Assembly: GCF_004403395.1 (NCBI RefSeq)
Contig: NZ_SOGN01000047.1
Coordinates: forward strand, 1-64,000
DNA: 64,000 nucleotides
Direction of reading: 5' to 3'
Origin: Cryobacterium cheniae
Lineage (GTDB): Bacteria; Actinomycetota; Actinomycetes; Actinomycetales; Microbacteriaceae
Both the position numbers and the translations under genes were made by a program. The first letter of the stretch is position 1; every line of letters begins with the position of its first letter. Below the pieces are notes generated by a model. That model made no database searches. It worked only from the letters and a program-made list of their open reading frames with translations, and was not told the DNA's origin. Of this stretch, positions 1 to 64,000 are shown in pieces.

Positions 1-1446
1 CCCCGGGTACAGCCACAGCGTTCCCGCCGAGTCCCGCGCCAGAACATCAACCAGGCCATCACCGTCGAAATCATGGTTCCTGTCGGCCGTCGTCGGGAGA
101 CTCAAGGACACTTTGACGGATGCCGTACCGGCGGAAATGCCCTGAACGGAGACCGTCACGCCGCGCGAACGCGTACTCAGGCTCTGCCCGGCGGACAGGT
201 AGAGCCGGTGTCCATTGGCGGCCGCGCTGTCGGGGCTCATCAGCACGACCGACGAGCCGTCGTCGCGGGTCGTCAGTACGCGCACGCCCGTGCTGACACC
301 CGAGCTGGCGGGGAGCCCCTTCGTGTACAGGGCGCCCGCATCCATGCCGCCGCCGCCGCGGTAGTCGACGTAGTAGACACGCCCCGTGCGCGGGTCGGTC
401 ACCGACAGCGCCCGCCGGCCCGATGCGGCACCGGTGGATGCCAGTGTGCTCACGATGTCTTGTTGGGTTTGGTCGGCGGCGAGGGACACGGACTGTATTT
501 CGCCCGCGGCCACCGCATCCATCCGAACCTTGTGGTTGATGTTCAGCGCGGTGGGAGCGGGGTTGGCCGCTCCGTTGAAGGTGAAGGCGGCTCCCATCAC
601 GTCGTAGAGGTCAGTGTACGGGTCGTCGCGGCAGCCGTCCGAGTACGTGTTCGTCGACGTATCGAGCACGCCTTCGGTCATTGACGCGTCCGGGCAGATC
701 ACCGTGTTGGAGTGCATCATCCCCAGGTTGTGACCGAATTCGTGGGCGAGGACGTCGAGGTCGTTGACGCCGTTGAGTGACGCCCAGACAGCCCCGCCGT
801 TAGTGCCGCTGACCGGCGCCGAGTAGCTGCCGAGGGTACCGGCGCCGAATTGGCCGCAGCCGTTGGGTACCAGGACCAGCAGGTGGCGTGCCCCGGTCGA
901 GACGTAATAGCCGAGGTTGGAATGACCGAACAGCGCCGCCGCCTCGCCCCAGATCGCGTCACGCTGGCTGCAGGAGTTGGTGCTCGCCAACCGGTGGATG
1001 GTGGCGTTGGGCGTGAGCGACATCACCTGGTTGTTGGATTGGGCCTTCCAATAGGCTCCCGTGCGTGCGACCAGGTCGCGTACCGCCTGGTCGGTGATGA
1101 AGTCGGTCCCGCCGGAGCCTGCGGGGGCGACGACCGCCACGTCGATGGTGTGGGCGGCGGCGGCGAAGGGGGCCACGGCGAACGGGGACGGGACAGCGGG
1201 GCGCGCCGGCGGCGCAGCCGGAAGCCCGAGCAGGTCGGCCGGGTTCACCGTGTCCTGGTCCAGCGGGAGCACTCGCGGCGCTTCCTGGCCCGACGCCGCG
1301 GGCCGCGCATTCGGGACTGCCCCGGCGGTCGCCGCGGGCACGAGCCCCAGGCACACGATGGCAGTGGTCACAATTGCCGCGACCCGACGACGATTCATTT
1401 CCCAGGAACGCACAGTCAGCACTCGTCTCATCCGTTGCGCGAGCAC
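1..1446 (-). CDS. Secreted metzincin-type zinc metalloprotease (C-terminus beyond window)
   Basis: The frame is open from about 1446 down to base 1, giving about 482 codons with the 3' end missing. Residues 235-245 read HEFGHNLGMMH, a full HEXXHXXGXXH zinc site, and the Met-turn region follows. The N-terminus has basic residues, a hydrophobic stretch (AAIVTTAIVCLGL) and an ATAGA cleavage-like site, so export by Sec is likely. The last visible residues (DFDGDGLVDVLARDSAG) match an FG-GAP/VCBS calcium-binding repeat, so the protein probably ends in a beta-propeller-like or repeat domain. I chose GTG 1446 because AGGGGAG lies 7 bases upstream; ATG 1398 is an in-frame alternative that gives a more compact signal peptide. 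Substrate is unknown. Confidence 0.8.
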   Translation of the reverse strand, partial: MLAQRMRRVLTVRSWEMNRRRVAAIVTTAIVCLGLVPAATAGAVPNARPAASGQEAPRVLPLDQDTVNPADLLGLPAAPPARPAVPSPFAVAPFAAAAHTIDVAVVAPAGSGGTDFITDQAVRDLVARTGAYWKAQSNNQVMSLTPNATIHRLASTNSCSQRDAIWGEAAALFGHSNLGYYVSTGARHLLVLVPNGCGQFGAGTLGSYSAPVSGTNGGAVWASLNGVNDLDVLAHEFGHNLGMMHSNTVICPDASMTEGVLDTSTNTYSDGCRDDPYTDLYDVMGAAFTFNGAANPAPTALNINHKVRMDAVAAGEIQSVSLAADQTQQDIVSTLASTGAASGRRALSVTDPRTGRVYYVDYRGGGGMDAGALYTKGLPASSGVSTGVRVLTTRDDGSSVVLMSPDSAAANGHRLYLSAGQSLSTRSRGVTVSVQGISAGTASVKVSLSLPTTADRNHDFDGDGLVDVLARDSAGTLWLYPG

Positions 1447-1599
1447 CGATGCGCTCCCCTGCTCGAAGCAAATCACATTTCAAAATATTGCACAGTCGGC
1501 ATTTTGGGGGACTGCCCGCCCGGGACCATCGTCAAGCTCCCACTGGGCGCCCGGTAGTATAGGCCCGGCACTTTACGTTTACAGACAGGGCACACACAT
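1447..1599. promoter_or_regulatory. Divergent intergenic region between protease and rmlB
   Basis: An AT-richer stretch at about 1475-1505 probably carries the protease promoter. TAGTAT at 1555-1560 is a possible -10 for rmlB with no convincing -35. No operator was recognised. Confidence 0.35.
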
Positions 1600-2586
1600 A
1601 TGAAGATCCTCGTCACCGGCGGAGCCGGTTTCATCGGCTCGAACTTTGTTCGACGCACCCTCGAAGATGCCTACCCGGGCCTCGAAGGAGCCGAGGTCGT
1701 CGTGCTCGACGCCCTCACCTACTCGGGCAACCTCGAGAACCTGGCCCCGGTGGCCGCTTCCCCGCGGTACTCGTTCGTGCACGGCGACATCCGTGATGCG
1801 GCACTGCTCGACGAGCTCTTCCCCGGTCTCGACGCCGTGGTGCACTTCGCCGCCGAGTCGCACGTGGACCGCTCCGTGCGCGACGCGTCGATCTTCGTCG
1901 AGACGAACGTGCTCGGCACCCAGCAGCTGCTCGACGCGGCGCTCCGCCACGACCTGGACCGGTTCGTGCACGTCTCCACCGACGAGGTCTACGGCTCCAT
2001 CGCCGAGGGCTCGTGGAACGAGGAGCGCGCGCTCGAACCGAACTCCCCGTACTCCGCTTCGAAGGCCGGCAGCGACCTGCTCGCGCGCAGTTACCACCGC
2101 ACGCACGGTCTGAACATCTCGATCACGCGCTGCTCGAACAACTACGGCCCGTACCACTTCCCGGAGAAGGTCATCCCGCTGTTCGTCACCAACCTGATCG
2201 ACGACAAGCACGTTCCCCTCTACGGCGAGGGAAACAACATCCGTGACTGGCTGCACGTGGACGACCACACCCGCGCCATCGCGATGGTGCTCGTCGGCGG
2301 CCGCGCCGGCGAGATCTACAACATCGGTGGCGGCACCGAGCTGACCAACAAGGAGCTGACGCAGATGCTGCTCGACTCCACCGGCAAGGACTGGTCCTAC
2401 GTCGACCGGGTCGCCGACCGTCTCGGTCACGACCTGCGCTACTCCGTGGACATCTCCAAGATCCAGGCCGAACTCGGCTACGCACCGCTCGTCCCGTTCG
2501 AGCAGGGACTCGCGGATGTCGTGCAGTGGTACCGGGACAACCGCACCTGGTGGGAGCCGCTCAAGGCCCGTGCGGAATTGAACTGA
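1600..2586 (+). CDS. rmlB: dTDP-glucose 4,6-dehydratase
   Basis: This 328-residue extended SDR enzyme converts dTDP-glucose to dTDP-4-keto-6-deoxyglucose, the second step of dTDP-L-rhamnose synthesis in the cytoplasm. The N-terminus holds the NAD-binding GGAGFIGSN motif, STDEVYG (about residue 126) carries the catalytic Thr-Asp-Glu, and YSASKAGSD gives the YxxxK pair. RDWLHVDDH is also typical of RmlB. It overlaps rmlD by one base and is followed by a glycosyltransferase, which suggests a rhamnose-containing cell-wall polymer. Neither rmlA nor rmlC is in the window, so those must be elsewhere or be fused genes elsewhere. Confidence 0.95.
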   Translation: MKILVTGGAGFIGSNFVRRTLEDAYPGLEGAEVVVLDALTYSGNLENLAPVAASPRYSFVHGDIRDAALLDELFPGLDAVVHFAAESHVDRSVRDASIFVETNVLGTQQLLDAALRHDLDRFVHVSTDEVYGSIAEGSWNEERALEPNSPYSASKAGSDLLARSYHRTHGLNISITRCSNNYGPYHFPEKVIPLFVTNLIDDKHVPLYGEGNNIRDWLHVDDHTRAIAMVLVGGRAGEIYNIGGGTELTNKELTQMLLDSTGKDWSYVDRVADRLGHDLRYSVDISKIQAELGYAPLVPFEQGLADVVQWYRDNRTWWEPLKARAELN

Positions 2587-3440
2587 TGACCCGCTATCTG
2601 ATCACCGGTGCTGCCGGGATGCTCGGCCGCGACCTGCAGGCCGCTCTCACCGGCCGCGACGTCACGGCGTCCGACCGCACCGAGCTGGACATCACCGACC
2701 GGGACGCGGTTCTCGCCGCGGTCGTCGGCTACGACGTCATCATCAACGCTGCCGCGTACACCCTGGTGGACGATGCTGAAACGAACGAGGACACGGCGTA
2801 CTCGATCAACGCGACCGGACCGCGGAACCTGGCCCTGGCCGCGGCCGCCACCGGGGCGAAGCTCGTGCAGGTCTCGACCGACTATGTGTTCGACGGCAGC
2901 GCCACCGCCCCGTATGCCGAGAACACCGAGATCAACCCGATCTCTGCCTACGGCCGTACCAAGGCAGCGGGCGAGGCTTTCGTGCTGCAGGAACACCCGA
3001 CCGGGAGCTACATCGTGCGCACGGCCTGGCTCTACGGCCAGCACGGCCCGAACTTCCCGAAGACCATGCTCAAGCTTGCCGCTGCCCGCGACACCCTCAG
3101 CGTCGTCGACGACCAGGTCGGCCAGCCCACCTGGACCGCTGACCTGGCCGCGCAGATCGTCACCCTGCTCGATTCCGGCGCCCCCGCCGGCATTTACCAC
3201 GGCACCAGCTCGGGTGTGACGAGCTGGTTCGGCTTCGCGCAGGCGGTCTTCGCCACGGCCGGCCTCGACCCGGAGCGGGTCACCCCGACCGACAGCTCCC
3301 AGTTCGTTCGCCCGGCCCCCCGCCCCTCGTATTCGGTGCTCGGCCACGACGCGTGGGCTGCTGCCGGGCTGTCCCCCCTCCGCGACTGGCGTGAGGCTCT
3401 GGCCGCGGCGGCCGAGCAGGGGATCTTCGCGGACCGATGA
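2586..3440 (+). CDS. rmlD: dTDP-4-dehydrorhamnose reductase
   Basis: This 284-residue NADPH-dependent SDR reduces dTDP-4-keto-rhamnose to dTDP-L-rhamnose, the last step of the pathway. It has ITGAAGMLGRDL at the N-terminus, VSTDYVFDG, and the YGRTKAAGE catalytic YxxxK. The start is the ATG at 2586, whose A is shared with the rmlB stop codon (TGATG). The 3' end overlaps the next gene by four bases, so rmlB-rmlD-glycosyltransferase should be one transcript. Confidence 0.93.
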   Translation: MTRYLITGAAGMLGRDLQAALTGRDVTASDRTELDITDRDAVLAAVVGYDVIINAAAYTLVDDAETNEDTAYSINATGPRNLALAAAATGAKLVQVSTDYVFDGSATAPYAENTEINPISAYGRTKAAGEAFVLQEHPTGSYIVRTAWLYGQHGPNFPKTMLKLAAARDTLSVVDDQVGQPTWTADLAAQIVTLLDSGAPAGIYHGTSSGVTSWFGFAQAVFATAGLDPERVTPTDSSQFVRPAPRPSYSVLGHDAWAAAGLSPLRDWREALAAAAEQGIFADR

Positions 3441-4582
3441 CCACACTGCGGGTCGTCCTGGACCAGATGACTGCTCCGGTCCCGGGCGGCATCGGGCGTT
3501 ACACCGAAGAACTGACCCGGGCGCTGATCGCGGCGGCACCCGCCGATTGCGACGTCGAAGGAATCGTGTCGTCGTCGCCGGCCGAGCACTGCGCCCAGAT
3601 CGAGGCCTCCCTGCCAGGGCTGGCGGGCCTGCACAGAACCGCGCTCCCGCGCCGCGAGCTCACGGCGGCCTGGCAGCTGGGCATCGCCAACAGCTCCGGG
3701 TCAGGCCTGATCCACGCCCCGTCGCTGCTGGCGCCCCTGCGCCGGCACAGCATCGTCGACAATGGCACCCAGGTGGCCGTCACCGTTCACGACGTGCTCG
3801 CCTGGACCCATCCGGAAGCCCTCACCCCGGCCACCGTCGCCTGGACGAAGGTGATGGTCAAGCGCGCCCGCAAACATGCGGATGCGATCGTGGTGCCCAG
3901 CCACGCCGTGGCCCACCAGCTCGCGGACATCGTAGACCTCGGTGATCGCGTGCGCGTGATCGGCGGCGGCGTCGGAATCGGCCTCCACCTGCCGGCGAAC
4001 TCCTCCGCGACGGAGATCATCGGGGAACGCCTGGGGCTGCCGAGCGAATACATCGTCGCCGTCGGCACGCTCGAACCGCGGAAGGCGATCACGGCGTTGA
4101 TTACGGGCCTGGGCCTGCCGGGAGCGCCGGATCTGCCTCTGATCGTGCTGGGACCCGGCTCCTGGGGCGAACTCGACGTGGCATCCGTCGCCGACGAGGC
4201 CGGCCTCCCATTCGGCCGGGTGCGCTCCATGAACGGCCTGACCGACGAGGAACTCGCGGTGGTCATCGCCCGCGCAGCCGTGTTCGTCTACCCCAGTCTG
4301 GAAGAGGGCTTCGCCGGCCCGATGATCCAGGCGTTCCACCTGGGCACCCCGGTCGTGCATTCGGACGCCCCGGCCCTGGTCGAGGCCGCCGGCGACGCCG
4401 GGTTGGTCGTCGAGCGTGCGGATGCCGCCGGGTACCCCGAGCGCCTGGCTGCGGCCGTGGCCCGGGCACTGACCGACACCACGCTGGCAAACCGGCTGAG
4501 CATCGTCGGCGCCGACCGGGCACGGGCCTTCACCTGGCGCGATTCCGCCGAGCAGGTCTGGCTGTTGCACGCCGACCTCTAG
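3437..4582 (+). CDS. GT4-family glycosyltransferase
   Basis: This 381-residue GT-B fold enzyme belongs to the GT4 (RfaB/PimA-like) group. PVPGGIGRYTEEL near residue 14 is the acceptor-side Gly-rich loop, and YPSLEEGFAGPMIQAFHLG (about residues 285-303) is the conserved E-x7-E nucleotide-sugar site. The ATGA overlap with rmlD and the shared operon suggest it uses dTDP-rhamnose or adds sugar to the same polymer; that donor assignment is inference only. No signal peptide or membrane helix is visible, as expected for a cytosolic, membrane-associated enzyme. Confidence 0.85.
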   Translation: MTTLRVVLDQMTAPVPGGIGRYTEELTRALIAAAPADCDVEGIVSSSPAEHCAQIEASLPGLAGLHRTALPRRELTAAWQLGIANSSGSGLIHAPSLLAPLRRHSIVDNGTQVAVTVHDVLAWTHPEALTPATVAWTKVMVKRARKHADAIVVPSHAVAHQLADIVDLGDRVRVIGGGVGIGLHLPANSSATEIIGERLGLPSEYIVAVGTLEPRKAITALITGLGLPGAPDLPLIVLGPGSWGELDVASVADEAGLPFGRVRSMNGLTDEELAVVIARAAVFVYPSLEEGFAGPMIQAFHLGTPVVHSDAPALVEAAGDAGLVVERADAAGYPERLAAAVARALTDTTLANRLSIVGADRARAFTWRDSAEQVWLLHADL

Positions 4583-4597
4583 AAACGACGGCAGCGA

Positions 4598-4632
4598 GAC
4601 CGGCCCCGCAGCAGGGCCTTACGGGGCCGGTT
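4598..4632. terminator. Bidirectional hairpin between convergent genes
   Basis: Arms GACCGGCCCCG (4598-4608) and CGGGGCCGGTT (4622-4632) form a GC-rich stem with a 13-base loop. The right arm lies inside the last codons of the LCP gene on the other strand, so the two convergent genes share it. Confidence 0.7.
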
Positions 4633-5983
4633 CTTCCGTCGCAGGCGGAGTCAGGGCGCTCTCGATCAGGCTGCGGATGACGTCGTAGTCGGGATCTTCC
4701 GGGTCGACGTCGTTGTCCGGGACCAGCTCGACGGACTGGATCGGCAGGGTCTTCGTCTTCGACGCCAGGTGCACGAAATAGCCGAGCATGCCCTGGGGGA
4801 TGTCGGTCTTCACGACCTGGCTGCCGGCCGTGGCAATCGCCTGGAACTTCGTCAGCACGTTGGCGGGGCTCGCTTGCTGCACGATCGCCTCCTGCACCTG
4901 CCGCTGCCGCACCATCCGGTCGTAGTCGCTCGTGTCGTGGCGTGAGCGGGCATACCAGAGGGCGTGGTACCCGTCCATGTGCTGCATGCCGGGCTCGAAC
5001 CAGAAGGCAACCTCGGTGAAGGTGTCGTCGGTGTGCACGGGGACCCGGTGGTCGACGTTGATGTCGACACCGCCGAGGGCGTCGATCAGTTCGGAGAAGC
5101 CCTGCATGTCGATCAGAACGTAGTACTGGATCGACAGCCCGGTCACACCCTCGGCCGCGTCGCGCATGCCCTCGATGCCCGGTTCGCTGCCCTGGTCGAC
5201 CGCGTCCGGGTACATCTCCGGGCTCTTCAACTCGACCTCGGTGTAGATCGAGTTGAGCATGCAGGCGGAGACCTCGCAGCCGTCGATCGAGCCGTACCCC
5301 TCCGGGTAGACGGATGCCAGCGGCGACTCGTCGGGGAACGGTACGTCCTCCAGGTTGCGGGGCAGCCCGATCATGGTGGCCTGGCCGGTGTCCGCGTCGA
5401 TGCTGACCACGGAGATGCTGTCGGGGCGCAGGCCCTCCCGGTCGGGGCCGGCGTCGCCGCCGAGCAGCAGGATGTTGTAACGGCCGTCGGAGGGCGGCTC
5501 GGTCGGGCCGGCCACGAAGACCGAGGAGAGGAACCCGCTGGCCGTGGTGGCCACGTAGGCGCCGTATCCGGCCGTGCCGACCACGCCCACCATCAGCACC
5601 GTCGCGAACCCGGCGATGATCGGGCGGGCCTTGGGGGTGGCGCGCACGAGACGCACGAGACGCAGCGTGTCCAGGGTCAGGATCAGCCAGACCACACCGT
5701 AGAACGCCAGCAGGAGGGCGGCCGCCCAGAGGCCGATCGAGTTCGTGAAGACGGTCAGCACCACGGCGGGCCAGAGGGAGTAGACCACCCCCACGACCGC
5801 TGCGAGGGCGATCAGTGTCAGCGTCACGCCGAGGCCGAAACGACCAAGCCGACGGTTGCCGGCCAGCACCTGCGCGGAGCCGGGCAGCACGAAATTAAGC
5901 ACCACGAGCCACCAGGCCCGGCGGGTCATGATCGGGGCGGACCCGGCATCCGGGTACCGGATCGGCGTGCGTGCACTACTCAT
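4619..5983 (-). CDS. LytR-CpsA-Psr (LCP) family cell-wall polymer ligase
   Basis: This is a 454-residue membrane protein. Four hydrophobic segments (about residues 24-42, 52-80, 83-105 and 121-148) precede an extracellular LCP domain that starts near [20 protein letters not shown] and contains the conserved arginine region [19 protein letters not shown]. Family members transfer undecaprenyl-pyrophosphate-linked glycopolymers to peptidoglycan, or arabinogalactan in mycolata. Its end abuts the rhamnose/glycosyltransferase operon from the opposite strand, and its start overlaps purE by four bases. The extra helices at the N-terminus are more than the single anchor usual in firmicute LCP proteins. 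Confidence 0.9.
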
Positions 5984-6516
5984 AGTTTGGCTTGGAGGTC
6001 CAGGTTCTTCTGCTCCACCTGGGCGGCGAGCATCTCCATATAGCCGACCAGCTTGACCCGCAGGGAGTCGTCGGCGGTGGCCAGGACCTTGACGGCGATC
6101 AGGCCCGCATTGCGCGCGCCGCCGATGGAGACGGTGGCCACGGGCACCCCGGCCGGCATCTGCACGATCGACAGCAGCGAGTCCAGGCCGTCGAGCCGGC
6201 CGAGCGGCACGGGAACGCCGACCACCGGGAGGGTGGTCACGGCCGCGAGCATTCCGGGCAGGTGCGCGGCGCCGCCGGCACCGGCGATGATCACCCGGAG
6301 GCCGCGCGCGTGGGCGCTCTGGCCGTAGGCGATCATTTTCTCCGGGGTGCGGTGAGCCGAGACGACCTGCACCTCGAATGGCACGCCAAAGTCGCGCAGC
6401 AGTTGTGCCGCGTCGCTCATCACGGGCCAGTCGGAATCGGAGCCCATCACGACGCCCACAAGCGGCGTCAGGGCGGCCTCGCGTGGAGCGGTTTCGGGCA
6501 CAGGGTTGTCTGTCAC
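5980..6516 (-). CDS. purE: N5-carboxyaminoimidazole ribonucleotide mutase
   Basis: This 178-residue class I PurE rearranges N5-CAIR to 4-carboxy-AIR in purine synthesis. [18 protein letters not shown] with the catalytic His, and [10 protein letters not shown] are all present. It follows purK by 18 bases and overlaps the LCP gene downstream. The GTG start at 6516 has no clear Shine-Dalgarno sequence, but TAGACT lies 7 bases upstream, so a leaderless transcript starting in the short purK-purE gap is likely in addition to read-through. Confidence 0.95.
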
Positions 6517-6523
6517 GCAGACG

Positions 6524-6529
6524 AGTCTA
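6524..6529 (-). promoter_or_regulatory. Predicted -10 box of a leaderless purE transcript
   Basis: TAGACT, then 7 bases, then the GTG start of purE at 6516. It sits in the 18-base gap after purK. No convincing -35 was seen. Confidence 0.5.
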
Positions 6530-6534
6530 TTTGG

Positions 6535-7671
6535 TCAGTCCTGAAAGATCGCCGATGCGGCCCGCGCCTGGTAGGCGACGAGGTCCAGATCGTCCCCGCC
6601 GACGGTCACATGGCCGACCTTGCGCCCCGGCCGGGGGTCCTTGCCGTAGGTGTGCACCTTGGCTGCCGGAAAGGCCTCGAAAACGGCCGGGTAGCGCGCG
6701 GCCAGGGGCTCCTCGGCCGGTCCGCCCAGGATGTTGACCATGACCGTCCACGGGTCCCGGGCGTCGGTCGCCCCGAGGGGAAGGTCGAGCACGGCGCGGA
6801 GGTGCTGCTCGAACTGGCTCGTCGTCGACCCCTCGATGGACCAGTGGCCGCTGTTGTGCGGGCGCATCGCCAGCTCGTTGACCAGGATGCGCTCATCCGT
6901 CGTCTCGAACAGTTCGACGGCGAGCATGCCGGTGACGCCGATGCCCTCGGCGATGCGCACGGCGATGTCGGCCGCGGCCTGGGCCAGCCGACCCTCCGAC
7001 TGGGGCGCCGGCGCGATGACCTCGGCGCAGACGCCGCCCTGCTGCACGGTCTCGACCACGGGCCAGACGGCGATCTGACCGGACGGCCGACGCGCGACCA
7101 GCTGGGCGAGTTCGCGGCGGAACTCGACGAGTTCCTCCACCAGGAGGGCGCCGTCGTTGCCGTCTTCGGCGAGTGCGGCGAACCAGTCGTCGGCCTCGTG
7201 CTCGTGGGTGACCAGCCGCACACCCTTGCCGTCGTAGCCGCCGCGGGCCGTCTTGACGACCGCGCGACCGTTGTGGGCGGCCAGGAACACGCCCAGTTCG
7301 GCGGCGTTCTCCACCCGCGCCCAGTCGGGCACCGGCAGGCCCAGCTCGCTCAGGCGCTGACGCATCAGCAGCTTGTCCTGCGCGTACAGCAGCGCGTCGG
7401 GGCCGGGGTGCACGGCCACGCCCCTGGCCACGAGCTCGCGCAGGATATCCTGCGGCACGTGCTCGTGGTCGAAGGTGACGACGTCGACGGTGTCGGCGAA
7501 GGCCAGCACCACGTCCCGGTCGCGGTAGTCGCCCACCTGGACGGCGGCCAGGTCGGCAGACATGCCCTCGTTCTCCGCCAGCACCCGAATTCGGATGCCC
7601 AGGTTGACGGCCGCCGGAATCATCATCCGGGCCAGCTGGCCGCCGCCGATAACGCCCACAGTCGTATTCAT
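6535..7671 (-). CDS. purK: N5-carboxyaminoimidazole ribonucleotide synthase
   Basis: This 378-residue ATP-grasp enzyme makes N5-CAIR from AIR, ATP and bicarbonate and hands it to PurE. It carries GGGQLARMM at the N-terminus, KTARGGYDGKGV as the ATP-binding lysine/glycine loop, and NELAMRPHNSGHWSIEG near residue 265. GGTGGAG directly upstream of ATG 7671 is a good ribosome-binding site. The gene is divergent from the GtrA gene. Confidence 0.95.
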   Translation of the reverse strand: MNTTVGVIGGGQLARMMIPAAVNLGIRIRVLAENEGMSADLAAVQVGDYRDRDVVLAFADTVDVVTFDHEHVPQDILRELVARGVAVHPGPDALLYAQDKLLMRQRLSELGLPVPDWARVENAAELGVFLAAHNGRAVVKTARGGYDGKGVRLVTHEHEADDWFAALAEDGNDGALLVEELVEFRRELAQLVARRPSGQIAVWPVVETVQQGGVCAEVIAPAPQSEGRLAQAAADIAVRIAEGIGVTGMLAVELFETTDERILVNELAMRPHNSGHWSIEGSTTSQFEQHLRAVLDLPLGATDARDPWTVMVNILGGPAEEPLAARYPAVFEAFPAAKVHTYGKDPRPGRKVGHVTVGGDDLDLVAYQARAASAIFQD

Positions 7672-7792
7672 CGCTCCACCAATTCCTGTATACCGGTCAT
7701 TCTCCGGTGCGGGTTCTCTCAGGCGGGAGGCAGTGCCTCACCGTAGACTCGGGGTCTCGACCTCTATCTTTGCCCATCATCCGGAGGGATGC

Positions 7793-8281
7793 ATGCCGAG
7801 TACACAGCCCCGATCCGCACGGCTTCTGGCCGTCGCCGGTCAGCTCGGCAAGTTCGGGGCGGTCGGACTGGTGGGCTTCGCCGTAGACTTCACGGTTTTC
7901 AACCTGCTGCGCACCACGGTATTCGACCCCGCCTCGGTGGAGGCAGGACCGATCTACGCCAAGGTCGTGTCGACCACTCTGGCCATCATTGTGAACTGGA
8001 TCGGCAACCGGTTCTGGACCTTCGGAGCCAACCGCCAGTCGCGCACGCTGCGCGAGGCGACCGAGTTCCTGGCCGTCAGCCTTTTCGGTATGGCCATCGG
8101 GCTCGCCTGCCTCTGGGTCAGCCGCTACGGGCTCGGCTACACCAGTCTGCTCGCCGACAACATCTCGTCGAACGTGATCGGGCTGGGGCTGGGCTCGGCC
8201 TTCCGCTTCGTGCTCTACCGGCACTGGGTGTTCTCCCCGCGGCGCCGAGCGGCGGCTTCGGAGCGTGCGCTGGCGGCTTAG
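7793..8281 (+). CDS. GtrA-family membrane protein
   Basis: This 162-residue protein has about four transmembrane segments: LGKFGAVGLVGFAVDF, a second around residues 55-75 (VVSTTLAIIVNWIGNRFW), a third (FLAVSLFGMAIGLACLWV) and a fourth near LLADNISSNVIGLGLGSAF. GtrA proteins are thought to move or present undecaprenyl-linked sugars for cell-surface glycosylation. The ATG at 7793 is preceded by GGAGGG, which fixes the start. The 3' end overlaps the opposite-strand PH-domain gene by four bases. The same neighbour order occurs in mycobacteria. Confidence 0.85.
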   Translation: MPSTQPRSARLLAVAGQLGKFGAVGLVGFAVDFTVFNLLRTTVFDPASVEAGPIYAKVVSTTLAIIVNWIGNRFWTFGANRQSRTLREATEFLAVSLFGMAIGLACLWVSRYGLGYTSLLADNISSNVIGLGLGSAFRFVLYRHWVFSPRRRAAASERALAA

Positions 8282-8835
8282 CGGGAGCCCCAACGCGCGG
8301 TCTCGTCCGCGAGCGCTGACTGTTCCTGATGGTGCGAGCCGGTGAGGGTGCGGGACGACTCCATCAAATCGTGCAGCACCTGCTGCACCAGGTCGGCGTC
8401 GGGCACATCCTTCAACACGAGCGGATGCTCCAACCCGGCGTTGATCAGCACGTCGCCCGAGTGGGCCAGCGATTGCAACCAGTTCTGGCGCACGGTCACG
8501 TCGTAGCCGCGGCTGTGCAGCAACTCCTGGCGGGTGCGCACGAAGAATCCGTGCCGGAAGATGATGCGCCGGGTGGTGATCGTGTAGCGGTTGTTCAGCC
8601 ACGACGCCAGCGGCAGCAGGCAGAGCAGCAGCACGAGGGCGGCGGCGGCGGCCAGCAGCGCGAGGTTCTCCCACGGTTCCGGCAGGGAACCGTAGAAGTA
8701 CCCGGTGGCACCGACGACTGCCAGCAGCGCCAGGCTGGGCCAGAACAAGACCCGGGCGTGCGGCCGGAGTCCGGCCACGACCGACTCGGCCGGGGGAAGC
8801 ACCTCGGCCGCGCCGAAGCCCGCTGTCTTTGTCAT
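8278..8835 (-). CDS. PH-domain (bPH2/YdbS-like) membrane protein
   Basis: This 185-residue protein has two adjacent hydrophobic helices (about residues 30-75: VLFWPSLALLAVVGATGYFYG and an Ala/Leu-rich segment), then a YdbS-type PH domain that begins NNRYTITTRRIIFRHGFFVRT. The biochemical role is unknown. It begins 6 bases after birA ends on the same strand, so it may be co-transcribed with birA. The C-terminus (SHHQEQSALADETARWGSR) looks flexible. Confidence 0.75.
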   Translation of the reverse strand: MTKTAGFGAAEVLPPAESVVAGLRPHARVLFWPSLALLAVVGATGYFYGSLPEPWENLALLAAAAALVLLLCLLPLASWLNNRYTITTRRIIFRHGFFVRTRQELLHSRGYDVTVRQNWLQSLAHSGDVLINAGLEHPLVLKDVPDADLVQQVLHDLMESSRTLTGSHHQEQSALADETARWGSR

Positions 8836-8841
8836 AACCCA

Positions 8842-9684
8842 TTAATACCGCAGGTGGGTGACATCCCCGGCGGCGACAGCCTGCAGTTCGCCGTTCATCT
8901 GGTCTTCGACGATGAGGCGACCGCTCCGGTCGAGGGCGATCGCGGTGCCGACCAGGTCGGTGCCGCCGGGCAGTTCCACCCGCACAACCCCGCCGATCGT
9001 GGCGCAGAGTTCGGTCACCGCCTGCAGCAGTCCGCTCCGCACCGGGTCTCCCCCCGCGTCGACGAAGGCCCGGCTGAGGTGCCGCAGTTCGGTGAGGTAG
9101 CGGGCGAGAACGGCATCCGGGTCGGGGGCCGCACCGGTGACCAGCAGCAGCGACGTCGAGGTGAGCGTGGGCAGGTCGTGCTCGTCGAGGGACACGTTCA
9201 GGCCTGCGCCGATGACCAGCCCCCGTGCGTCGGGCAGCAGCTCCGAGAGGATGCCGGACACCTTGTAGCCGTCGATCAGCACGTCGTTGGGCCACTTCAG
9301 GGTGACCTCGTGCCGGGGGGCCTCCGCGCCGGGGTCGTTGGCAGCGTCGGCCAGGCTCTCCTCGACGACCGCGCGCACGGCCCGGGTCATCGCCGCCCCC
9401 GCGAGCAGGGGGAACCAGCCGAAGTGGTCGATCGGGAGCGGGGCTCCGGCTACCCGCGGGCGGAGCAGCACCGAGATGGCAAGTGACTTGCCGGTGGGGG
9501 CGAGCCAGGTGCGGCCCAGTCGGCCGCGACCGCGAGTCTGGTTGTCGGTGACGACCGTCGACAGGTCGGGCCAGTCGGCGGCATCCTCGCCTGCCGCGTG
9601 GGCGACGAGAACGTCGTTCGTGGACCCGGTCTCGGCCAGGTACTCGAAACGCGGCACGATCTCGCGGCTGACCGGAAACTCCAT
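8842..9684 (-). CDS. birA: Biotin--[acetyl-CoA-carboxylase] ligase
   Basis: This 280-residue enzyme activates biotin as biotinyl-AMP and attaches it to the carrier lysine of acyl-CoA carboxylase; the EAMKME site is encoded at about 18940. ETGSTNDVL, GRGRLGRTWLAPTGKS and LKWPNDVLIDGYKVSGILSE are the biotin/ATP-binding motifs. There is no N-terminal helix-turn-helix, so it is a class I ligase and not a repressor. ATG 9684 follows AGGGGAGAG. It is divergent from the carboxylase beta gene, with a long palindrome in the shared upstream region. Confidence 0.93.
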   Translation of the reverse strand: MEFPVSREIVPRFEYLAETGSTNDVLVAHAAGEDAADWPDLSTVVTDNQTRGRGRLGRTWLAPTGKSLAISVLLRPRVAGAPLPIDHFGWFPLLAGAAMTRAVRAVVEESLADAANDPGAEAPRHEVTLKWPNDVLIDGYKVSGILSELLPDARGLVIGAGLNVSLDEHDLPTLTSTSLLLVTGAAPDPDAVLARYLTELRHLSRAFVDAGGDPVRSGLLQAVTELCATIGGVVRVELPGGTDLVGTAIALDRSGRLIVEDQMNGELQAVAAGDVTHLRY

Positions 9685-9700
9685 GTGGCTCTCTCCCCTT

Positions 9701-9781
9701 GCATAACTCCTGCAATTCTCCCGAAAACCGGCTCGAATGGCACAATTCCGCCCCGAATCCGAGAATTTGCAGGAGTTATGC
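9701..9781. repeat. Palindromic repeat, family A, solo copy
   Basis: Left arm GCATAACTCCTGCAATTCTC (9701-9720) and right arm 9761-9781 are complementary except for one extra T; the 40-base loop is unrelated to the other copies. The same arms recur at 43017-43109 and 44150-44244. This copy lies between divergent birA and accD, immediately upstream of the birA ribosome-binding site, a place where a terminator is not expected. Confidence 0.85.
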
Positions 9782-9861
9782 GTGGGGGCGGGGGTTCCCG
9801 ACCAGCAAACCGGCCGGTTTTTGTAGACAATCGTCAACGATCTGGGGCAGGGGCTGGCCGG

Positions 9862-9867
9862 TAGAGT
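9862..9867 (+). promoter_or_regulatory. Predicted -10 box of a leaderless accD transcript
   Basis: TAGAGT followed by 7 bases and GTG 9875. The box overlaps the alternative GTG at 9866, which argues against that codon being the start. Confidence 0.5.
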
Positions 9868-9874
9868 GAACCGC

Positions 9875-11479
9875 GTGACTGAGAACTCGCCCCTTGCGGG
9901 CCCCGACCTGTACACGACGGCTGGAAAGCTCGCCGACCTCAAGCTGCGCTACCACGAAGCCGTGACGGCCAGCGGCGAGGCCGCGATCGCGAAACAGCAC
10001 GCCAAAGGCAAGATGACCGCCCGGGAGCGCATCGACCTGCTGCTCGACCAGGGTTCCTTCGTCGAGCTCGACGAGTTCGTGCGGCACCGCACCCACGCGT
10101 TCGGAATGGAGAAGAAAAGGCCCTACGGCGACGCCGTCGTCACGGGCACCGGCACCATCCACGGCCGCCAGGTGTGCGTGTACTCGCAGGACTTCACCAT
10201 CTTCGGCGGTTCGCTCGGCGAGGTCGCCGGCGAGAAGATCATCAAGGTGATGGACCTCGCCCTGAAGACCGGGGTGCCCATCATCGGCATCCTCGACTCC
10301 GGTGGAGCCCGCATCCAGGAGGGCGTCGTCGCCCTCGGCAAATACGGCGAGATCTTCCGCCGCAACACGGCCGCGTCCGGCGTCATCCCCCAGATCTCGA
10401 TCATCTGCGGCCCGGCCGCCGGCGGCGCCGTCTACTCCCCCGCCCTGACCGACTTCGTGATCATGGTCGATAAGACCAGCCAGATGTTCGTCACCGGACC
10501 CGACGTGATCAAAACCGTCACCGGTGAGGATGTCGGAATGGAGGAGCTCGGCGGCGCGCTCACCCACAACACGATCTCCGGGGTGGCGCACTACCTGGCG
10601 AGCGACGAACCCGACGCCCTCGACTACGCCCGCACCCTGCTCAGCTTCCTGCCCGACAACAACCTGGCCGACCTGCCCGTCTTCGACAGCGATATCGAGC
10701 TGGAAACGACGGATGCCGACCTGAAGCTGAACACGATCATCCCCGACTCCCCGAACCAGCCCTACGACGTGAAAACCGTGATCGAGCACATCGTCGACCA
10801 CGGCGACTTCCTCGAGACGCAGCCGTTGTTCGCGCCGAACATCGTCGTCGGCTTCGCCCGGGTCGAAGGACGCTCGATCGGCATCGTCGCCAACCAGCCC
10901 AGCGCCATGGCCGGCACGCTCAACATCCCGGCCGGTGAGAAGGCCGCCCGGTTCGTGCGGTTCTGTGACGCGTTCTCGATTCCGATCCTCACCCTGGTCG
11001 ACGTGCCCGGCTTCCTGCCCGGCACCGACCAGGAGTGGACCGGAATCATCCGCCGCGGCGCCAAACTGCTCTACGCCTACGCGGAGGCGACCGTGCCGTT
11101 GGTCACCGTCATCCTGCGCAAGGCCTACGGCGGCGCGTACATCGTGATGGGTTCCAAACAGCTGGGCGCGGACATCAACCTGGCCTGGCCCACCGCGGAG
11201 ATCGCCGTGATGGGCGGCCAGGGGGCCGTGAACATCCTGTACCGCGCCGAGATCAAGAAGGCCGAAGCGGCCGACGAGGATGTTGCCGCCGTGCGCACCC
11301 GCCTGGCCAACGAGTACACCTACAACGTGGCCAGCCCGTTCCTGGCGGCCGAGCGTGGAGAGCTGGACGGCATCATCGAGCCGGCCACGACGCGTGTCGC
11401 GGTCACCAAGGCCCTGCGAGCCCTGCGCACCAAGCGAGCGAGCCTGCCGCCCAAGAAGCATGGGAACATTCCGCTGTAG
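9875..11479 (+). CDS. accD: Acyl-CoA carboxylase beta (carboxyltransferase) subunit
   Basis: This 534-residue biotin-dependent carboxyltransferase of the PccB/AccD5 type moves CO2 from carboxybiotin to acetyl- or propionyl-CoA. Visible motifs include [19 protein letters not shown] near the N-terminus, the oxyanion loops [11 protein letters not shown] and [16 protein letters not shown], and the C-terminal [16 protein letters not shown] and [12 protein letters not shown]. Its partners are the epsilon subunit just downstream and the biotinylated alpha subunit at 17282. Start GTG 9875 is preferred over GTG 9866 because of the leaderless -10 box. Substrate length (acetyl versus propionyl) cannot be decided by eye. 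Confidence 0.93.
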
Positions 11480-11487
11480 GCGGGGCC

Positions 11488-11790
11488 ATGACCGACTCAT
11501 CGACACCGGCCAACGCCCCGACCGCCCCGGGCGAACCGAGAAGCTCTGAGGCATCCGCCCCGGAGACGCCCGAGGTTCCCGCGGTGCCCGGACTGCGCTT
11601 CGTGACCCGCGGGGTCACCCCCACCGAAGCGGCCGCCGTGTCGGCCGTGCTGCACGGCCTGGTGCGGGAGGAGTCCGACCACCTGCGCCAGGCGCCGGTG
11701 CGCGGCCAGAGCGCCTGGCAACGCAGCCAGCGCAGCATCCGGGTGCCGCTGACGCCCGGCCCGGGCCGCTGGCGCGGCTTCTCGGCCTGA
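11488..11790 (+). CDS. accE: Acyl-CoA carboxylase epsilon subunit
   Basis: This 100-residue protein starts 8 bases after accD at ATG 11488, behind AGGCGGGG. The N-terminal 35 residues are Pro/Ser/Ala-rich and presumably disordered. The core reads LRFVTRGVTPTEAAAVSAVL, and the family-typical SAWQRSQRSIR and PGRWRGFSA close the protein. In actinomycetes epsilon subunits help tether alpha and beta and raise activity. Small size and low complexity make it easy to miss, but position and motif are diagnostic. Confidence 0.85.
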   Translation: MTDSSTPANAPTAPGEPRSSEASAPETPEVPAVPGLRFVTRGVTPTEAAAVSAVLHGLVREESDHLRQAPVRGQSAWQRSQRSIRVPLTPGPGRWRGFSA

Positions 11791-11869
11791 CCTGACCGTC
11801 CTGCCGGGCGGGGGCGCTTCCCGGTCCCCCTAAATGCCGACTTTTATTGCCGAACCGGTTCAACGAGTA

Positions 11870-11985
11870 TTGATCTTGCCAGGTGAAGCTCTTTGAGAAT
11901 CACCGCCCAAGCCCGTCGACTAGGGTAAGAAGTCGGGTTTTGGGGGCAGTCAGGGTGACATTCGGGTTGTCGCCCTGGCACGAAA
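11870..11985 (+). ncRNA. Possible small RNA ending in the terminator at 11988
   Basis: The 281-base gap between accE and the next gene has no credible ORF. It holds a 9-bp stem (CAGGGTGAC 11951-11959 with GTCGCCCTG 11969-11977, one G-U pair) directly before a strong terminator, and AT-richer upstream sequence with a TTGATC and a TAGGGT box. It resembles a small structured transcript but could be a 3' UTR of accE. Confidence 0.25.
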
Positions 11986-11987
11986 GT

Positions 11988-12020
11988 CGAAAGGGACCAA
12001 CCAACGGTTGGTCCCTTTCG
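11988..12020. terminator. Strong bidirectional intrinsic terminator
   Basis: A perfect 15-bp stem (11988-12002 with 12006-12020) with loop AAC, followed by CATTTGTC. It separates accE from the convergent kinase-like gene. Confidence 0.85.
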
Positions 12021-12071
12021 CATTTGTCGACGCGGTTCGTGTGCTGCTGCGGCGACGGATGCCCCGGCGGG

Positions 12072-13112
12072 TCAGCGCTGGCTGCGGGCTATCAGCACCG
12101 GGTTGCGCGGGATCTCCAGCCAGAGGTTGACCTCGGGCTCCGGCGACTCCTGGCCGAGGGCGCTCAGCTTCGCGTCCGCGCTGCTGAGACCGACGACGGT
12201 GACCGCGGTCGCGGATCCATCCCCGGCGGTGCGGGCGATGATCGTGTCGGCCGTGGTGGCGTCGATCGCGGACGCCAGCGTGTTGAGCACCGAATCCAGC
12301 TCCGCGCCGCGGATGTCGTCGATGCTGCCCTCGTCGAGAAGAGTCACGATGGCGCCGCGGCGGCGGGCGGACATGACCGCGTCCCGAACGGCGTCGTTGA
12401 GTAGTTTGCGTCCGCGGATCTCGTCCCGCACCGCCGCCTCCAGGTAGCGTGACTCCTGGCGCTGTTCGTCGTTCAGTTCCCCGCCCTGGTCGATGATCCG
12501 GCGCAGCATGGGGGCCGCGAGCCGGATGGTCTGGGCGAGCCGCACCTGGCGCTCGTACAGGTGCGCCTCCTGGGCGGCCTGCCACTCGGTGGCCTCCTGT
12601 TCGGCCAGGGCGTACTGCCGGGCGTCGCGGCCGGCCTTGGCCAGAGCCCGCGCCAGGATCACCGCCACCGCGACCCAGACCACACTGCCGATGACCCCCA
12701 TCGAGCCCAGGGCCGCCGGGCCGGCCCAGAAGACCGTGTGCACTACCAGCGCCGCCGTACCGACCCCGGCCAGCCACGGCCGACGGCGGGTGGCGGTGAT
12801 GGTCATCAGGGTGCCCACGGCCGCGACGTACCAGGTGGCGTAACCGTTGTCGACGGAGCCGTCGAGCTGGCTCCCCACGAGCAGGGGCAGCATCGCGCAA
12901 ACGGCGATGTTGAAGTACGCCAGCCACAACGGCATCCGGATCGGGCTTGCCGGCCACAGGCTGAGCACGGTCGCGACGCCGTAGACGACGAGCGCCAGGA
13001 TCGCCGGCACCGGGCTGCGCGGCTGGGTCAGTGAGTAGAAGCCGAGCACGACGTGGTAGGCGGAGAACATGGCCGCCAGGGAGAGCACGAGTCCGCGCGG
13101 GACGGTGATCAT
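12072..13112 (-). CDS. Membrane sensor-kinase-like protein lacking the phospho-histidine
   Basis: This 346-residue protein has about six transmembrane segments in residues 1-165, followed by a helical segment where RQVRLAQTIRLAAPMLRR occupies the position of a HisKA_3 dimerisation helix. No His-Asp pair is present there. The C-terminal domain (about residues 235-346) has the length of a HATPase domain, but I see no N box or DxGxG motif. Start ATG 13112 overlaps the histidine kinase stop by four bases, so the two are translated together. I read it as a pseudokinase or accessory sensor working with the true kinase upstream; function is inferred. Confidence 0.6.
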   Translation of the reverse strand: MITVPRGLVLSLAAMFSAYHVVLGFYSLTQPRSPVPAILALVVYGVATVLSLWPASPIRMPLWLAYFNIAVCAMLPLLVGSQLDGSVDNGYATWYVAAVGTLMTITATRRRPWLAGVGTAALVVHTVFWAGPAALGSMGVIGSVVWVAVAVILARALAKAGRDARQYALAEQEATEWQAAQEAHLYERQVRLAQTIRLAAPMLRRIIDQGGELNDEQRQESRYLEAAVRDEIRGRKLLNDAVRDAVMSARRRGAIVTLLDEGSIDDIRGAELDSVLNTLASAIDATTADTIIARTAGDGSATAVTVVGLSSADAKLSALGQESPEPEVNLWLEIPRNPVLIARSQR

Positions 13113-14407
13113 TCGGGGCGTCCGTCGATGGCCGGCGGCCATTCGATGGTGATCGTCGTGCCGCGGCCGACCGCGGCGCGCACACGCACGGCCCCGCCGA
13201 CGCTGGCTACCCGGTCCTGGATCGAGATGCGCAGGCCGAGACGTTCCGCCGGCACCTGATCCGGGTCGAAGCCCAGTCCGGTGTCGGCAACGGTGATGGT
13301 GCAGCCACCCTGGGCGTTCCCGCTCATCGTCAGGGTGCGGTCGGGCTCGAAGCTCGGCGTGCCGGCATGCTGGGCACTGTTCACCATGGCCTGCACGCTC
13401 GCGGCAAGGATCGCCTCGCTCGCGTGGGCCGGGAGGCGCAGCCCGTCGATCTCGCACTCATTGACGGCGAACGGCACCGGGAGCCGGTCTGCGGCAGCGC
13501 GGATCTGCGCGCTGAGCACACTGAAGCGAACCATGCTGTCGTCACCGGCCGGCACGATGGCGGCGTCGTTGAGCCGGGTGAGGGCCTCCGAGGCCATGCC
13601 GGAGGCCAGCTCGGCCGCCTTCGGGCTGCCGGCCGCGGCCGCGGCGAGGAACGTGGCCAGCACGCTGTCGTGCACGATCGAGTCGACCTGCACACGCTCG
13701 ACCTCGGTGGCGTGTTGCCGCACGGCGTTGCCGTACTGGTGCAGCGCGTTGGACTGGGCATTGTCGACCGCGAGGGCCGTCTGCCGCAGCATGAAGATGA
13801 TGATCAGGATGACCTGGCCGAGGATGATCGCGTAGACGGCGTCAAGGGAGGACAGGAGCAGGTCGGCGTTGCCGCCGGACGGCGTCGACCGCACCACGCC
13901 GTAGACGGTCGGCACGACGAGCGTGTAGATCACGGCCCAGAGCACGGGGAAAGCCAGGGCGGCGCAGGCCGTTGCGATGGTGCACACGTACCAGAGCCAC
14001 GGTTTGCCGTCGAGCACGGCCGTGGGGTCTCGCATCAGCAGCGGCCAGGCCAGCAGTGCCGCCAGGTAGAACAGTGCCGCGGTGCCGGCGGATGCCCGCA
14101 CCCCGACCTTGGTCACGGCGGCCACGACCACGGCCACCAAGGACAACCCGAGCAGCAGCGGCCCCAGAACACCCATCACCGGCATCCGCACCGGAGCCTG
14201 GGCGATCATGATCGGCAGCGCCTGGAGCGCGAAGACCACGCCGACGCCGGCGACGGAACGCGAGGCCACGACTTCGATCCGGGTACGACTGATCGGGTTG
14301 CGCGGCTGTTTGGGCCCCATCATCAGGTCCGAATCGACCCGGTCGGCGTCCGGGTGCGCCTCGGCGGAGTCCGGCGGGCCGGCCCCGACGAGCCTAGCGG
14401 CGGCCAT
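13109..14407 (-). CDS. NarL/DesK-type sensor histidine kinase
   Basis: This roughly 430-residue kinase has about six membrane helices in its first half. The HisKA_3 region contains VDSIVHDSVLATFLAAA, with the phosphoacceptor His followed by Asp. The ATPase domain shows an N box (VQAMVNSAQHAG), the G1 box DTGLGFD and the G2-like GLRISIQDR...GG. The upstream response regulator overlaps its start, and the downstream kinase-like gene overlaps its stop, so the three form one operon. ATG 14407 is chosen; ATG 14416 and ATG 14443 are in frame and cannot be excluded. The signal is unknown. Confidence 0.85.
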   Translation of the reverse strand: MAAARLVGAGPPDSAEAHPDADRVDSDLMMGPKQPRNPISRTRIEVVASRSVAGVGVVFALQALPIMIAQAPVRMPVMGVLGPLLLGLSLVAVVVAAVTKVGVRASAGTAALFYLAALLAWPLLMRDPTAVLDGKPWLWYVCTIATACAALAFPVLWAVIYTLVVPTVYGVVRSTPSGGNADLLLSSLDAVYAIILGQVILIIIFMLRQTALAVDNAQSNALHQYGNAVRQHATEVERVQVDSIVHDSVLATFLAAAAAGSPKAAELASGMASEALTRLNDAAIVPAGDDSMVRFSVLSAQIRAAADRLPVPFAVNECEIDGLRLPAHASEAILAASVQAMVNSAQHAGTPSFEPDRTLTMSGNAQGGCTITVADTGLGFDPDQVPAERLGLRISIQDRVASVGGAVRVRAAVGRGTTITIEWPPAIDGRPE

Positions 14408-15119
14408 CTCCACCATCCGGGTCGAGGCCCGGCAGGATTCCATCTTCGACGGCGCGCCGGAGCAGGTCCACCTTGGTGGGTGCCGGACGGCCGACCTCCA
14501 CGTACTTCACGCGGATCCGGTCGAGGTACTCACGGGCCGTCGAGTGCGCGATGCCGAGCTGCATGGCCACCATTTTGAGCGGCAGGCCCGACGCGTAGAG
14601 GTGCAGCACATCGCGTTCCCGCCGGCCGAGCTGGGCCTTGGCGAAGTCGCGGTCGGCGTCGATGGCCGTGGCCCACTCGAGGTTGTTGAGAACGTCGCCG
14701 CGGGCGACGGATGCCACGGCCGCCATGACCGTGGTCGTCGGCGACGATTTTGGAATGACACCGGCCGCGCCCGCGGCGAGCGCCTCACGCACCAGGGCGA
14801 CCCGGTCGGCGATGCTGTGCACGAGCACCGACGCGCCCGTGCTCTGGGCCCGGTGCACATTGTCGGTCACGCGGGATCCGTCGCCCAGCGACAGGTCGAG
14901 CACGATGACATCCACGGAGCGGCCGTCGATGCCGTCCACAAGCTCCTGCACGGTGGGCGCGGTGAAGACGACCTCGTAGCCGACGTTCTCGCAGGCCGCC
15001 TTGATGCCCAGGCGCACCGACTCGTGATCGTCGGCGATGCCCACCCGCACGGGGCGGTCGTGCGCGCCGGCGCCGAGGGTTTCCGGGGCCGCAGGCAGAG
15101 GTGTTGCTGGCTGGTTCAC
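14394..15119 (-). CDS. LuxR/NarL-family response regulator
   Basis: This 241-residue protein has a receiver domain (VRVGIADDHESVRLGI at residue 25, phosphoacceptor Asp in VIVLDLSLGD, Lys in VIPKSSP) and a C-terminal LuxR helix-turn-helix (LGRRERDVLHLYASG, then MVAMQLGIAHSTAREYLDRI). The HTH deviates from the usual SxxTVxxHxxxI pattern by having STAREYLDRI. GTG 15119 has AGGA 5 bases upstream, and TTGACC about 17 bases before ATGTAG is a possible promoter. It is the first gene of the kinase operon and its probable output. Confidence 0.88.
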   Translation of the reverse strand: MNQPATPLPAAPETLGAGAHDRPVRVGIADDHESVRLGIKAACENVGYEVVFTAPTVQELVDGIDGRSVDVIVLDLSLGDGSRVTDNVHRAQSTGASVLVHSIADRVALVREALAAGAAGVIPKSSPTTTVMAAVASVARGDVLNNLEWATAIDADRDFAKAQLGRRERDVLHLYASGLPLKMVAMQLGIAHSTAREYLDRIRVKYVEVGRPAPTKVDLLRRAVEDGILPGLDPDGGDGRR

Positions 15120-15159
15120 GATTCCTACATCCTCACGTTGTCGTACAGGTCAACGATAG

Positions 15160-16473
15160 CTATCGGGACAGGAGCGCGACGGCTTCGACATGATGGGTAT
15201 TCGGGAAGAGGTCGAAGGCACGCAGCCGGCGCAGGGTGTACCCGTGACCGGCGAGGAGGGCGATATCGCGGGCCAGGGCGACGGGGTCGCAGGCCACGTA
15301 GACGATCTGGGCCGGTCCGAGGGCACCGAGCAGGTCGATGACCTCCTTGCCGGCGCCGGAGCGCGGCGGGTCGAGGATCACCGTGGCGGCCGACTGGCGG
15401 GCCCGCTCGGCGGCGCTCGAATCGCGCACCAGCGCGTTCAGGAAGCGGTCGACGCGGGAAGTCTGCACGCTGGCCCCGACCCACTCGGCGAGGTTCTCCG
15501 CCGCGAAATCCGTGGCCTGCGGGTCGCTCTCCACGCTGGTCATCCGCACGGTGCTGCCGAACCGGTCGCCCACGGCGGCGGCGAGCAGGCCGACACCGCC
15601 GTAGAGGTCCAGGTTCGCGGCCCGCGGGTCGAAGGCGTCGGCGTCGACGGTGTCCTGCACCGCACGATAGAGCGTCTCGGCGGCGCTGGTGTGCACCTGC
15701 CAGAACCCGGCGGCGTCGAGGCGGAACTCGCGGTCGCCGACAACCTCGCGGATCAGTGTTTTCGGGGTGGGCCGGCGGCGACCCTTGTCGTCCTGCTCCG
15801 CCACCAGGATCTGCACGGTGCCGAGGCTCGGGGCGACGATATCGACGGATGCGGCGCCGGGGAACATTTTGTCCAGCGGCGCGGCCGCCTCCAGCAGGCG
15901 GTCCGCCAGCGGCAGGTCGCCGACCGGGATCACCCGGTGGGAGCGGGCGGCGTACGGGCCGACCGAGCCGTCCTCGTCCACGTGCAGGCGCACGCGGGTG
16001 CGCCAGCCGGTGCCGTCGGCGGCGTCGCCGGGCGAAGCGTTGGGGCCGACCGGGACCGGCTCGACCGTGACGTCGGACAGGGTGCCGGCCATCCGTTTCA
16101 GGGCGTCGGCCAGAACCTGGCGCTTCAGCTCGCGCTGGAAACCGAGTTCGATGTGGCCGAACTCGGCGCCGCCGGCGCGGTCGACGGGGTCGCGGTCGAG
16201 GGCTGCGGAGGCCCAGATGTGCGGCTGGCGTTCCGGTGCCGGGGTGAGCACCTCGACGGTCTCCGCCCGCCAGAAGCTTTTGTGGCTGGCCGAGGTCAGC
16301 CGGGCGCGCACGCGCTCCCCCGGCAGCGTGTCGCTCACGAAGACCACGCGGCCCTCGTTTCTCGCGATGAAGATGCCGCCGTGAGCTACGTTGGTGACGT
16401 CGAGTTCGAGTTCCGCGCCCACTTCTGCGGAGTGCCCGCTCGAATCTGCCTGAATGTCATTGCTGGTGCCCAT
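15160..16473 (-). CDS. TRAM-domain class I SAM-dependent RNA methyltransferase (RumA/TrmA family)
   Basis: This 437-residue protein has an N-terminal TRAM RNA-binding domain (VGAELELDVTNVAHGGIFIAR to about residue 75) and a C-terminal m5U-type methyltransferase domain. LDLYGGVGLLAAAVGDRFG is SAM motif I, VILDPPRSGAGKEV is motif IV, and IVYVACDPVALARD carries the catalytic Cys. The C-terminus DLFPNTHHVEAVALL is family-typical. The N-terminal [4Fe-4S] cysteine cluster of RumA is not evident. It probably methylates uridine in rRNA or tRNA; the exact target is not predictable. It is divergent from maf. Confidence 0.85.
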   Translation of the reverse strand: MGTSNDIQADSSGHSAEVGAELELDVTNVAHGGIFIARNEGRVVFVSDTLPGERVRARLTSASHKSFWRAETVEVLTPAPERQPHIWASAALDRDPVDRAGGAEFGHIELGFQRELKRQVLADALKRMAGTLSDVTVEPVPVGPNASPGDAADGTGWRTRVRLHVDEDGSVGPYAARSHRVIPVGDLPLADRLLEAAAPLDKMFPGAASVDIVAPSLGTVQILVAEQDDKGRRRPTPKTLIREVVGDREFRLDAAGFWQVHTSAAETLYRAVQDTVDADAFDPRAANLDLYGGVGLLAAAVGDRFGSTVRMTSVESDPQATDFAAENLAEWVGASVQTSRVDRFLNALVRDSSAAERARQSAATVILDPPRSGAGKEVIDLLGALGPAQIVYVACDPVALARDIALLAGHGYTLRRLRAFDLFPNTHHVEAVALLSR

Positions 16474-16518
16474 CCTTCGATGATCCCACACCGCCTCCAC
16501 CCCCACCGAAGGAAACCC

Positions 16519-17172
16519 ATGCGCTTGTACCTGGCGTCCACGTCTCCGGCCCGGCTGATGCTGCTGCGCGCCGCGGGAATCGAGCCCGTCACGATCGCGC
16601 CCGACGTCGACGAGGACGTCGTCGCGGCGGAGGCGGCCCGGGCCGCGGGCGGGCCGCTCACCCCCCACCGGGTCGTGGAGCTGCTGGCGCGGGCCAAGGC
16701 GGAGGCGGTCTCCCGTGCGCTGACGCGCAGCGGCGACATCGACGACGGCCTCGTGCTCGGCGGCGACTCGGTCTTCGTGATCGACGACGTCATCTACGGC
16801 AAGCCGCATACGGCCGCGAAGGCACGCGAGCGCTGGCACCTGCAGCGCGGCCGCACCGGGCAGCTGTTCTCGGGCCACTGGCTGATCGACCATAGAGGTG
16901 GCGTGGCCGGGCGCGGGGTCGGCGCCGTCGCCGTCGCCGACGTCACCTTCGCCGACGATATCGAGGATGCGGAGCTGGACGCCTATATCGCCACCGGTGA
17001 GCCTCTGTTCGTGGCCGGGGCCTTCACCATCGACAGTCTCGGCGCGCCGTTCATCACCCACATCAGCGGCGACCCGTCCACCGTCGTCGGGCTCTCACTG
17101 CCGACCCTGCGCCGGCTCGTGACCGGTCTCGGGCACGCGTGGCCGAGCCTATGGAACCGCCCCGCGGACTGA
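16519..17172 (+). CDS. maf: Maf-like nucleotide pyrophosphatase
   Basis: This 217-residue protein begins LYLASTSPARLMLLRAAGIEP, the Maf signature. Family members hydrolyse non-canonical or pyrimidine NTPs such as dTTP, UTP or m5UTP and have been linked to septum formation. LGGDSVFVIDDVIYGKP and the C-terminal GAFTIDSLGAPFITHISGD complete the family pattern. GAAGGA upstream of ATG 16519 fixes the start. The position between the carboxylase genes repeats the mycobacterial order. Confidence 0.9.
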   Translation: MRLYLASTSPARLMLLRAAGIEPVTIAPDVDEDVVAAEAARAAGGPLTPHRVVELLARAKAEAVSRALTRSGDIDDGLVLGGDSVFVIDDVIYGKPHTAAKARERWHLQRGRTGQLFSGHWLIDHRGGVAGRGVGAVAVADVTFADDIEDAELDAYIATGEPLFVAGAFTIDSLGAPFITHISGDPSTVVGLSLPTLRRLVTGLGHAWPSLWNRPAD

Positions 17173-17267
17173 CATCGGGCCGGTTTTCGCGGCCGATTGT
17201 AGGCATCCGCACCTTTCTTGCGTCTCTTTTTGTGGGAGGGAACCAAAAACCCGACCGCTCGGCCCCA

Positions 17268-17273
17268 TAAGCT
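17268..17273 (+). promoter_or_regulatory. Predicted -10 box of a leaderless accA transcript
   Basis: TAAGCT, 8 bases, then GTG 17282. No Shine-Dalgarno sequence is visible at this start. Confidence 0.4.
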
Positions 17274-17281
17274 AAGGCACT

Positions 17282-19069
17282 GTGCCCCCAATAACGAAGG
17301 TCCTCATCGCAAACCGGGGCGAAATCGCCGTCCGGGTGATCCGAGCCGCGAAAGACAGCGGCATCGGTTCGGTTGCCGTCTACGCCGACCAGGACCGCGA
17401 CTCGATGCATTCGCATCTGGCCGACGAGGCCTACGGTCTCGACGGGACCACGAGCGCCGAGACCTACCTCGTTATCGAGAAGCTGCTGTCCGTGGCCCGA
17501 CGGTCCGGCGCCGATGCCGTGCACCCCGGCTACGGGTTCCTCGCCGAGAACGCCGACTTCGCTCGCGCCGTGATCGGGGCCGGCCTGATCTGGATCGGCC
17601 CCTCCCCCGACGCCATCGAAAAGCTCGGAGACAAGGTCTCCGCCCGCCACGTCGCCGAGAAGGTGCATGCGCCCATGGCACCCGGCACCCTCAACCCGGT
17701 GGTGGATGCCGCGGAGGTACTCGATTTCGTCGACCTCCACGGCCTGCCGGTCGCGATCAAGGCGGCGTTCGGCGGCGGCGGCCGCGGCCTGAAGGTCGCC
17801 CGCACCCGCGAGGAGGTGCCCGAACTGTTCGATTCCGCCACCCGCGAGGCCATTGCCGCGTTCGGTCGCGGCGAGTGCTTCGTCGAGAAGTACCTGGACA
17901 AGCCACGCCACGTCGAGACTCAGTGTCTCGCCGACGCGTACGGCACCGTCGTCGTCGTCTCCACCCGCGACTGTTCGCTGCAGCGCCGTCACCAGAAGCT
18001 GGTCGAGGAGGCCCCTGCGCCGTTCCTCACCGACGCGCAGCGGGACGAGATGTACCGCGCGTCCAAGGCGATCCTGGCCGAGGTCGGCTATGTCGGCGCC
18101 GGCACCTGCGAATTCCTGATCGGCCAGGACGGCACCGTCTCGTTCCTGGAGGTCAACACCCGACTGCAGGTCGAGCATCCCGTGTCCGAGGAAGTGACCG
18201 GCATCGACCTGGTGCGCGAGCAGTTCCGTCTGGCCGAGGGCGGCCACCTCGACTATCCCGACCCGGAGCCCATCGGGCACTCCTTCGAGTTCCGCATCAA
18301 CGGCGAGGACGCCGGTCGTGGCTTCATGCCGGCCCCCGGCCCCGTGCACGTCTTCAAACCGGCCGGCGGCCCCGGCGTGCGCGTGGACAGCGGCGTCACG
18401 GCCGGTGACGTCATCTCGGGCTCGTTCGACTCCCTGCTCGCCAAGCTCATCGTCACCGGTTCCACCCGTGAGGAGGCGCTCGAGCGCTCACGCCGGGCCC
18501 TGGACGAGTTCGAGGTCGCGGGGCTCCCCACCGTGCTTCCGTTCCACCGCCGGATCGTGCGCGACCCCGCGTTCGCCCCGGCCGACGGTCAGCCGTTCTC
18601 CATCTATACCCGGTGGATCGAAACCGAGTTCGTCAACGACATCGAACCGTGGAACGGGTCGCCGGAAGAGCTGACCGGCCCCGCGAAGCGGCACAACGTC
18701 GTCGTCGAGGTGGAGGGGCGCCGGATCGAGGTCAGCCTGCCGGTCCGCCTGCTCCCCGGCGGGGCCTTCGAGGTCACCGGCGGGCCCGCACCTCGGCGCC
18801 GCGCCGGCTCACACGCCGTCAGCTCCGCCACCGGGGATGCCGTTCACGCCCCGATGCAGGCGACCATCGTGAAGCTGGCCGTGGCCGAGGGCGACCTGGT
18901 CGTCAAGGGCGACCTGCTGCTCGTGCTCGAGGCCATGAAGATGGAGCAGCCGCTGACCGCCCACAAAGACGGCGTCGTCGGCAACGTCGGAGCGATCATC
19001 GGCGCGACCGTGGCCTCCGGCTTCCTACTGATGGCCGTCATCGACGTCGACGTGACGACTCACGCCTAA
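17282..19069 (+). CDS. accA: Acyl-CoA carboxylase alpha subunit (biotin carboxylase plus biotin carrier)
   Basis: This 595-residue fused protein has a biotin carboxylase domain ([20 protein letters not shown] at the N-terminus, the ATP-grasp loop [13 protein letters not shown], and [19 protein letters not shown]) and a C-terminal biotinyl domain with EAMKMEQPL near residue 555. BirA biotinylates that lysine. It pairs with the beta and epsilon subunits encoded at 9875-11790 to give malonyl- or methylmalonyl-CoA for lipid synthesis. A GTG start with no obvious ribosome-binding site and a nearby TAAGCT box suggests a leaderless mRNA. Confidence 0.95.
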
Positions 19070-19106
19070 CGCCTGCCCCCTGACCTGACCCCTGACCGCT
19101 GACCCG

Positions 19107-19164
19107 CGAGTTGCGGACATTAACACCCTCGCTACGGAAACGAAGGCGTCATGTCCGCAACTCG
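19107..19164. repeat. Palindromic repeat, family B, copy 1
   Basis: Arms CGAGTTGCGGACAT (19107-19120) and ATGTCCGCAACTCG (19151-19164) pair perfectly, and the stem continues imperfectly inward (ACACCCTCG against CGAAGGCGT). It lies between convergent accA and lpdA, so it may act as a terminator. The arm recurs at 49746-49802. Short direct repeats of CTGACC precede it at 19077-19103. Confidence 0.85.
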
Positions 19165-19194
19165 GCGTTGAGGCGGAAGACCGGTGGGGGAAGG

Positions 19195-20637
19195 TCAGAG
19201 CACGATGTGCATGGCGCGGGCGGCATCCGTGATCGAATGCGTCAGCGACGGGTAGACCGGGAACGCCCGCGCGACCTCGTCGACGGTGAGGCGGTGCTCC
19301 ACGGCCAGGGCGAGCGGGAAGATCAGCTCGCTGGCCTTGGGGGCCACGATCACGCCCCCGATGACGGTACCCGTGGTGGTGGTGGCGAACAGCTTCACGA
19401 AGCCGTCCTTGATGCCCATCATCTTGGCCCGCGGGTTCGACGCCAGCGGGAGCTTGTAGATGCTGCCCCGGGTCAGGCCGTCCTCGATCTGCTTCTGGCT
19501 CCAGCCGACCGTGGCGATCTCCGGCTGTGTGAAAATGTTGGCCGCGACATTGCGGATCTCGATCGGGTTGACCGCGTCGCCCATGGCGTGGAACACCGCG
19601 GTGCGCCCCATCATCGAGGCGACGGATGCCAGCGGCAGCTCGGTCGTGCAATCCCCGGCCGCGTAGATGTTCGGCATCGACGTGCGCGCGACCCGGTTGA
19701 CCCGGATGTGACCGGATTCGGTGAGCTGCACGTCGGCTTCCTCGAGGCCGAGGCCCGTCGTGTTCGGCACGGATCCGACCGCGATCAGGCAGTGGCTGCC
19801 CTCGACGGTGCGGCCGTCGGCCAGCGTGGCCAGCACACCGCCCTCCGTGCGCACGACGGACTCGGCGCGGGACTTGCTGAGCACGACCATGCCGTTGCGC
19901 TTGAAGACGTTCTCGACCACGTTCGCGGCGTCGGCGTCCTCGCCGGGCAGCACCCGGTCGCGGCTGGAAATCAGGGTGACCTGGGCGCCGAGGGCCCGGT
20001 ACGCGGAGGCGAATTCGGCCCCGGTGACGCCGGAGCCCACCACGATGAGGTGCTCGGGCACGGCCCGCAGATTGTAGAGCTGCGTCCAGGTGAGGATGCG
20101 TTCGCCGTCGGGGATCGCGGTGGGCAGGATGCGCGGGGTCGCCCCGACGGAGACGACGATCGTGTCGGCCTCGATCCGGTCGAAGTCGATGCCGGAGCCG
20201 TCCTCGGCCGTGGACACGATCACGCCGCTGGTGCCGTCGAGCCGGCCGTGGCCGTGCACCAGGTTGACCCCGGCGCGCATCAGGGTCGCCTTCATGTCTT
20301 CGGACTGCTGCCGGGCCAAGGCGAGAAGCCGCTTGTTGACCGCGGCGAGGTTGATCGCCACCTCGGGTCGGGCCGGCTTGTCCCTCACACCGCGCACGAA
20401 CAGCTGCACGCCGAGCTCGGTGGCGTCATGGATCGAGTTGGTGGCTTCGGCCGTCGCAATGAGGGACTTGGACGGGACGACATCCGTGATCACGGCCGAC
20501 CCGCCGACGCCGACACGCTCGACCAGGGTGACCTCGGCGCCCTGCTGGGCGCCGGCCAGGGCGGCCTCGTACCCGCCGGGGCCTCCGCCGAGGATAGCGA
20601 TGCGCTGCTTGCGTTCGAAGTCGTAGGCCATGCTCAT
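19195..20637 (-). CDS. lpdA: NAD(P)H-quinone dehydrogenase of the flavoprotein disulfide reductase family
   Basis: This 480-residue FAD enzyme has ILGGGPGGYEAALAGAQQGA and VVSVGATPRILPTA/IVVGSGVTGAEFASAY nucleotide-binding motifs, IYAAGDCT, and the C-terminal dimer interface. The redox-active CxxxxC of lipoamide dehydrogenase is absent: the equivalent stretch reads GGSAVITDVVPSKS. This matches mycobacterial LpdA (Rv3303c), described as an NAD(P)H:quinone reductase, so it should not be part of pyruvate dehydrogenase. AGGAG precedes the paired ATGs at 20637 and 20631; either may be used. Confidence 0.88.
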   Translation of the reverse strand: MSMAYDFERKQRIAILGGGPGGYEAALAGAQQGAEVTLVERVGVGGSAVITDVVPSKSLIATAEATNSIHDATELGVQLFVRGVRDKPARPEVAINLAAVNKRLLALARQQSEDMKATLMRAGVNLVHGHGRLDGTSGVIVSTAEDGSGIDFDRIEADTIVVSVGATPRILPTAIPDGERILTWTQLYNLRAVPEHLIVVGSGVTGAEFASAYRALGAQVTLISSRDRVLPGEDADAANVVENVFKRNGMVVLSKSRAESVVRTEGGVLATLADGRTVEGSHCLIAVGSVPNTTGLGLEEADVQLTESGHIRVNRVARTSMPNIYAAGDCTTELPLASVASMMGRTAVFHAMGDAVNPIEIRNVAANIFTQPEIATVGWSQKQIEDGLTRGSIYKLPLASNPRAKMMGIKDGFVKLFATTTTGTVIGGVIVAPKASELIFPLALAVEHRLTVDEVARAFPVYPSLTHSITDAARAMHIVL

Positions 20638-20811
20638 ATTCTCCTGCCCCGGCGCGTCCGCCGCCAAACCCCGCGGTCCCCGCTCGCCCCGCACGCACCG
20701 ATTCGACGGCGATTCTGCCCAAAACTGACGTTCCGTCCCCTTTCCGGCTGCTCATATGCAGAATCTCCGCCACTTTCGGACAACGGACCGTGAACGAAAT
20801 CGGGGGGCAAT

Positions 20812-20817
20812 TAGAGT
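20812..20817 (+). promoter_or_regulatory. Predicted -10 box of a leaderless purine nucleoside phosphorylase transcript
   Basis: TAGAGT, 6 bases, then ATG 20824. The G-run touching the ATG leaves no room for a spaced Shine-Dalgarno. Confidence 0.5.
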
Positions 20818-20823
20818 AGGGGG

Positions 20824-21657
20824 ATGCTGAAGACCGACATTAATCCCCTCGACGTGCCAGAAACCGACCCGTTCGATGTTGCACGGACCGCCGCTTCTGA
20901 GATCGCCGAGGCCACCGGCGTGGCCCGCCACGACATCGCCCTGACCCTCGGCAGCGGCTGGGGCAAGGCGGCCGACCTCATCGGCGAGACCACGCACACC
21001 CTCGACGCGCAGTACATCACCGGTTTCAGCGCACCCGCACTGGCCGGCCACGCCGGCACGCTGCGCTCGGTGCTGCTGCCCAGCGGCAAGCGCGCCCTCC
21101 TCATCGGCGCCCGCACGCACTACTACGAGGGCCACGGCGTTCGCCGGGTCGTGCACAGCGTGCGCACCGCCGCCGCCACCGGGGCGACGACCATGATCCT
21201 CACCAACGGTGCCGGCGGCATCCGGGAGACCTGGAAGCCCGGCACCCCCGTTCTGATCAGCGACCACATCAACCTGACGGCCGACTCTCCGCTCGAGGGT
21301 GCCACGTTCGTCGACCTGACCGACCTCTACTCGCGCCGCCTGCGCGACCTGGCCCGCAGCATCGACCCGTCGCTGGACGAGGGCGTGTACTGCCAGTTCC
21401 GCGGCCCGCACTACGAGACGCCCGCCGAGGTGCAGATGGCCAAGGTCATCGGCGGCCACATCGTGGGCATGTCGACCGCCCTCGAGGCGATCGCCGCCCG
21501 CCAGTCCGGCATGGAAATCCTCGGCCTGTCACTGATCACCAACCTCGCGGCCGGCATCCAGCAGGAGCCGCTCAGCCATTCCGAGGTGCTCGAGGCCGGC
21601 AAGCTCGCCGAGCCCGTCATCAGCGCACTGCTGGCCCGGATCGTGGCCGCACTGTGA
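20824..21657 (+). CDS. punA: Purine nucleoside phosphorylase (trimeric type)
   Basis: This 277-residue enzyme cleaves purine nucleosides with phosphate to base plus (deoxy)ribose-1-phosphate. LTLGSGWGKAADL is the phosphate loop, THYYEGHGVRRVVHSVR and LTNGAGGIRETW are family motifs, and LITNLAAGI lies near the base-specificity region. The next gene, a phosphosugar mutase, overlaps by four bases (GTGA) and could isomerise the released ribose-1-phosphate. It is divergent from lpdA. Confidence 0.92.
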   Translation: MLKTDINPLDVPETDPFDVARTAASEIAEATGVARHDIALTLGSGWGKAADLIGETTHTLDAQYITGFSAPALAGHAGTLRSVLLPSGKRALLIGARTHYYEGHGVRRVVHSVRTAAATGATTMILTNGAGGIRETWKPGTPVLISDHINLTADSPLEGATFVDLTDLYSRRLRDLARSIDPSLDEGVYCQFRGPHYETPAEVQMAKVIGGHIVGMSTALEAIAARQSGMEILGLSLITNLAAGIQQEPLSHSEVLEAGKLAEPVISALLARIVAAL

Positions 21658-23531
21658 GCCTCGACAACACCGGCCCGCAGAACACCGGCCCGCAGAACAC
21701 CGGCGCGGGAACCGACGGCACGGATGCTGCCGCCACCGCGGCAACACGCGGCCGGCACTCCTCCGCCGCGGAGGCCGTTCCGGACTCCGGTGCCACCGAG
21801 ACGACCCTCCCCGACACGATGGTCATCGCCACCATCAGCGCCGACGCCGACGCGACCGTGATCGCCGTGGCCAACGCCTGGCTCGGCCAGGACCCCGATC
21901 CCGAAACCCAGGCCGAACTGCGTCTCCTGCTCCGCGGGGCCGGCGACGGCGACGCCGCCGCACTCGCGGAACTGCACGACCGTTTCGACGAGCGCCTCGC
22001 CTTCGGCACGGCCGGGCTGCGCGGCGCCATCGCAGCCGGCTCCAACCGGATGAACCGGGTGCTCGTCGGCCAGGCCGCCGCCGGCCTGGCCGCATTCCTG
22101 AAGCAGACCACCGCCCCGGGGCGGGTCCCCTCCGTCGTCATCGGTTACGACGGCCGCAAGAACTCGCAGGTCTTCGCCACCGACTCGGCCGCGATCATGG
22201 CCGGCGCCGGGGTCCGCGCCATCCTGCTCCCCCGCCTGCTGCCGACCCCGGTGCTCGCCTTCGCAGTGCGCCACCTCGACGTCGGCGCGGGCATCATGGT
22301 CACCGCCTCGCACAATCCGCCCCAGGACAACGGCTACAAGGTCTACCTGGGCGACGCCAACCAGGGCTCCCAGATCGTCTCCCCCGACGACGCCGCGATC
22401 GCGGCCGAGATCCTGCGCGTCGCCGCGGAGGAACGGGTTCCCGATCTGCCCCGGGCGCCCTACGAGACCGCCCCCGAATCGGTCGTTCAGGCCTACATCG
22501 ACGCGACGGCGGGCCTCGCGGCCAGGCCGCGCGTGCAGGTCAACACCGTCTACACGGCCCTGCACGGCGTCGGTTGGGACACCACCCGCCGCGTGTTCGA
22601 GGCCGCCGGCTTCGATCTGCCCACGCTCGTCGATGCCCAGATCGCCCCGGATGCCGCGTTCCCCACGGTCTCCTTCCCCAACCCCGAGGAACCCGGCGCG
22701 ATGGACCTCGCCTACGAGACGGCCCGGGAGGCCGGCGCTGAGCTGATCATCGCCAACGACCCCGACGCCGACCGCCTCGCGATCGCCATCCCGCAGGAGG
22801 GGTTCCCCGGCTACCGGCGCCTCAGCGGCAACGAGGTCGGGGCCATCCTCGGCTGGCGGGCCGCGGAACTCGCCGCGAGCGTCACCGGCGACGGCGGTGC
22901 CACCGGCACCCTCGCCTGCTCCATCGTCTCCACCCCGGCCCTGGAGGCCGTGGCGAAGGCCTACGGACTGCGGTTCACCGACACCCTCACCGGCTTCAAG
23001 TGGGTGTCGCGTGCGCCCGACCTGATCTTCGGTTTCGAGGAAGCCCTCGGCTATCTCGTGAACCCGGAAAGCGTGCGCGACAAGGACGGCATCTCCGCCG
23101 CCGTGGCGCTGCTGTCCCTGGTCAGCGAGCTGAAGGCGCAGGGTGTCACCCTCGCCCAGCACCTCGACCACTTCAGCGAACGCTTCGGCCACTTCGCCTC
23201 CGGCCAGATCTCCGTGCGCGTCACCGACTTGACCGAGATCGAGCGGGTCATGACGCGGCTGCGCGAGACTCCCCCGGCCTTCGTCGGCACCCTCGCGGTG
23301 GACCACATCGACGACCTCTCCGCCGGCTTCAACGGCCTGCCGCCCAGCGACGTGCTGCGCCTCCGGTTGGCCGACGGCTCACGCGTCATGGTGCGCCCGA
23401 GCGGCACCGAGCCCAAGCTCAAGGTCTACCTGGACACCAGCAGTTCCGTCGGCACGGTCGCCGAGCGCCGGGCCGCCGCCGAGGCGACCCTGGCCGAGCT
23501 CGACCGGGGCATGCACGAGCTGATCGCCTAA
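21654..23531 (+). CDS. Phospho-sugar mutase (phosphoglucomutase/phosphomannomutase family)
   Basis: This is a 625-residue alpha-D-phosphohexomutase. TASHNPPQDNGYKVY contains the phosphoserine, ANDPDADRLAI is the metal loop, GFEEALGY the sugar-binding loop, and RPSGTEPKLKVY the C-terminal phosphate site. Pairing with purine nucleoside phosphorylase suggests a ribose-1-P to ribose-5-P role, as in type 2 phosphopentomutases; this is inference. The GTG start overlapping the previous stop adds about 55 low-complexity residues (NTGPQ repeated) before the conserved domain, so a later start such as the ATG at about 21820 is possible. Confidence 0.88.
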   Translation: MSLDNTGPQNTGPQNTGAGTDGTDAAATAATRGRHSSAAEAVPDSGATETTLPDTMVIATISADADATVIAVANAWLGQDPDPETQAELRLLLRGAGDGDAAALAELHDRFDERLAFGTAGLRGAIAAGSNRMNRVLVGQAAAGLAAFLKQTTAPGRVPSVVIGYDGRKNSQVFATDSAAIMAGAGVRAILLPRLLPTPVLAFAVRHLDVGAGIMVTASHNPPQDNGYKVYLGDANQGSQIVSPDDAAIAAEILRVAAEERVPDLPRAPYETAPESVVQAYIDATAGLAARPRVQVNTVYTALHGVGWDTTRRVFEAAGFDLPTLVDAQIAPDAAFPTVSFPNPEEPGAMDLAYETAREAGAELIIANDPDADRLAIAIPQEGFPGYRRLSGNEVGAILGWRAAELAASVTGDGGATGTLACSIVSTPALEAVAKAYGLRFTDTLTGFKWVSRAPDLIFGFEEALGYLVNPESVRDKDGISAAVALLSLVSELKAQGVTLAQHLDHFSERFGHFASGQISVRVTDLTEIERVMTRLRETPPAFVGTLAVDHIDDLSAGFNGLPPSDVLRLRLADGSRVMVRPSGTEPKLKVYLDTSSSVGTVAERRAAAEATLAELDRGMHELIA

Positions 23532-23552
23532 CAACACGATCCGCGGAGCGGA

Positions 23553-23583
23553 GCGGCACCGGTGCGCACGGCGCTGGTGCCGC
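23553..23583. terminator. GC-rich hairpin between convergent genes
   Basis: GCGGCACC (23553-23560) pairs with GGTGCCGC (23576-23583) across a 15-base loop. There is no U-tract. The remainder of 23532-23693 shows nothing recognisable. Confidence 0.4.
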
Positions 23584-23693
23584 GCCGCTGCGCGCGTGGC
23601 ACGCCATGGGCGCAGCGGCGCAGCTACAGCGCCACGACACGGGGCGAACGAGCCACCGGCAGCCGGGGGCCCCGCCGGGCAGCAGACCGGCGG

Positions 23694-23966
23694 TCAGCCC
23701 AGGGCGATTTCCAGCTTGGCCGCGAGTTCGTCCACGTCGAAGTAGTTGTCGATCACGACGATGTCGGCGTTGGTCTTGCCGATGGCGGCGACCAGTTCGG
23801 ACGAGGTCAGGATGACCTGGGCATCCGCGCCGACAGTGCTCACCCCGGCGACGTCGGTCGCCGTCACGTCGGCCTCGATATCGAGGCGCTCCAGCGCGCG
23901 CTCGGCGTTGATCTTGAGGATGGCGGAAGTTCCCACTCCCACCCCGCAGAGGGCGACGATCTTCAT
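23694..23966 (-). CDS. PTS system IIB component (lactose/galactitol/ascorbate-like fold)
   Basis: This 90-residue protein begins KIVALCGVGVGTSAILK; the Cys in the CGVGVGTS P-loop is the usual IIB phosphorylation site. ADVTATDVAGVST and DIVVIDNYFDVDELA complete the Rossmann-like IIB fold. Its start overlaps the stop of the IIA gene by four bases. No IIC membrane component is near, so it either serves a transporter encoded elsewhere or has a regulatory role. Confidence 0.82.
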   Translation of the reverse strand: MKIVALCGVGVGTSAILKINAERALERLDIEADVTATDVAGVSTVGADAQVILTSSELVAAIGKTNADIVVIDNYFDVDELAAKLEIALG

Positions 23967-24427
23967 GAGGGCTCCTCGGTCGATGTGGGCACGCCGAGCA
24001 GGGCGCGGATGGTGTCGGCATCCGTCGCCGCGGCGAGGGAGGGGATGACGAGCGCGTCGTTGAAGACGTTGGCCAGCTCGGCCACGAGCAGCACATGCTC
24101 GTCGGAGCTGGTGACGGCGAGCCCGAGCACCACGCTGACCGGGTCGTTGTGCGGGTGCCCGAACGCGACCGGATCGGCCAGGGTGACGATGCTGAGGCCT
24201 TCGGAGTGCACGTCGGGGCCGGGCCGGGCGTGGGCGAGCGCCAGCCCGGGGGCGATGACCACGTAGGCACCGAATTCCTCGATCACGGCGATCATGCGTT
24301 GGGTGTACTCGGGCGCCGTGGCGCCGGAGCGCTCGAGGGCCTCGCCGGCGGCGGTCACCGCTGCGCGCCAGTCGTCGACATGGACGCCGATCGCGATGGC
24401 TTCGGGGGGCAGGGGCGGAAGGGGCAT
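23963..24427 (-). CDS. PTS system IIA component (mannitol/fructose type)
   Basis: This 154-residue EIIA-2 domain protein carries GLALAHARPG, where the His is the expected phosphorylation site, and GIHVDDWRAAVTAAGE-like N-terminal helix content. SVVLGLAVTSSDEHVLLVAELANVF matches the conserved hydrophobic core. The start ATG 24427 has only a weak GAGAG upstream. It lies 43 bases downstream of add on the same strand and overlaps the IIB gene, so it is probably part of the nucleoside salvage transcript. Confidence 0.82.
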   Translation of the reverse strand: MPLPPLPPEAIAIGVHVDDWRAAVTAAGEALERSGATAPEYTQRMIAVIEEFGAYVVIAPGLALAHARPGPDVHSEGLSIVTLADPVAFGHPHNDPVSVVLGLAVTSSDEHVLLVAELANVFNDALVIPSLAAATDADTIRALLGVPTSTEEPS

Positions 24428-24470
24428 GGGAACTCTCACGGGATGTTGGGTGGTCGGCTTCGCGAGTCGC

Positions 24471-25586
24471 TCAGGCGCTTTCGAACCCGGCGACAATGGT
24501 GTCCGCCAGCTCTTCTCGTTCGTCCAGCGGCAGGAACGCGGCCTGCGCCGCGTTGAGCTGGAACACCTCGAGATCGTCGAGGTCGTAGCCGAACGCATCG
24601 CTGAGCAGCGCGAGTTCCTTGCTCAGTGTGGTGTTGCTCATCAGGCGGTTGTCGGTGTTCACCGTGACCCGGAAGCCGAGCTGGTAGAGCAGGTCGAACG
24701 GGTGGTCCAGGAGGTCGTCGCCCCAGGCCGCGATCGCGCCGGTCTGCAGGTTCGACGACGGGCTGAGTTCGAGGGCGATCTCGCGGTCGCGCACCCACTG
24801 GGCCACCGGGCCGAGCGTGACATAGGTGTTCTCCGCGTCTTCGCGGCCGATCACGATGTCCTCCGCCAGGCGCACGCCGTGGCCGAGGCGCAGTGCCCGA
24901 CCGTCGTACAGCGCCCCGCGGATGCTTTCCAGACCGTCGGCCTCGCCGGCGTGCACGGTGACGGGCAGGAAGGCCTTGGCGAGGAAATCGAACGCGTCCC
25001 TGTGGTGGTGCGCCGGGAACCCCAGTTCGGCGCCGGCGATGTCGAAGCCGACGACCCCGTTGGAGCGGTGCCGCACGGCGAGTTCCGCGATCTCCAGGCT
25101 GCGCTCGGCGTGGCGCATGGCCGTGATCAGCTGGCCGACCCGGATGCGGGACCCGGTGCCGGCGACCAGCGCGATGCCGGCCTCGATGCCTTCCTGCACC
25201 GCCTCGACCGTCTGGTCGAGGGTGAGGCCGCGGGTCAGGTGCTGCTCGGGGGCCCAGCGGATCTCCCCGTAGATCACGCCGTCGGCGGCGAGGTCCTCCA
25301 CGAACTCGCGGGCCACGCGGACCAGACCCTCGCGGGTCTGCATCACGCCGCAGGTCACCTCGAAGGTTCTCAGGTAGTCGACCAGGGTGCCGGAGTCCGC
25401 CTGGGTGCTGAACCAGGAACCCAGCGTGCGGGCATCCGTCGCCGGCAGCGCCAGCCCGACCGTGTCGGCCAGCTCGATGATGGTCTGCGGGCGCAGGCCG
25501 CCGTCGAGGTGGTCGTGCAGGGATATCTTCGGTAGCGCGTTGATGCTGGTGCCGACACCGGGCAGCAGGTAGTCCTCAAGGCTCAT
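24471..25586 (-). CDS. add: Adenosine deaminase
   Basis: This 371-residue TIM-barrel hydrolase converts (deoxy)adenosine to (deoxy)inosine. LHDHLDGG supplies the first zinc ligands, VTVHAGEADG the third His and catalytic Glu, LRLGHGVRLAED another His, and VTVNTDNRLMSNT the aspartates. ATG 25586 follows a run of six G residues at good spacing; GTG 25592 is an in-frame alternative. It sits with deoA, cdd and a nucleoside importer. Confidence 0.93.
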   Translation of the reverse strand: MSLEDYLLPGVGTSINALPKISLHDHLDGGLRPQTIIELADTVGLALPATDARTLGSWFSTQADSGTLVDYLRTFEVTCGVMQTREGLVRVAREFVEDLAADGVIYGEIRWAPEQHLTRGLTLDQTVEAVQEGIEAGIALVAGTGSRIRVGQLITAMRHAERSLEIAELAVRHRSNGVVGFDIAGAELGFPAHHHRDAFDFLAKAFLPVTVHAGEADGLESIRGALYDGRALRLGHGVRLAEDIVIGREDAENTYVTLGPVAQWVRDREIALELSPSSNLQTGAIAAWGDDLLDHPFDLLYQLGFRVTVNTDNRLMSNTTLSKELALLSDAFGYDLDDLEVFQLNAAQAAFLPLDEREELADTIVAGFESA

Positions 25587-25649
25587 GTTCACCCCCCTAA
25601 TCTAGCCTCTGGGTGCTGGGAGTCTCACTGTTTTGACCGACCCGGCGGT

Positions 25650-26963
25650 TCAGCGCCCGATGCGCTCGGCGATCAGCGGTCCGCCGTCCTGCACGGGCTC
25701 GCCGGGGTCGCCGATCCGGTAGGCGCCCTCCACGGCCTCCAGGGCCCGCGCGAAACGCTCGGGTTCGTCGGCACTGAGGGTGAACAGGGGCTGGCCGGCG
25801 CGCACGGTGTCGCCGGGCTTGGCGTGCAGGTCGATACCGGCGGCGTGCTGCACGGGATCCTGCTTGCGGGCGCGGCCGGCGCCGAGGCGCCAGGCGCCGA
25901 TGCCGAACGGCAGGGCCTGCTGCTCCACGAGCACCCCGTCGCGCGTGGCGGTGACGACGTGGGTCTCGCGGGCCACGGGCAGCGGCGCGTCGGGGTCGCC
26001 GCCCTGCGCGCGGATCACATTGCGCCACTTGTCCATGGCGCGCCCGTCGGTGAGGGCGGACTCCACATCGACGTCGGTGATGCCCACCAGCGCGAGCATC
26101 TCCCGGGCCAGGGCCACGGTGAGCTCGACGACATCCGCCGGCCCGCCGCCGGCGAGAACCTCGACCGATTCACGCACCTCGTTGGCGTTGCCGATCGCGA
26201 GCCCGAGCGGCACGTTCATGTTGGTGAGCAGAGCGGATGTCGCCACACCGGCGTCCTCCCCGAGCGCCACCATGGTGTGGGCCAGTTCGCGGGAGCGTTC
26301 GATGTCTTTCAGGAACGCGCCCGACCCGAACTTGACGTCCAGGACGAGGGCGCCGGTGCCCTCCGCGATCTTCTTCGACATGATCGACGACGCGATCAGC
26401 GGGATCGCCTCGACGGTGCCGGTGATGTCGCGCAGCGCGTAGAGCTTGCCGTCGGCCGGGGCCAGACCGCCGCCGGCGGCGCAGATCACGCCGCCGAATT
26501 CCTGCAACTGCGCGAACATCTCCTCGTTGGTCAGATGCGCACGCCAGCCGGGGATGGATTCGAGCTTGTCGAGGGTGCCGCCGGTGTGGCCGAGGCCGCG
26601 CCCGGAAAGCTGCGGCACGGCCGCGCCGAAGACGGCCACCAGTGGCATCAGCGGCAGGGTGATCTTGTCGCCGACGCCGCCGGTGGAGTGCTTGTCGGTG
26701 GTCGGCTTGCCGAGGCCGGCGAAGCTCATCCGCTCACCGCTGTTCAGCATGGCCATGGTGAGATCCTTGATCTCGCGGCGGTTCATGCCGTTCAGGAAGA
26801 TCGCCATGGTCATCGCGGCCATCTGCTCGTCGCCGACGTAGCCGCGCGTGTACGCGTCGATCAGCCAGTCGATCTGCGGCGTGCTGAGTTCTCCCCGATC
26901 ACGCTTGGCGTGGATCAGGTCCACGGCGTCGAAGGCCTCGATACGGTTCTGGCTGGTGCTCAC
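25650..26963 (-). CDS. deoA: Thymidine phosphorylase
   Basis: This 437-residue pyrimidine nucleoside phosphorylase releases thymine or uracil and (deoxy)ribose-1-phosphate. KHSTGGVGDKITLPLMPLVA is the glycine-rich phosphate loop, and SGRGLGHTGGTLDKLESIPG is a second family motif. The GTG start 26963 is preceded by AGGAAGAG. It begins 2 bases after cdd ends on the same strand. Confidence 0.94.
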   Translation of the reverse strand: MSTSQNRIEAFDAVDLIHAKRDRGELSTPQIDWLIDAYTRGYVGDEQMAAMTMAIFLNGMNRREIKDLTMAMLNSGERMSFAGLGKPTTDKHSTGGVGDKITLPLMPLVAVFGAAVPQLSGRGLGHTGGTLDKLESIPGWRAHLTNEEMFAQLQEFGGVICAAGGGLAPADGKLYALRDITGTVEAIPLIASSIMSKKIAEGTGALVLDVKFGSGAFLKDIERSRELAHTMVALGEDAGVATSALLTNMNVPLGLAIGNANEVRESVEVLAGGGPADVVELTVALAREMLALVGITDVDVESALTDGRAMDKWRNVIRAQGGDPDAPLPVARETHVVTATRDGVLVEQQALPFGIGAWRLGAGRARKQDPVQHAAGIDLHAKPGDTVRAGQPLFTLSADEPERFARALEAVEGAYRIGDPGEPVQDGGPLIAERIGR

Positions 26964-26965
26964 GG

Positions 26966-27403
26966 CTACTCTTCCTGGTATTCGGCGAGCTGCCTCGGCC
27001 CGAAGGCGTCCGGCAGCACTTCATCGATGGTGCGCACACCCGACACGGTTTCCAGCAGCATGCCGGGTGCGGAGTGTTCGTACAACAACTGGCGGCAGCG
27101 GCCGCAGGGCATCAGCGTGCGCCCGTGGCCGTCGACGCAGGTGAACGCCACCAGGTGGCCCCCACCGGTCAGGTGCAGCACGGAGACGAGGGCGCACTCG
27201 GCGCAGAGGGTGAGACCGTAGGAGGCGTTCTCGACGTTGCATCCGCTGATCACCCGCCCGTCAGAGACGAGCGCCGCGGCGCCCACCGGAAACTTCGAGT
27301 ACGGCACGTAGGCCTTGCCCATGGCGGCGGTCGCGGCCTCCCGCAGCACACCCCAGTCGATCTCGCCGGCTGCGGGCAGCGCGCCCGGCATCATGGCGGT
27401 CAC
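26966..27403 (-). CDS. cdd: Cytidine deaminase
   Basis: This 145-residue zinc enzyme deaminates cytidine and deoxycytidine to uridines. GCNVENASYGLTLCAECALV holds the catalytic Glu and first zinc Cys, and PCGRCRQLLYE the other two. YSKFPVGAAALVSDG is typical of the homotetrameric form. I chose GTG 27403 because it overlaps the permease stop as GTGA, like its neighbours; ATG 27394 would remove three residues. Confidence 0.93.
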   Translation of the reverse strand: MTAMMPGALPAAGEIDWGVLREAATAAMGKAYVPYSKFPVGAAALVSDGRVISGCNVENASYGLTLCAECALVSVLHLTGGGHLVAFTCVDGHGRTLMPCGRCRQLLYEHSAPGMLLETVSGVRTIDEVLPDAFGPRQLAEYQEE

Positions 27404-28695
27404 GATTTGATGTACGGCTTGCCGGATGCCGCCGGTCCCCGGGACGTTCCAACGAACCCGGCGACGGCGAAGATGGTGACCAGGTACGGCAGCATCAGCA
27501 TGAACTCGCTCGGCACCGGCGACCCGATGATGCTGAGCACGTTCTGCAGGTTGGTCGCGAAGCCGAACAGGAGGGCGGCCAGGGTGGCCCGGATCGGATC
27601 CCAGCGGCCGAAGATCACGGCCGCGAGGGCGATGAAGCCGGCTCCGGCGGTCATCTCCTTGCCGAACGCGCCGACCGAACCGAGGGTGAAGTAGGCGCCG
27701 CCGAGGCCGACGATCGCGCCGGCGAGCGACACGTTCCAGAACCGGGTGCGGCCGACGTTGATGCCCACGGTGTCGGCCGCCTGCGGGTGCTCGCCCACGC
27801 TGCGCAGGCGCAGGCCCCATTTGGTGTGGAAGAGGCCGTAGTACACCACGGCGACGGCCACGTACATGATGTAGACGATCAGCGTCTGGCGGAAGAAGAC
27901 CGGTCCGATGATCGGGATCTCGCTGAGCAGCGGGATATTGATGCGCTCGAAACGCGGCGGCTGGTTGAGCAGCGCCGCGTTGGGCGCCATCACCTGGGAG
28001 TAGAGGAAGCCGGTGACGCCGATCACGAGCACGTTGAGCACGACACCGACGATGACCTGGTCGACGAAGTACTTGATCGAGAACGAGGCGAGCACCATCG
28101 AGACGAGCACACCGGCGAACATGGCGGCGATGAGGCCGAGGATGGGCTGGTTGGTCAGTGAGGCCACCATGGCCGAGGTGAACGCCCCGGCGAGCAACTG
28201 GCCCTCGATGGCGATGTTGACCACGCCGACCCGCTCCGAGATGACGCCGCCGAGAGCACCGAAGATCAGCGGCACGGCCAGGCTGAGCGAGCCGAAGAGC
28301 AGCCCGGGCACCGGGATGGTCTCGCCGGCGGCGGCCCAGGCCAGGAATCCGATCAGGAAAAGCACGGCGAAGACGGCGATCAGCCAGATCGGCACCTTGC
28401 GCCGGGACTGCACCAGAGCGGCGCTCACGCCCGTGATCAGGAGCAGCAGCACGCTGATGACGATGCCGGTCAGCAGGGTGGGCAGCTCGAGATCGGGAAG
28501 CTGGATCAGGTCGCTCGTGGTGGAGAGCCGCATGGTGCTGACACCCTCGCGGCCGAAGGCCACGAAGAGCAGGAACCCGAAGACGGTGAAGATCCCGAGG
28601 GCGATCGGAGCCTTCCAGCTCTTCACATTCTCGAAGTCGGGGCGATCGTCCGCGGCGGGCGAAACGGGCTGGACGGCCGGAGCAACGGTGCTCAC
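27400..28695 (-). CDS. Nucleoside ABC transporter permease (YufQ/BMP-type)
   Basis: This 431-residue permease has about ten membrane segments and the family core ISERVGVVNIAIEGQLLAGAFTS and VGINVGRTRFWNVSLAGAIVGLGGAY. It forms the membrane channel with the permease encoded just upstream. A roughly 25-residue hydrophilic N-terminus (PVSPAADDRPDFEN) precedes the first helix. GTG 28695 overlaps the upstream stop by four bases. Confidence 0.88.
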   Translation of the reverse strand: MSTVAPAVQPVSPAADDRPDFENVKSWKAPIALGIFTVFGFLLFVAFGREGVSTMRLSTTSDLIQLPDLELPTLLTGIVISVLLLLITGVSAALVQSRRKVPIWLIAVFAVLFLIGFLAWAAAGETIPVPGLLFGSLSLAVPLIFGALGGVISERVGVVNIAIEGQLLAGAFTSAMVASLTNQPILGLIAAMFAGVLVSMVLASFSIKYFVDQVIVGVVLNVLVIGVTGFLYSQVMAPNAALLNQPPRFERINIPLLSEIPIIGPVFFRQTLIVYIMYVAVAVVYYGLFHTKWGLRLRSVGEHPQAADTVGINVGRTRFWNVSLAGAIVGLGGAYFTLGSVGAFGKEMTAGAGFIALAAVIFGRWDPIRATLAALLFGFATNLQNVLSIIGSPVPSEFMLMLPYLVTIFAVAGFVGTSRGPAASGKPYIKS

Positions 28696-29956
28696 TTTGC
28701 AGCCACCTCCTGGGAAACGTTGGGCCGTGCACGGCGGGGCGCGGAGCCAGGAGCCGGCAGGCGGAAGATGGCCCGCACGAGCGGCGGGGCCGCGATGAAG
28801 AGCACGATCAGAGACTGAACGACGAGCACGATGTCGATCGGCACACCCTCGGCCGCCTGCATCGAGAAGCCGCCGGCCTTGAACGCGCCGAACAGGATGC
28901 CGGCCGCGAACACACCCCAGGGTTTGGACCGGCCCAGCAGCGCGACCGTGATCGCGTCGAAGCCGATGCCCGAGTCGAGTCCGGCGCCGAAACCGCTGGT
29001 CGTGGTGCCGAGCACCTGGTTGATGCCGGCCAGGCCGATCAGTCCGCCCGAGAACAGCATCGCGTAGACGTAGATGCGCTTGACGCTGATGCCGGCCACG
29101 CGCGCCGCGTTCGGGTTCAGTCCCACGGCCCGGAACTGGAAGCCCAGGTTCGACCGGGACAGCAGCCACCAGGTGAAGACCGTGGCGGCGATGGCCAGGA
29201 TGAACCCGAAGTGCAGGGAATAGGTCGAGCCCAACAGATCGGGGAAGACCGCGGTGGCCTTCGTCGCCGGGCTCTTCGGGTTGTTCGATCCCGGGGTCTT
29301 CAGGAAGCCCTCGCGCAGCAGGTAGCTGACCAGATAGAACGCGACGTAGTTGAGCATGATCGTCGTGATCACCTCGTGGGCGCCGGTGCGGGCCTTGAGC
29401 AGACCCACGATCCCACCCCAGAGGGCGCCGCCGAGGATGCCGGCCACCAGCGCCGCGACCATGTGCAGGCCGTAGGGCAGGTCGACCGCGAAGCCGACCC
29501 AGCCGCCGAGGGCCGCGGCGATCAGCATCTGACCGCGGCCTCCGATGTTGAACATTCCCACCCGGAAGCCCAGCGCCACGCCGAGCCCGGCCATGATCAA
29601 CGGGGTCGCGAAGGTGAGCGTCTCGGTGAGCGGCTTGATGCCGGCCGCGAAGCTCGGGCGGCGGAAGTTGTAGACCGAGCCCTGGAACAGGGCCGAGTAC
29701 GCGCCGGCCACGGAGTTCCAGATTTCCCGCAGCAGGTCGCCCGGCCGGGAGAAGAAATAGCCGGCCGCCTCCTGCACTCCGTCGTTGGTGAAGGCGATCA
29801 TGATGCCGCCGACGAAGAGGGCGAGCACGACGGCGAGCACGGAGATGATCGCGTTGCCGGTGGTGATCTCGCGGAACGCCTGGTTCCAGCGGGACGGCTG
29901 GTCGGGCTCCGGCTTCGCCGGTGTTCCAGACGTGGTCGTGGGACCCTGTGTCGCGC

Positions 29957-29960
<4 letters not shown>
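28692..29960 (-). CDS. Nucleoside ABC transporter permease (YufP/BMP-type)
   Basis: This is a 422-residue, multi-helix permease. [23 protein letters not shown] and [33 protein letters not shown] are motifs of the second BMP-system permease. A proline-rich cytoplasmic N-terminus of about 35 residues precedes the first helix. The GTG start at 29960 overlaps the ATPase stop by four bases. Confidence 0.88.
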
Positions 29961-31477
<1,517 letters not shown>

Positions 31478-31484
31478 GTGGACG

Positions 31485-31490
31485 ATTCTA
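31485..31490 (-). promoter_or_regulatory. Predicted -10 box for the nucleoside importer operon
   Basis: TAGAAT on the minus strand, 7 bases before ATG 31477. The BMP lipoprotein gene upstream has its own ribosome-binding site, and a hairpin separates the two, so this is likely an internal promoter. Confidence 0.5.
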
Positions 31491-31598
31491 TTCAGTGACG
31501 AGCGAAAGTTGATGCTCTTGCTCATATGTTGGCGGGGTGGCGGGGTTCGTTCGACTGTGTATCAGGCCGGCCGGCGCTGCCGCCCGGTTAACGCAGGA

Positions 31599-31627
31599 GG
31601 GGAGGCCCGCATGGTGCGTGCCTCCCC
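31599..31627 (-). terminator. Hairpin after the BMP lipoprotein gene
   Basis: GGGGAGGC (31599-31606) pairs with GCCTCCCC (31620-31627). It could weaken read-through from the abundant lipoprotein gene into the ATPase gene. No U-tract is visible. Confidence 0.45.
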
Positions 31628-31643
31628 CGACTGCCTTTTAGTG

Positions 31644-32744
31644 CTACTTCGGGGTCGCGGGCGACTCGATCTTGAGCGTGCCGCTGATGATGTCGGCCTT
31701 GATGGCCTCGATCTCGGTCATGACCGCGGGGTCGACCTTGGATTCCCAGTCGTGGAGCGGGGCGATGTCGACGCCCTTGTTCTCGAGCGTGCCGACGTAC
31801 GGGTCGGCCGAGAATGTACCCTCGGCGTCGTCGAGGATGATCTGCTCGGTGGCATCCGTCATCTGCTTGAGCACCGAGGTGAGGTACAGCGAAGCGAATT
31901 CGGGCGTGGTCTCGAACAGGTCGCTGTCGACACCGATGATGGCGACGTCCTTGCCGGAGTCCTGGATGGCCTGAGCGGTGCCCTGGAAGAGCGGTCCGGC
32001 GACCGGGAGGATGATGTCAGCGCCGCCGTCGATCAGCCCGGTGCTCAGCGCCTTGCCCTGGTTGATGTCGTCGAAGCCACCGGCGAACAGACCGGTCTGT
32101 GCGGCCTTGTCCCAGCCGAGGACCGTGACGTTGGTGCCCTTTTTCTCGTTGTGGTACGCGACGCCGTCGACGAAACCGTCCATGAAGATGGTGACCGACG
32201 GGAACTGGAGTCCACCGAAGGTGCCGACCACACCGGTCTTGCTGGTGCCCGCAGCCAGGTACCCGGCCAGGAACGCGGCCTGCGCGGTGTCGTACAGCAC
32301 CGGCTTCACGTTCTCGAGCTCCAGCGGGCTGAAGTCGTCGTTGGAGAGCGCGGAGTCGATCAGTGCGAAGTTGGTGTCCGGCGCGGCCTGGGCGGCGTCG
32401 CGGGTGGCGTTGGCCAGGGCGAAGCCGACCGTGAGGACGAAGTCGCAGCCCTGGTCGACCATGCTGGAGACGTTCGGGCCGTACTGGTCTTCCGACTTGG
32501 ACTCGGCCTGCTGGAATTCGATTCCCAGCTCGTCGGACGCCTTGGTGATGCCCTCGAAGCTGGACTGGTTGAAGGACTTGTCGTCGAAGCCGCCGAAGTC
32601 GGAGACGATGCAGGGCAGGTAGTCCGATTCGGCGCCACTCCCGGAACCCTCATCGGTCGGCGCCGGCGCGCAGGCTGCGAGAAGGGCCACGACGCCCAGC
32701 GTGGCAAGGCCGCTGAAAGCGACCCGTCGTTTCATGATTGTCAT
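31644..32744 (-). CDS. BMP-family nucleoside-binding lipoprotein
   Basis: This 366-residue substrate-binding protein has a lipoprotein signal ending VVALLAAC. The mature part shows VSDFGGFDDKSFNQSSFEG, NVSSMVDQGCDFVLTVGFALA and VGTFGGLQFPSVTIFMDGFVDG, the Bmp (PnrA-like) motifs that bind purine nucleosides in characterised members. GGAGG lies 5 bases before ATG 32744. It leads the ATPase-permease-permease-cdd-deoA-add locus. Confidence 0.92.
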   Translation of the reverse strand: MTIMKRRVAFSGLATLGVVALLAACAPAPTDEGSGSGAESDYLPCIVSDFGGFDDKSFNQSSFEGITKASDELGIEFQQAESKSEDQYGPNVSSMVDQGCDFVLTVGFALANATRDAAQAAPDTNFALIDSALSNDDFSPLELENVKPVLYDTAQAAFLAGYLAAGTSKTGVVGTFGGLQFPSVTIFMDGFVDGVAYHNEKKGTNVTVLGWDKAAQTGLFAGGFDDINQGKALSTGLIDGGADIILPVAGPLFQGTAQAIQDSGKDVAIIGVDSDLFETTPEFASLYLTSVLKQMTDATEQIILDDAEGTFSADPYVGTLENKGVDIAPLHDWESKVDPAVMTEIEAIKADIISGTLKIESPATPK

Positions 32745-32947
32745 AATGACCTCCAATGGTCGCCCGGCGCGGGTTCGCAAGGGGCTGTATTGGAGTACAC
32801 GCTACCGAATGATTCTCTGCTCAAAGGAGCAAACCCGGCCTGCGCGCGAAAGGTTATCAAGACGCGATACTCGGCCGTGGCGGTGCCGCCCGCCACCCCG
32901 GCCGCGTCGAGCGCGAAATCGCCCCCGATCGGGGGGTTCGGTGTCGG

Positions 32948-34069
32948 CTAGAGGACGTCGCTGCTGCCCGAAAGCTTCAGTGCATCCACGACGGCCTTGA
33001 CCTTCTGCGCGTTGGCGCTGGTCGTGATGAGGAGGGCGTCCGGGGTGTCGACCACCACGATGTCCTCGACGCCGATCAGGGCGATCATGCGCCCGGTGTG
33101 ACTGACCACGATCCCGCTCGAGGAGTCGGCGAGGACCCGGGCACCCTCGCCGAGGATGGCGAGGTCGCGCTTGCGGCCATTGGCGTGGATCTTCGCGATC
33201 GAGGCGAAGTCGCCGACGTCGTCCCAGTCGAACTGGCCGGGGATCACGGCGAGCTTGCCTCGGGTGGCCGCCGGTTCGGCGACCGAATAGTCGATCGCGA
33301 TCTTCTTCAGGCGGGGCCAGACGCGGTCGACCACGGCGCCGCGGCGCGGGGTGTCCCAGGCGTCGGCCAGCTCGAGCAGTCCGGCGAGCAGGTCGGGCTC
33401 GGACGCCCCGATCTCTTCGAGCAGGCGGTCGGCACGGGCGATGAACATGCCGGCGTTCCAGTAATAGGTGCCGGTGGCCAGGTATTCCTGGGCGGTGGCC
33501 AGGTCGGGCTTCTCCACGAAGGAGTCCACCGACAGGGCGCTGGCGGCGCCGGCGATGTCCAGCGGGCCGGCGGTCTTGATGTAACCGAAGCCGACCGCCG
33601 GTTCGGTGGGCTGGATGCCGATGGTCACGATGTACCCGGCATCGGCGGCGCGCACGGCGTCGGCGACCGCCTGGCGGAACTGGGCCTCGCCCTTGATCAC
33701 ATGGTCCGCGGCGAAGGAGCCGATGATGACGCCCGGTTCGCGTTTCTGCAGGATCGCCGCGGCCAGGCCGATGGCGGCCGTCGATTCGCGCGGCTCGCTT
33801 TCGAGCACCACATTCAGGTCGGCCAGTTCGGGCAGCTGCGCTTCGACGGCGGCCCGGTGCGCGCGGCCGGTGACGACCATGATGCGCTGCTCGCCCGACA
33901 GCGGCGCGAGACGATCCCAGGTGGCCCGGAGCAGGGTCTGGCCGGAGCCGGTCAGGTCGTGCAGGAATTTGGGGGCGTCGGCGCGGGACAGCGGCCACAG
34001 CCGGGATCCGATTCCGCCGGCCGGAATCACGCTGTAGAAACGATCGAGTGGTTCCGTTGATTCAAGCAT
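32948..34069 (-). CDS. manC: Mannose-1-phosphate guanylyltransferase
   Basis: This 373-residue nucleotidyltransferase makes GDP-mannose from mannose-1-P and GTP. PAGGIGSRLWPLSRADAPKFL is the nucleotide-binding signature, and FVEKPDLATAQEYLATGTYYWNAGMF is the sugar site. Only the pyrophosphorylase domain is present, with no isomerase domain. It is divergent from a GT4 gene whose relatives use GDP-mannose. ATG 34069 has no Shine-Dalgarno sequence, and TAGTCT lies 6 bases upstream. Confidence 0.92.
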   Translation of the reverse strand: MLESTEPLDRFYSVIPAGGIGSRLWPLSRADAPKFLHDLTGSGQTLLRATWDRLAPLSGEQRIMVVTGRAHRAAVEAQLPELADLNVVLESEPRESTAAIGLAAAILQKREPGVIIGSFAADHVIKGEAQFRQAVADAVRAADAGYIVTIGIQPTEPAVGFGYIKTAGPLDIAGAASALSVDSFVEKPDLATAQEYLATGTYYWNAGMFIARADRLLEEIGASEPDLLAGLLELADAWDTPRRGAVVDRVWPRLKKIAIDYSVAEPAATRGKLAVIPGQFDWDDVGDFASIAKIHANGRKRDLAILGEGARVLADSSSGIVVSHTGRMIALIGVEDIVVVDTPDALLITTSANAQKVKAVVDALKLSGSSDVL

Positions 34070-34075
34070 GCGGCC

Positions 34076-34081
34076 AGACTA
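34076..34081 (-). promoter_or_regulatory. Predicted -10 box of a leaderless manC transcript
   Basis: TAGTCT on the minus strand, 6 bases before ATG 34069. Confidence 0.5.
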
Positions 34082-34136
34082 CCCGCCCGGTCCGTGCCGT
34101 TCACGGTGCGTTCACCTGCCCGCCGGAGGGCGTGCC

Positions 34137-34142
34137 TACGCT
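34137..34142 (+). promoter_or_regulatory. Predicted -10 box of the divergent glycosyltransferase gene
   Basis: TACGCT, 6 bases, then ATG 34149. With the manC box only 56 bases away, the two promoters are nearly back to back. GTTCAC occurs twice between them (34099-34104 and 34110-34115). Confidence 0.5.
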
Positions 34143-34148
34143 CGCCTC

Positions 34149-35303
34149 ATGAGGGTTGCCCTGATCACCGAAAGTTTCCTGCCCACGATCAGCGGAGTCA
34201 CGACGAGCGTGTGCAAGGTGCTCGAGCACCTCGCCCGCACCGGCCACGACGCGATGGTCATCGCTCCGGCCGGCGCTCCCGCCGAATACGCCGGGTTCCC
34301 GGTGCACGCCGTCCCCGCGGCGCGCTACCGGCAATTCCCGGTGGGAATGCCCAGTCCCCAGGTGCACCGTCTGCTGGCCGATTTCGCCCCGGACGTGCTG
34401 CACGCCGCCTCGCCGTTCCTGCTCGGCGCCCAGGGCATCGCGGCCGCGAACCGGCAGGACGTGCCCAGCGTCGCCGTCTTCCAGACGGATGTCGCCGGTT
34501 ACGCCCGCCGCAACCGGCTCGGCCCGGCCGCGCAGTCGGCCTGGCGTTTCGTCAAGTGGGTGCACGAGGGAGCCGACCTCACCCTGGTTCCCTCCTCCGC
34601 ATCGATGACGGACCTGCGCCGGGTCGGCCTGCGCCGGCTCGCGCACTGGAGCCGCGGTGTCGACCTGGTCGGCTACCACCCGAACCGGAGATCCGACCCC
34701 GAGGTGACCGCCCTCCGGCGCCGGCTGGCCCCGAACGGCGAAGTCGTCGTGGGCTACGTCGGCCGCCTGGCACCGGAGAAGCAGGTGGAGAGGTTCCGGG
34801 CCCTGCGGGGGATGCCGGGCATCCGTCTCGCCCTCGTCGGCGACGGCCCCTCGAGGCCGGCGCTCGAGCGGGAGCTGGCCGGGATGCCGGTGACCTGGCT
34901 CGGCCGCCTGGATGGGCCGGACCTCGCTCGGGCCTACGCGAGCTTCGACCTGTTCCTGCACGCGGGCACGGAGGAGACCTTCGGCCAGACCCTGCAGGAG
35001 GCGCACGCCGCCGGCCTGCCGGTCGTGGCCCCGCGGGCCGGGGGCCCGATCGACCTGGTCAACCACGGCGAAAACGGTTTCCTCTTCGTTCCGGACGACG
35101 ACCGGGACCTGCGCGCCTGCGTCAGCCGGCTGGTCCTGGACCCCGGCCTCCGGCGGAGGATGGGCGAGGCGGGACGCCGGAGCGTGCTCGGCCGGTCCTG
35201 GGAGAACGTCTGCGGCGCACTGCTCGGGCACTACGAGCAGGTCATCGACGAACGGGCCGCCGTTCGCGCCATGGTTGCGGTTCCGCTGTCAATGCAGCGC
35301 TAG
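34149..35303 (+). CDS. GT4 glycosyltransferase, probable GDP-mannose-dependent alpha-mannosyltransferase
   Basis: This 384-residue GT-B enzyme shows ALITESFLPTISGVTTSV at the N-terminus, the WSRGVDLVGYHP hinge, VGYVGRLAPEKQVERF, and the E-x7-E motif in HAGTEETFGQTLQEAHAAGLPVV-type context. It resembles MgtA/PimB-like mannosyltransferases that build mannosylated glycolipids in Actinobacteria. Divergence from manC, which makes GDP-mannose, supports that donor. It is not in the same operon as the sdh genes that follow after 113 bases. Confidence 0.85.
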   Translation: MRVALITESFLPTISGVTTSVCKVLEHLARTGHDAMVIAPAGAPAEYAGFPVHAVPAARYRQFPVGMPSPQVHRLLADFAPDVLHAASPFLLGAQGIAAANRQDVPSVAVFQTDVAGYARRNRLGPAAQSAWRFVKWVHEGADLTLVPSSASMTDLRRVGLRRLAHWSRGVDLVGYHPNRRSDPEVTALRRRLAPNGEVVVGYVGRLAPEKQVERFRALRGMPGIRLALVGDGPSRPALERELAGMPVTWLGRLDGPDLARAYASFDLFLHAGTEETFGQTLQEAHAAGLPVVAPRAGGPIDLVNHGENGFLFVPDDDRDLRACVSRLVLDPGLRRRMGEAGRRSVLGRSWENVCGALLGHYEQVIDERAAVRAMVAVPLSMQR

Positions 35304-35416
35304 CCGGGCATTCGCGTTTTATCTCGGCGCAGAGACACTTATGATTGTGTTACGTGCGTATTGCGCATTGCCGGTCTGCTTCGTCGAGGCCGCTATTCAG
35401 CCAGGGAGGGTTGGTC

Positions 35417-35830
35417 ATGCCAGAGCAGGCAGCGACACTGACATCCCAGCAGAAGACGACGTCACGTCGCCCCGCCGGAACCCTGTATCGGGGCCGCGAG
35501 GGCATGTGGTCATGGGTCCTCCACCGCATCACGGGTGTTGCGATCTTCTTCTTCTTGCTGGTTCACATCTTGGACACCGCGCTGGTGCGTGTCAGCCCGG
35601 AAGCCTACAACGCGGTCATCAGCAGCTACCAGACTCCGATCATGGGTCTCGGTGAGACCGCGCTCGTCGCGGCCATCGTGTTCCACGCCTTCAACGGGCT
35701 GCGGATCATCCTGATCGACTTCTGGAACGCCAAGTATCAGAAGGCCATGTTCTACGTCGTGATCGCCCTGTGGGTGGTAACGATGCTCGCCTTCGTGCCG
35801 CGCCACCTGATCAACGTGTTCAGCCACTAG
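35417..35830 (+). CDS. sdhC: Succinate dehydrogenase cytochrome b556 subunit
   Basis: This 137-residue membrane anchor has three helices. LYRGREGMWSWVLHRITGVAIFF contains the conserved SxxHRxTG quinone/heme region, and VFHAFNGLRIILIDF the heme-ligand His. ATG 35417 follows AGGGAGGG, ruling out the upstream in-frame ATG at 35345. It is the first gene of the complex II operon. Confidence 0.93.
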   Translation: MPEQAATLTSQQKTTSRRPAGTLYRGREGMWSWVLHRITGVAIFFFLLVHILDTALVRVSPEAYNAVISSYQTPIMGLGETALVAAIVFHAFNGLRIILIDFWNAKYQKAMFYVVIALWVVTMLAFVPRHLINVFSH

Positions 35831-35843
35831 AACGGGGAGAGCC

Positions 35844-36296
35844 ATGACATCCACAATCGAAGCTCCCCGCAGCCCCTACTCCCGCGCTCCGCGTTCCCGC
35901 GGCGTGAACTGGGAAAAATGGGGCTGGATCTACATGCGCGTCTCCGGCGTCGTGCTGGTCGTGCTCATTTTCGGCCACCTCTTCGTCAACCTGATGGTCG
36001 GCGAGGGCGTCAGCGCCCTCAACTTCGCCTTCGTCGCCGGCAAGCTGACCACCCCGTTCTGGATGGTCTGGGACGTGCTGATGCTCTGGCTCGCCCTGAT
36101 CCACGGCGGCAACGGCATGCGCACGCTGGTCAACGACTACGCCACGCAGCGCCTCACCCGCGGCATCCTGAAGTCCGCCATCCTGGCGGCCGTCGTGATC
36201 CTGATCGTGCTCGGCACGCTCGTGGTCTTCACGTTCGATCCCTGCCCGGCCGGCTCGCCCGCCGATCTTCTTCCCTCGTTCTGCTCGGCCAGCTAG
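35844..36296 (+). CDS. sdhD: Succinate dehydrogenase membrane anchor subunit
   Basis: This 150-residue subunit has three helices. [22 protein letters not shown] includes a likely heme/quinone-side His, and [17 protein letters not shown] is the matching motif of SdhD. GGGGAGAG precedes the ATG. It lies between sdhC and sdhA with short spacers of 13 and 17 bases. Confidence 0.93.
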
Positions 36297-36313
36297 GAGC
36301 TGCAAACACTCAT

Positions 36314-38128
36314 ATGTCAACGGATGCTGTAACCGCGCCCTCCGAGCCCACCGTCGTCGACGGCGTGCACTACCACAAGTTCGACATCGTCATCGTGGGA
36401 GCCGGCGGTGCCGGCATGCGTGCCGCCATCGAAGCCGGCTCCGGCGCCAGCACGGCCGTGATCTCCAAGCTGTACCCGACGCGGTCGCACACCGGTGCGG
36501 CGCAGGGCGGGATGGCCGCGGCCCTCGCCAACGTCGAAGAAGACAACTGGGAATGGCACACCTTCGACACGGTCAAGGGCGGCGACTACCTGGTGGACCA
36601 GGACGCGGCCGAGATCCTCGCCAAGGAAGCCATCGACGCGGTCATCGACCTCGAGAACATGGGCCTGCCCTTCAACCGCACGCCCGAGGGCAAGATCGAC
36701 CAGCGCCGCTTCGGCGGACACACCAGTGACCACGGCAAGGCACCGGTCCGCCGGGCCTGCTACGCCGCGGACCGCACCGGCCACATGATCCTGCAGACGC
36801 TCTACCAGAACTGCGTCAAGCGCGGCATCAACTTCTTCAACGAGTTCTACGTGCTCGACCTGGTCATGACCGAGGTTGACGGGGTCGACCAGCCGTCGGC
36901 CGTGGTCGCCTACGACCTGTCCACCGGCGAGCTGCACGTCTTCCAGGCGAAGGCGTTCATCTTCGCCACCGGCGGGTTCGGCAAGATCTACAAGACCACC
37001 TCGAACGCGCACACCCTGACCGGCGACGGCGTGGGCATCGTGTGGCGCAAGGGCCTGCCGCTCGAGGACATGGAGTTCTTCCAGTTCCACCCGACCGGCC
37101 TGGCGGGCCTGGGCATCCTGCTCACCGAAGGCGCGCGCGGCGAGGGAGCCATCCTCCGCAACGCCGCCGGCGAACGGTTCATGGAGCGCTACGCGCCCAC
37201 CATCAAGGACCTCGCCCCGCGTGACATCATCGCCCGCTGCATGGTCAAGGAGGTCGCGGAAGGCCGCGGCGCCGGGCCCAACAAGGACTATCTCTACCTC
37301 GACTGCACCCACCTCGGCGCCGAGGTGCTCGAGACCAAGCTGCCCGACATCACCGAGTTCGCCCGCACCTACCTGGGCGTCGACCCGGTCACCGAGCCGG
37401 TGCCGGTCATGCCGACCGCGCACTATGCGATGGGCGGCATCCCCACCAACGTGGACGCGGAGGTGCTGCGCAACAACACCACCGTGGTTCCCGGCCTCTA
37501 CGCGGCCGGCGAATGCGCCTGCGTGTCCGTGCACGGGTCCAACCGTCTCGGCACCAACTCTCTGCTCGACATCAACGTCTTCGGCAAGCGCGCCGGCAAC
37601 AACGCCGTCGCCTACGTCAAGACGGCCCAGTTCACGCCGCTGCCGGCCGACCCGGCCAAGGGTGTGCGGGAACTGCTGGAGGGCATCCGCACCTCCACCG
37701 GCACCGAACGCATCGCCGTGCTCCGCAAGGAGTTGCAGGAGACGATGGACGCCAAGGCGCAGGTGTTCCGCACCGACGAGTCGCTCTCCGACGTCACCAC
37801 CGTGATCCACGGTCTGCGCGAGCGGTACAAGAACATCGGCGTGCAGGACAAGGGTCGCCGGTTCAACACGGACCTGCTCGAGGCCGTCGAACTCGGCTTC
37901 CTGCTCGACCTGGCCGAGGTCGTCGTGTTCTCCGCACGCAACCGCAAGGAAAGCCGCGGCGGGCACATGCGCGACGACTTCCCCCTGCGCGACGACGCCA
38001 ACTATCTCGTGCACACCATGGCCTACCTGACCGGAGACCCGCTCTCCGCCGACGCCGCCGACCACATTGCGCTCGACTGGAAGCCGGTCACCATCACGCG
38101 CTACCAGCCGATGGAAAGGAAGTACTGA
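36314..38128 (+). CDS. sdhA: Succinate dehydrogenase flavoprotein subunit
   Basis: This 604-residue FAD subunit oxidises succinate to fumarate. [18 protein letters not shown] binds [18 protein letters not shown] has the His that carries covalent FAD, and [20 protein letters not shown] and [18 protein letters not shown] are active-site motifs. ATG 36314 is chosen because an upstream extension would overlap sdhD entirely. Confidence 0.96.
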
Positions 38129-38129
38129 G

Positions 38130-38897
38130 TTGAGTACCGCAACCGCCGAAACCGTGGGCGCGCCCGTCGTGCCGGAGGAGATCGCGTCCTTCACCGTGAC
38201 CCTGATCATCCGTCGCTACAACCCGGAGGTGGACGCCGAACCGCACTGGGACGACTTCGACGTGCAGATGTACCCGACGGACCGCGTGCTGGACGCGCTG
38301 CACAAGATCAAGTGGGAGCAGGACGGCTCCCTGAGCTTCCGCCGCTCCTGCGCGCACGGCATCTGCGGCTCGGATGCCATGCGCATCAACGGCCGCAACC
38401 GTCTGGCCTGCAAGACCCTGATCAAGGACCTCGACATCACCAAGCCGGTGTACGTGGAGGCGATCAAGGGCCTGCCGCTGGAGAAGGACCTGATCGTGGA
38501 CATGGAGCCGTTCTTCGAATCGTTCCGTGCCGTGCAGCCGTTCCTGGTGGCGAACAGCGCCCCCACCGACGGCAAGGAGCGCATCCAGACCGTCGCCCAG
38601 CGCGAACGCTTCGATGACACGACCAAGTGCATCCTCTGCGCCGCCTGCACGTCGAGCTGCCCGGTGTTCTGGACCGACGGACAGTACTTCGGTCCGGCCG
38701 CGATCGTCAACGCGCACCGCTTCATCTTCGACTCGCGCGACGACAATGCCGCCGTGCGCCTCGACATCCTGAACGACAAGGAAGGCGTGTGGCGGTGCCG
38801 CACGACCTTCAACTGCACCGAGGCGTGCCCCCGCGGAATCCAGGTCACGCAGGCCATCTCCGAGGTCAAGCAGGCCATGCTGCGCGGCACCCAGTAG
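38130..38897 (+). CDS. sdhB: Succinate dehydrogenase iron-sulfur subunit
   Basis: This 255-residue subunit carries all three clusters: [2Fe-2S] (CAHGICGSDAMRINGRNRLA then Cys), [4Fe-4S] (CILCAACTSSCPV) and [3Fe-4S] (CRTTFNCTEACP). The start is TTG 38130, one base after the sdhA stop, with AAAGGAAG upstream; no ATG or GTG fits. This is the only clear TTG start in the window. Confidence 0.95.
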   Translation: MSTATAETVGAPVVPEEIASFTVTLIIRRYNPEVDAEPHWDDFDVQMYPTDRVLDALHKIKWEQDGSLSFRRSCAHGICGSDAMRINGRNRLACKTLIKDLDITKPVYVEAIKGLPLEKDLIVDMEPFFESFRAVQPFLVANSAPTDGKERIQTVAQRERFDDTTKCILCAACTSSCPVFWTDGQYFGPAAIVNAHRFIFDSRDDNAAVRLDILNDKEGVWRCRTTFNCTEACPRGIQVTQAISEVKQAMLRGTQ

Positions 38898-38914
38898 CCG
38901 CACGAACTCGACCG

Positions 38915-38957
38915 GCCGGTCTCCCCACGACGAACATCCGTGGCGAGACCGGCCTTT
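38915..38957 (+). terminator. Intrinsic terminator of the sdh operon
   Basis: GCCGGTCTC-C-CCAC (38915-38928) pairs with GTGG-C-GAGACCGGC (38940-38953), followed by CTTTCGCGTTCT. Confidence 0.8.
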
Positions 38958-38984
38958 CGCGTTCTCGACCGCACGGCCGCCGCC

Positions 38985-38990
38985 TAGGCT
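38985..38990 (+). promoter_or_regulatory. Predicted -10 box of a leaderless yihY transcript
   Basis: TAGGCT, 6 bases, then GTG 38997, directly after the sdh terminator. Confidence 0.5.
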
Positions 38991-38996
38991 GAACTG

Positions 38997-40097
38997 GTGA
39001 ATACTCCCGCGGTGATCGACCGGACCAAGACGCTCGTCGGCCGGGTCATGCGTTCGCGCCCGGTGCGGGTCTTCACCCGTTTCGGGGAGAGCGGCGGCGG
39101 CATCCTCGCCGCCGGCATGTCGTACCAGGCCATCTTCGCGACGTTCGCCGCGCTCTGGCTGACCTTCTCCATCGCCGGGCTGTGGATCACGTCGAACCCC
39201 GACCTGGAGCTGACGCTCTATTCCTTCATCAACCAGTCCGTCCCCGGGCTGATCGGCGAGGACGGTGTGATCGACCCGAGCGACCTCGCCAACGCCCGGG
39301 TCTTGGGCTGGTCGGGCGCCTTCGCTCTGATCGGCCTGCTCGCCACCGTGCTCGGCTGGCTCGCGAATACGGCGCTCGCGGTGCGCACGATCTTCCGGAT
39401 GCCGCCCGACAAGACCTTCATCCTCCTGGTCAAGCTGCGGGAACTGGGCCTCGGCCTGCTGTTCGCGGTGGTGCTGGTGCTGTCGGCGTTGATCTCGATC
39501 GCGAGCACCGAGGCGCTCGGGGCGCTGTTCGGGCTGTTCGGGGTGTCCCGGGATTCGTTCTGGTTCAACGCCGCCGCCCGCTCGGTCGGTCTGCTCCTCG
39601 TGCTCCTGATCGACACCATCACCCTCGCCGCACTGTTCCGGGTGCTGTCGCGGGTGCGGATCCCGTTCCGCCAGCTGATCACCGGCGCCGTCCTGGGCGC
39701 GGCGGGCCTCGGCGTGCTCAAGATCCTCGGCAGCACGCTGCTCGCCGGCGCCGGCCGCAATCCGCTGCTCGCCGCCTTCGCGGTGATCATCGGGCTCCTG
39801 ATCTGGTTCAACCTGACCAGCACGCTGACGCTGCTCGCGGCATCCTGGATCGCCGTCGGCATGGATGACGCCGGACTCTCACCGCGTCGGATCAGCGTGG
39901 ACGAGGTCGCCGCCGAGAAACGCCGCCAGGAGGAGGAGGCGTTCCGCGTGGTCGTGCTGGCCGAGCTTCGGGATGCCCGCCTCGCGCACGACGACGCGAC
40001 CTGGCCCGGCCGGCTGCTCACCGGCCGCCGACTGCGAGCCGCCGAGAAGCGGGCCGCGGAGCTTCCGGCCGACGGGTCCGGGCCGGAGCCAAAGTAG
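38997..40097 (+). CDS. YihY/BrkB-family inner membrane protein
   Basis: This 366-residue protein has about six membrane helices, starting with GGGILAAGMSYQAIFATFAALW, where the AxxxSYxxxFA motif marks the family. A long cytoplasmic C-terminus of about 65 residues (SVDEVAAEKRRQEEEAF and a basic tail) is rich in Arg, Ala and Glu. Function is unknown; the old RNase BN name is wrong for this family. Confidence 0.85.
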   Translation: MNTPAVIDRTKTLVGRVMRSRPVRVFTRFGESGGGILAAGMSYQAIFATFAALWLTFSIAGLWITSNPDLELTLYSFINQSVPGLIGEDGVIDPSDLANARVLGWSGAFALIGLLATVLGWLANTALAVRTIFRMPPDKTFILLVKLRELGLGLLFAVVLVLSALISIASTEALGALFGLFGVSRDSFWFNAAARSVGLLLVLLIDTITLAALFRVLSRVRIPFRQLITGAVLGAAGLGVLKILGSTLLAGAGRNPLLAAFAVIIGLLIWFNLTSTLTLLAASWIAVGMDDAGLSPRRISVDEVAAEKRRQEEEAFRVVVLAELRDARLAHDDATWPGRLLTGRRLRAAEKRAAELPADGSGPEPK

Positions 40098-40100
40098 AAT
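40095..40100 (+). promoter_or_regulatory. Predicted -10 box of a leaderless xthA transcript
   Basis: TAGAAT, 6 bases, then ATG 40107. The box overlaps the yihY stop codon. Confidence 0.5.
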
Positions 40101-40106
40101 CGGGGA

Positions 40107-42078
<1,972 letters not shown>

Positions 42079-42082
42079 GGCG

Positions 42083-42166
42083 GTGCCGTCGGTCGTGCCG
42101 TCGGTCGTGCCGTCGGTCGTGCCGTCGGTCGTGCCGTCGGTCGTGCCGTCGGTCGTGCCGTCGGGT
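42083..42166. repeat. Seven tandem 12-bp units GTGCCGTCGGTC
   Basis: Six identical units run from 42083 to 42154, and a seventh ends GTGCCGTCGGGT. The array fills the trpS-HAD gap and ends 6 bases before the HAD start codon, so it contains that gene's 5' UTR or promoter. Confidence 0.95.
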
Positions 42167-42171
42167 AGCTG

Positions 42172-42981
42172 ATGCCCGCGCCCGCCGTCGTTCTGTTCGA
42201 CCTGGACGACACCCTGTTCGCCCATCGCGGCGCCGTGGCCGACGGCATCCGTGCGCACCTCGATTCACTGGGCGGCACCTTCGCCGACGCCGACCCCGGC
42301 GCTGCGCTGGCGCTCTGGGACGACTTGGAAGAGCGGCACTACCACGCCTACCTCGCCGGAAGTCTGGACTTCGCGGGGCAGCGTCGGGAGCGGGCCCGCG
42401 ACTTCGCGGCGGCGCACGGCGTCACTCTGACCGGGCCCGCGGCGGCTGCCTGGTTCGAGGCGTACTTCCGGCATTACCGGGCGAGCTGGCGCCTCCACCC
42501 GGATGCGCTGCCCTGCCTCGACGCCCTGGCCGTCGCCTTCCGTGGGGTGCGGATCGGGCTGATCACCAACGGTGAGTCGACGCCGCAGGGCCACAAGCTG
42601 GCGGACACCGGGCTCTCCGGGCGGGTGGAGCACGTGATCGCCTCCGGCAGCCTGGGTGTCGCCAAGCCGGACCCCCGCATCTTCCGGCACGCCTGCGCGG
42701 TGTTCGGGTCGGCCCCGGAGCAGACCGTCTACGTCGGCGACCGGCTGCGCACCGACGCGATCGGTGCCGCCGCGGCCGGGCTGACCGGGGTCTGGCTCGA
42801 CCGGACGGGTGCCGGGGCTGGAGCTGGAGCTGGAGCTGGAGCTGGAACTGGGGCTGGAACTGGAGCTGGGGCTGGAGCTGGAGCTGGGCCGGATGCTGCC
42901 GAGGCCGCCCGGCTCGGCGTGCTCCGGATCACCGGCCTCGCCGCCCTGCCCGCCGTCCTCACGGCGCGCGCCTTCTCCTAG
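42172..42981 (+). CDS. HAD-family hydrolase with an internal Gly-Ala repeat
   Basis: This 269-residue phosphatase-like protein has FDLDDTLFAHR (nucleophile Asp, motif I), GLITNGE (motif II), GVAKPDPRIF (motif III Lys) and YVGDRLRTD (motif IV). Helical cap residues lie at about 20-110. After motif IV, residues of about 213-240 are almost pure Gly-Ala with two Thr, encoded by a GGAGCT/GGGGCT hexamer array. The substrate is unknown; relatives act on phosphosugars or nucleotides. Confidence 0.82.
   Translation: MPAPAVVLFDLDDTLFAHRGAVADGIRAHLDSLGGTFADADPGAALALWDDLEERHYHAYLAGSLDFAGQRRERARDFAAAHGVTLTGPAAAAWFEAYFRHYRASWRLHPDALPCLDALAVAFRGVRIGLITNGESTPQGHKLADTGLSGRVEHVIASGSLGVAKPDPRIFRHACAVFGSAPEQTVYVGDRLRTDAIGAAAAGLTGVWLDRTGAGAGAGAGAGAGTGAGTGAGAGAGAGPDAAEAARLGVLRITGLAALPAVLTARAFS
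42811..42893. repeat. Hexamer repeat GGAGCT inside the HAD gene
   Basis: About thirteen imperfect GGAGCT/GGAACT/GGGGCT units encode the Gly-Ala tract. The period is a multiple of three, so copy-number change alters length without frameshift. Confidence 0.9.
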
Positions 42982-43016
42982 CCCCGGCCGACCCCACCCT
43001 CGCGCCTCTCTCCTGG

Positions 43017-43109
43017 GCATAACTCCTGCAAATTGACAACGCCACCTCGTCGGGGCCAGTCGTTACGGGGGCGGCCGGTGCCCCGCCGTGAAATTTGCAG
43101 GAGTTATGC
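43017..43109. repeat. Palindromic repeat, family A, left flank of the DUF559 gene
   Basis: Perfect 18-bp arms at 43017-43034 and 43092-43109 (GCATAACTCCTGCAAATT and its complement) enclose a 57-base loop containing its own CGGGGC/GCCCCG stem. It lies between convergent HAD and DUF559 genes. Confidence 0.9.
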
Positions 43110-43182
43110 ACGAAGTCGGCTCTTGCTCCCGTTGTCGGGTGGCGGGGTGGGCGGTCGCGGTGGGCGCCGAGTACGGCTGTGC

Positions 43183-44070
43183 TCAGGCGTGGGCGCTTCC
43201 GAAGTGGCAAAGGTTCACCAGGTTCCGGATGGCTTTGACCACGCCCGCAGGATCGAACATGATGTCCCGGTAGAGCACACGCAGGGACGGATAGCCGAGC
43301 TCAGCAAGCAATCGGTCCCGGGTACGGTCACGAATGTGGTCGCTCCAGCTCTTATGGAATTGGTGACTGTCCGCCTCGACAACGACGCACCCCTCGACGA
43401 GCAAGTCCACGCGCCCCACACGGTCAATGCGCACTTGGATGTCGCAACGCAGGCCGGCATCGAGGATCAGCTGCCGGAGGACCGTTTCCTGCCCCGCATC
43501 GGACCGCGCATCGATCCTGAATCGCAGGGCTCGGTACTTGGCCGGCACGTGCGCGAAAATATCGGGAACATCTGCTGAGCCGATCTGGCCCTCGTGCAAC
43601 GCCGTGTCGAGGGCGGCCAGTGCGAAATTGCGTGGCTGGCATTGGATGATCTGGGCCAGGGCATCCCGAGGCCCGACGCAGTACTCCGTGCCGTCTCCAG
43701 AGTCGAGCAGAGGCCCCCAATGCAGTTCGACGCCATCACGCCGGGCCTCCGCCAGGCGCACGAAACGGCTGTGAGGTGCGCGCAGCCGCGACCCTTCCCG
43801 CTCAACGTGGAGATGAGTGAACTGGGCGTCGAAGGCGAAGATCCCCAGTTCGTTTGCGGCCGATACGCAGGCCAGTCGACCACCGACGCAGACCGCTTCC
43901 ATCGTGTGGCGATCGGTCCCGGGCCGGGCGTAGTGATCGCGGCGCACCCGCAGCAGGGACCCGGAACGGACAGCGAGGGTGATCTGGGCTCCGGTCATTC
44001 CCGCGGAGATCAGATCATGGCGATGGACAATTCGTCTCGGACCGAAGTCCAGGCTCGTGAAGGGGGTCAT
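43183..44070 (-). CDS. AbiEi/DUF559-type protein with a Vsr-like endonuclease domain
   Basis: This is a 295-residue protein. The N-terminus (RRIVHRHDLISAGMTGAQIT to HYARPG) resembles the winged-helix AbiEi antitoxin domain. The C-terminus has a PD-(D/E)xK-like core: RVGRVDLLVEGC, VVVEADSHQFHKSW, then RDRTRDRLLAELGYPSLRVLY, as in DUF559/Vsr nucleases. No toxin partner such as AbiEii is adjacent. Base composition is visibly lower in GC than the neighbours, which suggests transfer. ATG 44070 has no Shine-Dalgarno sequence. Palindromes with identical arms flank it on both sides. Function is unknown. Confidence 0.7.
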   Translation of the reverse strand: MTPFTSLDFGPRRIVHRHDLISAGMTGAQITLAVRSGSLLRVRRDHYARPGTDRHTMEAVCVGGRLACVSAANELGIFAFDAQFTHLHVEREGSRLRAPHSRFVRLAEARRDGVELHWGPLLDSGDGTEYCVGPRDALAQIIQCQPRNFALAALDTALHEGQIGSADVPDIFAHVPAKYRALRFRIDARSDAGQETVLRQLILDAGLRCDIQVRIDRVGRVDLLVEGCVVVEADSHQFHKSWSDHIRDRTRDRLLAELGYPSLRVLYRDIMFDPAGVVKAIRNLVNLCHFGSAHA

Positions 44071-44149
44071 GCCGCGATCGTGACGGCACTCGATCGCCCT
44101 GCAGGCACCGTGCCGTGATCTGGGGAGAGCACCTCGCCGCACGTGGTTG

Positions 44150-44244
44150 TGCATAACTCCTGCAAATCGTGTTCGCGGCCATGCGAGTAGCCCGTGAATC
44201 CGGGCTTCGAGCAGTACATGCCAAGAATTTGCAGGAGTTATGCA
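44150..44244. repeat. Palindromic repeat, family A, right flank of the DUF559 gene
   Basis: Perfect 18-bp arms at 44150-44167 and 44227-44244 (TGCATAACTCCTGCAAAT and its complement) enclose a 59-base loop with an AGCCCG/CGGGCT stem. It lies upstream of the DUF559 gene and downstream of glpK. Confidence 0.9.
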
Positions 44245-44386
44245 CAGGGACAGCACGGTGAATGAGTGGGCTGGGAGGAGAGACCGGGAGTGACCCGGAA
44301 GGCCTGGGGAGGGAGTGCTCGGGGCACGGATACCGAGACCCGGCGGCCATGTTCGGCCGCCGGGCCTCGGTGGGGTGCGTCGCACC

Positions 44387-44433
44387 GCGCGGGGAGCACC
44401 GGTCGGGGAGCACCGGTGCGGTGCTCCCCGCGC
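44387..44433 (-). terminator. Hairpin downstream of glpK
   Basis: Perfect 14-bp stem, GCGCGGGGAGCACC (44387-44400) with its complement at 44420-44433. A second hairpin follows at 44332-44371. No U-tract is present. Confidence 0.6.
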
Positions 44434-44449
44434 GGTGAGCACCGGCGGG

Positions 44450-45964
44450 CTAGACCACGTCTGCGTCGACCCAGTCGAGGGACTTGGTGACGGCCTTCTT
44501 CCAGTTGCGCAGCAGACGGTCGCGCTCGGCGATGTCCATGCTCGGCTCCCAGCGGGCGTCTTCCTGCCAGTTGGACCGCAGCTCGCCGAGGTCGTTCCAG
44601 AAGCCGACCGCCAAGCCGGCCGCATAGGCCGCACCCAGGGCGGTCGTCTCCGCGACCACCGGGCGCACGACGGACACGCCGAGGATGTCGGCCTGGAACT
44701 GCATCAGCAGGTCGTTGGCCGCGGCCCCGCCGTCGACCTTGAGCTCGGTCAGCGGCACACCGGAGTCGGCGTTGACCGCGTCCAGCACTTCGCGGCTCTG
44801 GTACGCGATCGCCTCGAGCGCGGCACGGGCGATGTGGCCCTTGTTCACGTAACGGGTGAGGCCGACCAGGGCGCCACGGGCATCCGCACGCCAATAGGGC
44901 GCGAACAGGCCGGAGAAGGCCGGCACGAAGTAGGCGCCGCCGTTGTCTTCGACCGACAGGGCGAGCGGCTCGATCTCCTCAGCCGTCTTGATGATGCCCA
45001 GGTTGTCGCGCAGCCACTGCACGAGCGATCCGGTGACCGCGATGGAGCCCTCCAGGGCGTAGTGCGGTTCGGCGTCGCCGAGCTTGTAGCCCAGGGTGGT
45101 GAGCAGGCCGTTCTGGGAGTGCACGATCTCGGTGCCGGTGTTGAAGATCAGGAAGTTTCCGGTGCCGTAGGTGTTCTTGGCCTCGCCCTGGTCGAAGGCG
45201 GCCTGTCCGAACGTCGCCGCCTGCTGGTCGCCCAGGATGCCGGCGATCGGGGTCTCGCGCAGCAAGCTGTGGCCGCTGGCGACGCCGTAGACCTCGGAGG
45301 AGGAGCGGATCTCGGGCAGCATCGACTTCGGCACGTCGAAGGCGGCGAGGATCTCGTCGTCCCACTGCAGTGTTTCCAGGTCCATGAACAGGGTGCGGCT
45401 GGCGTTGGTGACGTCGGTCAGGTGCACGCCGTCCTCGAGGCCGCCGGTGAGGTTCCACAGCACCCAGGTGTCGGTGGTGCCGAACATCAGGTCACCGGCC
45501 TCGGCCTTCTCCCGGGCCCCCTCGACGTTCTCGAGGATCCAGACGATTTTCGTACCGGAGAAGTACGTCGCCAGCGGCAGGCCCACCCTGGCCTTGAAGC
45601 GTTCAACGCCTCCGTCGGCGGCGAGCCGGTCGACGATGGGCTGAGTGCGGGTGTCCTGCCAGACGATGGCGTTGTAGACAGGGATGCCGGTGTGGCGGTC
45701 CCAGACGACGGCGGTCTCGCGCTGGTTGGTGATGCCGACGGCCGCGATGTCGTGGCGGGTCAGGTTGGCCTTGGCCAGGGCCGAACCGATGACCTCACGG
45801 GTGTTGTTCCAGATTTCCATCGGGTCGTGTTCGACCCAGCCGGCGCGGGGGAAGATCTGCTCGTGCTCGAGCTGACCGGTCGAGATGATCGATCCGGACT
45901 TGTCGAAGATGATCGCACGGGTACTGGTGGTCCCCTGGTCGATTGCGATGACGAATTTTGCCAT
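44450..45964 (-). CDS. glpK: Glycerol kinase
   Basis: This 504-residue FGGY-family kinase phosphorylates glycerol to glycerol-3-[19 protein letters not shown] is the ATP loop, [15 protein letters not shown] and [16 protein letters not shown] are conserved substrate-side motifs, and [17 protein letters not shown] and [17 protein letters not shown] lie in the second domain. AGGAG precedes ATG 45964. No glpF or glpD accompanies it; it is divergent from the riboflavin operon. Confidence 0.95.
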
Positions 45965-46039
45965 TATTAACTCCTTTGTCAATGGTGAGTACAAGGTTAT
46001 GCACCAGCCGGGAATTCTTCTGCGGACAACGCGTTGAGA

Positions 46040-46045
46040 TATAAC
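46040..46045 (+). promoter_or_regulatory. Possible -10 of the riboflavin operon
   Basis: TATAAC about 17 bases upstream of the aptamer would start transcription just before the riboswitch. The -35 is weak. The same 98-base region must also hold the divergent glpK promoter. Confidence 0.35.
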
Positions 46046-46061
46046 TAGTAGTAGTAGTAAA

Positions 46062-46189
46062 CGTGCTCCGGGGTCGGTGTAAGTCCGAACCGGCGGTGAA
46101 AGTCCGCGACCCGTACCGCTCCTGGAGCGTGACGGTTGAGCTGGTGAAATTCCAGCACCGACGGTTAAAGTCCGGATGAGAGGCGCACG
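46062..46189 (+). promoter_or_regulatory. FMN riboswitch (RFN element)
   Basis: The conserved core is present: GGGGTCGGTGTAAGTCCGAA, CCGGCGGTGAAAGTCCGCGA, GGTGAAATTCCAGCACCGA and CGGTTAAAGTCCGGATGAGA in order. P1 pairs CGTGC (46062-46066) with GCACG (46185-46189). FMN binding is known to reduce expression of riboflavin genes. The following 109 bases to ribD include a GGGT...ACCC hairpin that could be the expression platform. Confidence 0.96.
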
Positions 46190-46297
46190 AGTCGATTGAC
46201 CATCCCGGTCGGTCGGCGGGTTTCGCGTATGCGCGACCCACCTGGTGTTCGCCGCACCGAAAACCCGGAGTTCGTTTCGCCAACGGACAGGACGGGA

Positions 46298-47314
46298 ATG
46301 ACCGAGAATGCGGCGCTCGAGGCCACCATGCGGCGCGCCCTCGAGCTGGCCGCGAACGGGCCGGCCACGGGCCCGAACCCCCGCGTCGGCTGCGTGCTCC
46401 TGGACGAGTCCGGGCAGGTGCTCGCCGAGGGCTGGCACCGCGGCGCCGGAACCCCCCACGCCGAGGTCGACGCCCTGGCCCGGCTCACGGCGGGTGCCGC
46501 CCGCGGAGCCACCGCCGTCGTCACCCTCGAACCCTGCAACCACACCGGCCGCACCGGCCCCTGCTCGCTCGCCCTGATCGAGGCCGGCGTGACCCGGGTC
46601 GTCTACGCCGTCGCCGACCCCGGCATCGACTCCTCGGGCGGGGCCGACCGGCTCCGCCGCGCCGGGATCGACGTCGCCGGCGGAGTGCTGGCCGGCGCGG
46701 GAGAGGCGTTCCTCGCCGACTGGCTCGTCGCCGCCCGCCTCGGGCGGCCGTTCGTGACGCTCAAGTGGGCGTCGAGCCTCGACGGGCGCGCGGCGGCCGA
46801 CGACGGGACGAGCCGCTGGATCACCGGACCGGAGGCCCGGCAGGACGTGCACCGGCGCCGCGCGGCAGCCGGCGCCATCATCGTCGGAACCGGCACCGTG
46901 CTCGCCGACGACCCCGCACTGACCGCCCGCGACGCCGCGGGAAAGCTCCTGCCGACCCAACCGGTGCCGGTCGTGATCGGCACCCGCGGCGTCCCGGCCG
47001 ACGCGGCCCTCCGCTCCCACCCGCATCCGCCCCTGTTCTTCGCCACCGACGATCTGCTGGCCGTGCTGCACGACCTGCACCGGCGCGGCATCCGTCACGC
47101 GTTCATCGAGGGTGGGCCCACGCTCGCGAGCGCGTTCGTCGCGGCCGGCCTGGTCGACGAGTACCTCGTGTACCTCGCGCCCACGCTGCTCGGCGGCGGG
47201 AGGCTCGCCCTGGGCGACATCGGCGTGGCGGGCATCAGCGACCAGCGCCGCCTGGCCATCGACCACTACGACCGACTCGGCGACGACCTCCTCGTCGTCG
47301 CCCGGCCGAGATAG
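46298..47314 (+). CDS. ribD: Bifunctional diaminohydroxyphosphoribosylaminopyrimidine deaminase/reductase
   Basis: This 338-residue enzyme catalyses the second and third steps of riboflavin synthesis. The N-terminal deaminase has HAEVDAL and [11 protein letters not shown] zinc motifs. The C-terminal reductase has [35 protein letters not shown] and [15 protein letters not shown] 46298 follows AGGACGGGA; an in-frame ATG at 46196 would run into the riboswitch expression platform. Confidence 0.95.
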
Positions 47315-47321
47315 GACACCC

Positions 47322-47954
47322 ATGTTCACCGGAATCATCGAGGAACTCGGCCAGGTCGAGAAGGTGGAGCGATCCGCGGATGCCGCCCGCCTCACCATCC
47401 GCGGCCCGCGAGTCGTGGCCGACGCCGGCCACGGCGACTCGATCGCGGTCAACGGCGTCTGCCTCACCGTGGTGGAGCGCACCGGAGACACCTTCACGGC
47501 CGACGTGATGGCAGAGACCCTGCTGATGTCGACGCTCGACGCCGCGCAGGCCGGCAGCCCGGTCAACCTCGAGCGCGCGGCCCTCGTGGGCGACCGTCTG
47601 GGCGGCCACATCGTGCAGGGCCACGTCGACGGCACCAGCACCCTGCTGAGCGTCACCCCCGGCGAGGCCTGGCGGGTGCTGCGGTTCAGCCTCTCCCCCG
47701 AACTCGCCCCGCTTGTGGCGGGCAAGGGATCCATCGCCGTGGACGGCGTCTCGCTGACCGTCAGCAACATCAGCCCGGCGAGCGAACAGGAGCAGTGGTT
47801 CGAAGTCTCGCTCATCCCCGAAACCCTCACCGCCACGACGCTGGGACAGCGCGTGGCCAATGATCACGTCAACATCGAAACCGACATCCTGGCCCGCCAC
47901 GTGGAGCGCATGCTCGCCCTGGCGGACGCCGGATCGAAAAGGAGCCACCCATGA
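47322..47954 (+). CDS. ribE: Riboflavin synthase alpha chain
   Basis: This 210-residue enzyme dismutates two dimethylribityllumazine molecules to riboflavin. It begins [12 protein letters not shown], and the internal duplication is visible as [10 protein letters not shown] (repeat 1) and [10 protein letters not shown] (repeat 2). [11 protein letters not shown] and [15 protein letters not shown] are conserved. It overlaps ribBA by four bases. Confidence 0.95.
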
Positions 47955-49213
47955 GCCTCGCCGACATTCCCACCGCGCTGGATGCCCTCCGGCTGGGGAA
48001 ACCGGTCATCGTCGCCGACGATGAGGGCCGCGAGAACGAGGGTGACGTGATCATCTCAGCCCAGATGGCCACGCAGGAGTGGCTCGCCTGGACCGTGCGC
48101 TACTCCTCCGGCTTCATCTGCGCGCCGATGACCAACGACCTCGCGGACAAGCTCGACCTGCCGGTGATGGTGCAGAACAACGAGGACCCCCGCGGCACGA
48201 ACTACACGGTGTCGGTCGACGCGGCCGACCGGCTCAGCACCGGGATCAGCGCGGCCGACCGCGCACACACCCTGCGCGTGCTGGCCGACCCGGCCTCCAC
48301 GCCGTCCAGCCTGCACCGGCCCGGACACATCATGCCGCTGCGCGCGGTGGACGGCGGTGTGCGCGAGCGGGACGGCCACACCGAGGCGGCCGTCGACCTG
48401 ATGAAACTGGCCGGCCTCGTGCCGGTCGCCGGGATCTCCGAGATCGTCGCCGAAGACGGCGAAATGATGCGCCTGCCCGGTCTCCTCGCCCTCGGCGAGC
48501 GCGAGGGCGTGCTGGTGATCACCATCAAGGACCTGATCGCCTACCTGCAGGAATTCCACACCGACACGGCACTGCCCACGGTCAGCCCGATCCTCGAGTC
48601 GCCGCGGGTCGATTTCGAGGTGGAGACCACCGTCCCCACCCGGCACGGCAACTTCCAGGTGCGCGCCTACCGGGACCGGATGACCGGCGCCGACCACGTG
48701 GCCCTCGTCTCCGGCACCCCCACCGACGGCGCGATCGTGCGGGTGCACTCCGAGTGCCTCACCGGCGAGGCGTTCGGCTCGCTCAAATGCGAGTGCGGGC
48801 CTCAGCTGGATGCCGCCCTGGAGACGATCCAGGAGTTCGGCGGCATCGTCGTCTACCTGCGCGGCCAGGAGGGCCGCGGCATCGGGCTGATCAACAAGCT
48901 CCGGGCCTACAAGTTGCAGGAGGACGGTCTGGACACCTTCGACGCCAACGTGGCGCTCGGCCTTCCCGCCGACGCCCGCGACTACGGCGCCGCCACGGCC
49001 ATCCTGCACGAAATGGGCCTCTCTTCCGTGCGGCTGCTGACCAACAACCCGGAGAAGATGCGCCAGCTCGAGGCGCACGGCGTCACCGTGACCGAGCGGG
49101 TGCCGCTCGTCGTCGGCGTCGGCACGCACAACCAGGGCTACCTGGCCGTCAAGCGCGACCGGATGGGCCACCACATCGCAGAAGCAGAGATGCTGAAAGG
49201 AATCGCACTATGA
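47951..49213 (+). CDS. ribBA: Bifunctional DHBP synthase / GTP cyclohydrolase II
   Basis: This 420-residue fusion makes both riboflavin precursors. The N-terminal half has ADDEGRENEGDVI and HIMPLRAVDGGVRERDGHTE of 3,4-dihydroxy-2-butanone-4-P synthase. The C-terminal half has VRVHSECLTGEAFGSLKCEC with the zinc cysteines, and YLRGQEGRGIGLINKLRAYK of GTP cyclohydrolase II. ATGA overlaps at both ends couple it to ribE and ribH. Confidence 0.96.
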   Translation: MSLADIPTALDALRLGKPVIVADDEGRENEGDVIISAQMATQEWLAWTVRYSSGFICAPMTNDLADKLDLPVMVQNNEDPRGTNYTVSVDAADRLSTGISAADRAHTLRVLADPASTPSSLHRPGHIMPLRAVDGGVRERDGHTEAAVDLMKLAGLVPVAGISEIVAEDGEMMRLPGLLALGEREGVLVITIKDLIAYLQEFHTDTALPTVSPILESPRVDFEVETTVPTRHGNFQVRAYRDRMTGADHVALVSGTPTDGAIVRVHSECLTGEAFGSLKCECGPQLDAALETIQEFGGIVVYLRGQEGRGIGLINKLRAYKLQEDGLDTFDANVALGLPADARDYGAATAILHEMGLSSVRLLTNNPEKMRQLEAHGVTVTERVPLVVGVGTHNQGYLAVKRDRMGHHIAEAEMLKGIAL

Positions 49214-49692
49214 GCGGAGCAGGCTCCCCCGAGATTGAGATCGACGGAACCGGGCTGGACATCGTGATCGTCGCCGGACGGTGGCATGACGTGATCACCG
49301 ACGGGCTGATCGCCGGTGCGACCAGGGTGCTCGAGGCATCCGGTGCCCGCTACTCGCTGGTGCGGGTGCCGGGCAGCTTCGAGCTGCCGGTGGCGTGCAA
49401 GGTGGCCCTCGACAACGGCGCCGACGCGGTGGTCGCGCTCGGCGTGATCATCCGTGGCGGCACCCCGCACTTCGAGTACGTGTCGGCGGCGGCGACGGAT
49501 GGCCTCACCCGGGTGGCGCTGGACACCGGCAAGCCGGTGGGTTTCGGTGTGCTCACCCTCGACGACGAGCAGCAGGGCCTGGACCGGGCCGGCCTGCCCG
49601 GTTCGAAGGAGGACAAGGGCGAGGAGGCGGCCGCGGCGGCCATCGCGACCGCCCAGCTGCTGCAGAAGCTGCGCGCGTACACCTTCGACTGA
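49210..49692 (+). CDS. ribH: 6,7-dimethyl-8-ribityllumazine synthase
   Basis: This 160-residue enzyme condenses the two precursors. IVAGRWHDVITDGL, VRVPGSFELPVACK, GVIIRGGTPHFEYVS with the catalytic His, and FGVLTLDDEQQ are family motifs. It is the last gene of the riboflavin operon, whose order is ribD-ribE-ribBA-ribH. Confidence 0.95.
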   Translation: MSGAGSPEIEIDGTGLDIVIVAGRWHDVITDGLIAGATRVLEASGARYSLVRVPGSFELPVACKVALDNGADAVVALGVIIRGGTPHFEYVSAAATDGLTRVALDTGKPVGFGVLTLDDEQQGLDRAGLPGSKEDKGEEAAAAAIATAQLLQKLRAYTFD

Positions 49693-49745
49693 TCCCGCGC
49701 GGACTCCGGCCGTAGGGTGCACGGGCGGCTGCCACAAACGGCCGC

Positions 49746-49802
49746 CGAGTTGCGGACAAAACACCTTCCCGCGCCGAAGGAGGGTGTTTTCTCCGCAACT
49801 CG
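49746..49802. repeat. Palindromic repeat, family B, copy 2
   Basis: CGAGTTGCGGA (49746-49756) pairs with TCCGCAACTCG (49792-49802), then AAAACACC pairs with GGTGTTTT. The outer arm is identical to the copy at 19107-19164. It lies between convergent ribH and an ABC permease and is followed by GGCGAGC repeats at 49818-49862. Confidence 0.85.
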
Positions 49803-49885
49803 AGCCCCGGCGCTGGCGGCGAGCGGCGAGCGGGCGAGCGGCGAGCGGGCGAGCGGCGAGCAAGCGAGTGAGTGAGGAACGGGGG

Positions 49886-50710
49886 CTAGTCGAGGAACAG
49901 GGTGCGCAGGCGCCGGGTGGTGAAGACCAGGCCGAGCAGGATCATCACCAGGTAGTAGAGCACGTGCCAGAGCATCCCGGCGTCGACCTGGCCGGTGGTC
50001 AGGCCGCGCACGAGCTCGACCCCGTGCCAGAGCGGGAGCGCCTGGATCAGGTACTGGATCGGCTGCGGGTACACGCTCAGCGGGTAGAACGTGGCCGAGA
50101 ACAGGAACATCGGCAGCAGCAGGAAGTTGATCCAGTCCATCTGCTGGAACGTCTTCATGAAGCTCGTAACGGCCATCCCCACGCTCGCGAAGCCGAACGC
50201 GATCAGCAGCACGGCCGGCAGTGCCAGCAGCGCCCACCAGGACAGGTTGAGCCCGAGTGCCTGCATCACGACCAGGAAGCCGGTGGCGTACAGCGCCCCG
50301 CGGAGCAGTGCCAGGGAGATTTCGCCGAGCGCGACATCCAGGGGGCCGAGCGAGGTGGCCAGCATGCCCTCGTAGAGCTTGGCGAATTGCATCTTGAAGA
50401 ACACGTTCCAGGTGGAGTCGTAGATGGCCCCGTTCATGGCGGCGACCGCCAGCAGCGCCGGCGCGATGAACGCCGCGTACGGCACCTCCTGACCTGACTC
50501 GGTCGTGATGGTGCCGACCAGGGCGCCCAGGCCGAGGCCCATCGAGAGCAGGTAGAAGATCGGCTCGAAGAATCCGCTGACCACGACGAGCCAGTTGGTG
50601 CTCCTCGTCGCCTGCCAGCCCCGGAGCATGACGCTGCGGGCGTTTCCGGCGTAGAGCGCGCCGAGCGGGCGGGATGCCGCGGCATCCGTTCTGAGGTCGG
50701 TCCCGGTCAT
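49886..50710 (-). CDS. ABC-2 type transporter permease
   Basis: This is a 274-residue, six-helix ABC-2 (DrrB/NodJ-like) permease. SGFFEPIFYLLSMGLGLGALVG, the AAMNGAIYDSTWNVFFKM region and a late FLFSATFYPLSVYPQPIQYL loop are typical. It overlaps the second permease gene by four bases. The two permeases and the ATPase form one exporter operon; the substrate is unknown, with lipid, polysaccharide or drug all possible. Confidence 0.87.
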   Translation of the reverse strand: MTGTDLRTDAAASRPLGALYAGNARSVMLRGWQATRSTNWLVVVSGFFEPIFYLLSMGLGLGALVGTITTESGQEVPYAAFIAPALLAVAAMNGAIYDSTWNVFFKMQFAKLYEGMLATSLGPLDVALGEISLALLRGALYATGFLVVMQALGLNLSWWALLALPAVLLIAFGFASVGMAVTSFMKTFQQMDWINFLLLPMFLFSATFYPLSVYPQPIQYLIQALPLWHGVELVRGLTTGQVDAGMLWHVLYYLVMILLGLVFTTRRLRTLFLD

Positions 50711-51597
50711 TTGTTCAGCCGCCTTGCCGTGATCCGCCGGGCCCAGACCCAGCCGAGGGCGAGCAGTACCGCCAGATAAAGCACGTGCAGCGCGCTCAGC
50801 CAGAGCGGTTCGCTCAGGCCGTAGGTGAACACCCGGGCAAGCTCGGTGCCGTGCCAGAGCGGGGAGATCCAGCCGATCCACTGCAGCCAGACCGGCAGCA
50901 GGTCGAGCGGGAAGAAGGTGCCGGAGAACAGGGTCATCGGCAGGATGACGAAGCGCATCACCATGGCCAGCTGGCCGGTGTCCTCGGTGAGGGTGGCCGT
51001 GTACGCCATCAACACGGCGCCGAAGCCGAGGCCGGTGAGCAGCGCCACGAAGACGGCCAGGAACCCGGTCGGCGAGGGAACCGCGCCGAACAGCAGCATG
51101 AAACCGTAGAAGATGCCGCAGGTCAGGACCATGCGGACGGCCACCGAAATGACGATCCCGTTGATGATCTGGCCCGGCTGGATCGGGGACGCGTTCATGC
51201 CGTAGAACACCGGGTTCCACTTGAAGCCGAGCATGATCGGGTAGGTGAACTCCTCGCTCGCCACGGCGATCGCGGCGCTGCCGAGCAGGGCGGGCGCGAC
51301 GAACGCGAGGTAGCTGACCCCACCCACGGCATCCGCCCCCAGGTTGGCGTCGACGAGGGTGGCCAGCCCGACCCCCAGCGCGTAGAGGTAGATGATCGGA
51401 TTGCCGATGGCGGTCACGGTCACCGTCTGGGCGTAGGAGCGCATCACCCGGAAACGATGCTCGGCCACGTACCAGGAGCCCCAACGCCGGGTGCGCCGGG
51501 TGGCACGGATGGCCCGGTCGCCGGGCGAACCGGGCGGCGGGGCCGTCCCGATGCGGAGCGGTCCGCGCTGATCGGTGCCGGTCGGATCGGTGCTCAT
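50707..51597 (-). CDS. ABC-2 type transporter permease
   Basis: This 296-residue paralogue of the downstream permease has six helices and FSGTFFPLDLLPVWLQWIGW as the matching conserved loop. An N-terminal 45-residue hydrophilic stretch (STDPTGTDQRGPLRIG) has no counterpart in the other permease. ATG 51597 overlaps the ATPase stop by four bases. Two different permeases imply a heterodimeric channel. Confidence 0.87.
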   Translation of the reverse strand: MSTDPTGTDQRGPLRIGTAPPPGSPGDRAIRATRRTRRWGSWYVAEHRFRVMRSYAQTVTVTAIGNPIIYLYALGVGLATLVDANLGADAVGGVSYLAFVAPALLGSAAIAVASEEFTYPIMLGFKWNPVFYGMNASPIQPGQIINGIVISVAVRMVLTCGIFYGFMLLFGAVPSPTGFLAVFVALLTGLGFGAVLMAYTATLTEDTGQLAMVMRFVILPMTLFSGTFFPLDLLPVWLQWIGWISPLWHGTELARVFTYGLSEPLWLSALHVLYLAVLLALGWVWARRITARRLNK

Positions 51598-52520
51598 TCG
51601 ATCAGGGTCCGTCCGGTCAGCCGCAGGAACACGTCCTCCAGGCTGGAGCGCCGCACCAGGCTGGTGATCGGGGTGAGGCCGGCGTCCACGATGCGCACCA
51701 GCTCGGACTCGCCGTTCTCGCTGTAGATCAGGATGCGGTCGGGCAGCACCTCGATCCGGTCGCCCATGCCCTTGAGGCGCCCGGCCACGTCGGCGTTGAG
51801 TTCGGAGCCGAACCGCACCTCGAGCACCTCTCGGGAGGAGTAGGTGCGGATCAGCTCTGCCGGGGCACCCTCGGCCATGATCACGCCCTTGTCGATCACG
51901 ACCAGGCGGTCGCAGAGCTGCTCGGCCTCGTCCATGTAGTGGGTGGTGAGCAGCAGGGTCGTGCCCTGCTCCTTGAGCCGGAACAGGCGGTCCCAGAGGA
52001 TGTGCCGGGCCTGCGGGTCGAGGCCCGTGGTCGGTTCGTCGAGCAGCAGGATGCTCGGGTCGTTGATCAGGGCCCGCGCGATCGTGAGGCGCCGCTTCAT
52101 GCCCCCGGAGAGCGCGTCCACCTTCGATTTCGCCTTGTCCTCCAGCTGCGCGAATGCCAGCAGCTCGTCGGCGCGGCGGGCCACCTGTGCCCGCGGCAGG
52201 CCGAAGTAGCGGCCGTAGACGAGCAGGTTCTCACGCACCCGCAACTCGGTGTCGAGGTTGTCGGCCTGCGGCACCACGCCGAGCCTCGAGCGGATCTCCG
52301 GGCCGTACCGGTTGGGGTCCAGGCCCAGGATGCGGAGGTCTCCGCCGGTGCGGGTGGAGACGCCGCCCACCATGCGCATGGTGGTCGACTTGCCGGCCCC
52401 GTTCGGGCCGAGCAGGCCGAACGATTCGCCGGGTGCCACCTCGAAGGAGATGCCGTCGACGGCGGCGAAATCTTTGTACTTCTTGACGAGGTTCTGGGCA
52501 ACGATGACTGGCTCCGGCAC
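51594..52520 (-). CDS. ABC-2 exporter ATP-binding protein (DrrA/NodI-like)
   Basis: This 308-residue single NBD has GLLGPNGAGKSTTMRM (Walker A), DALSGGMKRRLTIARAL (signature), ILLLDEPTTGLDP (Walker B) and TTHYMDEAEQLCDR (H-loop). The C-terminal 80 residues form the usual DrrA-type regulatory extension. The GTG start at 52520 has GAGGAAC upstream. It is divergent from the fused ABC exporter. Confidence 0.92.
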   Translation of the reverse strand: MPEPVIVAQNLVKKYKDFAAVDGISFEVAPGESFGLLGPNGAGKSTTMRMVGGVSTRTGGDLRILGLDPNRYGPEIRSRLGVVPQADNLDTELRVRENLLVYGRYFGLPRAQVARRADELLAFAQLEDKAKSKVDALSGGMKRRLTIARALINDPSILLLDEPTTGLDPQARHILWDRLFRLKEQGTTLLLTTHYMDEAEQLCDRLVVIDKGVIMAEGAPAELIRTYSSREVLEVRFGSELNADVAGRLKGMGDRIEVLPDRILIYSENGESELVRIVDAGLTPITSLVRRSSLEDVFLRLTGRTLIE

Positions 52521-52566
52521 AGTTCCTCACTGTAGACCGCCGGGCCGACATGCAGCGGGATGCGGT

Positions 52567-52572
52567 TAAGCT
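52567..52572 (+). promoter_or_regulatory. Predicted -10 box of the fused ABC exporter gene
   Basis: TAAGCT, 6 bases, then GTG 52579. Confidence 0.5.
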
Positions 52573-52578
52573 CATTCA

Positions 52579-54801
52579 GTGAGTACCCCCAGCAATCGCC
52601 GTTCCGCCGCCCGCCCAGCCGCCAGCCCGGCCACCCGACCGGCCGGTCGCGGACGCCTCGGCCGGATGGGGCGGCGTGGCGCGGATGCCGGCGGGCCCCG
52701 CGCGACGTTCAGCCAGCTGGTCCCGTATCTGCTCGAGCATAAGAAGGTGCTCGGCTTCGTGGTCGTGCTCAGCGTGCTCGGCGCCGCCGCCAGCCTCGCC
52801 CAGCCGCTCCTGGTCAGCCAGGTCATCACCATCGTGCAGGAGGGCGACGCGCTCGGCGGCCTGGTCTGGGCGCTGGTCGCGCTCGTCGTCGTCTCCGCCC
52901 TGATCAGCGGTTACCAGCACTACCTGCTGCAGCGCACCGGTGAGGGCGTCGTGCTCTCCAGCCGCCGCAAACTGATCGGGCGGATGCTGCGCCTCCCGAT
53001 CAGCGAATTCGACACCCGCCGCACGGGTGACCTGGTCTCCCGGGTGGGGTCGGACACCACGCTGCTGCGGGCCGTGCTCACCCAGGGACTCGTCGAAGCG
53101 ATCGGCGGGTCACTCACGTTCGTCGGCGCGCTGATCGCCATGCTCGTGATCGACCCGGTGCTGCTCGGGCTGACCGTGCTGGTGATCGCCGTGTCGGTGG
53201 TCACCGTCACACTGCTGTCGCAGCGCATCCGTACGGCCAGCCTCGCCGCGCAGGCCAAGGTCGGCGACCTCGCCGCCAGTGTCGAGCGCGCCATCAGCGC
53301 GGTGCGCACCGTGCGCGCCTCGAACGCCACCGACCGGGAGATCGCCGCCGTCGAAGAGGACGCCAAAGGTGCCTGGCGGATGGGCATCCAGGTCGCGAAG
53401 ATCTCCGCCCTCGTCGTGCCGATCGCCGGCATCGCCATGCAGGTGTCGTTCCTGGTGGTGCTGGGCGTGGGCGGTTTCCGCGTGGCCAGCGGCACCATCA
53501 CGATCGCGGACCTGATCGCGTTCATCCTGTTCCTGTTCCTGATGATCGTGCCGCTCGGCCAGGCGTTCGGCGCGATCACCTCGGTGAACGCGGCGCTCGG
53601 CGCCCTCGGACGCATCCAGGAGATCATCGATCTGCCCAGCGAGGACCAGTTCGACCGCGACATCGCGCCCCTGGCCATCACGGTCGGCGCCGCCAACGAG
53701 TCGGTGCGGCCGGACGCCCCGGCCATCTCCTTCGAGAACGTGCAGTTCGGCTATCTGGTCGCCCCGGCGGCGACGGATGCCGCGGCTGCGGAGTCGGGTG
53801 AGGGTGCGGTTGAGTCTGGGGCCGCCGTCGGCCGTTCCGCTCACACGGCATCCGACGCCGAGCTCGTCGCCGCCGAGAACGCGATGATCGAGTCCGCCGT
53901 CGACGTTCCGTTCGTGCTCGAGACGGCCATCGTGGTGCCGGCCGTGCTGGAAGCCGTGCTGGCCGAACCGGACCTCGCCGCGGCCGATCTCGCGGCAGCG
54001 GAGCGCGCCGCTTCCGACCGGGCCGCATCGGACGCCGCAACGAGGGAGGCCGCACAGGCCGCCGCCGATGCGGCCGACCGCGCCACCGAGCGCAGCGACG
54101 CCGACGCCGCCGGTGAGCCCCGCCCGGTGCTCCGCGGTGTTTCGTTCAGCGCCCCGCGCGGCAAGCGCACCGCCCTGGTCGGCCCGTCCGGCGCCGGTAA
54201 GAGCACCATCCTCGCCCTGATCGAGCGTTTCTACGACCCGACCGACGGCGTTGTGCGGATGGGGGGCCTGGACATCCGCACCCTCGACCGCACGGCCCTG
54301 CGCTCGCAGATCGGCTACGTCGAACAGGACGCCCCCGTGCTGGCCGGTTCGCTGCGGGACAACCTGACCCTGTCCACGCCCGACGCCACCGACGAGGAGT
54401 GCATCGCCGTGCTGCACGCCGTGAACCTCTCCGAGGTGCTCGAGCGCGACCCGGCCGGGCTGGGTGCGGCCGTCGGCGAGTCCGGCGTGATGCTCTCCGG
54501 CGGCGAACGCCAGCGGCTGGCGATCGCGCGGGCCCTGCTGGCGGCGCCGCCGATCCTGCTGCTGGACGAGTCCACGTCCAGCCTCGACGGCGTCAACGAG
54601 CAGAAGATGCGCACCGCGATCGACGCGGTCGCCGTGGACCGCACCCTGATCGTGATCGCGCACCGCCTGTCGACCGTGGTCGACTCCGACCAGATCGTGG
54701 TGCTCGATCACGGCCAGGTCGTCGGTACCGGCACCCACTCCGAGCTGGTCGCCTCGACGCCGCTCTACCGCGAGCTCGCCAAGCACCAGCTGCTCGTCTA
54801 G
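52579..54801 (+). CDS. Fused ABC exporter (MsbA/LmrA-like) with a large insert in the NBD
   Basis: This 740-residue half-transporter has an Arg/Ala/Pro-rich N-terminus, six membrane helices (about residues 60-330) and an NBD. GPSGAGKSTIL, LSGGERQRLAIARALL, ILLLDESTSSLDG and VIAHRLSTV are intact. Between the A-loop strand (ISFENVQFGYL) and VLRGVSF, where homologues have a few residues, about 118 residues (395-512) rich in Ala, Glu and Asp are inserted. The substrate is unknown; family members export lipids or drugs. Confidence 0.9.
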   Translation: MSTPSNRRSAARPAASPATRPAGRGRLGRMGRRGADAGGPRATFSQLVPYLLEHKKVLGFVVVLSVLGAAASLAQPLLVSQVITIVQEGDALGGLVWALVALVVVSALISGYQHYLLQRTGEGVVLSSRRKLIGRMLRLPISEFDTRRTGDLVSRVGSDTTLLRAVLTQGLVEAIGGSLTFVGALIAMLVIDPVLLGLTVLVIAVSVVTVTLLSQRIRTASLAAQAKVGDLAASVERAISAVRTVRASNATDREIAAVEEDAKGAWRMGIQVAKISALVVPIAGIAMQVSFLVVLGVGGFRVASGTITIADLIAFILFLFLMIVPLGQAFGAITSVNAALGALGRIQEIIDLPSEDQFDRDIAPLAITVGAANESVRPDAPAISFENVQFGYLVAPAATDAAAAESGEGAVESGAAVGRSAHTASDAELVAAENAMIESAVDVPFVLETAIVVPAVLEAVLAEPDLAAADLAAAERAASDRAASDAATREAAQAAADAADRATERSDADAAGEPRPVLRGVSFSAPRGKRTALVGPSGAGKSTILALIERFYDPTDGVVRMGGLDIRTLDRTALRSQIGYVEQDAPVLAGSLRDNLTLSTPDATDEECIAVLHAVNLSEVLERDPAGLGAAVGESGVMLSGGERQRLAIARALLAAPPILLLDESTSSLDGVNEQKMRTAIDAVAVDRTLIVIAHRLSTVVDSDQIVVLDHGQVVGTGTHSELVASTPLYRELAKHQLLV

Positions 54802-54840
54802 CCCCGGGGGTCGCCCGCCCCCCCACCGCCCGCGTGTCAC

Positions 54841-54904
54841 CGCGGCGAGAGCGCACAAAATGCCCCCAGGGGTGTGCCGTGGGTGAATTTTGTGCGCTTT
54901 CGCG
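54841..54904. repeat. Palindrome, family C (terminator-like)
   Basis: AGCGCACAAAAT (54850-54861) pairs with ATTTTGTGCGCT (54887-54898), flanked by CGCGG on both sides. The loop contains CCCC/GGGG pairing. It lies between the convergent exporter gene and pckG; the A/T-rich stem ends suit bidirectional termination. Confidence 0.75.
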
Positions 54905-54930
54905 GAACGGATGCCCGGGAAGCGGCAGCG

Positions 54931-56784
54931 CTAGGCGTGTCGGAGGTTGTAGCGCACGCTCGCGAGCTCGGCGTGCAGTGCCGGCGGCACCCGGTCACCG
55001 AACTTGGCGAAGTACTCCTCGGTGAGGTCGCACTCGGCCAACCAGGAGGCCGGGTCGATCGCGAAGAGCTGCTCGACATCCGTCTCGGCCAGATGCAGAC
55101 CCTTGAGGTCGAGGCCGCCCTCCACCGGGAGGTGTCCGATCGGGGTGTCCTGGGCATCCGCGAAGCCCTCGATGCGGCGCACGATCCACTCGATCACCCG
55201 CGAGTTCTCGCCGAAACCGGGCCACAGGAAGCTGCCGTCGGCACCCTTGCGGAACCAGTTCACCTGGAAGATCTCCGGCGCCTTGCTGCCGAGGCCCTTG
55301 CCGACCTTGAGCCAGTGCGCCCAGTAGTCGGCCATGTTGTAGCCGCAGAAAGGCAGCATCGCGAACGGGTCGCGGCGCAGTTCGCCGACGGTTCCCTCGG
55401 CGGCCGCGGTCTTCTCCGAGCTGATGGTCGCGCCCATGAACACACCGTGCTTCCAGCTGCGGGCCTGCGCCACGAGCGGCACGTTCGTCGCGCGGCGCCC
55501 GCCGAAGAGGATGGCGTCGATCGGCACGCCGCCGAAGGCCTCCCAGTTGTCGGCGATCGACGGGCACTGCGCGGCAGCGACCGTGAAGCGGGAGTTGGGG
55601 TGCGCCGCCGGGCGGCCGGAGGCCGGCGTCCAGTCGTTACCCTCCCAGTCGATCAGGTGGCTGGGGGCGGTCTCGGTCAGACCCTCCCACCACACGTCGC
55701 CGTCGTCGCGCAGCGCGACGTTCGTGAAGATGGTGTTGCCCCAGACGGTGGCCACGGCGGTCGGGTTGGTGACCTCGCCGGTTCCGGGGGCGACGCCGAA
55801 GAAGCCGGCCTCCGGGTTGATCGCGTACAGCCGGCCGTCGGGGCCGGGGCGCAGCCAGGCGATGTCGTCGCCGATGGTCTCGACCTTCCACCCGGGGATG
55901 GTCGGGCGCAGCATGGACAGGTTCGTCTTGCCGCAGGCGGACGGGAACGCCGCGGCCAGGTGCGACACTCCGCCCTCCGGGGAGGTGACCTTGATCAGCA
56001 GCATGTGCTCGGCGAGCCAGCCCTCGTCGCGGGCCATGACGGATGCGATCCGCAGCGCGAACGACTTCTTCGAGAGCAGCGCGTTGCCGCCGTAGCCCGA
56101 GCCGAACGACCACACCTCCCGGGTTTCCGGGAACTGCACGACGTACTTGGTGTCGTTGCACGGCCAGGACACGTCCTTGCGGCGGCGCCCCTCGGCGTCG
56201 ACGAGCGGGTAGCCCACGCTGTGCACGGTGTGCACCCATGGGGCTCCGGCCTCGATCATGTGCAGCACCTTCTGGCCCATGCGGGTCATGATGCCCATGT
56301 TCAGCACCACGTACGGCGAGTCGGTGATCTCCACGCCGAGCTGGGAGATGGGACCGCCGAGCGGTCCCATCGAGAAGGGCACGATGTACATCGTGCGGCC
56401 GCGCATGCTGCCGGCGAAGACGCCCTGCAGCTCGTCCCGCATCGCGTCCGGAGCGGCCCAGTTGTTGGTGGGGCCGGCATCGCCCTCGTCGACCGAGCAG
56501 ATGAAGGTGCGGTCCTCGACGCGCGCCACGTCCGACGGGCTCGTGCGGGCCAGGTAGCTGTTGGGGCGCCACTCCGGGTTCAGGTGGATGAGCTTGCCCT
56601 CGGCGACGAGCTGCTTCGCGAGCAGGTCGGCCTCGCGCAGCGATCCGTCGCACCAGACGATGGCGTCGGGCTGGGTCAGCCGGGCGATTTCGTCCACCCA
56701 GGCCTGAAGGTTGGGGTCGGTGGTGCCTGCAGCGTTGCGGGACTCGCCCCCGCCGGTCTCAACTCGGGAATTCGCGATGGTCAT
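54931..56784 (-). CDS. pckG: Phosphoenolpyruvate carboxykinase (GTP)
   Basis: This 617-residue GTP-dependent enzyme interconverts oxaloacetate and PEP for gluconeogenesis. [13 protein letters not shown] is the kinase-1a P-loop with the reactive Cys, [13 protein letters not shown] precedes it, and [18 protein letters not shown] and [16 protein letters not shown] are substrate-binding motifs. GAAAGG lies 7 bases before ATG 56784. It shares its upstream region with the RamB-like regulator. Confidence 0.95.
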
Positions 56785-56927
56785 CTCCTGGCCTTTCGTG
56801 GTCAATCCGGCGTGAACCAGTGGTCTGCAGTCGTGGGGAGGCACAAAATTCGGCCTCTGACTCCAGAATGGAGCATGGATCGCGCCGCAGCGGGAGAGGC
56901 TCGTGTTAAGAACAGTGGATCTTTCGC

Positions 56928-56933
56928 TATCGT
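56928..56933 (+). promoter_or_regulatory. Predicted -10 box of the ramB-like gene
   Basis: TATCGT, 6 bases, then ATG 56940. GTTAAGAA (56905-56912) and GTTAAGGA (56932-56939) are direct repeats around it and could be an autoregulatory site. Confidence 0.45.
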
Positions 56934-56939
56934 TAAGGA

Positions 56940-58382
56940 ATGTCGACACGCGCCGCTGATCTGATCACCCTGGGACTCCGCATCCGTCATTTCCGGGCCG
57001 AACGCGGCTTCACGCTGGACCAGCTCGGCGAGCAGGTCGGAATGGCCGGCAGCCAGCTCTCCCTGATCGAGAACGGCCGTCGCTCACCCAAACTTTCGAC
57101 GCTGCAGGACATCGCCACCGCCGTCGACGTGGAGCTCACCGACCTGCTCAAAAACGAGGCGCCGAACACGCGCGCCGCGCTCGAGATCGAGCTGGAGCGC
57201 GCGCAGCGCAACCCCCTCTACGGTGCCCTCGGCCTGCCGCGGGTGAAGATGACCAAGGGCATGCCGACGGCGGCGCTGGAGTCCCTGCTCGGCCTGCACC
57301 GGGAGCTGGCCCGCCGCGCCAGCGAGGCCATCGCCACGCCGGAGGAGGCCCGACGGGCGAACACGGAACTGCGTGAACGGATGCGCGAACAGGACAATTT
57401 CATGCCCGACATCGAGCAGCTCGCCGAGGAGCGCGTGCGGGCATCCGGGCATGTGTCGGGCGCCCTCACGCACCGGGAGGTGAGCGTGATGGCCGAGCAG
57501 CTCGGCTTCAACCTGATCTACGTGAACGACCTTCCCGGCTCGACCCGCTCGGTCACCGACCTGGTCAACCACCGCATCTACCTGCCGCCGGCGTCCATCC
57601 CCGGCGGCCACGGACTGCGTTCGATGGCCCTGCAGGCCATGGGGCACCGACTGCTCGGACACGAGCGGCCGGCCAGCTACGCCGAGTTCCTCTGGCAGCG
57701 GCTGCAGATCAACTATTTCGCGGCCGCCTGCCTGATGCCGCAGGCGGCATCCGTCGCGTTCCTCTCCCACGCCAAGCGGGAGCGCGAGCTGTCGGTCGAG
57801 GACTTCCGCGACGCGTTCGGGGTGACCCATGAGGCCGCGGCGCTGCGGCTGACGAACCTGGCCACCTCACACCTAGACATGCCGCTGCACTTCCTGCGCG
57901 TCACCGGCGACGGCGCCCTGCAGAAGGGCTACGAGAACGACAACCTGCCCCTGCCCGCGGACGTGACCGGCTCGATCGAGGGCCAGTTCGTCTGCAAACA
58001 GTGGAGCGCCCGCAGCGCCTTCACCCACACCAACCGCACCACCGAGTTCTACCAGTACACCGACACCCCGGCCGGCACGTTCTGGTGTGCCACCCAGACC
58101 GGGGCGACGGATGCCGGCGAGTTCTCGATCAGCGTCGGCGTGCCCTTCGTGCAGGCCAGGTGGTTCCGCGGCCGGGAGACCACGCAACGGGCGGTGTCCC
58201 GCTGCCCGGACGAGTCCTGCTGCCGCCGCCCGGCGTCGGAGGTCTCCTCCCGCTGGGCCGGCAAGGCCTGGCCGAGCGCCCGTCTGCACGCGCACGTGCT
58301 GTCGCCGCTGCCCAGCGGCACCTTCCCCGGCGTCGACGACACCGAGGTCTACGAGTTCCTCGAGGCGCACGCCGCCAAGTAG
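56940..58382 (+). CDS. ramB: XRE-family regulator of the RamB/ScfR type
   Basis: This 480-residue protein has an N-terminal HTH (residues 9-65: [20 protein letters not shown]), a central IrrE/DUF955-like domain and a C-terminal DUF2083-type domain with a Cys-rich [12 protein letters not shown]. In the DUF955 region the HExxH site is degenerate (AMGHRLLGH, no Glu), so peptidase activity is unlikely. In Corynebacterium and Mycobacterium RamB controls acetate and glyoxylate genes. Divergence from pckG suggests control of gluconeogenic carbon flow here, which is inference. Confidence 0.85.
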
Positions 58383-58389
58383 CTCGCCC

Positions 58390-58500
58390 CGTCGCTCATC
58401 GGCGACGCTCGCCGTCCTGCTGGCCCTGGCGATGTTCGTGCCCGTCGTCGACACTGCGTTGATGAATGTGTCCATCTCCGCGGTGGTGGCCGCCGTCAGG
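58390..58500 (+). pseudogene. Remnant of an MFS transporter N-terminus
   Basis: In the +1 frame, about 35 codons read SATLAVLLALAMFVPVVDTA then LMNVSISAVVAAV, the first transmembrane helix of DHA2-type MFS drug transporters. Homology stops abruptly at about 58500 in GC-rich sequence. No remaining MFS domain is nearby, so this appears to be a deletion remnant. Confidence 0.55.
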
Positions 58501-58512
58501 GGCGGGCCGCCG

Positions 58513-58540
58513 GGCGGGTCAGGGGCGGGCCTTCGGCGGG

Positions 58541-58552
<12 letters not shown>
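58513..58552. repeat. Direct repeat duplicating the fbpC stop region
   Basis: GGCGGGTCAGGGGCGGGC occurs at about 58513 and about 58535, 22 bases apart. The second copy contains the stop codon of the iron transporter ATPase, and the first is non-coding. Confidence 0.75.
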
Positions 58553-59739
<1,187 letters not shown>

Positions 59740-59743
<4 letters not shown>

Positions 59744-61383
59744 GAGACGCTCACCAGCCTCGACCGCGCGAACAGGAGATAGGTGACCGGCAGGCTCAGC
59801 ACGATCATCAGCAGGGCGTAGGGGGCGGCGCCAACGTAGTCGATGTCGTTCACCTTCGACCAGAACTGGATCGCGAGGGTGCGGGTGCCGCTGGGGGCCA
59901 GCAGCAGCGTGGCGGTGAGTTCGGTGACGATGCCGAGGAAGACGAGCGCCCCCGCGGCCAGGGCGGACGGCGCGAAGAAGCGGGTGGTGACGCTGAGGAA
60001 CGCCGCGAACGGAGGCTTGCCGAGGGAGCGGGCGGCCTCCTCCAGGCCGACCGGCACCTGGGCGAGCCCGGCCCGGAGGTTCACCAGCGCGCGCGGCAGG
60101 AACATCAGCAGGTAGGTCACGATCACCAGCACGGTGGTCTGGTAGAGCGGCTGCACGAAGCGGATGCTGATGGTCACCAAGGCCAGGGCCGTGACGATCC
60201 CGGGCAGGGAGCTGGTGAGGTAGTTGACCGACTCGAGTCCGCGGGACAGCCGGCTCGGGTAGCGCACCGCGAGGAACGCGATCGGGAACGCGAGCAGGCA
60301 GGTGACCACGGCGCCGACGAGGCCGTAGCCCACGGTCTGCAGCAGGGCCTGGACCAGCACGGGCTCGGTCCACACCGCCGCCCCGCCCTGGAACAGCCAG
60401 CGGATGACGCTCCAGAACGGTACCCCGATCGCCAGAGCGAACAGTCCGCCGAGGAACAGGTAGCCGACCGGGGTGAGTGCGCCGAGGGAGCGCCGGGGCG
60501 TCACCCGGGCCACGCCCGAGCCGACCCGGGCGTACCGGGAGCGGCCGCGGGCGCCGGACTCCCCGATCAACAGGAACAGGCAGAGCAGCACGAGCACGCC
60601 GGCGAGGGCGTTGGCCGCGGGGCCGTTGAACGTGGACCGGTATTGCTCGACGATGGCGGTGGTGAAGGTGTCGAATCGGATCATCGCGAACGCGCCGTAT
60701 TCGGAGAGCAGGTGCAGTCCCACCAGCAGGGCGCCGCCGAGGATCGGCAGCCGCAACTGGGGCAGGATGACGCGGAAGAAGACACCCCAGGCGCTGCTGC
60801 CGAGCGACTCGGCCGCCTCTTCGACCGTGGGGTCCAGCCGCCGGAGCGCGGCGGCGCAGGGCAGGTAGACCAGCGGGAAGTACGACAGGGTGGCGATCAG
60901 TACGCCCGACCAGAGGCCGTTCAGGGAGGGCACGGCGCTCACCCAGCCGTAGCTGTTGACGAAGGCCGGCACCGCGAGCGGCGTGGCCAGGAGCACGGCG
61001 AACACCCTCCGGCCGGGCAGGGATGTGCGGCCGACCAGCCAGGCGGCGGCCACGCCGATCGCCGCGGTCAGCGGCACGGTGATCAGGACCAGCCCGATCG
61101 TGTTCAGGAGCAGCTCGCCGACCCGCGGCCGGAACACCAGCGCCGAGAGCGTCGGCCAGCCGGTGAGGATGCCGGTGATGACGACGTAGCCGAGCGGCAG
61201 CAGCCCGAGCAGTGACACGGTGACGGCAGCCGCCACGATGAACGGGGAGGGCCGTTTGCCGACCCGGGCGGCGGCATCCGTGCGCCCTGCAGGCCCCGGG
61301 GCGCCGGTGTCGGCGACGGTTCCGCGACCGGTGTCCGACGGGTCGGTCGCCGGGGTCACGGTCGAGGGGTCTGCAGGTATCAC
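59740..61383 (-). CDS. Ferric-iron ABC transporter permease (FbpB-like)
   Basis: This is a 547-residue duplicated permease with about twelve helices. The two EAA-type loops are [21 protein letters not shown] (first half) and [20 protein letters not shown] (second half). A roughly 40-residue Asp/Thr/Pro-rich N-terminus precedes the first helix. The GTG start at 61383 is 10 bases after the binding-protein gene. Confidence 0.9.
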
Positions 61384-61393
61384 CGGTTTCAGC

Positions 61394-62446
61394 CTAGAGG
61401 AAGCCGGCCTCGGTCATCAGATCGGTGACCTTGGTGCTGTTGAGTTTTGACGGGTCGATGACGGGGGCATTGAGTTCACTGAGCGGCACGAGGGCGGGGT
61501 TCGCGTCGACCGAGTCGGAGACGGGGTATTCGAAGGAGGTGCCGGTCTTCAGGATCTCCTGGCCGCCCTTGCCGGTGATGTAGGCGAGGAACGCCTGCGC
61601 GGCCACCGGGTTCGCGCTGGTTTCGAGCACGCCGCCGCCGGAGACGCTGACGAATGCGCCGGGATCCTGGTTCTTGAAGTAGTGCATCTGGGTGCTGGCG
61701 CTGTTCTCGCCGGTGCCGGCCTGGTCGCCGAACCAGTAGTAGTGGTAGATCACGCCGGCGGGGATCTCGCCCGCGTTGACGGCCTTCATCACGGTGCTGT
61801 TGCCCTTGTAGACGACCGCGTTCTCCTTCATCGCGGCGAGCCAGTCCCGCGTGGCGTCTTCGCCCTCGAGCTCGAGGAGCGCGCTGACGATGGCCTGGAA
61901 GTCGGCGCCGGAGGGCGACGCGGCCCAGCGGCCGGCCCAGGCCGGGTCGGCGAGGTCGAGCAGCGAGGCCGGCAGTTCGCCCTCGCCGAGCAGGCTCGGG
62001 TTGTAGGCGAACACGGTGGAGCGGGCGGCGATGCCGGTCCACATCCCGGTGGAGGGACGGTACTGCTCGGGCACCTGCGCGAGCGTGGCCTTGTCGACCG
62101 GGGCGAACAGTCCGGCCCGGTCGACCAGGCTGATGGCTGGTGAGTTCTCGGTGAGGAAGACGTCGGCCTTCGAGGCGGTGCCTTCCTGCACGAGCTGGTT
62201 GCCGAGCTCGGAGTCGCTGCCGTTGCGGAGGGTGACGGTGACGCCCGTTTCCGCGGTGAACTCGTCGGCCCAGGCCTGGGTGAGCTCCTCGTGCTGCGCG
62301 TTGTAGACGGTGATCGACCCCGACGGGGTGGACGCCTCGGTGGCGGGAGCGGGAGCGGATGCGTCGGAGGCGGCGCATCCGGTCGCCCCGAGCAGGGTCA
62401 CCGTTCCGAGTGCGGCAAGCAGTGTCCAGCGGCGAGTCAAAATCAT
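61394..62446 (-). CDS. Ferric-iron-binding lipoprotein (FbpA/FutA-like)
   Basis: This 350-residue type II periplasmic-binding-fold protein has a lipobox LLGATGC and a mature start [19 protein letters not shown]. The Tyr pair in [12 protein letters not shown] is the usual ferric-iron ligand region. It leads the FbpABC operon. An iron box lies 54 bases upstream of its start. Confidence 0.92.
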
Positions 62447-62499
62447 CGTGTTACGTGTCCCTACTGTCGTGACTGTTCTGCGGGCGTGACCCGCGTGCT

Positions 62500-62518
62500 T
62501 TAGGTAAGCCTACCCTAA
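62500..62518 (-). promoter_or_regulatory. DtxR/IdeR-type iron box
   Basis: TTAGGTAAGCCTACCCTAA matches the consensus TTAGGTTAGGCTAACCTAA at all but a few central positions and is nearly palindromic. The position upstream of the iron-binding lipoprotein gene predicts repression by Fe(II)-loaded DtxR/IdeR. Confidence 0.88.
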
Positions 62519-62562
62519 AGAAAACGGAGTGGGACAGGCGCAGGGGAATGCACAGGGGCGTC

Positions 62563-63348
62563 TCAGCGGGGCGGCATCCGGATGGCACCGTCGAGCCGGA
62601 TGGTGTCCCCATTGAGCATCGGGTTTTCGACGATGTGCCGCACGAGGGCGGAGAAGTCGGTCGGGTCACCGAGCCGGGCGGGGTGCGGCACCTGCGCCGC
62701 GAGGGACTCGCGCACGTTCTCGGGGAGGCCGCGCAGCAGCGGAGTGTCGAAGATGCCGGGTGCGATCGCCACCACCCGGATCAGCGACCGGGCGAATTCG
62801 CGGGCCAGCGGCAGCGTCATCGCGGCGACGCCGCCCTTCGACGCGGCGTAGGCCGCCTGGCCGATCTGCCCGTCGAAGGCGGCGACGGAGGCCGTGTTCA
62901 CGATCACGCCCCGCTCCGGGGCGCTGGCCGCAGCCGGGCCGCCGATCGGGTCGGTGGCCTGCATGGCTGCCGCGGCCAGCCGGATCACGTTGAACGTGCC
63001 GATCAGGTTGATGCGGATGACCCGGTCGAAGTCGTCGAGCGGCAGGGGGGCCCCGTTTCGGTCGACGGTGCGCTGGCCGGGGGCGATGCCGGCGCAGTTG
63101 ACCACGATGCGCAGCGGACCGAGCGCGGCGGCGGTGTCGACCGCGGCCTGCACGTCCTCGGTGCGGGTGACGTCACCCGGCAGGAAGCGGGCCCGGCCGC
63201 CGATACCGGCCGCGGCCCGCTCGCCCGCGGCGCCGGGCAGGTCGAGGAGCACGACCACCGCCCCGGCGTGGGCCAGGGCGGTGGCGGTGGCCAGCCCGAG
63301 GCCGGAGGCGGCTCCGGTGACGAGGGCGGAGCATCCGTCGATGCGCAT
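62563..63348 (-). CDS. SDR dehydrogenase, 3-hydroxyacyl-CoA dehydrogenase type II-like
   Basis: This 261-residue classical SDR has [25 protein letters not shown], and [18 protein letters not shown] with YxxxK. The [17 protein letters not shown] region and [20 protein letters not shown] tail match the HSD10/type II 3-hydroxyacyl-CoA dehydrogenase group. It begins 1 base after the thiolase gene ends, supporting a beta-oxidation role. Confidence 0.85.
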
Positions 63349-63349
63349 C

Positions 63350-64000
63350 TCAGAGCCTCTCGATGATGGTGGCGTTGGCCATGCCGCCGCCCTCGCACAT
63401 GGTCTGCAGCCCCCAGCGGCCGCCGGACAGCTCGAGGTGGTTGAGCAGGGTGCCGAGCAGCCGGGTTCCCGAGGAGCCGAGGGCGTGGCCGAGGGCGATG
63501 GCGCCGCCGCGCGGGTTGAGCAACTCCGGGTCGGCGCCGAGTTCCCGCAGCCAGACCAGCGGCACGGTGGCGAACGCCTCGTTGACCTCGTAGGCGTCGA
63601 GGTCGTCGATGCTGAGCCCGGAGCGTTCCAGGATGCGGCGGGTCGCCGGGATCACGCCGGTCAGCATCAGAAGCGGGTCGCTTCCGGTCACCGCGAAGCT
63701 GTGGAACCGGGCCCGCGGGTTGAGGCCGAGCTGCGCGGCGCGTGTGGCGCTCATGATCAGGGCCGCGGAGGCCCCGTCGGTCAGCGGCGACGAGTTGCCG
63801 GCGGTGATGTGCCAGTCGAGCTTCGGGAAGCGGGCGGCGAGGGCGTCGGTGCGGAAGGCCGGGGGCAGGGCGGCCAGGGACGCGAGGGTGGTGTCGGGCC
63901 GGATGGTCTCGTCCTCGTTCACGACCCGGCCGTCCGGCAGAGTCGTCGGCCGGAGTTCGCCGTCGAAATCGCCGCGCTCGGCGGCGGCAGCGGCGAGGCG
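63350..64000 (-). CDS. Acetyl-CoA acyltransferase (thiolase), N-terminus beyond window
   Basis: The frame is open from the window edge to the stop at 63350, showing the last about 216 residues. [48 protein letters not shown] (catalytic His) and [14 protein letters not shown] (catalytic Cys) are thiolase motifs. With the SDR gene it forms a fatty-acid degradation pair; the first half, including the nucleophilic Cys, is not visible. Confidence 0.9.

Follow-up and report, generated by a model that had tools for sequence, protein, structure and literature searches.

What holds a gene for a predicted nuclease between two palindromes with identical arms, and is the association a matter of function, of mobility or of chance? 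This question is raised by a locus in a 64-kb stretch of the Cryobacterium cheniae genome, the whole of which we call the window, in which a DUF559-family gene is enclosed in this way. Here, we compare the locus, its palindromes and its protein across the genus Cryobacterium and the wider phylum.

The locus and its predicted nuclease

Table 1. Positions in the window of the palindromes, the gene that they flank and the genes at the borders of the locus.
Feature	Position	Strand	Evidence
HAD-family hydrolase gene, one border of the conserved locus	42172..42981	+	name read off translation
A-type palindrome, 93 bp	43017..43109	.	18-bp arms (43017-43034/43092-43109), 100% match; ssDNA fold z = -5.6
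DUF559/MTES_1575 gene, 295 aa	43183..44070	-	ORF, Pfam, PADLOC
A-type palindrome, 93 bp	44151..44243	.	20-bp arms (44148-44167/44227-44246), 100% match; ssDNA fold z = -8.5
glpK-like glycerol kinase gene, other border of the conserved locus	44450..45964	-	name read off translation
Solo A-type palindrome, 81-bp class	9701..9781	.	arm search; ssDNA fold z = -5.8

A preliminary description of this DNA had reported perfect-armed palindromes on both sides of the gene, a solo palindrome elsewhere in the window and a lower GC content of the gene. All three observations are borne out (Table 1): the flanking arms, of 18 bp and 20 bp, match exactly, the solo element is present at 9701-9781, and the GC content is 0.643 in the gene against 0.692 in the window, a value equally low in 11 of 316 stretches of the same size. 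One flanking palindrome sits 3' of the nuclease gene and separates it from the convergent HAD-hydrolase gene; the other sits upstream, on the glpK side. The arm core occurs six times in the window at up to three mismatches, whereas 100 shuffles give 0.10 occurrences on average and never more than 2, and the 3.2-Mb draft genome contains 49 arm matches at up to two mismatches, against none for a reversed control pattern. These 49 matches pair into 24 palindromes, which are 93 bp (nine), 92 bp (nine) or 81 bp (six) long, and one extra arm. Hairpins of single-stranded DNA are stable for all three window palindromes (z from -5.6 to -8.5). In the neighboring HAD-hydrolase gene, the 3' end carries a run of GCTGGA-type hexamers (42817-42890) that codes for a Gly-Ala-rich repeat.

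Which kind of protein does the gene encode? Pfam DUF559 (PF04480) matches the window protein at 22.4 bits, above the cut-off of 20.6, and MTES_1575 matches it at 32 bits, under the cut-off of 38.2; a protein from clade B (defined below) scores 20.5 bits with PF04480, just under the cut-off. For the N-terminus, the AbiEi_4 family of Pfam gives 12.4 bits and does not reach its cut-off of 25, and the AbiEi match of PADLOC is weak (15.8 bits). The domain order proposed earlier, an AbiEi-like N-terminus followed by a PD-(D/E)xK domain, is upheld in its DUF559 part, which exceeds the cut-off, and is left with a weak, sub-threshold match in its AbiEi part. Residues D222, E232, D234 and H239, which we take to be the putative catalytic residues, are invariant in nine of nine clade-A proteins. 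Together, the window protein can be described as a predicted Vsr-like PD-(D/E)XK domain at the C-terminus with a possible winged helix at the N-terminus. Scanned against Pfam, the window protein and four of its relatives gave DUF559/MTES_1575 along with weak AbiEi-type or other matches, and no Y1 (HUH) transposase domain; among proteins of solved structure there was one weak match (3hrl, E 0.31). An MTES_1575 match is found in 65 of 149 sampled genomes of the phylum.

Inheritance of the gene and its arm types

How is the gene distributed, and does it move? We surveyed 57 Cryobacterium genomes for orthologs of the window protein. Clade A, at 65% identity or more to the window protein, comprises 22 genomes, the window's own counted, and clade B, at 49-59% identity, a further 14, while 21 of the 57 have neither clade intact. 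There is one ortholog per genome, except in G055, which has a clade-A gene and a 53% copy and thus one of each clade; G026 holds only a broken gene piece. Paralogs about 30% identical to the window protein are also present in the genus. Clade-A genes are flanked by GCATAACTCCTGCA arms or close variants, and the clade-B genes (8 of 14 covered) lie beside GGCTAACTCAGGA arms or close variants, an arm that retains the TAACTC of the A arm and differs on either side of it.

Both HAD and glpK genes accompany 18 of the 22 clade-A genes, glpK alone accompanies two, and neither is found at two. Of the clade-B genes, 11 of 14 adjoin glpK; for two the distance to it is about 4.4 kb, and the remaining one is on a contig without glpK. 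The two clade-A genes without HAD or glpK neighbors (L194, L202) are palindrome-flanked nonetheless, and their position suggests that the unit may have changed place there. We read 15 HAD-glpK intervals that lack an intact gene: neither an A nor a B arm is present in 12 of them, and three contain remnants, namely a shrunken A remnant in two and a pseudogene piece with one palindrome in the third. Some gene-less intervals (L327-L330) are filled by a different, GC-rich repeat (GGCACGCCGCTGCGCGGGA-like). Because the locus is common to most genomes and loss occurs in place, the gene seems to be mostly inherited vertically and sometimes lost where it stands, with few copies elsewhere and some relocation possible. 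The small mobile unit envisaged in the preliminary description is mostly abandoned on these counts, as 20 of 22 A genes and most B genes keep their glpK neighbor and the gene-less intervals, one with its pseudogene remnant, show loss; what survives of the idea is relocation, for two A genes and at least one B gene at other places. Had palindromes been kept at these gene borders irrespective of whether the gene is there, this would have pointed away from a gene-palindrome pair; instead, 12 of the 15 gene-less intervals are free of A and B arms and three keep remnants.

Is flanking by palindromes a rule of the family? We scored inverted repeats with a common arm on both sides of a gene and set the threshold at 40 or more. 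This was reached by 20 of 22 clade-A genes, by seven of the eight clade-B genes (of 14) that had loci, and by nine of 40 stand-alone genes sampled across the phylum. It was also reached by 21 of 40 other paralogs of the genus (10/20, and 11/20 in a second set). Beyond clades A and B the genus has 65 additional matches, the G026 pseudogene piece among them; the 40 scored paralogs come from these, some of the second set having been chosen as suspected type D, and the window genome's own two were covered besides. Among controls, the threshold was reached by two of 245 pseudo-gene positions taken from Cryobacterium loci (a DUF559 gene accounts for one of the two) and by none of 520 positions in phylum genomes. 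The two clade-A genes under the threshold (L193, L200) had scored 37 and 35 in the first flank test. Such a score is missing for 19 of 40 genus paralogs and for 31 of 40 phylum genes, with four loci incomplete and about four apparently mis-centred among these 31. Further arm types include CCGAATTCAGG, ATTCGACGGA, GGAGATTTTCGCGACACG, GCAGGATGC and ACAGCTGTGAGC, the last two partly one-sided.

The arm varies with the protein. Across 37 loci, which were chosen for having palindromes and come from the first flank test with its smaller control, arm similarity correlates with protein identity (Mantel r = 0.86, 0/2000 permutations). Arms agree at 16.4 of 20 bases where proteins are 60-75% identical and at 11.4 where they are 45-60% identical, against a random baseline of 11.1. 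We strongly infer that each enzyme would recognise its own arm type. In G152, a genome of another family, four palindromes carry the arm of one gene: a pair at the gene itself and two solo copies. None was found in 59 further genomes of its genus, and the reversed control pattern matched once in G152 and once in G240. Among the matches listed, palindromes are mostly from Cryobacterium, with a few from Lacisediminihabitans, Rhodoglobus and Microbacterium, and these matches also include 16-mers in unrelated taxa without a palindrome. The REP/RAYT-like arrangement suggested earlier is supported in that the gene usually stands between matching palindromes, solo copies are dispersed and the arm co-varies with the protein.

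Does copy number follow the resident gene as well? The median number of A-arm palindromes is 13.5 in genomes with an A gene (n = 22), 2 with a B gene (n = 14) and 1 with neither (n = 21; p = 3e-6), and B-arm palindromes are present in 10 of 14 B-gene genomes, five of 22 A-gene genomes and one of 21 others (p = 2e-6), where the p values ignore relatedness and the exact patterns miss variant arms. A palindromes persist without an A gene in G014 (15 copies) and G006 (8 copies). Where a C gene was seen, in three genomes, the copies of the C arm number 27, 21 and 20; the other 54 genomes have 0-8. The D arm is present in 14 copies in the window genome, two flanking ones included, with a second DUF559 gene between D palindromes. 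It also reaches 96 copies in G030, 108 in G027 and 64 in G039, where it lies beside a DUF559 gene, the flanks of the D gene being scored on both sides in G030 only and the G039 locus ending at a contig end. In addition, 118 copies in G029, 50 in G007 and 16 in G009 occur where no D gene was seen, and so many D copies without a visible gene argue against a strict link between gene and palindrome. An absence of copy-number correlation, which the preliminary description had held to speak against its proposal, is therefore not what we find: in types A, B and C, palindrome number follows the matching DUF559 gene, and type D shows clear exceptions.

Palindrome anatomy and orthologous sites

Measured from TAAC to GTTA, 134 of 167 distinct A elements are 86-87 bp long and 22 are 74-76 bp, none is 79 to 83 bp, and the other 11 fall at 66, 77, 78, 84, 85 (four elements), 88, 97 and 102 bp; B elements have an extra class of 96-98 bp (7/48), all these length data coming partly from searches restricted to 67-97 or 70-100 bp. 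In sequence the arms hardly vary, and the center is a weaker symmetric motif. The loops had been described as unrelated, which is true of the two inner spacers, neither conserved nor paired above expectation, and not of the weak symmetric core that the 92/93-bp elements have in common (approximately CCcCGnAATTnCGgGG). Palindromes that differ in arm type have similar motifs at their center (CCGnACCAGTGCGG, CCCGGAATTCCGGGG and others of this kind), which suggests a second binder that they have in common. Lengths that are fixed, and spaced by about one helical turn, around a sequence that is free suggest that the palindrome may be recognised double-stranded and in phase, the alternative being a branched single-strand fold. 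A full-length hairpin was considered and rejected, as the inner positions are not paired beyond expectation; for single strands, however, folding predictions give a branched structure that includes inner hairpins. Common descent could also contribute to the length classes, and the loops of C elements are related (0.69 identity against 0.52 when shuffled; 21 elements, 19 from G012 and two from G040).

The elements are extragenic, with one of 70 placed A elements within a predicted gene and seven more at locus edges. By a crude gene prediction, A solos lie between convergent genes in 28 of 69 cases, compared with 42 of 197 gaps of at least 120 bp, and between divergent genes in 11 of 69, compared with 61 of 197 such gaps. 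Known RNA families gave three sub-threshold matches, none on the palindromes. A terminator scan of 42900-44500 returned nothing and is uninformative here, because it was limited to loops of 3-8 bases and is blind to these long-looped palindromes. Near-identical palindromes occur in tandem, about 160-200 bp apart, at L081 (7621/7815), L367 (420/578) and G008:C1:2930056/2930223. Within 150-bp flanks in the window genome, which has no B gene, several A solos lie beside B-type pieces, some of them decayed (L002-L008). It is as if palindrome clusters built up at the same gaps.

What happens to a given site when the genome, or the enzyme, is a different one? For A elements, five sites of the window genome could be aligned (17 sites, 10 with complete flanks), with G009 and G039, which have A genes, and G030 and G007, which have B genes, as relatives. 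For C elements there were four (17 sites, 8 complete), L354 being too poorly aligned to count. One C element of G012 has no counterpart at the corresponding site in G020, G003 and G040. Two others are shared by G012 and G040: the first of these is lacking in G003, G020 and G015, the second in G020 and G003. Read without a tree, such differences would fit gain and loss alike. At the solo site 9701-9781, the loop is common to five genomes, and the B-gene relatives have B-like outer arms on both sides of it; one B-genome arm in this set (L349-L352) resembles an A/B intermediate. At one A site, A elements in A genomes face B elements in B genomes, and at another an A element in G039 corresponds to a B element in G030, with no element of either kind in G009 or G007. 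G030 retains an A element at two sites, decayed-looking in both. In this small set, palindromes at a given site seem to change along with the enzyme of their genome, which is the most surprising part of our data. No target-site duplication or exact junction was readable at the element-free sites, where flanks are too diverged.

Explanations and relation to known systems

What, then, joins the gene to the palindromes? Pairing, co-variation, dispersal, narrow length classes and presence/absence differences are read directly from the sequence. Gene and palindromes are probably a cognate pair, arranged like REP and RAYT and built on an unrelated enzyme. We infer binding, cutting and copying or dispersal as its likely activities. 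The N-terminal, possibly winged-helix part would most likely read the arm, with the protein probably a dimer that spans the two arms, and the Vsr-like PD-(D/E)XK domain would most likely nick or cut at the arm. Repair or strand transfer after the cut might then copy the palindrome of about 70-100 bp to new intergenic sites, and the same process might hold arms already in place to the type that the resident enzyme reads. The enzyme gene would be a mostly single-copy chromosomal gene and the palindromes its non-autonomous elements.

Alternatively, the protein could be a regulator with many operators, whose N-terminus binds the palindromes and controls its own gene and the neighbors, the solos forming a regulon and the nuclease domain acting elsewhere or being a remnant. 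AbiEi does bind inverted repeats of 11-23 bp at its own promoter (PMC3985639), one palindrome lies upstream of the nuclease gene, and the arms at 9701-9781, which differ with the enzyme around a kept loop, would fit selection for binding. However, the other palindrome is on the 3' side of the gene, solos are overrepresented between convergent genes and underrepresented between divergent ones, contrary to what operators would show, one arm type reaches 118 copies per genome and the putative nuclease residues are invariant in 9/9, so that we consider regulation unlikely. Still less probable is that the palindromes are sites useful to the host, in the nucleoid, in supercoiling or in replication and repair, with the protein as a dedicated factor and a spread that is slow and selected instead of selfish. 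Position is indeed kept across species at some sites, such as 9701-9781 in five genomes, the A, B and C arm types have a similar core motif (B and C by eye), and A elements look decayed at two sites in a B-gene relative; against this, gene loss is common (21/57 with neither clade intact), presence varies among species and arms differ between clades.

We give little credence to a composite transposon in which the gene and both palindromes move as a 1.2-kb unit. The glpK gene beside 20 of 22 A genes (HAD too at 18) and 11 of 14 B genes, the single ortholog in all genomes but G055, and gene-less intervals without an arm or with remnants all speak against this, despite the identical-arm palindromes on both sides, the lower GC content, the flanked L194 and L202 genes without HAD or glpK, and the B genes found about 4.4 kb from glpK (two) or on a contig without it (one). 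Least credible of all are recurrent bidirectional terminators that flank the gene by chance, the plain alternative in the preliminary description: stable hairpins of single-stranded DNA in 3/3 and the enrichment between convergent genes would suit them, but the arm type goes with the nuclease, and the fixed length and the unconserved, unpaired inner spacers do not fit.

A bolder extension of the cognate pair can be put forward tentatively. There may be a phylum-wide and so far unrecognised class of genome-shaping systems whose PD-(D/E)XK nucleases, in place of HUH transposases, recognise, copy and keep in step private, phased palindromes, such that when the enzyme changes both arms change where they stand and the loops are kept. 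DUF559 genes are common in the phylum and little studied, and they now have a candidate substrate. Since this substrate can often be read from the flanks of the gene, function can be tested pair by pair, with the palindromes of other clades as negative controls. If true, the REP/RAYT arrangement of enzyme plus palindrome arose more than once, on unrelated enzymes, which bears on the question of why such repeats stay associated with their enzymes.

Vsr acts at T:G mismatches, and the solitary Vsr/DUF559 endonucleases belong to the same domain family as the enzyme described here. The Caulobacter DUF559 protein VsrA is linked to the DNA damage response, and the accessible text of that report describes no palindrome partner of Vsr/DUF559 (PMC12907096). 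AbiEi, from type IV toxin-antitoxin systems, is a winged-helix protein that binds inverted repeats (PMC3985639); our protein resembles it in a weak N-terminal match and differs in its C-terminal nuclease domain and dispersed sites. Binding of inverted repeats by AbiEi and the tie of a DUF559 protein to DNA damage make both halves of the proposed protein plausible. MITEs are short non-autonomous elements with terminal inverted repeats (PMC3116915), as the palindromes here would be, at which a target-site duplication is unreadable in the diverged flanks. TIRtrons, in which TIRYT genes are flanked by long terminal inverted repeats, some in dispersed families (PMC3733652), similarly have inverted repeats around an enzyme gene, but their enzyme is a tyrosine transposase. 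In the part of the open-licence literature that was searched, as titles and abstract beginnings present it, we found no description of a DUF559 pairing with palindromes or inverted repeats or of Cryobacterium palindromes, and a Cryobacterium genome paper mentions, in its accessible text, only CRISPR (PMC7381226).

The closest likeness is to REPtrons, in which a single-copy enzyme gene lies beside cognate palindromes, with several co-evolving pairs per genome (PMC3116915, PMC8266576). As in REP/REPIN-RAYT systems, the gene described here is mostly single-copy and adjacent to or between its cognate palindromes, a genome may hold several enzyme-palindrome pairs, extragenic copies are dispersed as inverted pairs, and enzyme and palindrome co-evolve. 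A GTAG tag is typical of REPs, although REPs without it have been described (PMC3733652), and it is absent from the A-arm consensus. Unlike RAYT (TnpA-REP), an HUH tyrosine transposase, the enzyme is a DUF559/MTES_1575 PD-(D/E)XK protein, and unlike in REP/RAYT the elements have unpaired inner spacers and come in tight length classes separated by roughly one helical turn. The arrangement works like a REPtron but is none, because the enzyme is unrelated, and the enzyme-palindrome system looks like an unrecognised counterpart of REP/RAYT.
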